34,346 nucleotides of DNA from IMG/VR virus record IMGVR_UViG_3300021137_000054, positions 1 through 34,346 of that record, one strand, 5' to 3'. The translations under genes and the position numbers were made by a program. The stretch comes from a virus. Below are positions 1 through 34,346 of the stretch, piece by piece; positions within the stretch are counted from its first letter, which is position 1; the number at the start of each line of letters is the position of its first letter. The notes beneath the pieces were generated by a model. The model made no database searches, had not been told where the DNA came from, and worked only from the letters and a program-made list of their open reading frames with translations.

Positions 1-133
1 CGGATGCTGGCACAACTGGGAACTCAGTAGCACTGGCGCAAAATCTATTGATGGTAGACCTAACGGATTATACTATATTTATAAATGCTCTAAATGTAGT
101 AGAATAGAAGAACGCGGAAAAAACAGTTGGTGA
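1..133 (+). CDS. 3' end of a small zinc-ribbon-like protein (partial)
   Basis: An open frame enters from the left edge (codons in phase from base 2) and ends at TGA 131-133, leaving 43 visible residues. The tail contains a C-x2-C pair (KCSKCSR) followed by charged residues, which resembles half of a zinc ribbon; an upstream half would lie outside the window. The next gene starts one base after the stop, which supports a real coding frame in the same operon. Function unknown. Confidence 0.55.
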   Translation, partial: GCWHNWELSSTGAKSIDGRPNGLYYIYKCSKCSRIEERGKNSW

Positions 134-134
134 T

Positions 135-473
135 ATGAATCTTAAACAACTTTATGATATTATAGAACGGCAGATGATTCTTTGTGAGCAAAGACATCAA
201 GATCCAGCTGAAATTAGAGTTTGCATTCCAATTCAAACGGCAAAAGCAATCGGTGGTACACCATGTGCAAATGTCAAACAAGCTAATAAAGGGTTTGATT
301 GGGATGATAATAAATTTATGTTATATCCAGAAATAGATTTGAGCTTGACAGATCACGATTATCTTGCTATAATGCGTAAAGAAGCTGAAGAAATCGGCTG
401 GACATCATACGAAGTCGGCAATCTTAAACGTGAAGTTAAACGGTTAACGAAACTATTGGAGGATAAAGAATGA
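135..473 (+). CDS. Hypothetical phage protein, 112 aa
   Basis: A soluble-looking acidic protein that starts MNLKQLYDIIERQMILCEQ. The C-terminal third (EVGNLKREVKRLTKLLEDKE) is a heptad-like helix that could be a short coiled coil. ATG follows the upstream stop by one base and its own stop overlaps the next start (ATGA). A perfect sigma70-type promoter lies inside it at 345-373. I do not recognise a family. Confidence 0.75.
   Translation: MNLKQLYDIIERQMILCEQRHQDPAEIRVCIPIQTAKAIGGTPCANVKQANKGFDWDDNKFMLYPEIDLSLTDHDYLAIMRKEAEEIGWTSYEVGNLKREVKRLTKLLEDKE
345..373 (+). promoter_or_regulatory. Sigma70-type promoter inside a gene
   Basis: TTGACA at 345-350, exactly 17 bases, then TATAAT at 368-373: both boxes match consensus. 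It lies within the 135-473 gene and would give an internal start for the downstream small genes. Confidence 0.7.
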
Positions 474-694
474 AAAAAGCAGAACAAACAGAAATCATAA
501 AGACAATTAGAGATAGAGATATCGTTCTTGCAATCGAAAATGCATTAAACTACGGTCCTCCACACGATACCTTATTTTTAGCAGCTTTAACTGAAATAAC
601 AGAGTTGCGTCAACAGATTATTGAATTGGGTGGGACATTACCAATGGCACAAACATTGGATGGACGTCCAAATTATCAGAAATTATATTTATGA
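470..694 (+). CDS. Hypothetical phage protein, 74 aa
   Basis: Starts MKKAEQTEIIKTIRDRD and overlaps the previous gene by ATGA, with GGAGG upstream as ribosome site. Predicted mostly helical and soluble; the tail reads LDGRPNYQKLYL. Its stop overlaps a 14-codon relic (691-735), so the end of this gene marks one edge of a duplicated segment. Function unknown. Confidence 0.7.
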   Translation: MKKAEQTEIIKTIRDRDIVLAIENALNYGPPHDTLFLAALTEITELRQQIIELGGTLPMAQTLDGRPNYQKLYL

Positions 695-735
695 ACAATT
701 TTTTATTATTAAGTAAACCAACAAGAGGAAACTAA
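691..735 (+). pseudogene. Relic of the 3' end of the 17182-17631 gene
   Basis: A 14-codon frame (MNNFLLLSKPTRGN) matches the last residues of the 149-aa protein at 17182-17631, which ends DNFLLLSKLTRGK. The DNA is near-identical over this stretch, and in both places it is followed directly by the same membrane-protein gene. It is therefore the left part of a duplicated, truncated two-gene block and not an independent peptide gene, although an ATG does overlap the previous stop. Confidence 0.65.
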
Positions 736-736
736 T

Positions 737-900
737 ATGACGATTTATTAGTAATTGGTACATTTTTGGTTGGAGTTTTTATTGGTGGATTTTTATTCCA
801 TATGTTAATAATACGTACTTATGAACTTGAACGAAAATTTGTTATAGAGGTATATGATAAAGCTACTGGACAACTTACTATGGATGAACATCCAATTTAG
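737..900 (+). pseudogene. Frameshifted, shortened copy of the 16833-17180 membrane protein
   Basis: The ATG at 737 runs into TAG after four codons, but from 748 the -1 frame reads LVIGTFLVGVFIGGFLF and then IIRTYE..FVIEVYDKATGQLTM. This matches the paralogue on the minus strand (LLVIGAFLFGMFIGGFLW...SVIELFDNATRSYTV). Where the intact copy has ATTTTATTAG, this one has ATTTATTAG: one T is missing, and restoring it joins the ATG to the homologous frame. The copy also stops at about half the length of the intact one. It is either decayed or carries a sequencing indel. Confidence 0.65.
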
Positions 901-938
901 ATTTATGATAATAGTTAAAAATTATTAAAGGATAAAGA

Positions 939-1145
939 ATGACTAAAACAAGAATAGATAATAATGTTAATCATGGGTATAAAAATACTCCAAATGAAGT
1001 TAGCAGATTAAGTTCAAACAATCCAATTTTAGAAAATAATAAAGAAATTACAGAAGAAACTATGCAATCATTGATTGATAGATGTACTGCACTGACTGAA
1101 AAAACAATGCAATATTTTGCTGATAGTAAGTATGAAAATAAGTGA
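939..1145 (+). CDS. Hypothetical protein, first gene of a duplicated pair (68 aa)
   Basis: Preceded by AAAGGATAAAGAATG, a good ribosome site. Polar and Asn-rich N-terminus, helical C-terminus (ITEETMQSLIDRCTALTEK). Its C-terminal half aligns loosely with the 10974-11195 protein, and both are followed by an overlapping member of a second family, so the two loci look like copies of one two-gene unit. Function unknown. Confidence 0.65.
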   Translation: MTKTRIDNNVNHGYKNTPNEVSRLSSNNPILENNKEITEETMQSLIDRCTALTEKTMQYFADSKYENK

Positions 1146-1419
1146 AGTAGTAATACATCAACATAAAAAAACTTGGGAGATTTTGAAGAACGAACAATTA
1201 GTTAATCAAATGTATGAACTGTATGAAATATTTTTGCATAATACTAAAAATTTTTCAATACAAGCAACTGAAATCTTTGATGAATATAAAATAACTGATC
1301 TCATAATTGACTATAACAGTTATAAAAAAGAATTATTAGAAATATTTACTACAAAAGACCAAGTAATTAAACTTATTGATAGAATAATTAGCTATTTGGA
1401 ATATAATGAATTAAATTAA
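1132..1419 (+). CDS. Hypothetical protein, second gene of a duplicated pair (95 aa)
   Basis: Start taken as ATG 1132 (MKISEVVIHQHKKTWEILKN) because this aligns with the start of its paralogue at 11170-11457. Shared blocks are WEILKN/WDILKN, a Y-x-ITDxIID core, and the ending IDRxISYxEYNEL. The start lies 14 bases inside the previous gene, so translation is probably coupled. Mostly helical; no known domain recognised. Confidence 0.75.
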   Translation: MKISEVVIHQHKKTWEILKNEQLVNQMYELYEIFLHNTKNFSIQATEIFDEYKITDLIIDYNSYKKELLEIFTTKDQVIKLIDRIISYLEYNELN

Positions 1420-1448
1420 AGAAACTATTAGAGAATAGAGAATAAAGA

Positions 1449-1619
1449 ATGAATAAAGAATTAGTTTTACTAGTGAGTGGTATTGTTTTAATTGTGTTTG
1501 GAAGCGTGTTCGGTGCAATTGTATATCATAATCATACAAAATATGAATGTGTTAAATTCGCCATAGAAAAAAATATTTCATCAACAGAAGCCAAATCGTT
1601 GTGTGATATAATAAGATGA
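1449..1619 (+). CDS. Small single-pass membrane protein, 56 aa
   Basis: ATG 1449 follows AGAATAAAGA. Residues 4-26 (ELVLLVSGIVLIVFGSVFG) form one hydrophobic helix; the remainder is a short polar tail with two Cys residues ending SLCDIIR. Its stop overlaps the next ATG (ATGA), the arrangement seen throughout this block. Probably an inner-membrane peptide; function unknown. Confidence 0.6.
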   Translation: MNKELVLLVSGIVLIVFGSVFGAIVYHNHTKYECVKFAIEKNISSTEAKSLCDIIR

Positions 1620-1765
1620 TCGATATGACACCAATCTACTTTACAATGCTAGATTATAGTAATAATCCAGAAAATCATTTATCAGGTCAATTGATATTTA
1701 TTTTTGGTCTAGTACTAGTCGTAGGAATTTTATGGATGATGAAAATAATAAAAGATCTAAAATGA
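1616..1765 (+). CDS. Small single-pass membrane protein, 49 aa
   Basis: ATG 1616 overlaps the previous stop by four bases. A polar N-terminus (MIDMTPIYFTMLDYSNNPEN) precedes one membrane helix (LIFIFGLVLVVGILWMM) and a basic tail KIIKDLK, a typical N-out/C-in topology. No family recognised. Confidence 0.55.
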   Translation: MIDMTPIYFTMLDYSNNPENHLSGQLIFIFGLVLVVGILWMMKIIKDLK

Positions 1766-1817
1766 AATGAAAAAATACCTAAACATATTTAGTTTACGAA
1801 AATAAAGAAGGATGAAG

Positions 1818-1973
1818 ATGAATGAGTATAAAGCGTATTATATAGCATACGAAAACCGTATAGTTGCTGGGCCGTTTCAGTCAGTTGAAGCTGCTGTCGA
1901 TGGTAAGAAAAAACTTAATCCTAATCCTGCGTTAATAGTAGTAAAATCAACAATATTGTGTGAGGAAGTATGA
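1818..1973 (+). CDS. Hypothetical protein, 51 aa
   Basis: Reads MNEYKAYYIAYENRIVAGPFQ and ends VVKSTILCEEV, overlapping the next gene by ATGA. ATG 1818 is preferred over ATG 1812 because AAGAAGG is at proper distance only from 1818. The pattern of a short beta strand, a GPFxSxEAAxDG segment and another strand looks like a compact alpha/beta fold. Function unknown. Confidence 0.6.
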   Translation: MNEYKAYYIAYENRIVAGPFQSVEAAVDGKKKLNPNPALIVVKSTILCEEV

Positions 1974-2197
1974 ACGAAAACATTGAAAACTTGAAGAAAC
2001 AATGTTATATTAGTATTGTTGACAGAGATGGCGATATGGAATATAATATGCAAAAATTTGCTGAGTTGATTGTAAAAGAATGTTATCAAATCTGTAAGGA
2101 TAATCTTATAGCTGGTGATGACTATGGCGAATTAAATTATAATGATGGTGTTATGGATTGTGGTATTATGATTATGCATCATTTTGGAGTCAAATAA
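1970..2197 (+). CDS. FAELI-type small phage protein, 75 aa
   Basis: Belongs with the products at 2668-2949 and 8337-8558: each has a helix of the type KFAELIVKECYQIC or HFAELIAMDVISI, a variable loop, and an ending like HFGVK, NIIGV or KYFGVD. Similar small proteins are common in myovirus genomes and remain uncharacterised. It carries an internal sigma70-like promoter (2019-2047) and overlaps its neighbours by 4 and 1 bases. Confidence 0.75.
   Translation: MNENIENLKKQCYISIVDRDGDMEYNMQKFAELIVKECYQICKDNLIAGDDYGELNYNDGVMDCGIMIMHHFGVK
2019..2047 (+). promoter_or_regulatory. Sigma70-type promoter inside a gene
   Basis: TTGACA 2019-2024, 17-base spacer, TATAAT 2042-2047. Internal to the 1970-2197 gene; would transcribe 2197 onward. 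Confidence 0.65.
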
Positions 2198-2394
2198 TGA
2201 GCAACATGATTGGTAATTTGTTATATGTGGCGATTTGTGTGCTATTTCTATATTCAATAGTAATATTAATGCTTCAAATGTCACCATTTATTTCAATTAA
2301 AACATTTGTTAGTTATGAATCAATTATTTTTGGAATACTTAAGGTATTGTTAACTATAGTTGGAATGTTGAGTTTATTGTGGGTATGGAAATAG
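2197..2394 (+). CDS. Two-helix membrane protein, 65 aa
   Basis: Start ATG 2197 overlaps the upstream stop (TAATG). Two hydrophobic segments are visible, about residues 5-27 (IGNLLYVAICVLFLYSIVIL) and 42-63 (IIFGILKVLLTIVGMLSLLW), joined by a short polar loop. Small and basic at the end; likely an inner-membrane protein. Function unknown. Confidence 0.6.
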   Translation: MSNMIGNLLYVAICVLFLYSIVILMLQMSPFISIKTFVSYESIIFGILKVLLTIVGMLSLLWVWK

Positions 2395-2402
2395 GAGCCA
2401 AA

Positions 2403-2684
2403 ATGCCGGAAGATAATTCATCAGAATACTATAATAAAAGAGTTCCAGAGTTAGACAAATTAATAAAGAAAATACAACGTGAGATAAAGAATAAAACAGC
2501 AGGTGTTAACAGACCATCGATACAGTATTGGGCAACAATTGATCCAAAAACAAGATTACCTATTATAAATTTTAAGGGTGAGATTGATACAACATTGCCA
2601 AATAGTAGCATTGATGAATTAACGATTTTACATGATTTGATATTAAAATACGGAAAGGATATAACACGTGAACGAACTAATTAA
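2403..2684 (+). CDS. Hypothetical protein, 93 aa
   Basis: The frame is open from GTG 2379, but AGGAG at 2393-2397 sits six bases before ATG 2403, so 2403 is chosen (MPEDNSSEYYNKRVPELDKL). The N-terminal half is a basic helix; the second half has a beta-like stretch (QYWATIDPKTRLPIINFKGE). Soluble, unknown function. It overlaps the next start by 17 bases. Confidence 0.65.
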   Translation: MPEDNSSEYYNKRVPELDKLIKKIQREIKNKTAGVNRPSIQYWATIDPKTRLPIINFKGEIDTTLPNSSIDELTILHDLILKYGKDITRERTN

Positions 2685-2949
2685 CGATATAATGCAACAA
2701 GCTAAAATGTATCATGCCGATAGCAATGGCAATTTAGATGTTGTATATGAACATATTATAAGAGCAACCATCAAAAAATGTATTCATGAAGTATCACAAT
2801 ATAATTCTTTTTCCTTACACGATGGCATCACACCTGACCTAACAGTAGAACAACGTGAGGAAATTGCTTATATAAAAGGAATAGATCAAGGGTACAATGA
2901 TGCTGTTCAACAAATTGCAGATGGACTTAGAAACATAATTGGTGTATAA
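2668..2949 (+). CDS. FAELI-type small phage protein, 93 aa (GTG start)
   Basis: Starts at GTG 2668 behind GGAAAGGATATAACAC. It is the longest of three related proteins: helix VVYEHIIRATIKKCIHEV, a loop, then EEIAYIKGIDQGYNDAVQQI and an ending RNIIGV. The DxGYxxA segment matches DYGYDAA in the 8337-8558 product. Function unknown. Confidence 0.75.
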   Translation: MNELINDIMQQAKMYHADSNGNLDVVYEHIIRATIKKCIHEVSQYNSFSLHDGITPDLTVEQREEIAYIKGIDQGYNDAVQQIADGLRNIIGV

Positions 2950-3143
2950 TGAACAACCAAGATTTAGAATTTATACAAGCAGTTTCTGACTGGCGTCTTA
3001 ATAAACCAAAAAAAGAAATAGCTGCCTGGTGGTGGGAAGAACTTACCAGTGATGGATGGGTTGAATGTGCTGATACAGATAAACCACCAGAAAATGAATA
3101 TAGAAGAAATATAACTCCATTAATTAAATTGATAAAAGAATAA
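2949..3143 (+). CDS. Hypothetical protein, 64 aa
   Basis: Overlaps the previous stop (TAATG). Trp-rich middle (AAWWWEELTSDGWVECADTD) followed by KPPENEYRR. The pattern suggests a small beta-rich protein that binds a partner; no domain recognised. Confidence 0.65.
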   Translation: MNNQDLEFIQAVSDWRLNKPKKEIAAWWWEELTSDGWVECADTDKPPENEYRRNITPLIKLIKE

Positions 3144-3147
3144 CAAA

Positions 3148-3465
3148 ATGAATGATATTATTATAGAACGACCAACACAATTGGTACAAGAACCGGTTGC
3201 TTGGATGTATGATTGGGATGATGAACATGGCCGAACCCGTATTAATCTATTAACTACAGATCCAGAGCATAGTCATTTACAAACGGCTTTTAATATTACA
3301 CCACTCTATTCATCACCACAAACACCAAAACAAGAGCCTTTGAGTGATCGTGAAATTCTTAAAAATACGCCACATTTGGCAAATTTTGAAAGAACTGGTG
3401 TATATGGCTGTTTAATGTTCGAATATGGAGTTAGATTTGCTGAAAAACATCACGATATTAAATGA
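3148..3465 (+). CDS. Phage protein with EPVAWM...ITPLYSSPQ pattern, 105 aa
   Basis: Contains QEPVAWMYDWDDEHGRT, NITPLYSSPQTP and EPLSDREIL in this order. This layout recurs in many small proteins of phages and prophages of Gram-negative bacteria; none has a settled function. The C-terminus (MFEYGVRFAEKHHDIK) resembles MYEDGIRFSDTF at the end of the 9848-10078 product. ATG 3148 lies four bases after the upstream stop. Confidence 0.75.
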   Translation: MNDIIIERPTQLVQEPVAWMYDWDDEHGRTRINLLTTDPEHSHLQTAFNITPLYSSPQTPKQEPLSDREILKNTPHLANFERTGVYGCLMFEYGVRFAEKHHDIK

Positions 3466-3466
3466 G

Positions 3467-3709
3467 ATGAGTGCAGAACGAGAACTATTAAGAAAAATTA
3501 TGGATTCAGGTTTGTTAAATATGGATTTAAGCATAGAAGTAGAAAAACTACTTGACCAACCTGAACCAGAACCTGTTGTTAGAGTTCATAGCATACACGC
3601 GGACGGTGAAACATTACCTGTATATATTCTGGGTGAGGTATTATCTAATGAACCTAATATTTGGGATTTACCTATAAAATATGATGATCTTCTCTACTTA
3701 AAAGGATAA
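3467..3709 (+). CDS. Hypothetical phage protein, 80 aa
   Basis: ATG 3467 (MSAERELLRKIMDSGLLNMD) is chosen because it follows the upstream stop by one base and an earlier ATG would bury deep in that gene. The N-terminal ELLRxxxxSGLL..EVEKLLDQPEPEP pattern is widespread in small Gram-negative phage proteins. The second half may form a short beta domain. Function unknown. Confidence 0.7.
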   Translation: MSAERELLRKIMDSGLLNMDLSIEVEKLLDQPEPEPVVRVHSIHADGETLPVYILGEVLSNEPNIWDLPIKYDDLLYLKG

Positions 3710-3712
3710 CAC

Positions 3713-4114
3713 ATGAAAATTAAAAGAAATTCACTGATATATAAAATTGCAGAATTTGGAGATCCATCTGTTGGAATGTACGGAAATACATGTGATTTTA
3801 TAAACAGCCTTATTACTGGAATTGCAAGTTTTAGTATTATGTCCTTTGCTGTAGGGTGTATGATATTTTCAATTTATCATACAATTTGCTATTTTATAGA
3901 TCCATCTATTGGATTTCGACCATCAACAGACATATCTAGTGTGATTATGGTTATGGGTTTGTTATTTAATGGAATTGTTCTATTATTTGGATCTTTTGGA
4001 TTGTATATGGAGTATAGATGGAACCATCGGGCACTAACAAAATCACCATCTAAGATTACTTTACTTTGGCGTTCATTTCGTGATAAGATATGCGTAAAAA
4101 TTGAATATGAATAA
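3713..4114 (+). CDS. Two-pass membrane protein, 133 aa
   Basis: ATG 3713 follows AAAAGGATAACAC. Hydrophobic segments at about residues 26-60 (SLITGIASFSIMSFAVGCMI onward) and 72-98 (SSVIMVMGLLFNGIVLLFGS) flank a loop containing DPSIGF. The C-terminus is basic and cytoplasmic (ALTKSPSKITLLWRSFRDK). No known family. Confidence 0.7.
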   Translation: MKIKRNSLIYKIAEFGDPSVGMYGNTCDFINSLITGIASFSIMSFAVGCMIFSIYHTICYFIDPSIGFRPSTDISSVIMVMGLLFNGIVLLFGSFGLYMEYRWNHRALTKSPSKITLLWRSFRDKICVKIEYE

Positions 4115-4147
4115 CCAAACTCATTTTTAAGAAATTTAGGAATTAAT

Positions 4148-4381
4148 ATGACAACATCATTATGTAATTGGTTTTTCTTATTTGTAATGTTTATTGGTCC
4201 AGTATTATGTATTGTTGCAATGCTTATAATTGGACTAATTGATTCGTTTAAACGCAAAGATACTGAAAACATAGAACAACGTTCAGTAAAACAATGGCGT
4301 GAAAATAATTTAAGAGCTCAACACGAAATGAGAAAAGATTCTGGATGGTATGTATACGATGACAAACAAAGAAAAAGATGA
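4148..4381 (+). CDS. Single-pass membrane protein with charged tail, 77 aa
   Basis: One N-terminal membrane helix (NWFFLFVMFIGPVLCIVAM, residues 7-31) and a strongly charged cytoplasmic helix (RSVKQWRENNLRAQHEMRKD). Its end overlaps the next gene by 23 bases in another frame. Function unknown. Confidence 0.65.
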   Translation: MTTSLCNWFFLFVMFIGPVLCIVAMLIIGLIDSFKRKDTENIEQRSVKQWRENNLRAQHEMRKDSGWYVYDDKQRKR

Positions 4382-4547
4382 AAGAATTGAAGAACTAGAA
4401 GATTGGAAAATGAGATTTAATTGGAACCTACACGGTGAAGTTGAATCATGGGGAGATTGGGAAACAGCATATCCTATTGATGCTGCTGAATTAGAAGAAT
4501 TAAAAAGGTTGACAAACCGAAATAATGGTAGTATACTACACACATAA
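4359..4547 (+). CDS. Hypothetical acidic protein, 62 aa
   Basis: ATG 4359 (MTNKEKDERIEELEDWKMRF) is preferred to ATG 4350 because GGATGG is better spaced from it. A charged helix is followed by Trp-rich sequence and an ELEELKRL helix. A consensus promoter sits on its last codons (4509-4537). Function unknown. Confidence 0.6.
   Translation: MTNKEKDERIEELEDWKMRFNWNLHGEVESWGDWETAYPIDAAELEELKRLTNRNNGSILHT
4509..4537 (+). promoter_or_regulatory. Sigma70-type promoter
   Basis: TTGACA 4509-4514, 17 bases, TATACT 4532-4537, overlapping the end of the 4359-4547 gene and placed 34 bases before ATG 4571. Confidence 0.75.
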
Positions 4548-4570
4548 ACTAAACTATTGAGGAATTTAAA

Positions 4571-4765
4571 ATGTATATGAGAGAATATTACCTTGTTGTA
4601 ACACCGGACGAACAATACGCCCACTTAGAATATGTTGAAGGACCAATGTCTAAAGAACTTGCCATGGAAAAGGCTTTTAATAAAAACACATATGATCGTT
4701 ACGAGGGTGGGAGATATGATGTTGTTGTAAAAATTATTCAAGGGCTTGAATATATCGAAGAATAA
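4571..4765 (+). CDS. Hypothetical protein, 64 aa
   Basis: Own promoter upstream and ribosome site TTGAGGAATTTAAA. Beta-type start (MREYYLVVTPDEQYAHLEYV), helix with MSKELAMEKAF, then a strand RYDVVVKIIQGLEYI: a small alpha/beta domain. No family recognised. Confidence 0.7.
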   Translation: MYMREYYLVVTPDEQYAHLEYVEGPMSKELAMEKAFNKNTYDRYEGGRYDVVVKIIQGLEYIEE

Positions 4766-4769
4766 GGGG

Positions 4770-4798
4770 TTGACAAAAGGTAAGACCGATAGTATAAT
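4770..4798 (+). promoter_or_regulatory. Sigma70-type promoter
   Basis: TTGACA 4770-4775, 17 bases, TATAAT 4793-4798, in the gap before ATG 4833. Perfect in both boxes, so a strong early promoter. Confidence 0.85.
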
Positions 4799-4832
4799 AT
4801 ACACATAATTTAAAACAACTAGGAGCAACTCA

Positions 4833-5087
4833 ATGAGTTCACATAAAATAGAATATGTCAAATATATTAAAATTTCATATACTATTCCTTTACATTCAAG
4901 TAAAGGAAATTTTATAGCTGATGTAACCGATTCAAAAGAATTCAAAACTGCACATCACGCCGCAAGATGGTATGCCCAAAAATGGTCAAATAAGAGATGG
5001 AGACATTTGCCATATAATCCCGATGATGGTAAACAAGCTGTTGTCGAACGCAGAGTTAAAAAGATTTTTAAAAAATACTTACCATAG
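4833..5087 (+). CDS. Hypothetical basic protein, 84 aa
   Basis: First gene after the promoter at 4770, with AGGAGCAACTCA as ribosome site. Beta-rich start (YIKISYTIPL), then HHAARWYAQKWSNKRWRH and a lysine-rich tail (RRVKKIFKKYLP). The basic aromatic helix could contact nucleic acid, but this is inference; no known domain. Confidence 0.7.
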   Translation: MSSHKIEYVKYIKISYTIPLHSSKGNFIADVTDSKEFKTAHHAARWYAQKWSNKRWRHLPYNPDDGKQAVVERRVKKIFKKYLP

Positions 5088-5098
5088 GAAATATCATA

Positions 5099-5491
5099 AT
5101 GACTTATACAACAACACCATTAGCATCTTATGATACTCTTAATAACCATGTCGGGTTTTATGTTACAATAGGTGTAGCTTTTGTGATATTAGCGGTATAT
5201 AGAAAAGATGATTTCGCATGGATTTCAATAAGTATTTGGGTTATAATTACTGCTATAGTTAGTTGGAATTCTGGTGAAATTAGAGTATATAAAAACAATC
5301 CAGTTATTGGGCATTTGGTTAGATTTGAACCAGAAGTATGGGATGAAGAACACCATGGACCAAAAAATCAGGTGTCTCATACTACTGAAAGAAAAATGTA
5401 TGTGGTATACCAAGTAGATGGCAATGAAGTAATATTCGATGCCAATAAAGGTGAACCATATCCACAAACAGCAACACTTTATCAAAATTAA
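5099..5491 (+). CDS. Two-pass membrane protein with periplasmic-type domain, 130 aa
   Basis: Two hydrophobic helices near residues 19-34 (FYVTIGVAFVILAVY) and 40-58 (WISISIWVIITAIVSW), then a soluble beta-rich domain with RMYVVYQVDGNEVIFDA-like strands. Transcribed from the 4770 promoter region. Function unknown. Confidence 0.7.
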   Translation: MTYTTTPLASYDTLNNHVGFYVTIGVAFVILAVYRKDDFAWISISIWVIITAIVSWNSGEIRVYKNNPVIGHLVRFEPEVWDEEHHGPKNQVSHTTERKMYVVYQVDGNEVIFDANKGEPYPQTATLYQN

Positions 5492-5506
5492 ACAATAGAG
5501 ATTAAA

Positions 5507-6571
5507 ATGACATATTATATTAAGCAAGGCGACATCTTTAAACCTAGTTCAGAAGCATCTTTAGACATTCGTAATGAATTACCAGTTGGTAATTATACAA
5601 TTGGTAAAGATATGTATGATAACTTCTTTTTTCAAACAGTTGATTCATTTACATTACCTAATAAACGCTATGGTGATAATACCAAATATAGTGAACGTAT
5701 CTTTAATACTTTCGTAAAAAGAGAAAATGCAACTGGTGTTCTATTAACTGGTGAAAAAGGATCTGGTAAAAGTCTATTAGCTAAATGCCTTTCTAGCAAA
5801 GCAGCTGAGAATAATATTCCAACTATTATTATCAATGCACCTTGGCATGGTGATGGATTTAATAACCTAATTCAAAGCATCCAACAACCATGTGTTATAT
5901 TGTTTGATGAGTTTGAAAAAGTATATGATTCACAACAACAAGAAGCAGTTCTTACACTATTAGATGGTACATTCCCATCTAAGAAATTGTTTGTGCTAAC
6001 TTGTAATGATCAGTGGCGTATTGATAGCAATATGCGTAATCGTCCAGGTCGTATTTTTTATTCTATTGAATTTAAAGGTCTATCTGTGGAATTCATTAAA
6101 GAATACTGTGAAGATAAGTTAGAGAATAAAACACATATCGAAACTTTATGTAAAGTATCAACACTTTACGAGCAATTTAACTTTGATATGCTTCAAGGAA
6201 TTGTGGAAGATATGAATCGATATGATGAAAGTCCACAAGAGGCATTGCAATTATTAAATGCTAAACCAGAGTACAGTAATAAAATGTCATTTACTTGTGC
6301 TATGTCATTAAATGGTAGATGGTTGGAACAAAAAGAATTCTACTCTAATGGCTGGCAGGGCAATCCATTGTCTTCTCGTAAAAGCATTGAATATCTTAGA
6401 GTTGACGAAGATGGTGATGAATTCTGGGATAATTATGAACAGTTTGAACATAATGATTTAATTAATGTTGATGCAACCGCTGGTACTTTTACATTTAAAA
6501 ATAACAACGGTAATGTTTTAATCTTGACTAAAAAAACTTATGCGAAACATAATTTCTTTGATGCATTCTAA
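5507..6571 (+). CDS. AAA+ ATPase
   Basis: 354 residues. Walker A GEKGSGKS at 82-89, Walker B ILFDEFEK at 131-138, sensor-1 LFVLTCND at about 161-168, and an arginine-finger region MRNRPGRIF near 176-183: a complete AAA+ core of the kind that remodels proteins or nucleic acid by ATP hydrolysis. The first 70 residues and the last 100 are less conserved and presumably choose the partner. Similar stand-alone AAA+ proteins occur in large phages, where the target is mostly unknown. It does not look like a clamp loader or helicase. Preceded by GAGATTAAA and by membrane-protein genes. Confidence 0.9.
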   Translation: MTYYIKQGDIFKPSSEASLDIRNELPVGNYTIGKDMYDNFFFQTVDSFTLPNKRYGDNTKYSERIFNTFVKRENATGVLLTGEKGSGKSLLAKCLSSKAAENNIPTIIINAPWHGDGFNNLIQSIQQPCVILFDEFEKVYDSQQQEAVLTLLDGTFPSKKLFVLTCNDQWRIDSNMRNRPGRIFYSIEFKGLSVEFIKEYCEDKLENKTHIETLCKVSTLYEQFNFDMLQGIVEDMNRYDESPQEALQLLNAKPEYSNKMSFTCAMSLNGRWLEQKEFYSNGWQGNPLSSRKSIEYLRVDEDGDEFWDNYEQFEHNDLINVDATAGTFTFKNNNGNVLILTKKTYAKHNFFDAF

Positions 6572-6575
6572 GTTA

Positions 6576-6659
6576 ATGAACAACGATAATTCTTGGGGAT
6601 GGTTAGTTGTATTACTACTAGTATTTACTGGCCATCCATTAGCATTGGTGATATTATGA
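6576..6659 (+). CDS. Tiny membrane peptide, 27 aa
   Basis: ATG 6576 lies four bases after the AAA+ gene. A single hydrophobic stretch (WGWLVVLLLVFTGHPLALVIL) makes up nearly all of it. Support is the tight packing and absence of another explanation; it is short enough to be chance. Confidence 0.4.
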   Translation: MNNDNSWGWLVVLLLVFTGHPLALVIL

Positions 6660-6678
6660 CCGCATTATTTATGTTTAG

Positions 6679-6813
6679 ATGTTTTTATACTTAATATTTG
6701 GAATGATATTACATGATATTGACTTAAAACTATTTCTTGCTGCACTTGGAATCCTTATGCTAATTTCAGTTGTAACATATGTTGAAGGATATATTGAAGG
6801 GTATAGCTCATGA
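6679..6813 (+). CDS. Small membrane protein, 44 aa
   Basis: Reads MFLYLIFGMILHDIDLKLFL and ends YVEGYIEGYSS. Two short hydrophobic segments separated by HDIDLK suggest a hairpin in the membrane. Its stop overlaps the next ATG (ATGA), which supports it as real and translationally coupled. Confidence 0.5.
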   Translation: MFLYLIFGMILHDIDLKLFLAALGILMLISVVTYVEGYIEGYSS

Positions 6814-7256
6814 AAATATTTGAAATAATTGCAGACAAACTCTCAAAGTCATATATTTTTGAAATGGCATTTGATAGGAAAGATGTTGAAGCGAGGATTA
6901 CATCAATTGCTGATCCAATTGTTGAACACTTAGTTAAAGCTTTAAAATGGGAGGATCCAGTTAATTATGAAAAACATTTAGGTGATATAAACAATTGGTT
7001 ATTTCAAATTCAACGATTGAAAATGAAAAACAATAAAAAACCAACTCAACATGATTATTATACTTGGATGTTTACTGATGTAGCACAAGACGAATTAACA
7101 ATTAGTAGATTTGTCAAAGGATTACATAGATATCACCATCTACCAATAATTAAAACTGATGATGAAGTTTTTAATATAATTAAGAATATTTTATACCAAT
7201 TAAGTTATGATTTGGCATTGAATAAATTTGATGATATAAATCATTATTTGAAATAG
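6810..7256 (+). CDS. Hypothetical helical protein, 148 aa
   Basis: Starts MKIFEIIADKLSKSYIFEMA and is predicted all-helical and soluble, with a His/Tyr-rich middle (HDYYTWMF, LHRYHHLP). The first ten residues resemble the capsid-targeting peptides of late genes here but lack the (L/I)xE cleavage signal, and the location is the early region. Function unknown. Confidence 0.75.
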   Translation: MKIFEIIADKLSKSYIFEMAFDRKDVEARITSIADPIVEHLVKALKWEDPVNYEKHLGDINNWLFQIQRLKMKNNKKPTQHDYYTWMFTDVAQDELTISRFVKGLHRYHHLPIIKTDDEVFNIIKNILYQLSYDLALNKFDDINHYLK

Positions 7257-7264
7257 AAAACAAA

Positions 7265-7450
7265 ATGAAAATTTGTAAACGAAATGAAAAATGGAAATCC
7301 TTCAGCGACTACATCTACAAAACTGTTGCATGGAGTGATGATGAATTACCATATTGTCCGATATGTGGAATGTGTTCATATGATTCAGATTATAGTAAAA
7401 CACACGATTATTTTAAATTAAATGAAGGAATTGAAAAATATGAATTTTAA
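7265..7450 (+). CDS. Small Cys-motif protein, 61 aa
   Basis: Has one C-P-I-C-G-M-C cluster (about residues 36-42) preceded by a basic N-terminus, like half of a zinc ribbon; a second Cys pair is absent, so metal binding would need a dimer. Its 3' end overlaps the next gene by 11 bases. Confidence 0.6.
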   Translation: MKICKRNEKWKSFSDYIYKTVAWSDDELPYCPICGMCSYDSDYSKTHDYFKLNEGIEKYEF

Positions 7451-7604
7451 TATATACACAGTACTAAGACTAATTTTATGTGGTGCCTTTGGGTTCCTAA
7501 GTGGATTTTGGTTAACATTACCACATGCAATAATTTTAATTTTGTTGGCAATAGTGATTTCTGCAATAGCAATGTATGAAGGGGAAGCAAGTGTCAGAAG
7601 GTAA
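7440..7604 (+). CDS. Small membrane protein, 54 aa
   Basis: Start ATG 7440 (MNFNIYTVLRLILCGAFGFL), preceded by GAAGGAATTGAAAAAT; the longer frame from 7422 would lack a ribosome site. Two membrane helices (about 8-24 and 30-46) with a PHA turn between them. Ends in a short charged tail. Overlaps the RHH gene leader. Confidence 0.6.
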   Translation: MNFNIYTVLRLILCGAFGFLSGFWLTLPHAIILILLAIVISAIAMYEGEASVRR

Positions 7605-7605
7605 T

Positions 7606-7770
7606 ATGTCTACAATTACAATAGATTTACCAGATGAAATACTATTTCAACTAATGTTGTTAGCTCACGAACGTGATATCACATTGAATAAATTAATAGA
7701 AAGCATTCTGCGTGAATATATTGATAGAATAGAACCATCTGAAGCAGATAATCAATTGACAGGTTGTTAA
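7606..7770 (+). CDS. Ribbon-helix-helix (Arc/MetJ-type) DNA-binding protein, 54 aa
   Basis: Reads MSTITIDLPDEILFQLMLLA then a second helix LNKLIESILREYID. The strand-helix-helix order and the TITIDLPDE strand are those of dimeric RHH repressors, which insert the strand into the major groove. GTG 7591 is an alternative start behind AAGGGGAAG. A 20-bp perfect palindrome overlaps its stop codon and lies in the spacer of the next promoter, so it may repress the genes from 7813 onward. That link is inference. Confidence 0.8.
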   Translation: MSTITIDLPDEILFQLMLLAHERDITLNKLIESILREYIDRIEPSEADNQLTGC

Positions 7771-7784
7771 CAACCTGTTATAAT
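7756..7784 (+). promoter_or_regulatory. Sigma70 promoter with operator in its spacer
   Basis: TTGACA 7756-7761, 17 bases, TATAAT 7779-7784. The whole spacer is the core of a palindrome, so a bound dimer would block RNA polymerase. Drives 7813 onward. Confidence 0.85.
7759..7778. promoter_or_regulatory. 20-bp perfect palindrome, likely operator
   Basis: ACAGGTTGTT followed by its exact complement AACAACCTGT. It fills the space between the -35 and -10 boxes and overlaps the stop of the RHH gene. Best read as a repressor site; a terminator is unlikely because no good T-run follows. Confidence 0.75.
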
Positions 7785-7812
7785 AGAATTTTTAATTTAA
7801 ACAGAGAATAAT

Positions 7813-8091
7813 ATGAAAATCAAAACTAGAGTTAAATTTTCGGACAAAGGCCATTTATTAGTTGATGTACCATATAAACATGGTAATGTAACTTGGGCAT
7901 TGAACTTCCATAGAAATCATTTTGACTGGATCCTTTTTAATAAACCAGACAAGTATAGTCCAACTAGAGTTACATTGGATCATCACAGTATTTTGAATGG
8001 TAAGAAATTACGTTCACAAATGATTTCAAAGGCAGCTGCCTCTCATCAATATGGTGTTTTAGACAAAATCAAGGCTACCATTAAGGGGTAA
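7813..8091 (+). CDS. Hypothetical protein, 92 aa
   Basis: First gene after the operator-bearing promoter, with AGAGAATAAT as ribosome site. Starts with a beta hairpin (KIKTRVKFSDKGHLLVDVPY), has an HFDWILFNKPDKYSP segment, and ends with a basic helix. Soluble; no family recognised. Its regulation probably depends on the neighbouring RHH protein. Confidence 0.7.
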   Translation: MKIKTRVKFSDKGHLLVDVPYKHGNVTWALNFHRNHFDWILFNKPDKYSPTRVTLDHHSILNGKKLRSQMISKAAASHQYGVLDKIKATIKG

Positions 8092-8093
8092 CT

Positions 8094-8216
8094 ATGAAAA
8101 AAATAAAAGATACAATCATTGCCATTACATTGGTAGTGGTTGGATTGACCTTTGCATTTTTAATAGGTATCGGTGCATATGAAACCCTTACCAAAATAAG
8201 ATTATTATTACAATGA
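8094..8216 (+). CDS. Small single-pass membrane protein, 40 aa
   Basis: MKKIKDTIIAITLVVVGLTF then AFLIGIGAYETLTKIRLLLQ: a basic start, one membrane helix, a basic tail. ATG 8094 sits two bases after the previous stop and its own stop overlaps the next ATG (ATGA). Confidence 0.55.
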   Translation: MKKIKDTIIAITLVVVGLTFAFLIGIGAYETLTKIRLLLQ

Positions 8217-8308
8217 ACATAATATTATATACCATTTTAACGTGCTTGGCTGCTGCAATAATTCATTACGATTTGTATGTAGTATTTGCAATGCCAATAA
8301 TATTATAA
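8213..8308 (+). CDS. Tiny membrane peptide, 31 aa
   Basis: MNIILYTILTCLAAAIIHYD followed by LYVVFAMPIIL: almost wholly hydrophobic. Supported mainly by the ATGA overlap with the gene before it. Confidence 0.4.
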   Translation: MNIILYTILTCLAAAIIHYDLYVVFAMPIIL

Positions 8309-8336
8309 AAGTTATATCATTTTAAACGGAGAGAAG

Positions 8337-8558
8337 ATGAAAGAGAAAATTAAGGAAATAGCTCAACAAGCTGGATTAGTAGCAGATAACAATATATTTA
8401 GATTAGAACACTTTGCTGAATTAATTGCAATGGATGTTATATCCATTATCACAAGTCAGCAAAGTGATACCGAATTCTTAGATGATTGGGATTATGGATA
8501 TGATGCAGCCTTGGATAAAACTGAAAATGACTTAAGAAAATATTTTGGAGTTGATTAA
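8337..8558 (+). CDS. FAELI-type small phage protein, 73 aa
   Basis: Third member of the family with 1970-2197 and 2668-2949: MKEKIKEIAQQAGLV, then HFAELIAMDVISI, then DDWDYGYDAALDK and KYFGVD at the end. Good ribosome site (CGGAGAAG). Acidic, helical, unknown role. Confidence 0.75.
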   Translation: MKEKIKEIAQQAGLVADNNIFRLEHFAELIAMDVISIITSQQSDTEFLDDWDYGYDAALDKTENDLRKYFGVD

Positions 8559-8566
8559 TGCGAAAA

Positions 8567-8594
8567 CCTAACAGTAATTATAATTACTGTTAGG
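8567..8594. terminator. 28-bp perfect palindrome between convergent genes
   Basis: CCTAACAGTAATTA followed at once by its exact reverse complement. It sits between the end of the plus-strand block and the end of the minus-strand GIY-YIG gene, as a bidirectional terminator would, but no T-run follows on either strand; a protein-binding site or insertion scar is possible. Confidence 0.45.
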
Positions 8595-8610
8595 GAATTA
8601 TATAAGTTTA

Positions 8611-9198
8611 TTATAATTTTAATTTTTTAAGATTAAATGGGAGGCGTCCTGGAACACATTCTTCTGGACAGGATGAGCTTAAGAAAGAACGTTGTCCATT
8701 ATTATACCATTTATAATTTTCTCGTGACTTAGTTCTTTGGGCAATTGCATCAGCCGGTTGTTGTTTTCCACGTTTTACTGCTGCATTATTTTCTTTATGT
8801 TCCGCAGTTTGTGGTCCATAACGTTGCCCTTTCTTAACAGATGCCATATGCTGTTTGTATTCTGCAGTGCGAACTTTTCCAGAATTAGCAATTGATAATT
8901 TTTTAATAGTTTCAATAGAATGCTTACCACTATGACCAGCTTCTTCTTTAAGATTAGCCCATTCAGTGCTTTCAACTACATTCCATAAATTACTATAATA
9001 TAAACCCCATTCTTCAATTTCGCTCATGCTTTGACATTCTTTGAGAATTATTGTTTCAACATCATATCCATGTTTTTTGATGTGTAATTTCCATTTAACT
9101 CCAGAACCTTTATAATTGTATGGGTCTGGTTTAGTTGTCATTCCTAAATATTTAAGGCCGGTTTTTCTATGTGTTTTTTGGTATAGATAAATAATCAT
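8611..9198 (-). CDS. GIY-YIG homing endonuclease
   Basis: 195 residues. Catalytic domain at 1-90: YLYQ (variant GIY), KYLGMTT (variant YIG), a DPYNYKGSG loop, Glu at 62/63 before WGLYYSNLW, and N82. Residues 91-160 hold NUMOD3-like DNA-binding repeats (SIETIKKLSIANSG, TAEYKQHMASVKKG, TAEHKENNAAVKRG), which in this family wrap along the target. It stands alone and antisense between plus-strand genes, as a free-standing mobile gene. Its leader carries a late-promoter-like box and a nested hairpin shared with the three other GIY-YIG genes here. Confidence 0.9.
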   Translation of the reverse strand: MIIYLYQKTHRKTGLKYLGMTTKPDPYNYKGSGVKWKLHIKKHGYDVETIILKECQSMSEIEEWGLYYSNLWNVVESTEWANLKEEAGHSGKHSIETIKKLSIANSGKVRTAEYKQHMASVKKGQRYGPQTAEHKENNAAVKRGKQQPADAIAQRTKSRENYKWYNNGQRSFLSSSCPEECVPGRLPFNLKKLKL

Positions 9199-9264
9199 GT
9201 TGATACTCCATATAGTATTAAAGTAGATGGGAAGTCCAATTCCGCGATCTACACTTATTTATCA
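9199..9264 (-). ncRNA. Structured 5' leader of GIY-YIG gene (copy A)
   Basis: Read on the minus strand: GATAAATA box, then outer stem GTAGAT/ATCTAC (9223-9228 with 9247-9252), unpaired CGC against C, inner stem GGAA/TTCC (9230-9233 with 9240-9243), six-base loop. A second small stem ATACT/AGTAT brackets the GG of the ribosome site just before ATG. The same fold occurs at three other GIY-YIG genes with different paired bases. Confidence 0.65.
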
Positions 9265-9272
9265 TTTTCTTC

Positions 9273-9301
9273 TTGACATTTATACTTCATTATAATATAA
9301 T
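9273..9301 (+). promoter_or_regulatory. Sigma70-type promoter
   Basis: TTGACA 9273-9278, 17 bases, TATAAT 9296-9301, about 30 bases before ATG 9333. It restarts transcription after the inserted endonuclease gene. Confidence 0.85.
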
Positions 9302-9332
9302 ATACTCTTATAAACTATAAAATATTAAAAAT

Positions 9333-9836
9333 ATGAATGATAAACCATTATGCATAATGCTTGTAGGTATTCCAGGTAGTGGAAAATCCTATTTTAACCA
9401 ATATTCATTATATGAAATGTTCCCGCAATTATCACATGATAATACTGTATTTGTGAGCACAGACAAGTATATTGAACAATACGCAACTCAACACAATAAA
9501 ACTTATAATGAGGTGTTTCAAGAACAAATTAAACCAGCCACTAAAAATATGTATGACATGGTAGAAGATGCAGTTAATAATAATAAAAACATATCATGGG
9601 ACCAAACAAATACCAGTGTTAAAACAAGATCATTTAAAATTAAAGCAGTTCCTGATACCTATGAGAAAATTGCTGTCATGTTTATGACACCAGAAGATAA
9701 AGAACACGCTAGACGATTAGCATCACGACCTGGTAAGAATATACCAGATGAAATAATGGCTAATATGAAAGCACAATTAGAAATTCCAACCGAAAAGGAA
9801 GGATTTGATAATATTATTTTTGTAGATAACAAATAG
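9333..9836 (+). CDS. P-loop kinase, polynucleotide-kinase-like
   Basis: 167 residues. P-loop GIPGSGKS at 12-19, VSTDKY with D44 as the likely acceptor-activating Asp, SWDQTN at mid-protein, and a lid segment RRLASRPGKNIP. This is the layout of the T4 Pnk kinase domain and relatives (AAA_33). The phosphatase half of T4 Pnkp is absent, so it would transfer phosphate to a 5'-OH end of RNA or DNA without removing 3' phosphates. Such enzymes repair cleaved host tRNA in T4 infection; that role here is inference. No clear Shine-Dalgarno site precedes it. Confidence 0.85.
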   Translation: MNDKPLCIMLVGIPGSGKSYFNQYSLYEMFPQLSHDNTVFVSTDKYIEQYATQHNKTYNEVFQEQIKPATKNMYDMVEDAVNNNKNISWDQTNTSVKTRSFKIKAVPDTYEKIAVMFMTPEDKEHARRLASRPGKNIPDEIMANMKAQLEIPTEKEGFDNIIFVDNK

Positions 9837-9847
9837 AAGGAATAAAA

Positions 9848-10078
9848 ATGCCAAAGAAAATCGAAGCGTTAACAGTACCAACTTTTGCTGATGTGGAAAA
9901 AGATGGGGATTGGTATCATATACTAATACCAGATCATGAAGTGTGTGAAGCACAACTTATAAGATGGGATTTTAATTATGATCTATGGCAATCGTTAATA
10001 ATCCCAAATGATAGCAGAGATGAGGCATTTTGTTATTTTATGTATGAAGATGGTATAAGATTTTCTGATACATTTTAA
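9848..10078 (+). CDS. Hypothetical acidic protein, 76 aa
   Basis: Starts eleven bases after the kinase gene with AGAAGGAATAAA as ribosome site. Trp-rich (DGDWYHILIPD, LIRWDFNYDLW), beta-rich, ending MYEDGIRFSDTF, a tail recalling the 3148-3465 protein. Function unknown. Confidence 0.7.
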   Translation: MPKKIEALTVPTFADVEKDGDWYHILIPDHEVCEAQLIRWDFNYDLWQSLIIPNDSRDEAFCYFMYEDGIRFSDTF

Positions 10079-10086
10079 GGAATATA

Positions 10087-10350
10087 ATGAGCAATCATAT
10101 TTATTGGGTTGAAGTCCTTGAAAGAGAACCAGGTACCTTAGATAGCAAACAAGTTTTAAATGAATATCCATTCCCAGAGGTACCATTTGAACCATTTGGG
10201 TTTGACTTGGAACTGTTCAAAGAACAACTTAACAAAATTGAAAATAGGCACCAACGGCTTGCTTCACAGAACAGATTTAACTTTATTACTGAACGATGGC
10301 ATCCAAATAATTTTCTTAGAGTTGTAAGAAAACCTTGGAAATATGCTTGA
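10087..10350 (+). CDS. Hypothetical protein, 87 aa
   Basis: Begins MSNHIYWVEVLEREPGTLDS, has a proline-rich turn (YPFPEVPFEPFGFD), a charged helix and a basic aromatic tail (RKPWKYA). Its stop overlaps the -35 box of the next promoter. No family recognised. Confidence 0.7.
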   Translation: MSNHIYWVEVLEREPGTLDSKQVLNEYPFPEVPFEPFGFDLELFKEQLNKIENRHQRLASQNRFNFITERWHPNNFLRVVRKPWKYA

Positions 10351-10375
10351 CAAACTATACAATAACCAGTATAAT
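10347..10375 (+). promoter_or_regulatory. Sigma70-type promoter
   Basis: TTGACA 10347-10352, 17 bases, TATAAT 10370-10375; 27 bases before ATG 10403. Overlaps the end of the upstream gene. Confidence 0.85.
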
Positions 10376-10402
10376 ATAATCTTTAATTACACAGGAACAT
10401 GC

Positions 10403-10594
10403 ATGAGCACATTTTATAAAATAGTTTTATCAATAGTTGTAATTTTTATACAACTATTCTTTATAGCACCTTGGTTGGTTTCACAACCATCTGATACTAC
10501 TGTAATAACTGGTTTTGTTGATTTAATTTTATTGATTCCACAAGGATGGCTATTGGGTAAATGGATTGGTTTAACATTCGATAAGGAACAATAA
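10403..10594 (+). CDS. Two-pass membrane protein, 63 aa
   Basis: ATG 10403 (MSTFYKIVLSIVVIFIQLFF) is the true start: the longer frame from 10343 would overlap the promoter at 10347-10375, and ACAGGAACATGC gives a ribosome site. Helices at about 5-25 and 36-58, short acidic tail. Function unknown. Confidence 0.65.
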   Translation: MSTFYKIVLSIVVIFIQLFFIAPWLVSQPSDTTVITGFVDLILLIPQGWLLGKWIGLTFDKEQ

Positions 10595-10974
10595 TGGACT
10601 TTACGATAGAACAATATTTAGACACCATTGATTACAAAATTGGTGATGGATCTAAATTTATGTGGTCTTGTTTTGGACCAAAAGCATATCAATATACATA
10701 TGCCGCAATAAACTTTACAAGCTATGTCTTCGAATTAAATATGATTTTTGATACAGAAACTAGAATTGTATATGTAGTTGAGTTTTGTGTTGTTGAAGGC
10801 GATAAAGTATACAAATGTTTCAATCCAGAATTTAAAGAAGCATACGATACAGAAGAAAAAATCAAGAATGAAAGCCTTGGGTTTGAGCCTATTGAATATG
10901 AAGATTATACTGATAGAACACATGAGTTTAAAAATTTAGTAAACAGTTATTTTAACAAAATAGAGATTGTGTAA
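10594..10974 (+). CDS. Hypothetical acidic protein, 126 aa
   Basis: Overlaps the previous stop (TAATG). Starts MDFTIEQYLDTIDYKIGDGS, then alternating strands (FMWSCFGPKAYQYTYAAINF, IVYVVEFCVVEGDKVYKCF) and an acidic helical tail. A compact alpha/beta protein; not recognised. Confidence 0.75.
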   Translation: MDFTIEQYLDTIDYKIGDGSKFMWSCFGPKAYQYTYAAINFTSYVFELNMIFDTETRIVYVVEFCVVEGDKVYKCFNPEFKEAYDTEEKIKNESLGFEPIEYEDYTDRTHEFKNLVNSYFNKIEIV

Positions 10975-11195
10975 TGTGTACACCCAAAGAAAAAGCAGAA
11001 ATTGACAAAGAAGTCCACGAATGGTGGTCTAGAAATCAAGATGTTGTAGAAAAAATCAATAATTCAATGAACATGGTTGAAATCAATTCTGATATAACAA
11101 TTGACAATTTTTCAGACACTATAGATAAGTTAATTCAAAAATCAGAGAGATACCATAAGGAATTTTTAGATGAAATTAAAGGAAATAATACTTAA
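10974..11195 (+). CDS. Hypothetical protein, first gene of second pair copy (73 aa)
   Basis: Starts MCTPKEKAEIDKEVHEWWSR. Its C-terminal half (DITIDNFSDTIDKLIQKSER) aligns with the 939-1145 product, and the next overlapping gene is also paralogous to the gene that follows there. The pair is therefore a duplicated unit, about 10 kb apart. Confidence 0.7.
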   Translation: MCTPKEKAEIDKEVHEWWSRNQDVVEKINNSMNMVEINSDITIDNFSDTIDKLIQKSERYHKEFLDEIKGNNT

Positions 11196-11457
11196 GCCAG
11201 AATTAATAAATTGGGACATATTGAAGAACCCAGAAATTGCAAAACCGGTATATAAATTATTTAAATATTACAAAGATATTTCTCATAAGTTTTCAATTCC
11301 ATCTACCGATTTATATAACAACTATCAAATAACAGATATAATAATTGATTTACATAAAATTAAACATGATGCATTATTTATATTTTCAAATACAGATCAA
11401 ATTATTAAAGTGATAGATAGACTAATTAGTTATTTTGAATATAATGAATTATCATAA
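11170..11457 (+). CDS. Hypothetical protein, second gene of second pair copy (95 aa)
   Basis: Exactly the length of its paralogue at 1132-1419 and clearly similar: WDILKN, YQITDIIIDLHKIK, DQIIKVIDRLISYFEYNEL. The DNA is also similar near the 3' end. Overlaps the upstream gene by 26 bases, behind ATAAGGAATTTTTAG. Helical; function unknown. Confidence 0.8.
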   Translation: MKLKEIILKPELINWDILKNPEIAKPVYKLFKYYKDISHKFSIPSTDLYNNYQITDIIIDLHKIKHDALFIFSNTDQIIKVIDRLISYFEYNELS

Positions 11458-11482
11458 TTTTTAACAAAACAGAGAGTAAAAC

Positions 11483-12337
11483 ATGAAGAAAATTTTAGCA
11501 GTATTAGCATTTGCATTTTTAATAACCGGTTGCAGTGATGTTCCGTCTGGATACGTTGGTATTAAGGTAAATCTTCTTGGTTCTGAAAAAGGGGTAGATC
11601 TACAAGAGTTAGGGACCGGTCGATATTGGATTGGTATTAATGAAAAATTATATACATTTCCGGTATTTTCACAGAACCAAGTTTGGACAAAAGATAGTAA
11701 TGAAGGAAGTCCAAACGATGACAGTGTGACCTTTAATACTGAAGAAGGGCTTTCTGTTAACACCGACATTGGTATATCTTATAGTATAGATCCAAAGCGG
11801 GTATCTCTAATCTTTCAAAAATATAGAAAAGGTATAGATGAAATTACTTCTATATACATGAGAAGCATGGTGCGTGATGCATTAGTAGCAGAAGCATCTT
11901 CTAGGTCAATGGAAAGTATTTATGGTAGAGGAAAAACTGATTTTATAGCTGCTGTCCAACACCGGGTTATATCACAAACAGAACCACTTGGTATAATTGT
12001 AGAGAAGATTTATTTAATTGGTGAGTTAAGATTGCCACAAAGTGTTATTTCTTCGATAAATGCAAAAATTGAAGCCACACAGAAGACAGCACAAAGAGAA
12101 AATGAGGTTGCCCAGTCGAAAGCAGAGGCCGATAAATTAGAGCAAACCGCTAGAGGGGAAGCAAATTCAAAATTGCTTTTAGCAGAAGCGGAAGCCAAAG
12201 CTATTAAAATAAAAGGTGATGCTCTATCAGCTAATCCAAAATTGGTAGAATTATCAGCAGTAGAAAAATGGAACGGGGTTTTACCACAATATATGATGGG
12301 TTCGACAACACCATTTATAAATATGTCTTCAAAATAG
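11483..12337 (+). CDS. SPFH/prohibitin-domain lipoprotein
   Basis: 284 residues. Lipobox LITGC with Cys17, so it is likely cleaved and lipidated. The SPFH (band 7) domain spans roughly 20-200: SGYVGIKVNLLGSEKGV, FNTEEGLSVNTDIGISYSI, then IYLIGELRLPQSV. A long Ala/Glu/Lys coiled coil (about 200-250) follows, as in HflK/HflC and prohibitins, which form ring assemblies in membranes and restrain proteases. Prohibitin-like proteins occur in many large phages; protection of phage proteins or superinfection control is conjecture. The ribosome site is AGAGAGTAAAAC. Confidence 0.9.
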   Translation: MKKILAVLAFAFLITGCSDVPSGYVGIKVNLLGSEKGVDLQELGTGRYWIGINEKLYTFPVFSQNQVWTKDSNEGSPNDDSVTFNTEEGLSVNTDIGISYSIDPKRVSLIFQKYRKGIDEITSIYMRSMVRDALVAEASSRSMESIYGRGKTDFIAAVQHRVISQTEPLGIIVEKIYLIGELRLPQSVISSINAKIEATQKTAQRENEVAQSKAEADKLEQTARGEANSKLLLAEAEAKAIKIKGDALSANPKLVELSAVEKWNGVLPQYMMGSTTPFINMSSK

Positions 12338-12344
12338 GTTTAAC

Positions 12345-12373
12345 TACATCCAGACGGTTACCGTCTGGATGTA
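12345..12373. terminator. 13-bp stem hairpin between convergent genes
   Basis: TACATCCAGACGG pairs perfectly with CCGTCTGGATGTA around a TTA loop. It lies eight bases after the SPFH gene and just before the end of the minus-strand endonuclease gene, fitting a terminator, although the T-run is poor. Confidence 0.7.
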
Positions 12374-12384
12374 CTATCAAAAAA

Positions 12385-13350
12385 TTATTTTGGATGATTG
12401 CGATTATAAGTTTCTTTATATTTTAATCTTGACTGCAGTTTTTGTTCGGCGGTCCTACCACTTTTTGTTTGTTTTTCTTTCCGTTTTCGTTCATTCTCCT
12501 GTTCAGGAGTTCTAGCAGCATGAGAATTTTTTAGTTTTAGTGTTATTACTAATTTTTCTTCTGGTGTTTTAGCATCAAATGTAGCTTTGCGCTTTGCTAT
12601 AATATCTAATTTTTCTTCTAACGGTTTTGCCTCGATGGTTGCTTTAAGTGTTGTTTTTTGTTTTTCTATTTGAGTTTGTTTTTCTTCAGGTGACCTAGCA
12701 TTCTTTGTTTTCCATTCTTTTTGTTTAGTTTCCAATTTTTCTTCTGATGTTCTATTAATTTTAGCTAATCTTTGTTTTTCTTTCGTTGCTAATTTTTCCT
12801 CTGGAGATTTTGCATCTTCTGTAGCTTTTTTCTTTGCATTGACCAATAATCTTTCTGCTGGGGTTCTTGAAGTTTTTGCTAGTCGTTGCTTTTCTTTAAT
12901 TGTATAGTTTTCTTCTGCACTTCTAGCTGCTTCTGTAGCTTTTTTCTTTTCTGCAATTAATGTTTTTTCATACAAACATTTAGCCTTTCTAGTTATTGCA
13001 GTTTTTGCAATAGAATCTTCAGTAGCATGAAATTTATTACCACCGTTATTTTTATTAAGCCAATATGGACTTTTCGCTGCATTAATTCTTGTTAAGAACT
13101 TATGTTCCCAAGCGACTGTATCTTTTCTAGTTTTAAATATTTTTCGTATTTGAACAGAAAATAATTCCTTGCCATGTAGAGCAATTAGATTTTTTATTTC
13201 TTTTGATGATGTAAAATATGTCACCCAAAACTCAGTTGGATTTGCCACATTTTTTCTACTATTTGCATACCTACATCCGTAATAACGTTGGCCGGTTATT
13301 AGAAATGTTATGCAATATGTATACGGGACATAAATAAGTTTGTTGGTCAT
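12385..13350 (-). CDS. GIY-YIG endonuclease with nine 19-residue repeats
   Basis: 321 residues. Catalytic domain 1-110: YTYCITFLITGQRYYGCRYA (GIY and YIG as YTY/YYG with Arg), ALHGKELFSVQI, WEHKFL with the metal-binding Glu, NKNNGG. From about residue 140 to the end there are roughly nine tandem repeats of 19-21 residues with the consensus A-[RK]-[ST]-[PA]-E-E-K-L then a basic run. They resemble NUMOD3-type helices that track along DNA, but regular tandem copies in this number are unusual. Its leader has the hairpin shared by the other GIY-YIG genes. Confidence 0.85.
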   Translation of the reverse strand: MTNKLIYVPYTYCITFLITGQRYYGCRYANSRKNVANPTEFWVTYFTSSKEIKNLIALHGKELFSVQIRKIFKTRKDTVAWEHKFLTRINAAKSPYWLNKNNGGNKFHATEDSIAKTAITRKAKCLYEKTLIAEKKKATEAARSAEENYTIKEKQRLAKTSRTPAERLLVNAKKKATEDAKSPEEKLATKEKQRLAKINRTSEEKLETKQKEWKTKNARSPEEKQTQIEKQKTTLKATIEAKPLEEKLDIIAKRKATFDAKTPEEKLVITLKLKNSHAARTPEQENERKRKEKQTKSGRTAEQKLQSRLKYKETYNRNHPK

Positions 13351-13450
13351 AATTGTTTCCTTAAATAATTGTTAGAATGATTAATGCTTATGGGAATTTG
13401 CCGTTCCGCGATAAGCAACCGATTTTCTCAATCGATGTATTTATTTATAT
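13351..13450 (-). ncRNA. Structured 5' leader of GIY-YIG gene (copy D)
   Basis: On the minus strand: TATAAATAAATA box (13440-13451), a small CGAT/ATCG hairpin, then outer stem GCTTAT/ATAAGC (13386-13391 with 13411-13416), CGC against C, inner stem GGAA/TTCC (13393-13396 with 13404-13407), seven-base loop, and TTAAGGAAACAATT before ATG. The outer stem differs at most positions from the other three copies yet stays paired. Confidence 0.6.
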
Positions 13451-13477
13451 AAAAAACTAATTTACGTCGTTTCTTTC

Positions 13478-13506
13478 TTGTAATAGCACAAAAAATGTGT
13501 TATAAT
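13478..13506 (+). promoter_or_regulatory. Sigma70-like promoter (weak -35)
   Basis: TTGTAA 13478-13483, 17 bases, TATAAT 13501-13506. Lies in the gap after the endonuclease, before the 13565 gene; a hairpin terminator follows 25 bases later. Confidence 0.55.
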
Positions 13507-13530
13507 ATTTCAAATAATTTAATTTTTATA

Positions 13531-13549
13531 CCCTCTTCGGAGGGCTTTT
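13531..13549 (+). terminator. Short hairpin with T-run (possible attenuator)
   Basis: CCCTC-TTCG-GAGGG then CTTTT: a five-pair stem with the very stable TTCG tetraloop. It lies between the promoter at 13478 and the next gene, so it would attenuate that transcript or end a short RNA of about 36 bases. Confidence 0.6.
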
Positions 13550-13564
13550 CTGCGTGGTGAAGAA

Positions 13565-13871
13565 ATGATAGACATAAATGAATACGTAATACATACAAAA
13601 AAAATCTATATTTGGTAATAACCAAGCAGTCTTCAAATTCCCAAATGGATACGGCGCATCATTAATCCAAGGACCAACAACATATGGTGGTGATGAAGGA
13701 TTATTTGAACTAGGTGTGTTGATATTTAGTGATGCCGGATGGGAGTTATGCTATACCACATCAATAGCAGATGATGTTATTGGTAATTTAAATGAAGATG
13801 ATGTAGTAGAAATATTAAATAAGATTTATAAATTAAACAAGAGAATAACAAATGAAAATATCCAGGACTGA
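13565..13871 (+). pseudogene. Hypothetical protein gene broken at an A8 run
   Basis: ATG 13565 opens MIDINEYVIHTKK and then hits an A8 run at 13597-13604. After it, the other frame reads SIFGNNQAVFKFPNGYGASL and continues GPTTYGGDEGLFELGVLIFS to ITNENIQD at TGA 13869. Removing one A joins the two into a 101-residue protein, and the second frame has no start of its own. Either the run has gained a base (decay or sequencing error) or slippage at the run is used to express it. Overlaps the next gene. Confidence 0.65.
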
Positions 13872-14043
13872 ATTAAACAAGATACAAGAAACATTAAACA
13901 AATTTCCAGATGTACAGGAATTTAAAATTATTAAAGAAGGTAGTAGTGGTATTGGGAACATATTAAGTATTATGTTTAACCAAGAAGTAAACGGTGTAAT
14001 GGCAGCAGTGCAAATAGAAATATCTGGTGTGGAGGATTGGTAG
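13852..14043 (+). CDS. Hypothetical protein, 63 aa
   Basis: Starts MKISRTELNKIQETLNKFPD; a helix then strands FKIIKEG and AAVQIEISGVEDW. ATG overlaps the end of the frameshifted gene, behind AAGAGAATAACAA. No family recognised. Confidence 0.65.
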   Translation: MKISRTELNKIQETLNKFPDVQEFKIIKEGSSGIGNILSIMFNQEVNGVMAAVQIEISGVEDW

Positions 14044-14226
14044 TTGTTTATATTGATCTTGATTACCTCACTTAAAGCACAGTTCCATCATCAGATTGAA
14101 TTACACACTATACAAGGCTTGAAAACTGAAAACCAATGCCAGACCATAGGTAAGAAATTATCAGACGAATTTAAGCATTTAAATGCCGATATGGATGTAA
14201 AAATAATGTGTGAAGAAGGTAAATAG
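14044..14226 (+). CDS. Small secreted-type protein, 60 aa (TTG start)
   Basis: TTG 14044 follows the previous stop directly and GGAGG is eight bases upstream. The first 13 residues (MFILILITSLKAQ) look like a short signal peptide. Two Cys residues in the mature part (ENQCQTIGKK, VKIMCEEGK) could form a disulphide outside the cytoplasm. Last plus-strand gene before a strong terminator. Confidence 0.55.
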   Translation: MFILILITSLKAQFHHQIELHTIQGLKTENQCQTIGKKLSDEFKHLNADMDVKIMCEEGK

Positions 14227-14237
14227 CCAGACAAAAG

Positions 14238-14263
14238 AAAGCCCGCATTTAGCGGGCTTTTTA
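14238..14263. terminator. Strong bidirectional terminator
   Basis: AAAGCCCGC-ATTTA-GCGGGCTTT with T-runs on both strands, exactly between the convergent 14044-14226 and 14276-14569 genes. Confidence 0.9.
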
Positions 14264-14275
14264 TTGCTTAAAATA

Positions 14276-14569
14276 TTAATTCATCTCAATTGACAACAAT
14301 GCCATTGAAAGTAAAGCTTCATTCTTAACACAGATCCAATAAATTCTTTTAGAGTAATGACCTTTACTCTCTACAGTTTCCCATTTACCGGCATATTTAA
14401 TATGACTAGCCATGCACCAAATATACCTAGTAGGACGTGGGTACCGTTCTTCTAAATAATTTTTAATGTTCATGTAATTAGAAATTCCTTCACCTGCACC
14501 AAATCTTACAGCGTGGGTAAATCCATGCTTAAATGCCCTATTTCTTCTATCTAACTTTACTATCTTCAT
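14276..14569 (-). CDS. Last gene of the array, 97 aa (divergent tail)
   Basis: Starts MKIVKLDRRNRAFKHGFTHA; Gly/Ala-rich, then NIKNYLEERYP and a tail with KNEALLSMALLSIEMN that recalls the F-x-NEAD...LLRW ending of the upstream family but lacks LRW. Its ribosome site (GAGGTGGAGTAA) is the MRWSK-coding end of the gene before it. Function unknown. Confidence 0.65.
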   Translation of the reverse strand: MKIVKLDRRNRAFKHGFTHAVRFGAGEGISNYMNIKNYLEERYPRPTRYIWCMASHIKYAGKWETVESKGHYSKRIYWICVKNEALLSMALLSIEMN

Positions 14570-14742
14570 TTACTCCACCTCATTAAGAACCAATTACGAT
14601 CTTCTTCATTTTCAAACCAAAATACGCCAGATTTGTGTGTCCAACGTGTACCACGATTACCAAATGATGATTTCATCCACGCTGCTTGTTCTTTGACAAT
14701 AGACGACAAACAGCAATGTTTAATCCAATAATTATACTTCAT
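14566..14742 (-). CDS. LRW-tail family protein, 58 aa
   Basis: Start ATG 14742 (MKYNYWIKHCCLSSIVKEQA) overlaps the previous stop by ATGA; the longer frame is an artefact of reading the neighbour's tail. Contains AAWMKSSFGNRGTRW, the central W...FG...W pattern of the family, and ends FENEEDRNWFLMRWSK. Confidence 0.75.
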   Translation of the reverse strand: MKYNYWIKHCCLSSIVKEQAAWMKSSFGNRGTRWTHKSGVFWFENEEDRNWFLMRWSK

Positions 14743-14996
14743 CCCCATCTCAATAAAAACCAATTCATATCTTCTCTATTTTTAAAATGAAAATGAGTTC
14801 CTGCTACGAGCACACGGTCTCTTCCAAAATTATGACACCAGTCATGAATTGGTGGCAAATAGGTTTCATGCCAACCAGAACCTGGTTGATATAAATCATA
14901 CCAATTAATGCTATAGATATCACACAATGAAAAAATAAGCCCATATTCATACTCTCTATCTAAAAAAGAAAATCTGTGAAACGTATATTCTTTCAT
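14739..14996 (-). CDS. LRW-tail family protein, 85 aa
   Basis: ATG 14996 sits in GAGGTGGTCATGA, formed by the end of the preceding gene. Starts MKEYTFHRFSFLDREYEYGL; central IHDWCHNFGRDR; ends FKNREDMNWFLLRWG. Acidic and aromatic, soluble, unknown function. Confidence 0.75.
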   Translation of the reverse strand: MKEYTFHRFSFLDREYEYGLIFSLCDIYSINWYDLYQPGSGWHETYLPPIHDWCHNFGRDRVLVAGTHFHFKNREDMNWFLLRWG

Positions 14997-15220
14997 GACC
15001 ACCTCAATACAAACCAATTATAATGCGCTTCACTTTCAAATGTAAGATATGTTTTTTCTAATGTTGCGTGAAATGGTTCTAACTCTTTATTGATATTATC
15101 AATTCTAGCAATTCTATCAACATGTAATAATCCAACTAAACTCTTACTCTTAAGAACAGTCTCTTGGTAAAAGTTCAACCACCCTGGAACAGTTATATAA
15201 TTCTTTCTAATCTTTTTCAT
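14993..15220 (-). CDS. LRW-tail family protein, 75 aa
   Basis: Starts MKKIRKNYITVPGWLNFYQE behind AAGGTGGGGAC. Middle is helical (ARIDNINKELEPFH); ends FESEAHYNWFVLRWS. Its N-terminal half shares little with its neighbours, while the last 15 residues match them closely. Confidence 0.75.
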   Translation of the reverse strand: MKKIRKNYITVPGWLNFYQETVLKSKSLVGLLHVDRIARIDNINKELEPFHATLEKTYLTFESEAHYNWFVLRWS

Positions 15221-15425
15221 GTCCCCACCTTAAAATAAACCAAGTATAATCTGCATCACTTAATGAATATTGATATGTCCCAGGCACCCATTTTGCCGAC
15301 TTGTATCCAATACTATGTAAAAACATCTCGCCACCTTCTCTGGATGTATTTCCAATTCTACTAGAGAAGTGATTACTAAATAATTTTCGAAGTTCTGGAT
15401 ATGAAACTATTCGTATTGTTTTCAT
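15207..15425 (-). CDS. LRW-tail family protein, 72 aa
   Basis: ATG 15425 (MKTIRIVSYPELRKLFSNHF) overlaps the previous stop. Unusually the LRW motif is not terminal: after TWFILRWG come HEKD, because the next start lies four codons earlier in another frame. Unknown function. Confidence 0.7.
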   Translation of the reverse strand: MKTIRIVSYPELRKLFSNHFSSRIGNTSREGGEMFLHSIGYKSAKWVPGTYQYSLSDADYTWFILRWGHEKD

Positions 15426-15640
15426 GAAAACCTCAATATAAACCAATTACGGTCTGCTTCATTTTTAAATTTAAATACATTACCGTAATTGGTGCTAGTA
15501 TAAATCCAACTACTGGATTTATTCAAGTTTTGTGGTTTACCCCATTGTTCTTCACACCATTTATACATTTCTTTACGTTTCTTAAAATCTTCATCCGTTA
15601 AGACAATATGAAATGTATATAATTCTTCATCAATATACAT
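15422..15640 (-). CDS. LRW-tail family protein, 72 aa
   Basis: Starts MYIDEELYTFHIVLTDEDFK; central KEMYKWCEEQWGKPQN; ends FKNEADRNWFILRFS, a W-to-F variant of the motif. Preceded by the 15646-15915 gene, so its ribosome site (AGGAAATAATCATA) is not the usual GAGGTGG. Confidence 0.75.
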   Translation of the reverse strand: MYIDEELYTFHIVLTDEDFKKRKEMYKWCEEQWGKPQNLNKSSSWIYTSTNYGNVFKFKNEADRNWFILRFS

Positions 15641-15645
15641 TATGA

Positions 15646-15915
15646 TTATTTCCTATAAATATTATTACCATTCATGAATTGGACCATAACAAATTCTTCT
15701 TCTGTATATTGTTTGCCATTTAAAAACCATGCTTTATACCCATTTGGGTATTCAACAGCAGGGCCATCCAGTCTATGTCTTTTGCCATTTAACCACCATT
15801 CTTTATGACCAGTTATACCTTCATATGCTGGACCATCTTCTCGGTGTAATCGGCCATTTAATCGCCATGATTTAGTACCGTCTGGATATTCATATTGTTT
15901 TGGTTGTGTTTTCAT
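15646..15915 (-). CDS. YwqK/MORN-like repeat protein, 89 aa
   Basis: Three copies of an about 22-residue repeat: YPDGTKSWRLNGRLHREDGP, then GHKEWWLNGKRHRLDGPAVE, then YPNGYKAWFLNGKQYTEEEF. This is the hydrophobic/Gly-Asn repeat seen in YwqK-type proteins, forming beta-hairpin arrays. It is the clear outsider in the array: no LRW tail, but it starts at ATG 15915 in the usual GAGGTGGTCATGA junction. So it may have been inserted into a cassette position. Confidence 0.75.
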   Translation of the reverse strand: MKTQPKQYEYPDGTKSWRLNGRLHREDGPAYEGITGHKEWWLNGKRHRLDGPAVEYPNGYKAWFLNGKQYTEEEFVMVQFMNGNNIYRK

Positions 15916-16160
15916 GACCACCTCAATAAAAACCAATTTGCATATGCTTCGTTTCTAAATTTAACTTGAATTGTGCCAATAGTTGTTAGATAGAATGCCC
16001 ATTCCTGGTCTTTAAGATAATAAGAATATCCACCGTTCTCTAAACCACCAAAACTTTCAACCAGCCAGTTGTATACCTGATTGGCATTTGATGGAACTTT
16101 TATTTCAATACAATAAAGTTTTTGACCAAGTAAGTCTGTGCTGCATCTAATATTGTTCAT
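15912..16160 (-). CDS. LRW-tail family protein, 82 aa
   Basis: Starts MNNIRCSTDLLGQKLYCIEI; central QVYNWLVESFGGLENGGY; strand-rich second half; ends FRNEAYANWFLLRWS. Ribosome site AAGGTGG from the preceding gene's LRW codons. Confidence 0.75.
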   Translation of the reverse strand: MNNIRCSTDLLGQKLYCIEIKVPSNANQVYNWLVESFGGLENGGYSYYLKDQEWAFYLTTIGTIQVKFRNEAYANWFLLRWS

Positions 16161-16365
16161 TTGACCACCTTAACATAAACCAATTACGATCTTCCTCCGT
16201 TAAAAATCTAATGCTAGGATAATCAAATTCTGTATTTACTACATGCCATTTTATTCCATGTTCACCAAATGTATCAGTACACCAATCAATATATTCACTT
16301 AATAAGAAACGTTCGTTATTTTCTAAATCTATAAGATATATAAAAACTTCATTAAATGCTTTCAC
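16147..16365 (-). CDS. LRW-tail family protein, 72 aa (GTG start)
   Basis: GTG 16365 in GAGGTGGTCGTGA, so the start codon has drifted but the junction is kept. Reads MKAFNEVFIYLIDLENNERF; central YIDWCTDTFGEHGIKW; ends EEDRNWFMLRWS plus NEQY. A clear example of the W-C-x-x-x-FG core. Confidence 0.75.
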   Translation of the reverse strand: MKAFNEVFIYLIDLENNERFLLSEYIDWCTDTFGEHGIKWHVVNTEFDYPSIRFLTEEDRNWFMLRWSNEQY

Positions 16366-16604
16366 GACCACCTCAATACAAACCAATTACGATCTTCTTC
16401 ACGTAAGAAACAAAACAAATCACAATCATAGGATTCACGATAATCATGAACCCATCGTTCATATTGTTCACCAAAAGTTTCTTCACACCATTCCCATAAT
16501 GCTTCTGCCCAATCTACATTTTCTTGCAATGTAGATTCTATTTTCAATCTATCATCATAGTATAAATTAACCTGCCAGACAAATTCTTCTTTATAAAGTT
16601 CCAT
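16362..16604 (-). CDS. LRW-tail family protein, 80 aa
   Basis: ATG 16604 (MELYKEEFVWQVNLYYDDRL) follows GTGGAGTTAAA; the frame is open far upstream but those codons are antisense or in the neighbour. Core WEWCEETFGEQYERW; ends REEDRNWFVLRWS. Strongly acidic. Confidence 0.75.
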   Translation of the reverse strand: MELYKEEFVWQVNLYYDDRLKIESTLQENVDWAEALWEWCEETFGEQYERWVHDYRESYDCDLFCFLREEDRNWFVLRWS

Positions 16605-16605
16605 T

Positions 16606-16833
16606 TTAACTCCACTTAAAAATAAACCAGGTCTTGTGTTCTGGTTTTTTAAATGTAATTTTAAATCCATCATACAAATTACCACCAATAGTTGCATTAA
16701 ATTCTGAATTTAACATAGTATCTAACTCTACACTATTGACAATTTTATAATGTTTAACATAATGTTTAATAAAATTTATCCAATATAACGGACACCTGTG
16801 TAGTTCGCCTGGTAATTGAATTACATTATCCAT
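16606..16833 (-). CDS. LRW-tail family protein, 75 aa
   Basis: Starts MDNVIQLPGELHRCPLYWIN; middle helical (KHYVKHYKIVNSVELD); ends FKKPEHKTWFIFKWS, a diverged version of the motif. One base overlaps the end of the membrane-protein gene before it. Confidence 0.7.
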   Translation of the reverse strand: MDNVIQLPGELHRCPLYWINFIKHYVKHYKIVNSVELDTMLNSEFNATIGGNLYDGFKITFKKPEHKTWFIFKWS

Positions 16834-17180
16834 TATGCTACCGTATATTCAATATCATCTGGTAATTCAAAATGAAAATTAAACTTTGGAAAACGTTCAT
16901 GTGCAACCTCTAATGCTTCGTCTACTGATTCACCTTGTGATACAAATGTCCCACATTCTTTAAACCACATCATAATTTGATTACCATGTTTCTCAACTTC
17001 TAATTCTACATACTCATATCCCTCATCACTTTCAACAGTATATGATCTAGTAGCGTTGTCAAATAACTCTATAACTGATTTTGGATCTCGTGCATAAGCA
17101 CGCATTATTATTTTATTCCATAAAAATCCACCAATAAACATGCCAAACAAAAATGCACCAATTACTAATAAAATCATCAT
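16833..17180 (-). CDS. Membrane-anchored protein, 115 aa (intact parent of the 737-900 relic)
   Basis: N-terminal membrane helix with Gly zipper (LLVIGAFLFGMFIGGFLW), then a cytoplasmic domain: VIELFDNATRSYTV, strands EYVELEVEKHGNQIMMWFKE, CGTFVSQGESVDEALEVAHE, and an acidic end. The domain faintly recalls HicB-type folds, but catalytic or binding residues are not evident. Not an LRW family member. A half-length frameshifted copy exists at 737-900. Confidence 0.75.
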   Translation of the reverse strand: MMILLVIGAFLFGMFIGGFLWNKIIMRAYARDPKSVIELFDNATRSYTVESDEGYEYVELEVEKHGNQIMMWFKECGTFVSQGESVDEALEVAHERFPKFNFHFELPDDIEYTVA

Positions 17181-17181
17181 A

Positions 17182-17631
17182 TTATTTTCCTCTTGTTAGT
17201 TTACTTAATAATAAAAAATTGTCATAACTTTGTTGTAAAGCTGGGTTCTCTAATATTTCTTCAGCTTCTTTAATCATTTCTGAAACACCAGCTCTCACAG
17301 CTTCCATTATAGTAGAAGTTTTCAATCTACACAAGTCTTCCCCATAGACTTCTCTCATACGGTCCCATGCTTCTTTTTGTTCTTGTGTATATGGTGGTAT
17401 TTCTGGAGTATAAGTCAACTTATCTACAATAATAGCAGCAATGCGGTCTTCTGCATAACTTCCAGCAGCAATCATTGGTGCAAATGCTGGTTCAATGTTA
17501 TATCGTCTAGATCTAGACCCTGGTTTGCATACTGTTAGATGAGTGCCTTCTGGCCAAGAATCGTTAAATTCATTGTCATATTCACGTGCAGGAATATATT
17601 TTCTGCCTTTTTTGATAAAATAAGTAGTCAT
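17182..17631 (-). CDS. Hypothetical protein, 149 aa
   Basis: First gene of the third-to-last operon, after the promoter at 17660-17688 and ribosome site AGGAACCATCA. Starts MTTYFIKKGRKYIPAREYDN; middle with TPEIPPYTQEQKEAWDRMRE; helical end NFLLLSKLTRGK. Proteins of this build recur in T4-like phages without assigned function. A 14-codon relic of its 3' end lies at 691-735. Confidence 0.8.
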   Translation of the reverse strand: MTTYFIKKGRKYIPAREYDNEFNDSWPEGTHLTVCKPGSRSRRYNIEPAFAPMIAAGSYAEDRIAAIIVDKLTYTPEIPPYTQEQKEAWDRMREVYGEDLCRLKTSTIMEAVRAGVSEMIKEAEEILENPALQQSYDNFLLLSKLTRGK

Positions 17632-17659
17632 TGATGGTTCCTGTAATCGTTAAAGTTCT

Positions 17660-17688
17660 ATTATAACAATTACAGGAATAGATGTCAA
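17660..17688 (-). promoter_or_regulatory. Sigma70-type promoter (minus strand)
   Basis: On the minus strand TTGACA (17688-17683), 17 bases, TATAAT (17665-17660), 29 bases before ATG 17631. Drives 17631 down to 14276. Confidence 0.85.
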
Positions 17689-17948
17689 GTAGAAAACTTG
17701 ATTGTGTAGAATGTGTAATCTGATGGTTTAATATAAGCTGTTATATAATATTCGTATCCAAGGGTATATGGATGGTAATGTTTAACTACCTCTATATGTA
17801 TACAATGATTACTAACCCATTGTCCTTCTTCAGAATTTAGCCAAATATCTAATATTTCATTCTGTGTCGGTGATGTCATATATATTACCACTCTATGAAA
17901 TATTTTTCTTTCATACACGGAGTCGTTAAATATCTTAAAATTATCCAT
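17685..17948 (-). CDS. Distant LRW-tail family protein, 87 aa
   Basis: Starts MDNFKIFNDSVYERKIFHRV; beta-rich; ends KPSDYTFYTIKFST, a weak form of the family tail. Its last codons overlap the -35 box of the next promoter. Ribosome site AAGTGGGG from the upstream gene's LLKWG codons. Confidence 0.65.
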   Translation of the reverse strand: MDNFKIFNDSVYERKIFHRVVIYMTSPTQNEILDIWLNSEEGQWVSNHCIHIEVVKHYHPYTLGYEYYITAYIKPSDYTFYTIKFST

Positions 17949-17951
17949 GTA

Positions 17952-18137
17952 TTATCCCCACTTTAACAAATACCAAGTAAAATCTGATTCATTTCTAAAG
18001 TAGATATAGTTTTGAAACTGAAACCATCGGTTGGTATCAACTTTAAATTGTTCAGTACACCAGGTAACTTGGTCCCATCGTGTACTATTACAACTAGATA
18101 GCAGTACACCATAATAATCGTGTAATTCTTCAGACAT
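17952..18137 (-). CDS. LRW-tail family protein, 61 aa
   Basis: Starts MSEELHDYYGVLLSSCNSTR; core VTWCTEQFKVDTNRW; ends FRNESDFTWYLLKWG. One of the shortest members, essentially just the core and the tail. Overlaps the upstream gene by eight bases. Confidence 0.75.
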   Translation of the reverse strand: MSEELHDYYGVLLSSCNSTRWDQVTWCTEQFKVDTNRWFQFQNYIYFRNESDFTWYLLKWG

Positions 18138-18411
18138 TTTTATAATTGGTACTAGTTTCTTCTTTGTCCCACTTTAAAACAGCCCATGTATATTTTGCTT
18201 TTGCTTCTTCTTCATTGTCATATTTCCAACCAAACTTATTGATTCTATTTTGACTATTCAATATAGAATCATATTCTGTCATCTTATCTGCCGCTGTCCA
18301 AAACCGGTGTCTTAAATTTAAATCTATTTGATAATATTTTTGTTTTCTTACAGAATGTTCAGATAGCGAAAATTTATCAGATTTGTTTAATAATTTATGG
18401 CTATTTCTCAT
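18130..18411 (-). CDS. LRW-tail family protein, 93 aa
   Basis: Basic N-terminus MRNSHKLLNKSDKFSLSEHS; middle helices; EEEAKAKYTWAVLKWD near the end followed by an extra nine-residue tail (KEETSTNYKNV less two) that reads through the next start. Ribosome site AAGAGAATA. Confidence 0.7.
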   Translation of the reverse strand: MRNSHKLLNKSDKFSLSEHSVRKQKYYQIDLNLRHRFWTAADKMTEYDSILNSQNRINKFGWKYDNEEEAKAKYTWAVLKWDKEETSTNYKNV

Positions 18412-18418
18412 TATTCTC

Positions 18419-18637
18419 TTATTTTTCTTCTTTTTTAGGAACTCTTTCAGACCATCTTAATAAAAAGAAATCACGATGGCCTTCATTTTTAAATGACCAT
18501 AACCTATCAGTCATAAAAATTCCACAATTAGAGCTTTCACTCCAATCAATCATTTCATCGCGTAAATCATCATTCATTTCATCACGGTCAAATGATAGAC
18601 CTGGTAGTTTGAACATTCCCACGGATACGTGCTTCAT
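18419..18637 (-). CDS. LRW-tail family protein, 72 aa
   Basis: ATG 18637 (MKHVSVGMFKLPGLSFDRDE) chosen over GTG 18649 because GTGGAGAGTTAT is properly spaced. Core EMIDWSESSNCGIF; FKNEGHRDFFLLRWS then a basic tail ERVPKKEEK. First gene of an operon. Confidence 0.75.
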   Translation of the reverse strand: MKHVSVGMFKLPGLSFDRDEMNDDLRDEMIDWSESSNCGIFMTDRLWSFKNEGHRDFFLLRWSERVPKKEEK

Positions 18638-18666
18638 ATAACTCTCCACATAAAATTAAAAATAAT

Positions 18667-18695
18667 ATTGTATAATAAAACTGGTTAAATGTCAA
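18667..18695 (-). promoter_or_regulatory. Sigma70-type promoter (minus strand)
   Basis: Minus strand TTGACA (18695-18690), 17 bases, TACAAT (18672-18667), 30 bases before ATG 18637. Drives 18637 down to about 17685. Confidence 0.8.
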
Positions 18696-19006
18696 CTCAA
18701 AAATTCACTATACTTTAATAAGAAAAAAGTTCTCTTTGGCTCACTATAAAAATCTAAGTGTATCATATTGGAATAATACCCTCTAGATGGTTGAATCATA
18801 TAAGTTTCATCTACAATTTTATTAGCATATTGTTTCATGAATTCATCGTACATTGGATTTTCTATCCATGTACGATGCGACCTTGATGTAAATCCCAAAA
18901 CTTTCTTAGTTTTTTCTCTTATGGCTAGAACACTTTTTGGATAATCTTTATACATTTCTATTAATAAATTATGCCATTGCATCTCTGATATTATTACTGG
19001 TTTCAT
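18692..19006 (-). CDS. LRW-tail family protein, 104 aa
   Basis: ATG 19006 lies in GAGGTGGCAATGA. Longest family member: helical N-terminal half (EMQWHNLLIEMYKDYPKSVL), basic middle, and an end FYSEPKRTFFLLKYSEFLS with a K-Y variant. The last codons overlap the promoter at 18667-18695. Confidence 0.7.
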   Translation of the reverse strand: MKPVIISEMQWHNLLIEMYKDYPKSVLAIREKTKKVLGFTSRSHRTWIENPMYDEFMKQYANKIVDETYMIQPSRGYYSNMIHLDFYSEPKRTFFLLKYSEFLS

Positions 19007-19215
19007 TGCCACCTCATTAAGAACCATTGATAATGCGCTGTACTTTCAAATGTGAGAACACGATCTTGATATATTGCATTAAATTTTTGTAATTCAGCAT
19101 TACGAATTTCCAACCACAGTTCTTCATCATTCCCAGACATGCTATCACAATGATCACGAAGATTCAATATTACGGTGTCTGGCATATAACTGATACTTAT
19201 TTTTACTTCATCCAT
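19003..19215 (-). CDS. LRW-tail family protein, 70 aa
   Basis: MDEVKISISYMPDTVILNLR; central EELWLEIRNAELQKF; ends FESTAHYQWFLMRWQ. The tail FESxAHYxWF matches the 14993-15220 product closely, so these two are recent relatives. Confidence 0.75.
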   Translation of the reverse strand: MDEVKISISYMPDTVILNLRDHCDSMSGNDEELWLEIRNAELQKFNAIYQDRVLTFESTAHYQWFLMRWQ

Positions 19216-19466
19216 TTTAATCTAAACCATGTCATTTGGGCACGTTTTAATTTCCTAGCATCAAATTCTACATACCATTCTGTCTCACGACCGTAATCAT
19301 TCCAGTGATACCGTTTAATCATTGCCCAACCTTTGCCAGTTATATAGTCGGTAGACCAAAATTTGTGGTCATCTATTGGTCCAAAATGTTTTATTAACCA
19401 TTCTTGAAGTTCTGTGTATTCAGGACTATCATATTCTATTAAATCTTTAACTTGTTTTCTAAGCAC
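19203..19466 (-). CDS. LRW-tail family protein, 87 aa (GTG start)
   Basis: Only GTG 19466 gives a full product (MLRKQVKDLIEYDSPEYTEL); no good ribosome site is visible, so coupling to the upstream gene, which it overlaps by eight bases, is likely. Core LQEWLIKHFGPIDDHKFW; ends QMTWFRLKWMK. Confidence 0.65.
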   Translation of the reverse strand: MLRKQVKDLIEYDSPEYTELQEWLIKHFGPIDDHKFWSTDYITGKGWAMIKRYHWNDYGRETEWYVEFDARKLKRAQMTWFRLKWMK

Positions 19467-19731
19467 TGTGTTTTATCAAATAAAATGTTAAATATTCATT
19501 ATCCAAAATAGCCATATCAGTTGGATATCTATTGTGTTCGCCTTTGTACCATGTATTGGTATTCGCATTTAAGATTTGTATCTTAACCATCTTTGGATTG
19601 AGTTTTATAACTTTTGCTACTTCTAATCTATTATAGACACTAACAGCTACAAAATCACCAACTTTGATCTTACGACCGATTATATCAAAATGAACTAGTT
19701 CCTTTTTAGGGGTTCTCTTCTTCTCTGTCAT
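19459..19731 (-). CDS. KOW/SH3-like small protein, 90 aa
   Basis: ATG 19731 (MTEKKRTPKKELVHFDIIGR) behind GGGAAGTAT; the longer frame starts inside the neighbour. The core KIKVGDFVAVSVYNRLEVAK, then VIKLNPKMVKIQ, looks like a small SH3-type barrel with a basic N-terminus, seen in other myoviruses. It ends LTFYLIKHSA, a possible relic of the LRW tail. Confidence 0.7.
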   Translation of the reverse strand: MTEKKRTPKKELVHFDIIGRKIKVGDFVAVSVYNRLEVAKVIKLNPKMVKIQILNANTNTWYKGEHNRYPTDMAILDNEYLTFYLIKHSA

Positions 19732-19996
19732 ATACTTCCCATGTATTATTTTCATAGTCCCAATGTCTTGTATCATAAACTGTATATTCCAGAGTATAAC
19801 CAAACAACCCTAATTTAGTATTCAACCCTGCGTGGTCACAGTTAATACTTAAACAAAACTCGATATTAATAATTTGATCTGTGCGATATAGATTAAGTTC
19901 CCATGCTTTATGGGTTGTAAGTAACCCATTTGTCCCCCAAATCAAATTCCAAGTATTAGACCAAGGATTTGAAATTAAAAAATTAAAAGTTATCAT
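19706..19996 (-). CDS. Hypothetical protein, 96 aa
   Basis: MITFNFLISNPWSNTWNLIW; Trp-rich beta protein with C at FCLSINCDHAGL and an acidic end (DREEENP). The N-terminal part resembles sequences in which a phage protein mimics its partner by a beta sandwich, but I recognise no family. It overlaps the next gene by 26 bases. Confidence 0.65.
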   Translation of the reverse strand: MITFNFLISNPWSNTWNLIWGTNGLLTTHKAWELNLYRTDQIINIEFCLSINCDHAGLNTKLGLFGYTLEYTVYDTRHWDYENNTWEVYDREEENP

Positions 19997-20353
19997 TTAT
20001 ATCACCAAACAAAATGCAAGATAGCCAATATAACACAAATGATGAAAAAGCTGGTCAAGACCGATATGACACCAAAATTGTTTATCATTCATATCACGAT
20101 TACCATAATTCATTTTAATCCAATCGATATGGTAATGTAAAATTATATCAATTATACCAATAAATAATGCTTGGTTGAATGGAACTATGAATAAGAAAAT
20201 AGCATAAGTTAAAAGACCATGTTTAACACTATGCCCTACACCAATCATATTACCATATATGCCTTTTGTCTGAACTTCATCTTGCGATTGATTCATGAAA
20301 TCCACATGGTAATGTTTTAATTGTAAAAATACAAGGACTAATAATATGTCCAT
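19997..20353 (-). CDS. DUF3307-family membrane protein, 118 aa
   Basis: Hydrophobic start (MDILLVLVFLQLKHYHVDFM), then helices with the family's conserved polar residues: GHSVKHGLLTY, DIILHYHIDWIK and KQFWCHIGLDQLFHHLCYIG. Histidines and Asp facing the membrane suggest metal binding, but the role of DUF3307 proteins is unknown. First gene after the promoter at 20378; ribosome site CGGAGATTTTT. Confidence 0.8.
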   Translation of the reverse strand: MDILLVLVFLQLKHYHVDFMNQSQDEVQTKGIYGNMIGVGHSVKHGLLTYAIFLFIVPFNQALFIGIIDIILHYHIDWIKMNYGNRDMNDKQFWCHIGLDQLFHHLCYIGYLAFCLVI

Positions 20354-20377
20354 AAAAATCTCCGAATTTAAATTATT

Positions 20378-20406
20378 AGTATACTACAGTTATTTGTTAT
20401 TGTCAA
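20378..20406 (-). promoter_or_regulatory. Sigma70-type promoter (minus strand)
   Basis: Minus strand TTGACA (20406-20401), 17 bases, TATACT (20383-20378), 25 bases before ATG 20353. It overlaps the end of the 20390-20725 gene. Confidence 0.8.
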
Positions 20407-20725
20407 GGTTTTCTTCAGCTTGACATATTTGTTTAACCATATTGTAATTGTTCTTGGCATTTAATAATGCTGGATACTTTTCAAGTATATCCTTTTCATT
20501 CATCTCTTCTATCATCTTTTGTTTAGCCCATTCTAATATTTGTACTGCTTCAAATGATAAATCTACCGCAGCATCTCCTTGTAATTCGTACCACGCGGTA
20601 CCAGAATTATATTCTACTCTACCATTTTTATACCTCATTTGACCACATTCTGCTAATGGGTCTAAATTGGATGAGTTAAAATTATAAGATGTTAGATATC
20701 GCCCTGTTGTTATTTTATTGATCAT
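20390..20725 (-). CDS. Phage protein with RYKNGRVEYNSGT pattern, 111 aa
   Basis: Contains MRYKNGRVEYNSGTAWYELQ followed by DLSFEAVQILEWAKQKM and an acidic helical end. The layout of a beta hairpin that reads N-G-x-x-E-Y and then a long helix recurs in many phage proteins; function not known. ATG overlaps the previous stop (ATGA). Confidence 0.8.
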   Translation of the reverse strand: MINKITTGRYLTSYNFNSSNLDPLAECGQMRYKNGRVEYNSGTAWYELQGDAAVDLSFEAVQILEWAKQKMIEEMNEKDILEKYPALLNAKNNYNMVKQICQAEENLDNNK

Positions 20726-20898
20726 AGTTCTTTCACGTTAAATTTTAATAGTAAAAATGTTAAATCTGAATCATTTGTCAGTCTAAGATCCACTAAATTT
20801 TTTAAATCCCACCGAGTGCCATAGCCACCCCAATTATTATTGATATACCAAATTACTTCCATTGGGTCTTCAAATTTCCAAATTGGTATTGATATCAT
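20722..20898 (-). CDS. LRW-tail family protein, 58 aa
   Basis: Reads MISIPIWKFEDPMEVIWYIN and then NNWGGYGTRWDLKNLVDLRL, ending LTFLLLKFNVKEL. Core EVIWYINNNWGG..W and the tail identify it as a diverged member. Its ATG overlaps the preceding stop and its stop overlaps the next ATG, which fills what would otherwise be an unexplained gap. Confidence 0.7.
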   Translation of the reverse strand: MISIPIWKFEDPMEVIWYINNNWGGYGTRWDLKNLVDLRLTNDSDLTFLLLKFNVKEL

Positions 20899-21116
20899 AT
20901 TCCAAACTTAATCCTAAATAACATATACTTTTGTTCATTTACAATTATGTAGTTTGCAGTAATATACCCATCTATTGTTATAGATATTCCATATGTTTTT
21001 TCAATATATTCAGACAAATCTGCAAATTTCTTATGACATTCTGTAGATGCAATAGTTCTAATTATTTGATAAAACTTATCACGTTTTATACGTTCTTCGG
21101 CTAATTTTGGATCCAT
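20895..21116 (-). CDS. LRW-tail family protein, 73 aa
   Basis: ATG 21116 (MDPKLAEERIKRDKFYQIIR) shares a base with the previous stop and uses AAGGTGGAAATA as ribosome site. Core DLSEYIEKTYGISI; ends EQKYMLFRIKFGI, where LRWS has become RIKFG. Confidence 0.7.
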   Translation of the reverse strand: MDPKLAEERIKRDKFYQIIRTIASTECHKKFADLSEYIEKTYGISITIDGYITANYIIVNEQKYMLFRIKFGI

Positions 21117-21349
21117 TATTTCCACCTTAATATAAACCAAGTGTACACATCTTCTCTAAGATCATAGCAATTTTCTTCCTGCCAATAATCCTTAAATCTA
21201 CGGTTTGCAGTATACCGCCATCCATCTGATTGGTTAATAATCCAATCGTTTATCTCTGGTCTATTAGATCTAATCGTATACCATTTTTCATTTAAATCTT
21301 GGACAACCCGAACATTTTCATATGGTTTTGTAAATGCAGATGGAACCAA
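21116..21349 (-). CDS. LRW-tail family protein with start lost by frameshift, 77 aa visible
   Basis: Only TTG 21349 is in frame, without ribosome site. The expected junction start (ATG 21389, in the ATGA overlap with the previous gene) is present but out of frame; it would join after removal of one base from the T7 run (A7 at 21359-21365 on the plus strand), giving MKNLCSEIFFNHILVPSAF. Core EINDWIINQSDGWRY; ends REDVYTWFILRWK. Either decayed or a sequencing indel. Confidence 0.6.
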   Translation of the reverse strand: MVPSAFTKPYENVRVVQDLNEKWYTIRSNRPEINDWIINQSDGWRYTANRRFKDYWQEENCYDLREDVYTWFILRWK

Positions 21350-21385
21350 AATATGATTAAAAAAAGATTTCAGAACACAAATTTT

Positions 21386-21586
21386 TCATTCTGAACACCA
21401 TCTTAATGCAAACATTGTTGAATCAATATCACGATATAACGTTAAAACACCACCTTGCATATTAAATTTCATTTTACGTTCTCGAAGCCATTCTGCTACA
21501 TTATTCCATTCTACTGTTGTTAGACCTTTTTCGTTATTACTTAATAAAAAGCTATTATTTTCAAATGGCATTTTACGTATTCTCAT
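21386..21586 (-). CDS. LRW-tail family protein, 66 aa
   Basis: ATG 21586 (MRIRKMPFENNSFLLSNNEK) in GAGGTGGGGATGA. Core VAEWLRERKMKFNM; ends DIDSTMFALRWCSE. Basic N-terminus, unlike most acidic members. Confidence 0.75.
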   Translation of the reverse strand: MRIRKMPFENNSFLLSNNEKGLTTVEWNNVAEWLRERKMKFNMQGGVLTLYRDIDSTMFALRWCSE

Positions 21587-21864
21587 CCCCACCTCAATGC
21601 AAACCAATTACGGTCTGCTTCATCCTTTATTAAAATTCTTTCAGATCCAAGCCAACACCATTTAGGATTTACTTCACCCATACATGCTATTTCCTCATAT
21701 TCATAGTATTCACAACTTGGTCCAAACTGTTCCCAACACCATTGGCGGATATCACGTACTCTAGCCATATTTTCTGATTTATTATAATGATACATTAACG
21801 CCATATAGGTAAAATATGAATTACCATTGTGTCTACCATCCATCTTTTGTATTTTTATTTTCAT
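21583..21864 (-). CDS. LRW-tail family protein, first gene of the array (93 aa)
   Basis: MKIKIQKMDGRHNGNSYFTY; core VRDIRQWCWEQFGPSCEYYE; Cys and Trp-rich middle; ends KDEADRNWFALRWG. Directly behind a consensus promoter (21892-21920), so it heads the whole minus-strand array. Confidence 0.8.
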   Translation of the reverse strand: MKIKIQKMDGRHNGNSYFTYMALMYHYNKSENMARVRDIRQWCWEQFGPSCEYYEYEEIACMGEVNPKWCWLGSERILIKDEADRNWFALRWG

Positions 21865-21891
21865 AATTTAATCTAAATTTAGTAAATGTCC

Positions 21892-21920
21892 ATTATATTA
21901 CAAATGATGTTGAATGTCAA
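21892..21920 (-). promoter_or_regulatory. Sigma70-type promoter (minus strand)
   Basis: Minus strand TTGACA (21920-21915), 17 bases, TATAAT (21897-21892), 27 bases before ATG 21864. Heads the array. Confidence 0.85.
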
Positions 21921-21927
21921 TAAATAA

Positions 21928-22746
21928 ATGATGAGAATACTAGTTACCGGCGCCAACGGGTTCATTGGACGAAATATGCTTGAATGGTTAGCACAAGAAG
22001 AATTCTGGGATGTTGAAATCTGGAACTGGGATCCAAATAACTATCCTGATGTACGACGATATAAATGGGTTATCCACTTAGGAGCGGTTACCGATACTAG
22101 TGATAAAGATGTTGATACCATTATACACAAAAACTATGAGTTTAGTCAATGGCTTTTTCAAGAATGCAATAAAAATAAAGTTCATTTGCAATATGCGAGT
22201 ACACATGATGTATATGGAACTAATAAGAATTTTAGTGAATTTGCACCTTGTCATCCACATACCCCATATGCTTGGTCAAAATACTTATTTGATAGATGGG
22301 TTTTTCAACAAGAACACAGTGTTTATGTCCAAGGATTCAGGTACTTCAATGTATATGGAAAATATATGTATACCAAGGGAAGTCGTGCAGATATTATGTA
22401 TAAATGGAGAGAAGAAGCAAAGTCAACTGGAACTATAAAAGTATGGAATAATGCAGAACACATAAAACGCGATTGGGTATGGGTTGGTGATGTTTGTAGA
22501 TTACATATTGATTTTATTAAACAAGTCAATGGATCTGGAATCTGGAATGTTGGGACTGGGTTATCACACTCGTATTTTGACATCGCTACTGAAATAGCAG
22601 AACAAGAAGATGCTGTTATAGAATTTGTAGAAGCTGGTACTACAGAAAGATATGATGTAAAGGCAGATTTGAAACATCTTAAAGCAACTATTGGAAAACG
22701 TAAATGGTTGAATATATATGAATGGATTGATAGACGAAATGGATAA
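21928..22746 (+). CDS. hldD: NAD(P)-dependent sugar epimerase, HldD-like
   Basis: 272 residues, extended SDR fold. Cofactor motif G-A-N-G-F-I-G at 8-14, active-site S91/T92, Y114 and K118 (YAWSK), then the HldD-type blocks GFRYFNVYGKY and KRDWVWVGDV. HldD converts ADP-D-glycero-manno-heptose to the L-form for LPS inner core. The protein is about 40 residues shorter than bacterial HldD, so another NDP-sugar is possible. In a phage it could alter host LPS after infection or build a glycan. No Shine-Dalgarno: the start directly follows AATAAATA. Confidence 0.8.
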   Translation: MMRILVTGANGFIGRNMLEWLAQEEFWDVEIWNWDPNNYPDVRRYKWVIHLGAVTDTSDKDVDTIIHKNYEFSQWLFQECNKNKVHLQYASTHDVYGTNKNFSEFAPCHPHTPYAWSKYLFDRWVFQQEHSVYVQGFRYFNVYGKYMYTKGSRADIMYKWREEAKSTGTIKVWNNAEHIKRDWVWVGDVCRLHIDFIKQVNGSGIWNVGTGLSHSYFDIATEIAEQEDAVIEFVEAGTTERYDVKADLKHLKATIGKRKWLNIYEWIDRRNG

Positions 22747-22749
22747 ATA
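22742..22749 (+). promoter_or_regulatory. T4-type late promoter box
   Basis: GATAAATA (TATAAATA type) 21 bases before ATG 22771, overlapping the stop of the epimerase gene. A ribosome site AGAAGG follows. Confidence 0.6.
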
Positions 22750-22770
22750 TATGATTAGAAGGATTAAATC

Positions 22771-23124
22771 ATGAGAGCAAATGAATTTTTAAAAGAAGCA
22801 AAACTTGGTGTAGAAGCTAAACGAGCAATGCGTGAGGGAAGTCGTCCAGGACGTGGGCACAAACCGGAAGCATGTTATAATATGGATGAAGAATTTGAAT
22901 TGGATGAAGCTGGAAAAACACCAAAATCAGTTTGCTTAAGTAAAAAAACTGACAAAGAATTAGGTGCTAGTCAACTTTCATCTTGTAAAGCACAAGGTTT
23001 AAGAAAACGTGATACAAAACGTAAGTTTAAAACTGGTGGAAGTGATGTACCAAAAAGTATTAAAGGGAAGAAAGTACGTAGCTCAGATTATGGTGGCCCG
23101 TTGCCAAAATGGAAAGGTAACTAA
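22771..23124 (+). CDS. Capsid-targeted basic internal protein candidate, 117 aa
   Basis: N-terminus MRANEFLKEA matches the form of the T4 capsid-targeting peptide (MKTYQEFIAE) and holds a prohead-protease signal L-K-E before Ala. The rest is Lys/Arg/Ser/Gly-rich (RKRDTKRKFKTGGSDVPKSI, KKVRSSDYGGPLPKWKG), suitable for packing with DNA inside the head. Late promoter box upstream. Packaging is inferred from the peptide; similar small proteins occur in T4-like phages of aquatic bacteria. Confidence 0.75.
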   Translation: MRANEFLKEAKLGVEAKRAMREGSRPGRGHKPEACYNMDEEFELDEAGKTPKSVCLSKKTDKELGASQLSSCKAQGLRKRDTKRKFKTGGSDVPKSIKGKKVRSSDYGGPLPKWKGN

Positions 23125-23702
23125 TGAGATTCCAAGAATTCAAGGTATTAAAAGAATTAGCAAGTCCACTGAGTATTATATCACAGGCTGCTGATCTCGC
23201 TACTAAATATTCAAACCCATTTTCTGCATTAGGGATTAGTAGTGGAAATGATACTAGTGGTAATACTGCTAGTAATCTTCCAGGTGACCAAAATATTAAA
23301 ATTGGGTCAGGTGGTACAGGGTCTATAAATAAAAATGAAGTATCATCATATTTAAAATCAAAAATGGATGATAACCATAGATTAGGTATTTTAGCCAATA
23401 TAGAAGGTGAGTCACATTTTCAACCAGGAGTATTAGGTGATAAAAATACAAGTGGTGGATTATTTCAACATCATAATGAGAGATTTACTAATATGGTAAA
23501 TTACGTTGGAAGTGATTGGGCTACTGATTGGAAAAATCAAATTGATTTTGCATTATCAGAACCAGAAGGTAAACAATATTTGGCAACTAGATTTAGGACA
23601 CCAGAACAGGCAACTGAATGGTGGGTTAGAAATTTTGAAAGACCAAAATATGCAACATCTGATACAAATAAACGTATTGGTTATTTAAAAAATTTTGGAT
23701 AA
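23124..23702 (+). CDS. Lysozyme-like protein with capsid-targeting N-terminus
   Basis: 192 residues. Residues 1-11 (MRFQEFKVLKE) fit a capsid-targeting and L-x-E cleavage peptide. A Gly/Ser/Asn linker follows (about 35-70). Residues 72-190 match the phage tail-lysozyme domain: LGILANIEGESHF (catalytic Glu94 candidate), SGGLFQHHNERF, DWKNQIDFAL, TEWWVRNFERP. It likely cleaves peptidoglycan, and if packaged in the head it would be ejected with the DNA. ATG shares one base with the previous stop. Confidence 0.8.
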   Translation: MRFQEFKVLKELASPLSIISQAADLATKYSNPFSALGISSGNDTSGNTASNLPGDQNIKIGSGGTGSINKNEVSSYLKSKMDDNHRLGILANIEGESHFQPGVLGDKNTSGGLFQHHNERFTNMVNYVGSDWATDWKNQIDFALSEPEGKQYLATRFRTPEQATEWWVRNFERPKYATSDTNKRIGYLKNFG

Positions 23703-23725
23703 CATTATACTAAGTTAAATACCTA

Positions 23726-24295
23726 ATGAATTTAGGTAATATAGTAGGTAATTTAATAATAGCACCACCATCAGTCAAAGGCAACTTTTGGTATAAAACA
23801 GTTATAATGATAGTTGAACATTATAATTATGGAAGTATAGGTCTAGTCCTTAATAAACGTAGTAATCTAACTATTAATGAGTTGGGTGAAAAAGTAGGAC
23901 TAGACTTTGATATACCAGGATTTGTTTATAATGGTGGACCAATTAGTCCCAATAGTCTTTCATTGATACATTCAAATGAATGGGAGTGTAAAAATACATT
24001 AAGAATCAATGATAACTTTTCATTAAGTTCATCAGATAAGATTCTGCCAAGACTTGCCAATGGTGACTTTCCAAATAAATGGAGATTGATGTTTGGGATG
24101 TGTGGATGGGCCAATGACCAACTGCGCTCAGAAATATCGGGAACTCCACCGTATAATCATACCAATAGTTGGTGTACAGCTTCAAGCGACATTGATTTGG
24201 TATTTGACCAAGATCAAAAAACACAATGGCAAAATGCGTTAGAAAAATCCGCAGAAGATTTTGCAAAATCAATTGAATTTAAAAGTAAAATATAA
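23726..24295 (+). CDS. algH: YqgE/AlgH family protein (UPF0301)
   Basis: 189 residues, the usual length. Family landmarks: NLIIAPPSVKGNFWYKTVIM, EHYNYGSIGLVLNKRS, NGGPISPNSLSLIHS, FGMCGWANDQLRSEI. AlgH/YqgE proteins are bacterial regulators of poorly known mechanism, linked to alginate and other secreted factors in Pseudomonas. A phage copy is unusual and may mimic a host regulator. It has no visible Shine-Dalgarno; a TTAAATA box lies just before the ATG. Confidence 0.9.
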   Translation: MNLGNIVGNLIIAPPSVKGNFWYKTVIMIVEHYNYGSIGLVLNKRSNLTINELGEKVGLDFDIPGFVYNGGPISPNSLSLIHSNEWECKNTLRINDNFSLSSSDKILPRLANGDFPNKWRLMFGMCGWANDQLRSEISGTPPYNHTNSWCTASSDIDLVFDQDQKTQWQNALEKSAEDFAKSIEFKSKI

Positions 24296-24306
24296 GATTA
24301 CAGATT

Positions 24307-24819
24307 ATGGATTGTTTATTACTAAATGCATCAGGAATGCCTGTTAGTATAATGCCACTCAGCACTATATCATGGCAGGATTCAATAAAATATATGGTTT
24401 TAGAAAAAGCCGATGTTGTGCTGTGGCACGACAATTGGACCATTCGCTCTGCAAATTGGAAAACTAATGTCCCAGCTGTTCTAATGCTCCGTGAATATTT
24501 AAAACCAAAAACTACAGTAAAATTTAGTCGGGCAAGTTTACTGGTAAGAGATGATGGAATATGTCAATACTGCGGAACTACACTTAATTTAAAAACTGCT
24601 ACAATAGATCACGTTATCCCATCATCAAAAGGTGGAAGAACTAGTTGGAATAATTGTGCACTGTCATGTTCAAAATGTAATTCGGAAAAGGGAAATTCCT
24701 ATCCATGGAAGAGCCCATATAATACTCCTTATAAACCTGATTATTTTGAATTAGTAAACAAACGTAAGAAATTTGGTTTTGAAGTTAAACATAAGGAATG
24801 GTTACATTATATTTTTTAA
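24307..24819 (+). CDS. HNH endonuclease
   Basis: 170 residues. Zinc pairs C86/C89 and C121/C124 frame the catalytic DH (D101-H102) with N115 and N125/K128: pattern CQYCG...[12 protein letters not shown]...CSKCNSEKG. This is the HNH_5-type homing nuclease common in phages. N-terminal 70 residues are a separate domain found with such HNH proteins. It overlaps, tail to tail, the minus-strand GIY-YIG gene by 18 bases, making two mobile nucleases in a convergent pair. Confidence 0.9.
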
Positions 24820-25596
24820 CGTATCTGATACAGTTTCTGGTGTCCTAAGCCAGAAAGTATATCCAGCAAACTTTCCTTTTTGTATAATTTCCCCATCATA
24901 CTTGTTAATAAGACAATAAATATTTCGTGCTTTAGCACCTATATTTGATGCAAAATCTGGTAGTGATATAAAAACATTAATATTTCCTTTTGGATCTTTT
25001 ACAATTAATTTTTTACATTGTTCTCTAGTTTTTTCGTTTCCAATTTTACCGTGTAGTGCCAATTTATTTCTTTCATCGGAATTTAAAAACCGTTTGGATT
25101 GTGCATTAGAGCAAGTAGCTTTATATATATCCGACATAAATTTTCCTTTATTTTTTGATGGTCTTCCTTTCATAGCTAATGATAATTTTAGATTTTTTCT
25201 GCCTGTATTAGCAAGTCTTGTTTTTTCCACTGCTTCTCTAGGCATTATTCTTCCTGTACATATTTTGGACATATGTATTTTATATTCTTCGGTATGTTTA
25301 TATCCATGAGCACCTTCACCACCATCAGTTAGATTTCTTAAAATACCAGTTCCATTATTTTTCCTACCATACCATCGAATTACTCTACGTTCAATTGCAA
25401 ATGCTCCAATACTACTTAAATTTGATTCAATAATAACTATTCGTTTTTTATCAGTTGGGACTTTTACAGTATGGTCATTTGAGAAAGCTCGATAACCAGT
25501 TCCCTTGCCAATATAGTAAGGGGTTCCATCTTTTTTACGAAGATATGCGTATACATAAAATCTAAAAATAGGATCGTTGTTTGTATAAATATTCAT
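24802..25596 (-). CDS. GIY-YIG homing endonuclease
   Basis: 264 residues. Catalytic domain: YVYAYL (14-19), [12 protein letters not shown] (YIG at 28-30 with Arg36), Glu69 in [10 protein letters not shown]88 in RNLTDGG. NUMOD3-like repeats at about 97-175 ([41 protein letters not shown]) and a NUMOD1-like helix-turn-helix at the C-terminus ([20 protein letters not shown]), which would add specific DNA contacts. Free-standing, with the shared structured leader upstream. Confidence 0.9.
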
Positions 25597-25668
25597 GTTG
25601 ATACTCCTTCAAAGTATTAAAGTAGTTAGATGTTGACGCATCGTGAACTACATCTTTATTTATTAAAA
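25597..25668 (-). ncRNA. Structured 5' leader of GIY-YIG gene (copy B)
   Basis: Minus strand: AATAAATAAAGAT box, outer stem GTAGTT/AACTAC (25622-25627 with 25646-25651), CAC against T, inner stem GATG/CATC (25629-25632 with 25639-25642), six-base loop; then ATACT/AGTAT around AAGG before ATG. The inner stem sequence differs from copies A, C and D but remains fully paired. Confidence 0.65.
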
Positions 25669-25679
25669 TTATTAAAATT

Positions 25680-26090
25680 ATGAAAAATATACTTTGGAAA
25701 ATAGCAGGATTTATCTTACTAGGATTGGCATATATCGGAGTAATCACCCCAGGGGTCCCCTTTAGCATTTTTATCGTGGGTGCTGCATATTGCTTTTCTA
25801 AAAGCAGTCCTAATATGCATAATTGGATTTATAATCATAAATTATTTGGTCCATTTATTACTAATTGGACACATTATAAGGTATTTCCAATCAAAGCAAA
25901 ATACCTCATGGTAGGAATGATGGCTAGTAGTCTAATAATAATGTGGTTTACTACACATAATGAAAAAGCAGTGTTATATGCTGGCATTACAATGTTTCTA
26001 GTCGTGATATGGGGATGGCGATATCCAGGAAGTATAAAAGAATATGATAATAGAATAGAATTACACAAAAAGATAGGGTGGTTTGTTTAA
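25680..26090 (+). CDS. DUF454 (YbaN-like) inner-membrane protein, 136 aa
   Basis: Two N-terminal helices (LWKIAGFILLGLAYIGVITP, FSIFIVGAAYCF), the family signature AYCFSKSSPNMHNWIYNHKL, then FGPFITNWTHYKVFPIKAKY and two more helices (LMVGMMASSLIIMWF, AVLYAGITMFLVVIW). DUF454 membrane proteins are bacterial and of unknown function; here it lies among late envelope-related genes. The start ATG has no clear ribosome site. Confidence 0.85.
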   Translation: MKNILWKIAGFILLGLAYIGVITPGVPFSIFIVGAAYCFSKSSPNMHNWIYNHKLFGPFITNWTHYKVFPIKAKYLMVGMMASSLIIMWFTTHNEKAVLYAGITMFLVVIWGWRYPGSIKEYDNRIELHKKIGWFV

Positions 26091-26094
26091 ATAA

Positions 26095-26104
26095 CATAAA
26101 TATT
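26095..26104 (+). promoter_or_regulatory. T4-type late promoter box
   Basis: CATAAATATT, 22 bases before ATG 26126, with AAAGGA as ribosome site between. Confidence 0.6.
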
Positions 26105-26125
26105 CAATAACCTCAAAGGATTTTT

Positions 26126-26839
26126 ATGAAATATATTTTATTACTATTACTAATGGTAGTTGCACCAGTACACGCTGGGGTAATCAATGACCAATGTCCA
26201 CAACTAACTGTAAATGGAACACCATTATATCAACCACATCCAGGTGACCAAGAAATTTGTCATTTGAACTATGCAGTGATTCATAGATGTGATGTCAAAG
26301 CACCAGTAGCAGTGTTCGAACATCTATCTATGGATGATATGACAGGTCCAGCTAAAAGGAAAGACAACTTCCATCCAGATCCATCTGTTGCGCCACAATG
26401 TTCTGCAACATTAGCTGATTATGCTACTGTTGGTAACAAGTATGATCGAGGACATATGTCCCCAGCTAAGAATAATACACAAAATGATGCTGTTATGAGT
26501 GAAAGTTTTAATTTGTCTAATATGGTTCCACAAGTTGCCAATAATAATAGAGGAATTTGGAAATCACTTGAAACTATTGAACGGCAATGGGCTATGACAC
26601 CAGGTACTGATTTTTATATTATATCAGGTGGAATTTATGACCCAGGACATTTTGTAACTGGGAATGGATTAGGAATTCCAACTCGATTATATAAGATCAT
26701 AGTTGAAAAGAATAGTAGAACAGTTAAAGCATATTTAATGCCAAATGCGCCATTACCAGTAGCAGATTTACCAAAATACGAAGTACCAATGGCTGCAGTT
26801 GAAGAAGCAACTCAAATGAAATTTGAGTTGGGTCAGTAA
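26126..26839 (+). CDS. Secreted DNA/RNA non-specific endonuclease (NUC1/EndoG type)
   Basis: 237 residues. Signal peptide 1-17 (MKYILLLLLMVVAPVHA). Catalytic motif DRGHMSPA with H110, metal-binding Asn in QVANNNRG (139-141) and Glu149 in SLETIERQW, plus ISGGIYDPG: the beta-beta-alpha metal family of NucA, EndoG and Serratia nuclease. It would degrade DNA and RNA outside the cytoplasm. Late expression from a TATAAATA-type box suggests action in the periplasm or medium at lysis (excluding other phage DNA or thinning nucleic acid). Confidence 0.9.
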   Translation: MKYILLLLLMVVAPVHAGVINDQCPQLTVNGTPLYQPHPGDQEICHLNYAVIHRCDVKAPVAVFEHLSMDDMTGPAKRKDNFHPDPSVAPQCSATLADYATVGNKYDRGHMSPAKNNTQNDAVMSESFNLSNMVPQVANNNRGIWKSLETIERQWAMTPGTDFYIISGGIYDPGHFVTGNGLGIPTRLYKIIVEKNSRTVKAYLMPNAPLPVADLPKYEVPMAAVEEATQMKFELGQ

Positions 26840-26842
26840 CTC

Positions 26843-26853
26843 TGATAAATATT
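26843..26853 (+). promoter_or_regulatory. T4-type late promoter box
   Basis: TGATAAATATT, 22 bases before ATG 26875, followed by CCAGGAGAATTAAA ribosome site. Confidence 0.6.
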
Positions 26854-26874
26854 AGATATTCCAGGAGAATTAAA

Positions 26875-27243
26875 ATGAAAAGAATGTTAGTGTTAGTAGC
26901 AGTGATATCATTAGTAGGTTGTGCGTATATTCCAAGCAAATGGGATGGAAATGAAGCAAAAGCTATAATTGATATTGAAATGTCAGCAAAGTATTTTGAT
27001 TGTGCTAATGTAAAAAGCCAAATCAATGACTTAAATAAACAAGTTGAATGGTTTAATACCTATTCAGTATCACGTGGTTCAAATGATATAGTAGCATTAT
27101 TTGAAGAACTACACAAGACAGTTGCAGAATTTAAAGAACGTAGTGACCGTGGTAAGGTTAGTCCTATGTATTGCTCTTTAAAAAAGAAAATTATAGAGCA
27201 ACAAAGCGACATCATTGCCCGCGCAGTGCAAAAAAGATTTTAA
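26875..27243 (+). CDS. Lipoprotein, 122 aa
   Basis: MKRMLVLVAVISLVGCAYIP: signal with lipobox LVGC (Cys16). Mature part is helical and charged (DLNKQVEWFNTYSV, FEELHKTVAEFKERSD) with two Cys. It follows the secreted nuclease and precedes a small cytoplasmic-type gene. An envelope role such as spanin or exclusion protein is possible but not shown. Confidence 0.8.
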   Translation: MKRMLVLVAVISLVGCAYIPSKWDGNEAKAIIDIEMSAKYFDCANVKSQINDLNKQVEWFNTYSVSRGSNDIVALFEELHKTVAEFKERSDRGKVSPMYCSLKKKIIEQQSDIIARAVQKRF

Positions 27244-27253
27244 GGAGAATAAA

Positions 27254-27487
27254 ATGAGTTTATTAAGTGATATAATTAATAGTGGTCAACAATGGGCCAT
27301 CGATAGAGCTAATTATGCCGTCCAAGTTTCAGAAGCAGTTGCATCTGGTCAATTGAGTGCTGAAGAAGGAAAAGAAATTTTAGCAGATCTAATTAGCACA
27401 GAAAAACTAGAAGAATCAGCTAATAATGCTCAACTTAGAGCAGCATTGGTAGAATTAGTTACAATCGCCGCTAAAGCTATGGCTTAA
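27254..27487 (+). CDS. Small helical protein, 77 aa
   Basis: ATG 27254 (MSLLSDIINSGQQWAIDRAN) with AAGGAGAATAAA; the frame is open upstream from 27215 but only this start has a ribosome site. Ala/Glu-rich amphipathic helices (VSEAVASGQLSAEEGKEILA, ALVELVTIAAKAMA). Its last 33 bases are overlapped on the other strand by the truncated GIY-YIG gene. Function unknown. Confidence 0.75.
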   Translation: MSLLSDIINSGQQWAIDRANYAVQVSEAVASGQLSAEEGKEILADLISTEKLEESANNAQLRAALVELVTIAAKAMA

Positions 27488-27730
27488 TACTGCAGTTAAC
27501 GCATTTATTAAGTCTTCAATCAGTAATTCTTTATCAGTGAACGGATCAGATACCCATATAGTTTCTATAAATTCTTTGCCATGTTTTTTATAGTGTTTCT
27601 TCCAATATGTGCCGGACCCTAGATACTTATAAGGATCAGATTCTGTAGTTTTACCAAAATATTTAAGACCTGTTATTGAATGTTTTTTAATATAAAGATA
27701 TGTTGGTGGTATTTCTGTATAAATACACAT
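27455..27730 (-). pseudogene. Truncated GIY-YIG endonuclease, 91 aa
   Basis: ATG 27730 (MCIYTEIPPTYLYIKKHSIT) matches the start position in the shared leader. It keeps YLYIKKHSITGLKYFGKTT, DPYKYLGSG and KKHYKKHG, aligned with the first 55 residues of the 8611-9198 enzyme, then ends after KELLIEDLINALTAV with no Glu-helix, Asn or NUMOD repeats. The lost part coincides with the end of the 27254-27487 gene. So it is probably a deleted, inactive remnant, although a short reading frame remains open. Confidence 0.75.
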
Positions 27731-27798
27731 GCTGATGTCCTCCATAGACGTTAGAGTAGTTGGGAACGTCAATTCCGTGAACTACATCTTTATTTATC
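27731..27798 (-). ncRNA. Structured 5' leader of GIY-YIG gene (copy C)
   Basis: Minus strand: GATAAATAAAGAT box, outer stem GTAGTT/AACTAC (27756-27761 with 27780-27785), CAC against C, inner stem GGAA/TTCC (27763-27766 with 27773-27776), loop TTGACG; then GTC...GAC around ATGGAG and ATG. It survives although its gene is truncated. Confidence 0.65.
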
Positions 27799-29002
27799 TC
27801 GAATACCTTTTCATTACGATAGTCAACGTTTCAACAAGATCGGAAATCATACCATCGGTGTGGTTCGGAGTAGGGGCGAACCTCAATCGTTCAGTACCAA
27901 CTTCAACTGTAGGAAAATTTATGGCTTGAACGTAAATGTTATAATCATTTAACAAAATATCACTTATCTCTTTGGCTTTCTTTGCATCACCAATTATTAC
28001 TGGAACAATGTGGGTTTTTCCATCCATCACTGGTATATTGTATTCTCTCATAAGAAATCTTAATTTATTCGCACGTTCTTTAATTTTCTCTCTTATTTCA
28101 TTATGATCTTTTAAATATTTCACAGCAGCCAATGCACCAGCACATATTACTGGACTTAGTGATGTTGAGAATATAAACCCAGCCGCAATACTTCTGATTG
28201 CATCTACTACGATGGCATCAGCAGCAATATATCCACCCTGAACTCCATATGCCTTACCTAATGTTCCATTAACAATATCAACTCGATCTTGTAATCCAAG
28301 TTCTTCTAATAATCCAGCACCAGTTGGACCTATTACGCCTATGGAGTGGACTTCATCAAGATATGTTATGGCATTATACATATCAGCTAAATCACAAATT
28401 TCTTTAATATGGCTAATATCACCATCCATACTGTATACACTTTCAAACACTATACAAGGAGTATTCCCATTTTCAACTGCTTTCTTTAAACAACTTTCTA
28501 AATCTTCTAAATCATTATGTCTGAATATTTGTTTTGGTGCTCTACTATAACTCATACCAACAATTAGACTATTATGATTTTTGCTATCACTAATAAATTC
28601 AATATTGTTAATGATCTTAGATAATGAAATCAATGATGACTCATTTGCCACATATGCTGAAGTAAATAACAATGCTTTTTCTTTCTTATGTAATGATGCC
28701 AATTCATGTTCAAGTGCAACGTGGTAATGGCTAGTACCAGATATATTTCTAGTACCACCAGACCCAGCACCAGTCATATCTAATGCTGTTCTCATTGCAT
28801 CTAATACTACTTTAGACTGACCCATGCCCAAATAATCATTTGAACACCAATTGACAATGTTCTTAATAGCATATGGGCCATACCATATTGCATTAGGAAA
28901 TTTACCTTGTTCTCGCAGTATGTCATTGAAAACACGATACTTTCCATTATCTTTTAAATTTTGTATTAAATTGTTGAAAGGAGTTTTATTAATCATTTCC
29001 AT
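27794..29002 (-). CDS. hemA: 5-aminolevulinate synthase (C4 pathway)
   Basis: 402 residues, full length for bacterial ALAS. It condenses glycine and succinyl-CoA to 5-aminolevulinate, the first tetrapyrrole precursor. Seen: WCSNDYLGMGQ, GAGSGGTRNISGT, PLP ring-binding DEVHSIG (D216, H219), catalytic Lys250 in NGTLGKAYGVQGG, and FIFSTSLSP. AONS/KBL relatives share the fold, but NDYLGM, GGTRNISGT and the C-terminal RLRFAPTPNH favour ALAS. All key residues are intact, so it is probably active and would raise host haem or other tetrapyrrole supply during infection. Starts ATG 29002 (ATG 28996 is possible). Confidence 0.93.
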   Translation of the reverse strand: MEMINKTPFNNLIQNLKDNGKYRVFNDILREQGKFPNAIWYGPYAIKNIVNWCSNDYLGMGQSKVVLDAMRTALDMTGAGSGGTRNISGTSHYHVALEHELASLHKKEKALLFTSAYVANESSLISLSKIINNIEFISDSKNHNSLIVGMSYSRAPKQIFRHNDLEDLESCLKKAVENGNTPCIVFESVYSMDGDISHIKEICDLADMYNAITYLDEVHSIGVIGPTGAGLLEELGLQDRVDIVNGTLGKAYGVQGGYIAADAIVVDAIRSIAAGFIFSTSLSPVICAGALAAVKYLKDHNEIREKIKERANKLRFLMREYNIPVMDGKTHIVPVIIGDAKKAKEISDILLNDYNIYVQAINFPTVEVGTERLRFAPTPNHTDGMISDLVETLTIVMKRYSR

Positions 29003-29008
29003 ATTTAC

Positions 29009-29023
29009 CTAAATAGATAATAG
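29009..29023 (+). promoter_or_regulatory. Late-promoter-like box
   Basis: CTAAATAGATAATAG lies 12-26 bases before ATG 29035, with AGAGG as ribosome site. It is a poorer match to TATAAATA than other boxes here. Confidence 0.4.
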
Positions 29024-29034
29024 AGGAAAAATTT

Positions 29035-29292
29035 ATGGCAGCCAACGGAATTTCAACATTATCTACCAAACAAGCTAAGCAAGAACAAAAACTTGCAATT
29101 GCTGAAGCAAAGCGTCAAGGCAAAACTGTAGCAGTTGATGGAACTATTACAGGTAGTTTAGACAATACTAAAAACTATTACAGACCATTACATACATTGG
29201 CAATAAACAATTTACCAACAAAGTATAGTGGCAACAATGTAGTAGACAACCCAAATGTTGGTGGGTTAGTTCAAGGCCGTCCCTGGATATAG
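29035..29292 (+). CDS. Conserved T4-like phage protein, 85 aa
   Basis: MAANGISTLSTKQAKQEQKL with Ala/Lys/Gln helix, then NLPTKYSGNNVVDNPNVGGL and a final GRPWI. Proteins of exactly this layout are common near structural genes of aquatic T4-like phages and are likely virion components; the role is unknown. It diverges from hemA. Confidence 0.8.
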   Translation: MAANGISTLSTKQAKQEQKLAIAEAKRQGKTVAVDGTITGSLDNTKNYYRPLHTLAINNLPTKYSGNNVVDNPNVGGLVQGRPWI

Positions 29293-29302
29293 GAATTAAA
29301 AA

Positions 29303-29623
29303 ATGAAAATGAGTGATATTTTACATAGCATAGCAGATATGCTAGATCAAAAAGATGGTGGTTTAGAAGCACCGGAAAATACAGAAAAATCAGCAGATGA
29401 TTTTCAACATGATGTCGATGACGGTGCGGAAAGTGGTGATAAAGATGCCAATATTGGTAATTTTATCCCACCATTACAAACAAAGCTTGAAATTCTTAAA
29501 AAATCTGCTGGAATGGATAACGCATTTAATCAAGATGATGAATTAAATGATATTAAAAAACTTTCAGGTGTTAAACCTATTGCAATTCAATTTGCAAGTG
29601 AAGATAATGATATTGTAGGATAA
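29303..29623 (+). CDS. Acidic structural-type protein, 106 aa
   Basis: MKMSDILHSIADMLDQKDGG then a very acidic, Gly/Asp-rich stretch (DDFQHDVDDGAESGDKDANI) and FIPPLQTKLEILKKSAG. Acidic and disordered in the manner of scaffold or virion-assembly proteins. AGGAATTAAAAA precedes the ATG. Located between two virion-type genes. Confidence 0.7.
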   Translation: MKMSDILHSIADMLDQKDGGLEAPENTEKSADDFQHDVDDGAESGDKDANIGNFIPPLQTKLEILKKSAGMDNAFNQDDELNDIKKLSGVKPIAIQFASEDNDIVG

Positions 29624-29627
29624 CATA

Positions 29628-32312
29628 ATGTCAATAAGAAAAATTAGAGCAGGACGTATTCCAACTATTTCAGCAAATGAATATATTGGTGAACGTGGAA
29701 CTATATTTTGGAATGAAGATACTGGTGAACTACGCTTAAGTGATGGCATTACACCAGGTGGAAATACAGTTATTGTTGGATTTGCGTCCGAGCAAATAGC
29801 AGGAAGTGTAAAACCAGGTGGTGGATTTACTGTTTCAGCCGATGCAACACTTAGTTTGAATGTTGGATCAATGTTTGAATTAGATATAAACAATGTATTT
29901 CAGCTTAAACCTGCCACTTCTTCACAATTGGGTGGCATTAAAGCAGGTCCTGGTATCGAAATTGCATCCGATGGCACGTTACTTATTGATAGCGCTGGTC
30001 TAAGTTTTAGTTTTGGTGATTTTTATGCATCAGGAAATAATTTTTCAACTGTTAATTTAAATGAAGATGTGAACATCGTATCAAATGGTACTGGAACTGT
30101 TAACATAGTTGGTAATTTTTCAGTTTATAAAACAGACGATACGGTAGCAGGTGCTGAAGCGGTAAGTCCGATTTTTCATATTAGTGGAGATGGACAAATA
30201 CAAATGTTAGTTCCATCTGCAGACCAAAATACTGGTGCATTAGAAATAGTTGGTTCATTAGATGGTGTCTATCAAATTCCAGTTAATACAGGTGTAATGC
30301 TACATATAACAGGTATACCACCCCAAGGAGGAATAGCTACACCGAGTCGTTTATATAACGATGCCCAAGGTTCATATGCATTATATGCTGGAAGAAGATA
30401 TAATGGAACAGCGGTGTCACCATTGCCTGTATTAGCAAATGAACCACTTGTAAGATATGCTGGGGTTGGCTATGCTAGTGGTGGTTGGCCAGGATTTGGG
30501 CCAGCTAGAATGGAAATTAATGCTGGTGAAAATTTAACTAATACTAATCAAGGTGGATATTTAACATTCTATGCTACACCAAATGGTCAAATTGCAAGTA
30601 CAAATAATACTAAATTAGTTGCTAGAATGGATACTACCAGCGGTATTGTATCATCTAAATTAAATGTTGTAAATTATACCGTTATCAATGGGCATTTAAA
30701 TGCAGTTCCTCTGGTTATTAACGTATCTGGTGCAAGTGGAACAGCAGGAACTGCTACATTAACTTTTTCAACACAACCATTCCCACCATTCTTGGTAGGT
30801 GGAAAAATTACTGTTTCTAGTATGAATCCAGCAGGATACAATGCGAATTCGGTGACAGTTACTGCATGTACAACGACATCAGTAAGCTATAGTAATGCCA
30901 CTACCGCAACATTTGTTGCTGGGGGAATTATAACTGGATTGGATACTATTGTTCTTAATTCTGGATTGGTTGGTGCAATTGATAATATTAACATCGGAAC
31001 ATCAACTCCTGGCACTGGTGCTTTTTCTGCATTATCTGCATCAAATGTCTCATCATCTACTGGAGTAGTTTCACTAGGAACATTTGCTGGCTCATTCACC
31101 GATGGCGTAATCATCGATTATGCAAATAGCATAGGTCGTATTAGTGTAGGAGACAATGATGGAATTACATTTTATAAAAGTGCAAATACAACTAGAGCAG
31201 CATTACTAGCAATAAATTCAAATGGAAATTTAACATTATCTGGAAATACATTAACTATATCAAATGCAACATGCTATATAGTTAATACAACTGCAACAAC
31301 TGTTAATTTTGCTGGTGCAGCTACCACATTGAACATTGGAAATTCTAGTGGCACTACTACAATATCTGGTAATTTATCTGTTTCTAATACCATATCTGGT
31401 AGTGTTAGTGGCAACGCTGGAACTGCGACTAAACTGGCAACAACAACTAACATAAATGGAGTTAGTTTTGATGGATCGTTGTCTTCATACACATTAACAG
31501 CTGCAGCAGGAACCTTAACAGGAACTACCTTAAATTCAACCATAGTAAATAGTAGTTTAACAAGTGTTGGAGCATTAACTAGTGGTAGTATAGGTTCTGG
31601 ATTTACTGCAATACCTAACTCAGCGTTAGCACATAATAGTACAACTATAGGTACTACTGCGATTAGTTTAGGTAGTTCAAGTACAACATTAAGTGGTATG
31701 TCTAGTATAACATTTGCTGGTGCAACTAGCGGAACTTCATTATTACAATCTCAAGCAATCGCTGCAACAACAACATTTACTTTACCATCAACTACCGGTA
31801 CATTAATAGGTACAGGCGATACTGGCACAGTATCTAATTCTATGCTATCACATAGCACAATTTCTGGAGTTGCTTTAGGTAATAACTTAAATTCTTTAAC
31901 AACAGGATTTGGATTACAATTATCTTCAGGAACAACATATAATGGTAGTTCATCTCTTACATTAAATAAATATTACACAATAACTGGACCAGTATCTATA
32001 GTATCTAATGCTTATGCGTTAGACTTAGGAACAGCAAATGGTGTTGTTATTTTAGATAACGCTGGTGCTGCATTTACTATTACTATTTCTAATCCGCTAG
32101 CAGGTAGAAATATTCGTGTATTAGTTACATCATTAAAAGGAAATCCAGTAATTACTATTAGTGGATTATCTGCGTCAAATAGTAGTAATGGAACACTTAC
32201 ATTCACTTCAAATTATGGTCCAGGTACTACTACATTTGCATTAATTGAATTCATTTGTACCTCTAGTGCTCTGTCTGGGGTTTATATGAATATATCTGGT
32301 GGGGCTAAATAA
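29628..32312 (+). CDS. Tail-fibre-like virion protein, 894 aa
   Basis: Residues 7-45 (IRAGRIPTISANEYIGERGT, FWNEDTGELRLSDGITPGGN) form the N-terminal domain known from Mtd-type receptor-binding proteins. Next come beta repeats (QLGGIKAGPGIEIASDGTLL), and a long Ser/Thr/Gly-rich shaft with repeats such as NTISGSVSGNAGTATKLATT and LTGTTLNSTIVNSSLTSVG, typical of trimeric fibres. The C-terminus (VYMNISGGAK) has no cleavage chaperone. It probably forms or attaches the host-binding fibre. The next gene overlaps by one base. Confidence 0.85.
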   Translation: MSIRKIRAGRIPTISANEYIGERGTIFWNEDTGELRLSDGITPGGNTVIVGFASEQIAGSVKPGGGFTVSADATLSLNVGSMFELDINNVFQLKPATSSQLGGIKAGPGIEIASDGTLLIDSAGLSFSFGDFYASGNNFSTVNLNEDVNIVSNGTGTVNIVGNFSVYKTDDTVAGAEAVSPIFHISGDGQIQMLVPSADQNTGALEIVGSLDGVYQIPVNTGVMLHITGIPPQGGIATPSRLYNDAQGSYALYAGRRYNGTAVSPLPVLANEPLVRYAGVGYASGGWPGFGPARMEINAGENLTNTNQGGYLTFYATPNGQIASTNNTKLVARMDTTSGIVSSKLNVVNYTVINGHLNAVPLVINVSGASGTAGTATLTFSTQPFPPFLVGGKITVSSMNPAGYNANSVTVTACTTTSVSYSNATTATFVAGGIITGLDTIVLNSGLVGAIDNINIGTSTPGTGAFSALSASNVSSSTGVVSLGTFAGSFTDGVIIDYANSIGRISVGDNDGITFYKSANTTRAALLAINSNGNLTLSGNTLTISNATCYIVNTTATTVNFAGAATTLNIGNSSGTTTISGNLSVSNTISGSVSGNAGTATKLATTTNINGVSFDGSLSSYTLTAAAGTLTGTTLNSTIVNSSLTSVGALTSGSIGSGFTAIPNSALAHNSTTIGTTAISLGSSSTTLSGMSSITFAGATSGTSLLQSQAIAATTTFTLPSTTGTLIGTGDTGTVSNSMLSHSTISGVALGNNLNSLTTGFGLQLSSGTTYNGSSSLTLNKYYTITGPVSIVSNAYALDLGTANGVVILDNAGAAFTITISNPLAGRNIRVLVTSLKGNPVITISGLSASNSSNGTLTFTSNYGPGTTTFALIEFICTSSALSGVYMNISGGAK

Positions 32313-32719
32313 TGAAAATAAGAGAAATAATTAACGAAGGGTTAGCGCAAGATAAAGCAAATTTAATAATTAAAAAATTTATACAGTTTGCACAAGACCA
32401 TTTAGAGTTAGCTGAATTACCTTCTATTTCTCTAAACACTAATTCACACATAAGTATTGAACATAAATCATTTGGTGGATATAGTCCATCTGATAAAAGT
32501 ATTAATGTTATGATGTCTAATAGACATATACAAGACGTGCTTCGTACAATTGCACATGAACTTACGCATTATAAACAAGATCTAAATGGTGAATTAAATG
32601 CGGATAGTGGCAAAGATGGTAGCCCACAAGAAAATTCTGCAAATTCTACTGCAGCTATAATCCTTAGAAAGTGGGGTAAATTACACCCAGAATTATTTGG
32701 ATATGAGGCTATAGAATGA
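32312..32719 (+). CDS. HExxH metallopeptidase-like protein with capsid-targeting N-terminus
   Basis: 135 residues. N-terminus MKIREIINEG fits the T4-like capsid-targeting peptide with an I-x-E cleavage site before Gly. The middle has the zinc-binding HELTH motif (82-86) in TIAHELTHYKQDLNGEL, as in gluzincin-like small peptidases; a third metal ligand may be the later Glu/His. In the head it could act on host proteins after ejection; alternatively it processes virion proteins. Followed by a bidirectional terminator. Confidence 0.75.
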   Translation: MKIREIINEGLAQDKANLIIKKFIQFAQDHLELAELPSISLNTNSHISIEHKSFGGYSPSDKSINVMMSNRHIQDVLRTIAHELTHYKQDLNGELNADSGKDGSPQENSANSTAAIILRKWGKLHPELFGYEAIE

Positions 32720-32720
32720 A

Positions 32721-32743
32721 AAAAGGCCCGTTAAGGGCCTTTT
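32721..32743. terminator. Bidirectional terminator
   Basis: AAAAGGCCC-GTTAA-GGGCCTTTT with T-runs on both strands, between the convergent 32312-32719 and 32746-32994 genes. Confidence 0.9.
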
Positions 32744-32745
32744 AC

Positions 32746-32994
32746 TTATTTCTTACCTACAAATTCATTCATGCTATTTGCAATATCAAGAACTTTTTCA
32801 ATGGTTGGAAAATCTGGTCTGTCTGGTGGAATAGTAAATCTATCTAGTTGTTCTAGCATCAAATATAGTTCATACTCTCTAAATCGTGCATTAAAATCAC
32901 TTATTGCTAAATCTTTAGACATTGCTAGTATATCAGTTCTGATATCATAACCCGTTTTACCACTTGTTTTTACTTCCCTGCTTTGTAATGACAT
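32746..32994 (-). CDS. Conserved phage protein, 82 aa
   Basis: MSLQSREVKTSGKTGYDIRT, then helical, ending IANSMNEFVGKK. The GKTGYDIRxDIL start is shared by small proteins of aquatic T4-like phages. Ribosome site AAGGAGAATATT, own promoter at 33036-33064. Function unknown. Confidence 0.75.
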   Translation of the reverse strand: MSLQSREVKTSGKTGYDIRTDILAMSKDLAISDFNARFREYELYLMLEQLDRFTIPPDRPDFPTIEKVLDIANSMNEFVGKK

Positions 32995-33035
32995 AATATT
33001 CTCCTTGTGTTCTTTAATTAAATAGTAAAAATGAT

Positions 33036-33064
33036 ATTATAGTATATTTTGTTATGGTTGTCAA
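33036..33064 (-). promoter_or_regulatory. Sigma70-type promoter (minus strand)
   Basis: Minus strand TTGACA (33064-33059), 17 bases, TATAAT (33041-33036), 41 bases before ATG 32994. Confidence 0.85.
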
Positions 33065-33069
33065 GTCTC

Positions 33070-33077
33070 TATAAATA
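33070..33077 (+). promoter_or_regulatory. T4 late promoter, exact TATAAATA
   Basis: TATAAATA ends six bases before ATG 33084. Transcription from it would start at or near the start codon, giving a leaderless or very short-leader message; no Shine-Dalgarno is seen. Confidence 0.55.
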
Positions 33078-33083
33078 ATTTAA

Positions 33084-34346
33084 ATGAAAACAATAATTAA
33101 ATCAAGTCAACATAATATCAAATTTGCTAATATTGGTAAACAACTGATATTAAAAGAATTCATTACCGAATATGATCGGGTATTGTGGTGGTTTGTTGAT
33201 TATTTATGGAATAATAAAATCATTTGGGGCAATAATAGAACTTTAGATATCAAAAATAATAAATTAGATGTTCCAAGTTTTATTTCTACCACTGATATCG
33301 ATTTAATTACCGATCTTTCAGCAAGGGCAATTAAATTAGCGTCAGGGGAAGCTCTGGCAATTATCAAAAGTAGAACAGAAAAACGAAGAAAACAATTATT
33401 TGTTCTCGCTAAACAAATGCGTGCTGGTGATAAATCTATTTCAAAATTACAATCAAAAATTGATAGTAATCCATTATCAAAACCAACACGAAATAGCAAT
33501 AATTTAGTAGCAAATTTGGATAGTAATTGCTGTAAATATATCCCAGATACCACTGGTATCTTTGATGGATGGCTGAAATTATCATCACTTGGTAAAAGGT
33601 ATGGACATATTTATATACCAATTAAAACAACAAGGCATTCAAATCAATTAGCCAAGAAAGGTTATAAAATGATTACTAGTTGGCAGATTTCTACTAACAC
33701 TTTATATTCCAGATGGGAAACTACACGAGAGAAATCAACTGGTAGTAAAATCATTGGTGCAGACCAAGGATATGTTACTTGCTTATCATTAAGTGATGGA
33801 CAAACAACTAGTGCTGATATGCATGGTCATGATTTACATAGTATAATCAATAAGTTATCATATAAAAAGAAAGGCAGTAATGGCTTTAAACGAGTACAGG
33901 AACACCGAACAAATTATATCAATTGGTCCATAAATCAATTGGATTTATCAAATATAAAAGAACTCAGATTAGAAAAGTTATTTCAAATGAGAAAAGGTTC
34001 TAATATGGGAAGAAATTTAAGTCATTGGACTTATACACAAATCAATGCACAGATAATGAAGCGATGTGAAGAACTGGGTGTCCCAGTAATCGAGCAATCG
34101 GCTAGTTATAGAAGTCAAAGATGTAGTGATTGTGGATGGACCCAAAAATCAAATAGGAAGGGAAAGGAGTTTATATGCAATCAATGTGGCGTATGCCATG
34201 ATGCCGATATAAATGGCGCCCTAAATCATGAAGCCGACTTATATCGGCTCCCTGTTGGTTTTTGGCAGAACAAATTTAATATCAAGGGGTTCTATTGGAC
34301 TTCTAGAATGGTATTAGATTTATCTGGTGCGGAGCTTATAGTCCCG
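33084..34346 (+). CDS. tnpB: TnpB-like RuvC nuclease (IS605 OrfB family), partial at window edge
   Basis: 421 residues visible, no stop before the edge. RuvC pieces in order: IIGADQGYVTCLSLSDG with D227, LRLEKLFQMRKG with E297, a zinc finger C347-x2-C350...C365-x2-C368 (CSDCGW, CNQCG), and HDADINGALNH with D375: the complete catalytic triad. TnpB is an RNA-guided DNA nuclease whose guide RNA (omegaRNA) usually overlaps the 3' end, here near or past the edge. No TnpA gene is near. Presence in the late region suggests homing or another phage-selfish role. Confidence 0.88.
   Translation, partial: MKTIIKSSQHNIKFANIGKQLILKEFITEYDRVLWWFVDYLWNNKIIWGNNRTLDIKNNKLDVPSFISTTDIDLITDLSARAIKLASGEALAIIKSRTEKRRKQLFVLAKQMRAGDKSISKLQSKIDSNPLSKPTRNSNNLVANLDSNCCKYIPDTTGIFDGWLKLSSLGKRYGHIYIPIKTTRHSNQLAKKGYKMITSWQISTNTLYSRWETTREKSTGSKIIGADQGYVTCLSLSDGQTTSADMHGHDLHSIINKLSYKKKGSNGFKRVQEHRTNYINWSINQLDLSNIKELRLEKLFQMRKGSNMGRNLSHWTYTQINAQIMKRCEELGVPVIEQSASYRSQRCSDCGWTQKSNRKGKEFICNQCGVCHDADINGALNHEADLYRLPVGFWQNKFNIKGFYWTSRMVLDLSGAELIVP

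Follow-up and report, generated by a model that had tools for sequence, protein, structure and literature searches.

A mobile two-hairpin element at the start of phage homing endonuclease genes that may specify a structured antisense RNA

Four similar hairpins ahead of four endonuclease genes raise the question of what is conserved at the start of these genes, and on which strand it acts. The window analyzed here is the whole of IMG/VR record IMGVR_UViG_3300021137_000054, a viral genome fragment of 34,346 bp. A first-pass annotation described nested hairpins on its minus strand, each with a six-pair outer stem, a CRC bulge facing one base, a four-pair inner stem, and a loop of six or seven bases, and proposed that they represent an unnamed conserved RNA preceding every GIY-YIG start at a similar distance. 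All four are present as described, with these stems, bulges, and loops, and each lies upstream of a GIY-YIG ORF at a similar distance from its start. When both strands were scanned mechanically for this architecture (6 bp, a 3/1 internal loop, 4 bp, and a loop of 5–8 nt), about three dozen candidates emerged with G-U pairs allowed; those with at least four G-C pairs are exactly the four described hairpins, with no others in the window. A covariance model trained on copies from other phages alone recovers the four at 91, 84, 82, and 31 bits. A weak match of model R2 at 17619–17680 (20.6 bits) has neither a GTAG stem nor a homing endonuclease gene (HEG) and was judged to be due to chance.

The described hairpin is real, but it is only one part of a conserved element of about 80 nt, which also contains a second hairpin and two flanking late-promoter boxes. 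On the HEG strand, the order is the late promoter TAAATA, five nucleotides, hairpin P1, TCTA, hairpin P2 with the Shine-Dalgarno (SD) sequence, CAGC, five nucleotides, and TATTTA. The corresponding hairpins of the opposite strand are denoted P1' and P2'. The features of the four copies are collected in Table 1. In copy 1, a 5-nt spacer separates the antisense box from G 9199, where an antisense RNA is predicted to start (+1); this RNA is predicted to fold into exactly two hairpins at -15.6 kcal/mol. Copy 2 is a longer variant, in which the outer stem of P1' is GCTTAT/ATAAGC and an extra small hairpin, CGATT/AATCG, separates P1 from the HEG late promoter. Elsewhere in the window, an HNH endonuclease ORF at 24307–24819 adjoins the HEG of copy 3 and has no element of its own, and the minus strand from 14276 to 21864 carries about 25 small ORFs, many with an NWF(I/L/V)LRWS-like end, that form a paralogous family.

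Table 1. Coordinates of the four copies in the window; promoter boxes and antisense RNAs are predictions.
Copy	Feature	Position	Strand	Remarks
1	Antisense late-promoter box GATAAATA	9186..9193	+	In HEG codons 2-4; HEG strand reads TATTTATC
1	Predicted antisense RNA	9199..9264	+	P2' 9200-9221, P1' 9223-9252, U-rich tail; R2 82.9 bits
1	HEG late-promoter box GATAAATA	9256..9263	-	
1	GIY-YIG homing endonuclease ORF, 195 aa	8611..9198	-	phrog_314, E=9.4e-14
2	Antisense late-promoter box CATAAATA	13329..13336	+	HEG ATG upstream, inside P2
2	Divergent predicted antisense RNA	13342..13450	+	Long P2'; P1' 13386-13416; R2 37.6 bits
2	HEG late-promoter box TATAAATA	13442..13449	-	Pushed upstream by extra hairpin
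2	SegE-like GIY-YIG endonuclease ORF, 321 aa	12385..13350	-	PF19835, E=1.3e-8
3	Antisense late-promoter box TATAAATA	25584..25591	+	
3	Predicted antisense RNA	25597..25665	+	P1' 25622-25651; R2 90.5 bits
3	HEG late-promoter box AATAAATA	25657..25664	-	
3	GIY-YIG endonuclease ORF, 264 aa	24802..25596	-	phrog_15526, E=1.4e-24; also phrog_314
4	Antisense late-promoter box TATAAATA	27718..27725	+	
4	Predicted antisense RNA	27731..27799	+	P1' 27756-27785; R2 88.0 bits
4	HEG late-promoter box GATAAATA	27791..27798	-	Overlaps stop codon of upstream aminotransferase gene
4	GIY-YIG HEG, 3'-truncated, 91 aa	27455..27730	-	268 aa in relative L326

The element precedes hundreds of phage HEG ORFs in many lake-water and related phages, at up to 13 copies per genome. 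A scan of viral contigs with a pattern combining the late-promoter box and the hairpin returned at least 120 matches, so that the failure to find further copies that would have undone the first proposal did not occur; nearly all of the matches listed lead into GIY-YIG or HNH endonuclease ORFs. Two further viral scans, selecting other parts of the element, returned at least 120 matches each, and these sequences are interrelated, so counts of leaders are not independent. Twenty large contigs hold 94 copies, with a maximum of 13 in one genome. The only cultured phage among the matches listed is Rhizobium phage RHph_I1_18, in which the element (MN988519, 80289–80372) precedes an HEG that is annotated as hypothetical. 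A strict pattern gives no match in a collection of bacterial and archaeal genomes, and model R2 finds no copy in the five T4-like phages tested (T4, KVP40, Aeh1, S-PM2, and Aeromonas phage 25). A blastn match to Variovorax phage V45v66 is GC-rich and coding-like, lacks the element, and was judged to be due to chance. Consistent with the view that this is no named RNA, Rfam returns nothing on the leader at the gathering score or at E<=1, and no account of such an element was found in a literature search that covered few subscription papers. One viral contig that carries the element (L071) also encodes a permuted tmRNA at 3995–4359 (RF04321, 79.7 bits).

Downstream of 60 leaders examined in six genomes, the ORFs belonged, with few exceptions, to the GIY-YIG and HNH homing endonuclease families, an assignment made by family matches; four are truncated, one encodes a zinc-finger protein, and one further ORF encodes what we take to be an EDxHD-like protein. 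The tie to GIY-YIG genes proposed at first thus holds for that family but not as a limit, since HNH and other endonucleases are also preceded by the element. The leader is found on about 46 of 110 phrog_314 matches in 20 contigs and is therefore not obligatory for HEGs. In L017, L086, and L303, the HEG is gone and the 3' half of its leader with it.

Leader and HEG also move together. A 384-bp tract of the window, 27515..27898, is about 99% identical to relatives L326 and L407, whereas the flanking genes are 69–86% identical. The tract contains the HEG, the leader, and about 100 bp of the host gene, an aminotransferase (27794–29002) of class I/II that we take to be 5-aminolevulinate synthase-like. 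Read from these identities, a recent homing event moved the HEG and leader together, with co-conversion of the flank. Relatives without an HEG at the aminotransferase site have no leader, and L327 has a leader there with a more diverged HEG. The homing cassette brings a replacement 3' end of the aminotransferase gene, and L326 and L327 retain remnants of the original host-gene 3' end after the HEG. In the window, the C-terminus of the truncated HEG (IEDLINALTAVL) runs into such a remnant, as if shortened by a deletion at common ATTGAAGA letters. At the site of copy 3, the homologue of gene 25680 in L407 directly follows another ORF, indicating that the cassette split this gene from its context. 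An empty-site comparison between contigs G010 and G019 was discarded because both proved to be one genome.

The strand on which the structure is selected can be read from the pairs that depart from Watson-Crick geometry. In the sense reading, 65 leaders contain 79 such cells: A·C or C·A accounts for 53 of them, G·U for 9, and other combinations for 17. Counted as distinct events of pair, type, and genome, the numbers are 24, 8, and 15, respectively. One P2 pair holds 24 of the 53 A·C cells, and the excess at that pair could be inherited rather than recurrent; without it, A·C still exceeds G·U by 29 to 9. The middle base of the bulge and the single base opposite it provide an independent test. 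Across 177 distinct hairpins, this position is G-C in 110, A·C in 42, A-T in 25, and G·T in none, where 15.5 would be expected (Fisher p=1e-12). Because an A·C on the HEG strand is a G·U on the opposite strand, this set of pairs is allowed on the opposite strand and not in the sense reading. The minus strand, on which the first-pass annotation folded the hairpin, is thus probably the wrong one, given the 53 cells that are wobbles on the opposite strand versus 9 on its own. Its bulge of CRC against one base becomes, on the opposite strand, a G-C, G·U, or A-U pair flanked by two bulged Gs. Our first working hypothesis, that the sense leader is the functional RNA, was demoted by this asymmetry. 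The claim of a conserved structured element with compensatory changes is upheld, and covariation is very strong in the sense reading as well.

Folding of alignments points the same way. With the two strands of 40 loci aligned separately, RNAalifold gives a consensus of -20.45 kcal/mol and 19 pairs, 15 of them doubly changed, for the antisense strand, versus -13.31 kcal/mol and 13 pairs for the sense strand. Because a sense-structure model was used to pick these loci, the selection bias works against the antisense result. In the antisense structure, 99.1% of cells pair, and covariation is 0.497 versus 0.212 ± 0.011 in shuffles, none of which reaches the observed values. On this strand, P2' gains an invariant G·U (40/40), and TCTA/CAGC covaries with TTTA/CAAC. 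The predicted antisense RNA of the 9199 copy and of other leaders folds into two adjacent hairpins, an 8-bp P2' and a P1' with two bulged Gs; single-sequence minimum free energy (MFE) folding leaves the extra bulge pair open in two of the window copies. The tail of the RNA is U-rich but interrupted, and a terminator scan of both strands of the copies at 25584–25664 and 27718–27798 detected no intrinsic terminator, P1' included. Within these alignments, the substitution patterns show that the structure is conserved on the opposite strand rather than on the HEG strand. The wobble asymmetry suggests that these selfish HEGs probably carry a built-in antisense RNA.

The boxes at the two ends of the element have the placement expected of promoters. 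In T4, a late promoter is an 8-bp TATA box at -13 to -6, roughly a helical turn ahead of the start (PMC2988020). The box consensus on the HEG strand is N(A/C)TAAATA, and the spacer from TAAATA to P1 is 5 nt in 145 of 189 leaders and 3 nt in 34; the spacer from CAGC to TATTTA is 5 nt in 152 of the 189. When the spacer is 5 nt, transcription toward the HEG would begin (+1) at the G of GTAG, and opposite-strand transcription at the G of GCTG, the complement of CAGC. The length of P2 varies freely, whereas the promoter spacings are fixed. In a set of 102 leaders picked by the 3' half only, 101 have TAAATA, nearly always 5 or 3 nt before GTAG, and 101 have a CGC or CAC bulge. TATTTA falls within the first codons of the HEG in all three reading frames, and its distance to CAGC is held even when the start codon precedes CAGC. 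Among 122 leaders chosen regardless of TATTTA, 107 retain it, the exact box being missing in about 12%. Its codons are under synonymous constraint, with ATT used for 59 of 61 isoleucines versus 40% elsewhere (p=4e-20). Counting against an antisense promoter, the -12 base is looser on the antisense than on the sense side in the frame unconstrained by coding. TAAATA is enriched 6.6-fold before the ORFs of one leader-bearing phage, with similar preferences at -13 and -12, and a gp55-family (late-type) sigma factor is encoded in 11 of the 20 large contigs. A late box lies 4–5 nt before the ATG of many ORFs in leader-bearing phage G010 (L314–L321), and many of its late messages are predicted from this spacing to be leaderless.

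The conservation, structure, strand, HEG association, and joint mobility read from these alignments lead us to propose, with about even confidence, a portable HEG control module in which convergent late promoters and a structured antisense RNA limit endonuclease translation. Two T4-type late promoters would face each other about 65–70 bp apart. The outer one (TAAATA, N5, GTAG...) would initiate the HEG mRNA, and the inner one (TATTTA in the first codons of the HEG) would initiate an opposite-strand small RNA at the G of GCUG. The resulting antisense RNA of about 65 nt would consist of two successive hairpins followed by a U-rich tail, and we infer that it ends after P1'. Its P2' would be of 8 bp, usually with an anti-SD CCU in the loop, and its P1' of 11 bp with two bulged Gs. 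The predicted RNA is fully complementary to the HEG leader, including the SD, and to the start codon as well where the ATG precedes CAGC. Late in infection, this stable RNA would pair with the leader and limit translation of the endonuclease. Repression would act in cis and perhaps also in trans among the up to 13 copies of a genome. If so, the element would define a new family of phage sRNA, structured and antisense, with its own late promoter, swappable among unrelated HEG families, mobile, controlling late translation, and possibly acting in trans, a reading to which we give slightly less than even confidence.

The closest analogue, functional and not homologous, is RNA-OUT of IS10/Tn10, an antisense RNA of 69 nt that keeps ribosomes from binding the transposase mRNA and acts more strongly at high copy number (PMC5006887). 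Like RNA-OUT, the phage element is multicopy and has a predicted opposite-strand promoter near the start of a nuclease gene of a mobile element, a predicted structured RNA of roughly 70 nt complementary to the translation initiation region, and an antisense-strand fold that is stable and under selection. In contrast to RNA-OUT, it has two conserved hairpins, phage late promoters, and unrelated nuclease families, and its activity is a prediction.

The gene context bears on what an opposite-strand promoter might do. HEGs with a leader are antisense to both neighbors in 69 of 127 cases, against a background same-strand adjacency of 77%, so that they would need a promoter of their own. Their upstream neighbor is divergent in 62%, compared with 23% opposite-strand neighbors in the background, and the median distance from the antisense box to the neighboring ORF is 37 nt. 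These values, together with the separation of gene 25680 from the context that its L407 homologue retains, would suit an alternative in which the opposite-strand promoter and structured RNA form a new 5' UTR for the displaced host gene and ease the cost of insertion; T4 HEGs do embed promoters for downstream genes (PMC2988022). However, a promoter serving the divergent neighbor should relax where there is none, and TATTTA is kept in 35 of 36 leaders with a non-divergent upstream neighbor versus 65 of 76 with a divergent one. We consider this alternative unlikely.

A functional sense leader, in which P1 would be a 5'-terminal hairpin guarding the late HEG mRNA from 5'-end-dependent decay and P2 would present the SD, gains from the 5-nt spacer, which puts the invariant G of the first P1 pair on the predicted +1, from the stability of P1 (about -8.8 kcal/mol), and from the strong sense-strand covariation. 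It is nevertheless quite unlikely, because the sense-strand pairs that fail are precisely the ones forming G·U on the other strand, the bulge pair is never G·T, and TATTTA and the extended junction bases of P2 are left unexplained. Equally improbable to us is a trans-acting small RNA whose two hairpins with C-rich loops would target other messages of the phage or host, the HEG cassettes serving only to encode it. The many copies per genome and the anti-SD CCU in the P2' loop are in its favor; no intact element is seen away from an HEG start, however, and the loss of the 3' half along with the HEG speaks against it.

The wobble pattern could also arise in DNA, which likewise tolerates G·T better than A·C. 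The HEG-complementary strand might then form a single-stranded DNA hairpin recognized in replication or homing, consistent with an element that travels with the HEG. This possibility is very unlikely, given that the element is situated in the expression region and has promoter-like spacings at either side, that P2 is free in length while these spacings are fixed, and that unrelated nuclease families share it.

The antisense module proposed here can also be set against the HEGs of T4-like phages. An RNA structure and a late promoter at the start of the HEG are shared with the leaders of I-TevI, I-TevII, I-TevIII, segB, and mobE of Aeh1. In early transcripts, the hairpins of those leaders sequester the ribosome-binding site (RBS); for I-TevI, the position of the late promoter keeps the structure out of the late mRNA (PMC2988022). 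Unlike in I-TevI, both P1 and P2 are located entirely 3' of the predicted HEG +1, the structure is conserved on the other strand, and the SD is predicted to be mostly unpaired, with a mean probability of 0.62–0.64 with or without upstream sequence. The leader of seg43 of Aeromonas phage 25 also has a hairpin just upstream of the RBS, a simple 8-bp stem (GGGGTTAT/ATAACCCC) with neither a late box nor a second hairpin. Homology to it was rejected because the structures differ and R2 finds nothing in that genome. The free-standing seg and mob cassettes of T4 share with the present ones the spread by homing with flank co-conversion and the GIY-YIG and HNH nucleases; several T4 homing cassettes have no promoter of their own (PMC2988022), whereas those described here carry a putative promoter plus the antisense module. 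A read-through switch of the I-TevI kind, a logic known for T4 HEGs (PMC2988022), in which a TAAATA/TATTTA helix (P0) would close a three-way junction around the start region in transcripts arriving from upstream, while late transcripts would begin inside it and stay free, is highly improbable: the boxes are complementary and P0 appears in the MFE of three window copies, but its energy is weak and its mean probability 0.24, its flanks do not covary clearly, TATTTA disappears with no compensating change, P0 makes no difference to the predicted accessibility of SD and AUG, and sense read-through would be rare because over half of the HEGs are antisense to both neighbors.

The asymmetry between A·C and G·U provides a clean example of how the strand of a structured RNA can be assigned. 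Rhizobium phage RHph_I1_18, a soil phage available in culture, would allow the proposed antisense control to be tested. If the proposal is correct, selfish nuclease genes of phages would resemble some transposons in having a built-in RNA control module, here an exchangeable one, and unrelated nucleases across large environmental phages would have taken up the same module.

What the first reader, a model, noticed from the sequence alone, without database searches (positions are those of the whole stretch)
33084..34346. Phage-borne TnpB-like nuclease without TnpA, behind an exact late promoter
The full RuvC triad (D227, E297, D375) and zinc finger are visible. No transposase TnpA is seen in the window. 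An exact TATAAATA lies six bases before the ATG. TnpB proteins are RNA-guided nucleases (established for IS200/IS605). A stand-alone late-expressed copy could work as a homing device or against rivals. The guide RNA should lie at or beyond the right edge.
Basis: partly seen in the sequence, partly recalled or inferred. Interest (0 to 1): 0.75.

Follow-up and report, generated by a model that had tools for sequence, protein, structure and literature searches.

The report
Transposase-less phage TnpB from IS607
A freshwater phage carries a lone RNA-guided DNA-cutting gene, TnpB, left over from an IS607-type jumping gene that lost its transposase; its guide RNA is intact and points at the gene's own insertion site, so it most likely spreads by cutting related phages that lack it.

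Summary
The gene is real. The window's contig stops inside it; identical public contigs give the full 426-aa protein with an intact RuvC triad (D227, E297, D375) and zinc finger, invariant in 22 homologs, and a confident TnpB/Cas12f-like fold. No TnpA lies in the window or the 76-kb sister contig. The family is not IS200/IS605: twelve of 22 homologs sit behind an IS607 serine recombinase, three keep remnants, this copy has none. Near-complete relatives occur in phage contigs and almost nowhere in 84,980 prokaryote genomes. The omegaRNA overlaps the gene's 3' end, has a strongly covarying hairpin, and ends in AACT 12 nt after the stop. The next bases, the guide (GTATGTCTGTGAATAT), are the native leader sequence of this locus in related phages lacking tnpB (109-bp intergenic region there, 1,471 bp here). 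Best reading: a transposase-free, RNA-guided homing element aimed at tnpB-less siblings. Purifying selection (dN/dS 0.18 between the two closest solo copies) argues against a dead relic. The 'exact late promoter' is weak: TATAAATA occurs at chance frequency and lies 6 nt from the ATG, whereas real late promoters here lie 16-19 nt away. Cleavage, TAM and homing are untested.

The parts
33006..34346 (+). Inserted element, left junction to window edge. Whole element = L003 4923-6293, 1371 bp; its last 30 bp lie beyond the window.
   Evidence: Intergenic region between the 82-aa and 84-aa genes is 1471 bp here and 109 bp in relative L080. Right flank from the base after AACT matches relatives' intergenic DNA along its length (0/300 shuffles); left homology ends at TTCTCCT.
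33084..34346 (+). tnpB-like RNA-guided nuclease gene, cut by the contig end (complete: 426 aa, L003 5001-6281)
33762..33764 (+). codon of catalytic D227 (RuvC-I)
   Evidence: invariant in 22 homologs
33972..33974 (+). codon of catalytic E297 (RuvC-II)
   Evidence: invariant
34206..34208 (+). codon of catalytic D375 (RuvC-III)
   Evidence: invariant
34122..34187 (+). zinc-finger codons C347, C350, C365, C368
   Evidence: invariant
34232..34346 (+). omegaRNA scaffold overlapping the tnpB 3' end (continues to window-equivalent 34376 in L003; 3' end AACT)
   Evidence: Conserved 3' region in 21 homologs; L003 fold z = -3.62, 0/200 shuffles; lowered synonymous divergence over aa 361-420; model R1 hit at window 34320-34346 cut by the edge.
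34232..34249 (+). 5' hairpin AGCCGA-CTTATA-TCGGCT; AGTGGA/TCCGCT in L004 and AGTTGA/TCAACT in L094 (compensatory)
34327..34346 (+). Conserved omegaRNA hairpin GTGCGGAGCTTATAGTCCCGCAT (last 3 nt beyond the window)
   Evidence: 93.5% of cells paired, 27 cells changed on both sides, covariation score 0.586 against 0.254 in shuffles, 0/500
33070..33077 (+). TATAAATA; chance-level motif, 6 nt before the ATG, no ribosome-binding site
33036..33064 (-). sigma70-like promoter (TTGACA, 17 nt, TATAAT) in the element's left part, pointing at the 82-aa gene
   Evidence: read from the sequence; function inferred
32746..32994 (-). 82-aa gene left of the element; the element lies between its ribosome-binding site and the native promoter

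Best explanation
A transposase-free, RNA-guided homing element. The TnpB protein binds an omegaRNA transcribed from the 3' end of its own gene. That RNA ends in AACT at the element's right end, and the following bases of phage DNA (GTATGTCTGTGAATAT...) form the guide. Because the guide is the flank of the insertion site, TnpB spares the interrupted allele and cuts the uninterrupted allele of sibling phages during co-infection. Recombination repair, frequent in T4-like phages, then copies the element in. It descends from a phage-borne IS607 element whose serine transposase was lost. Shown: intact nuclease sequence and predicted fold, covarying omegaRNA, right boundary, tnpB-less relatives, IS607 ancestry, purifying selection. 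Inferred: expression, cleavage, TAM, homing.
For: Triad and zinc finger invariant. Model pLDDT 89.7; best matches are Cas12f (Z 18.5), ISDra2 TnpB (Z 15.0) and ISFba1 IS607 TnpB (Z 14.9). omegaRNA hairpin covariation. One adjacent omegaRNA per family tnpB and none standing alone. L104 and L109 are near identical up to GTTAACTC and then diverge, marking the right end. L003's right flank begins exactly at AACT|GTATGTC with the native intergenic sequence of relatives. tnpB-less relatives share the first 10-13 guide bases at the same site. dN/dS is 0.18 between solo L003 and L004. No TnpA in the 76.6-kb or the 327-kb record. TnpB gene-drive activity is reported in plasmids (PMC11870625).
Against: No cleavage shown and the TAM is unknown. 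The exact 18-nt guide occurs nowhere else in IMG/VR. In the closest empty alleles two extra bases (GT) stand between TTCTCCT and GTATGTC, so the true ancestral target was not sampled. Loss of tnpA may be recent relative to the L003/L004 split, so part of the selection signal may predate it. There is no ribosome-binding site before the ATG. The contigs are fragments, so a TnpA elsewhere in the phage is not excluded.
Confidence: 0.68

Rival explanations
1. Stranded IS607 relic: a former transposon copy that lost tnpA and is now immobile and decaying, or a non-autonomous copy moved only by a TnpA in trans.
For: Decay series in relatives: L008 keeps only the TnpA HTH, L102 only the catalytic part, L106 a fragment with a stop; tnpB itself is frameshifted in L111/L112. 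Solo copies are scattered over the tree among tnpA-bearing ones.
Against: L003 and L004, sister solo copies, keep open frames, the triad, the omegaRNA and dN/dS 0.18. No TnpA in the records.
Confidence: 0.17
2. Phage-versus-phage weapon: TnpB kept mainly to destroy related phages lacking the element (exclusion in co-infection), with copying of the gene secondary.
For: The guide seed matches a leader sequence conserved in at least nine related contigs; several large phages carry 4-8 TnpB-domain genes.
Against: The match beyond the seed is poor in all sampled relatives (at best 14 of 16 nt, L019), so reach would be narrow; the mechanism is otherwise the same as homing.
Confidence: 0.1
3. RNA-guided regulator (TldR-like) or type V CRISPR effector of the phage.
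For: The fold is closest to Cas12f; phage TldRs exist (PMC13418256).
Against: RuvC triad intact, unlike TldR; no CRISPR-like repeat array in the window or the flanking loci searched; the omegaRNA is adjacent and the guide is the insertion flank.
Confidence: 0.05

Closest known systems
IS607-family TnpB with RAGATH-18 reRNA (ISFba1 TnpB; PMC11061315, PDB 8iaz)
   Same: IS607 ancestry, RuvC nuclease of similar length, reRNA at the 3' end, fold match Z 14.9
   Different: Ours has no RAGATH-18 match near the gene (RF03064 searched directly; Rfam scan). Its omegaRNA overlaps the coding sequence, whereas the paper states that the IS607 reRNA is independent of it. No TnpA in this copy, and a phage-confined clade.
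IS200/IS605 TnpB (ISDra2; PDB 8h1j, 8exa)
   Same: Triad, zinc finger, fold (Z 15.0), omegaRNA at the right end with the guide as flank
   Different: Relatives carry a serine recombinase, not a Y1 transposase
TnpB gene drive in plasmids (PMC11870625)
   Same: Guide records the insertion site and cuts element-free copies
   Different: There TnpA is present and the arena is plasmids; here solo and in phage co-infection (inferred)
T4-type free-standing homing endonucleases (SegE/GIY-YIG, HNH); general knowledge
   Same: Lone nuclease gene between phage genes, expected to invade endonuclease-less alleles
   Different: Target chosen by RNA rather than by protein-DNA contacts
Fanzor2 (PDB 9b0l)
   Same: TnpB-like nuclease in a virus, fold Z 15.1
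   Different: Eukaryotic giant virus, distant sequence

Membership tests
TnpB RNA-guided nucleases | RuvC D-E-D triad and C4 zinc finger | tested here: met
   Invariant in 22 homologs; PF07282 above cut-off
TnpB RNA-guided nucleases | Curated full-length model NF040570 at its cut-off (100 bits) | tested here: not met
   66.8 bits, E 2e-18: related but a divergent branch
TnpB RNA-guided nucleases | TnpB/Cas12f fold over the full length | tested here: met
   pLDDT 89.7; Z 15.0 to 8h1j over 312 residues
TnpB RNA-guided nucleases | omegaRNA at the element's 3' end, guide = flanking DNA | tested here: met
   Covarying hairpin, sharp right end AACT; transcription itself not tested
TnpB RNA-guided nucleases | RNA-guided, TAM-dependent DNA cleavage | not testable with these tools
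   Needs biochemistry
IS607 insertion sequences | Serine-recombinase TnpA upstream of tnpB in this element | tested here: not met
   None in the window or sister contig; present in 12 of 22 aligned homologs incl. L093 (67% identical) and L094. So: IS607-derived, not an IS607 element.
IS607 insertion sequences | Ends without inverted repeats, no target duplication, shared dinucleotide core | tested here: inconclusive
   Right end AACT and left junction TTCTCCT share CT; no duplication seen, but the exact empty allele is not sampled. Known IS607 elements use GG.
IS200/IS605 elements | Y1 HUH TnpA and hairpin ends | tested here: inconclusive
   Relatives carry the IS607 recombinase instead; no direct Y1 search was run
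RAGATH-18-guided IS607 TnpB | RAGATH-18 RNA next to the gene | tested here: not met
   No RF03064 match near tnpB in eight records, best elsewhere E 0.14, below cut-off
TldR repressors | Inactivated RuvC triad | tested here: not met
   Triad intact
Type V CRISPR-Cas | Adjacent repeat-spacer array | tested here: not met
   No such repeats in the window, L003 or L004 loci

The most novel reading that the evidence does not exclude
A phage-confined branch of IS607 TnpB has repeatedly shed its transposase and persists as RNA-guided, transposase-free homing endonucleases, several per genome in some large phages, with an omegaRNA folded into the tnpB coding sequence rather than RAGATH-18.
Probability: 0.5. 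Interest if true: 0.72.

Novelty: new variant of a known kind. Interest (0 to 1): 0.5.

Why it matters
TnpB is usually explained as a helper that keeps its transposon from being lost. A lineage that keeps TnpB, guide RNA and selection after losing the transposase, inside large T4-like phages, would make TnpB a self-sufficient RNA-guided selfish gene comparable with phage homing endonucleases. That can be tested directly by co-infection. It also offers a compact nuclease family with a guide scaffold unlike RAGATH-18.

Tried and rejected
Late-promoter idea: TATAAATA at chance frequency and at unusual spacing. IS200/IS605 origin: replaced by IS607. Exact guide search in IMG/VR: only its own contigs; a looser empty-site pattern found only the L019 contig. 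Empty site for L004 through its right-hand neighbour gene: only its own contig. First prokaryote-genome scan: none; the second found L122 (47% over a part; Bacteroidales MAG contig, possibly phage), L123 (28%; Moraxella MAG) and otherwise only distant TnpBs. Duplication of the promoter region on both sides of tnpB was considered: left-right similarity does not beat shuffles (143/500 local, 49/500 global), so simple insertion after TTCTCCT is preferred. L004's right end is ambiguous (AACT at 6286 or 6322). Left ends and TAM could not be fixed across the family. Rfam scan: no known RNA family at the right end.

Full report
What is there. The ORF at 33084 runs off the right edge of the window. 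Two other IMG/VR contigs hold the same sequence and continue: the gene is 426 aa, stops at L003 6281 (window-equivalent 34364), and is followed after 101 bp by an 84-aa phage gene. Pfam places it in the Cas12f1-like/TnpB zinc-ribbon family. It scores below the curated full-length TnpB model (66.8 against 100 bits), so it is a divergent branch. In a 22-sequence alignment D227, E297, D375 and four cysteines are invariant. An AlphaFold model (pLDDT 89.7) matches Cas12f, ISDra2 TnpB, the IS607 TnpB ISFba1 and Fanzor2 over most of its length.

Family and distribution. A scan of viral contigs gave 29 full or partial close homologs, 32-68% identical apart from the identical copies, plus three distant ones. 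The same query found none in 84,980 prokaryote genomes. A broader query found two: a partial 47% match in a 9.8-kb Bacteroidales MAG contig and a 28% match in a Moraxella MAG contig. Everything else listed there is distant TnpB matching mainly the C-terminal domain. The branch is therefore largely phage-confined in the collections held. Patterns were used for the scans, so absence is not absolute.

IS607, not IS605. Twelve of the 22 aligned homologs have a serine-recombinase TnpA directly upstream. That of L009 passes the IS607 transposase model (174.8 bits, cut-off 110), and whole-record searches agree (13 of 24 records over cut-off). L008, L102 and L106 keep fragments. L003 (the window's element), L004, L100, L103, L107 and L115 have none. 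In the maximum-likelihood tree L003 and L004 are sisters (95/90), next to tnpA-bearing L093 and L094. 'Solo' needs at least five changes on the tree, so loss recurred. No TnpA occurs anywhere in the 76.6-kb L003 record or the 327-kb L004 record.

omegaRNA. The 3' ends of the homologs share a conserved region that overlaps the end of the coding sequence and in nearly all ends in (T)AACT near the stop. A hairpin around GGAGCTTATAGTCCC covaries strongly: 93.5% of cells paired, 27 cells changed on both sides, covariation 0.586 against 0.254 in shuffles (0/500) and at most 0.171 in slid controls. A 5' hairpin shows compensatory changes among close relatives: AGCCGA/TCGGCT in L003, AGTGGA/TCCGCT in L004, AGTTGA/TCAACT in L094. 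Single folds beat shuffles in four of five tested (z -3.6 to -5.2; L009 -0.4). Synonymous divergence between L003 and L004 falls from about 0.5-0.9 to about 0.3 over aa 361-420, and over aa 391-420 amino acids change as fast as silent sites, as expected if RNA structure constrains the DNA there. A covariance model finds one such RNA beside each family tnpB and none standing alone. It is not RAGATH-18, the RNA of the characterised IS607 TnpBs, which lies outside the coding sequence (PMC11061315).

Boundary and guide. L104 and L109, related elements at different sites, agree up to GTTAACTC and then diverge. In L003 the RNA ends ...TTTATACAAACT and is followed by GTATGTCTGTGAATATATAT. The flanking 84-aa gene led to 80 loci. 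In L080 an 82-aa-like gene and the 84-aa gene are separated by 109 bp, against 1471 bp here. From its first base the right flank of the element aligns with the whole intergenic region of relatives (0/300 shuffles for all five tested), while the left flank shares essentially only TTCTCCT. So the element (about 1371 bp) sits in the leader of the 82-aa gene, between its ribosome-binding site and its native promoter. The left part of the element offers a consensus-like replacement promoter (TTGACA, 17 nt, TATAAT, minus strand, read from the sequence). The guide's first 10 bases are conserved in the tnpB-less relatives with this leader and its first 13 in L019. The exact 18-mer is found only next to the element itself. 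The relatives have two extra bases before GTATGTC, so the true empty allele and the TAM remain unsampled.

Mechanism. By established TnpB biology (guide = flank; cutting of element-free copies; gene drive in plasmids, PMC11870625), the best reading is RNA-guided homing into tnpB-less sibling phages by cutting and recombination repair. The two closest solo copies are under purifying selection (dN/dS 0.18), like tnpA-bearing pairs (L104/L109 0.18, L009/L110 0.05). A relic is therefore less likely, although part of that signal may predate tnpA loss. A regulator is unlikely with an intact triad, and no CRISPR-like array was seen.

Promoter claim. TATAAATA occurs 10 times in the window against 10.9 expected. 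The neighbouring 84-aa gene has a real conserved late-type motif: 46 of 54 distinct upstreams carry ATAAATA, 44 of them 16-19 nt before the ATG, and 0 of 79 in the control stretch. The tnpB copy of the motif is 6 nt from the ATG and is not shared by L004. Some relatives' records hold a T4-type gp23 gene, so late promoters are plausible for the group, but late expression of tnpB is not supported.

Verdict. A genuine, intact-looking, transposase-less TnpB of a phage-confined IS607-derived branch, with its guide RNA and probable target identified. TnpB in phages is known (for example PMC12607003 reports phage TnpBs), and solo TnpBs are common by general knowledge. The variant aspects are the phage-confined IS607 branch, the coding-overlapping non-RAGATH-18 omegaRNA, and recurrent loss of the transposase with continued selection.

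Noticed in passing
window 12385-13350 (-): SegE-like GIY-YIG homing endonuclease (PF19835) overlapping a cluster of ~57-nt direct repeats (12494-12949): a second, protein-guided homing-type nuclease in the same phage.
   Followed up: partly
records of L110 (186 kb) and L114 (260 kb): Each carries eight TnpB-domain genes, more than its one to three IS607 transposases; L094, L103 and L004 records carry four to five.
   Followed up: partly
L111/L112 3001-4231: Family tnpB broken by a stop or frameshift while the omegaRNA model still matches; the same record has a second omegaRNA with a truncated tnpB.
   Followed up: no
L008, L102, L106: Stages of tnpA decay upstream of intact tnpB: HTH only, catalytic part only, fragment with a stop.
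   Followed up: partly
L104 4356-6009, L093 4501-5865: Elements with tnpA inserted beside phage tRNA clusters.
   Followed up: no
window 11483-12337, 21928-22746, 27794-29002: Band_7/SPFH protein, NAD-dependent epimerase and class I/II aminotransferase genes in the phage.
   Followed up: no
L004 4690-4851 and 2409-2574: Repeated CTAAAAGATnATGnTGTCAAG motifs, probably the phage's own early promoters.
   Followed up: no
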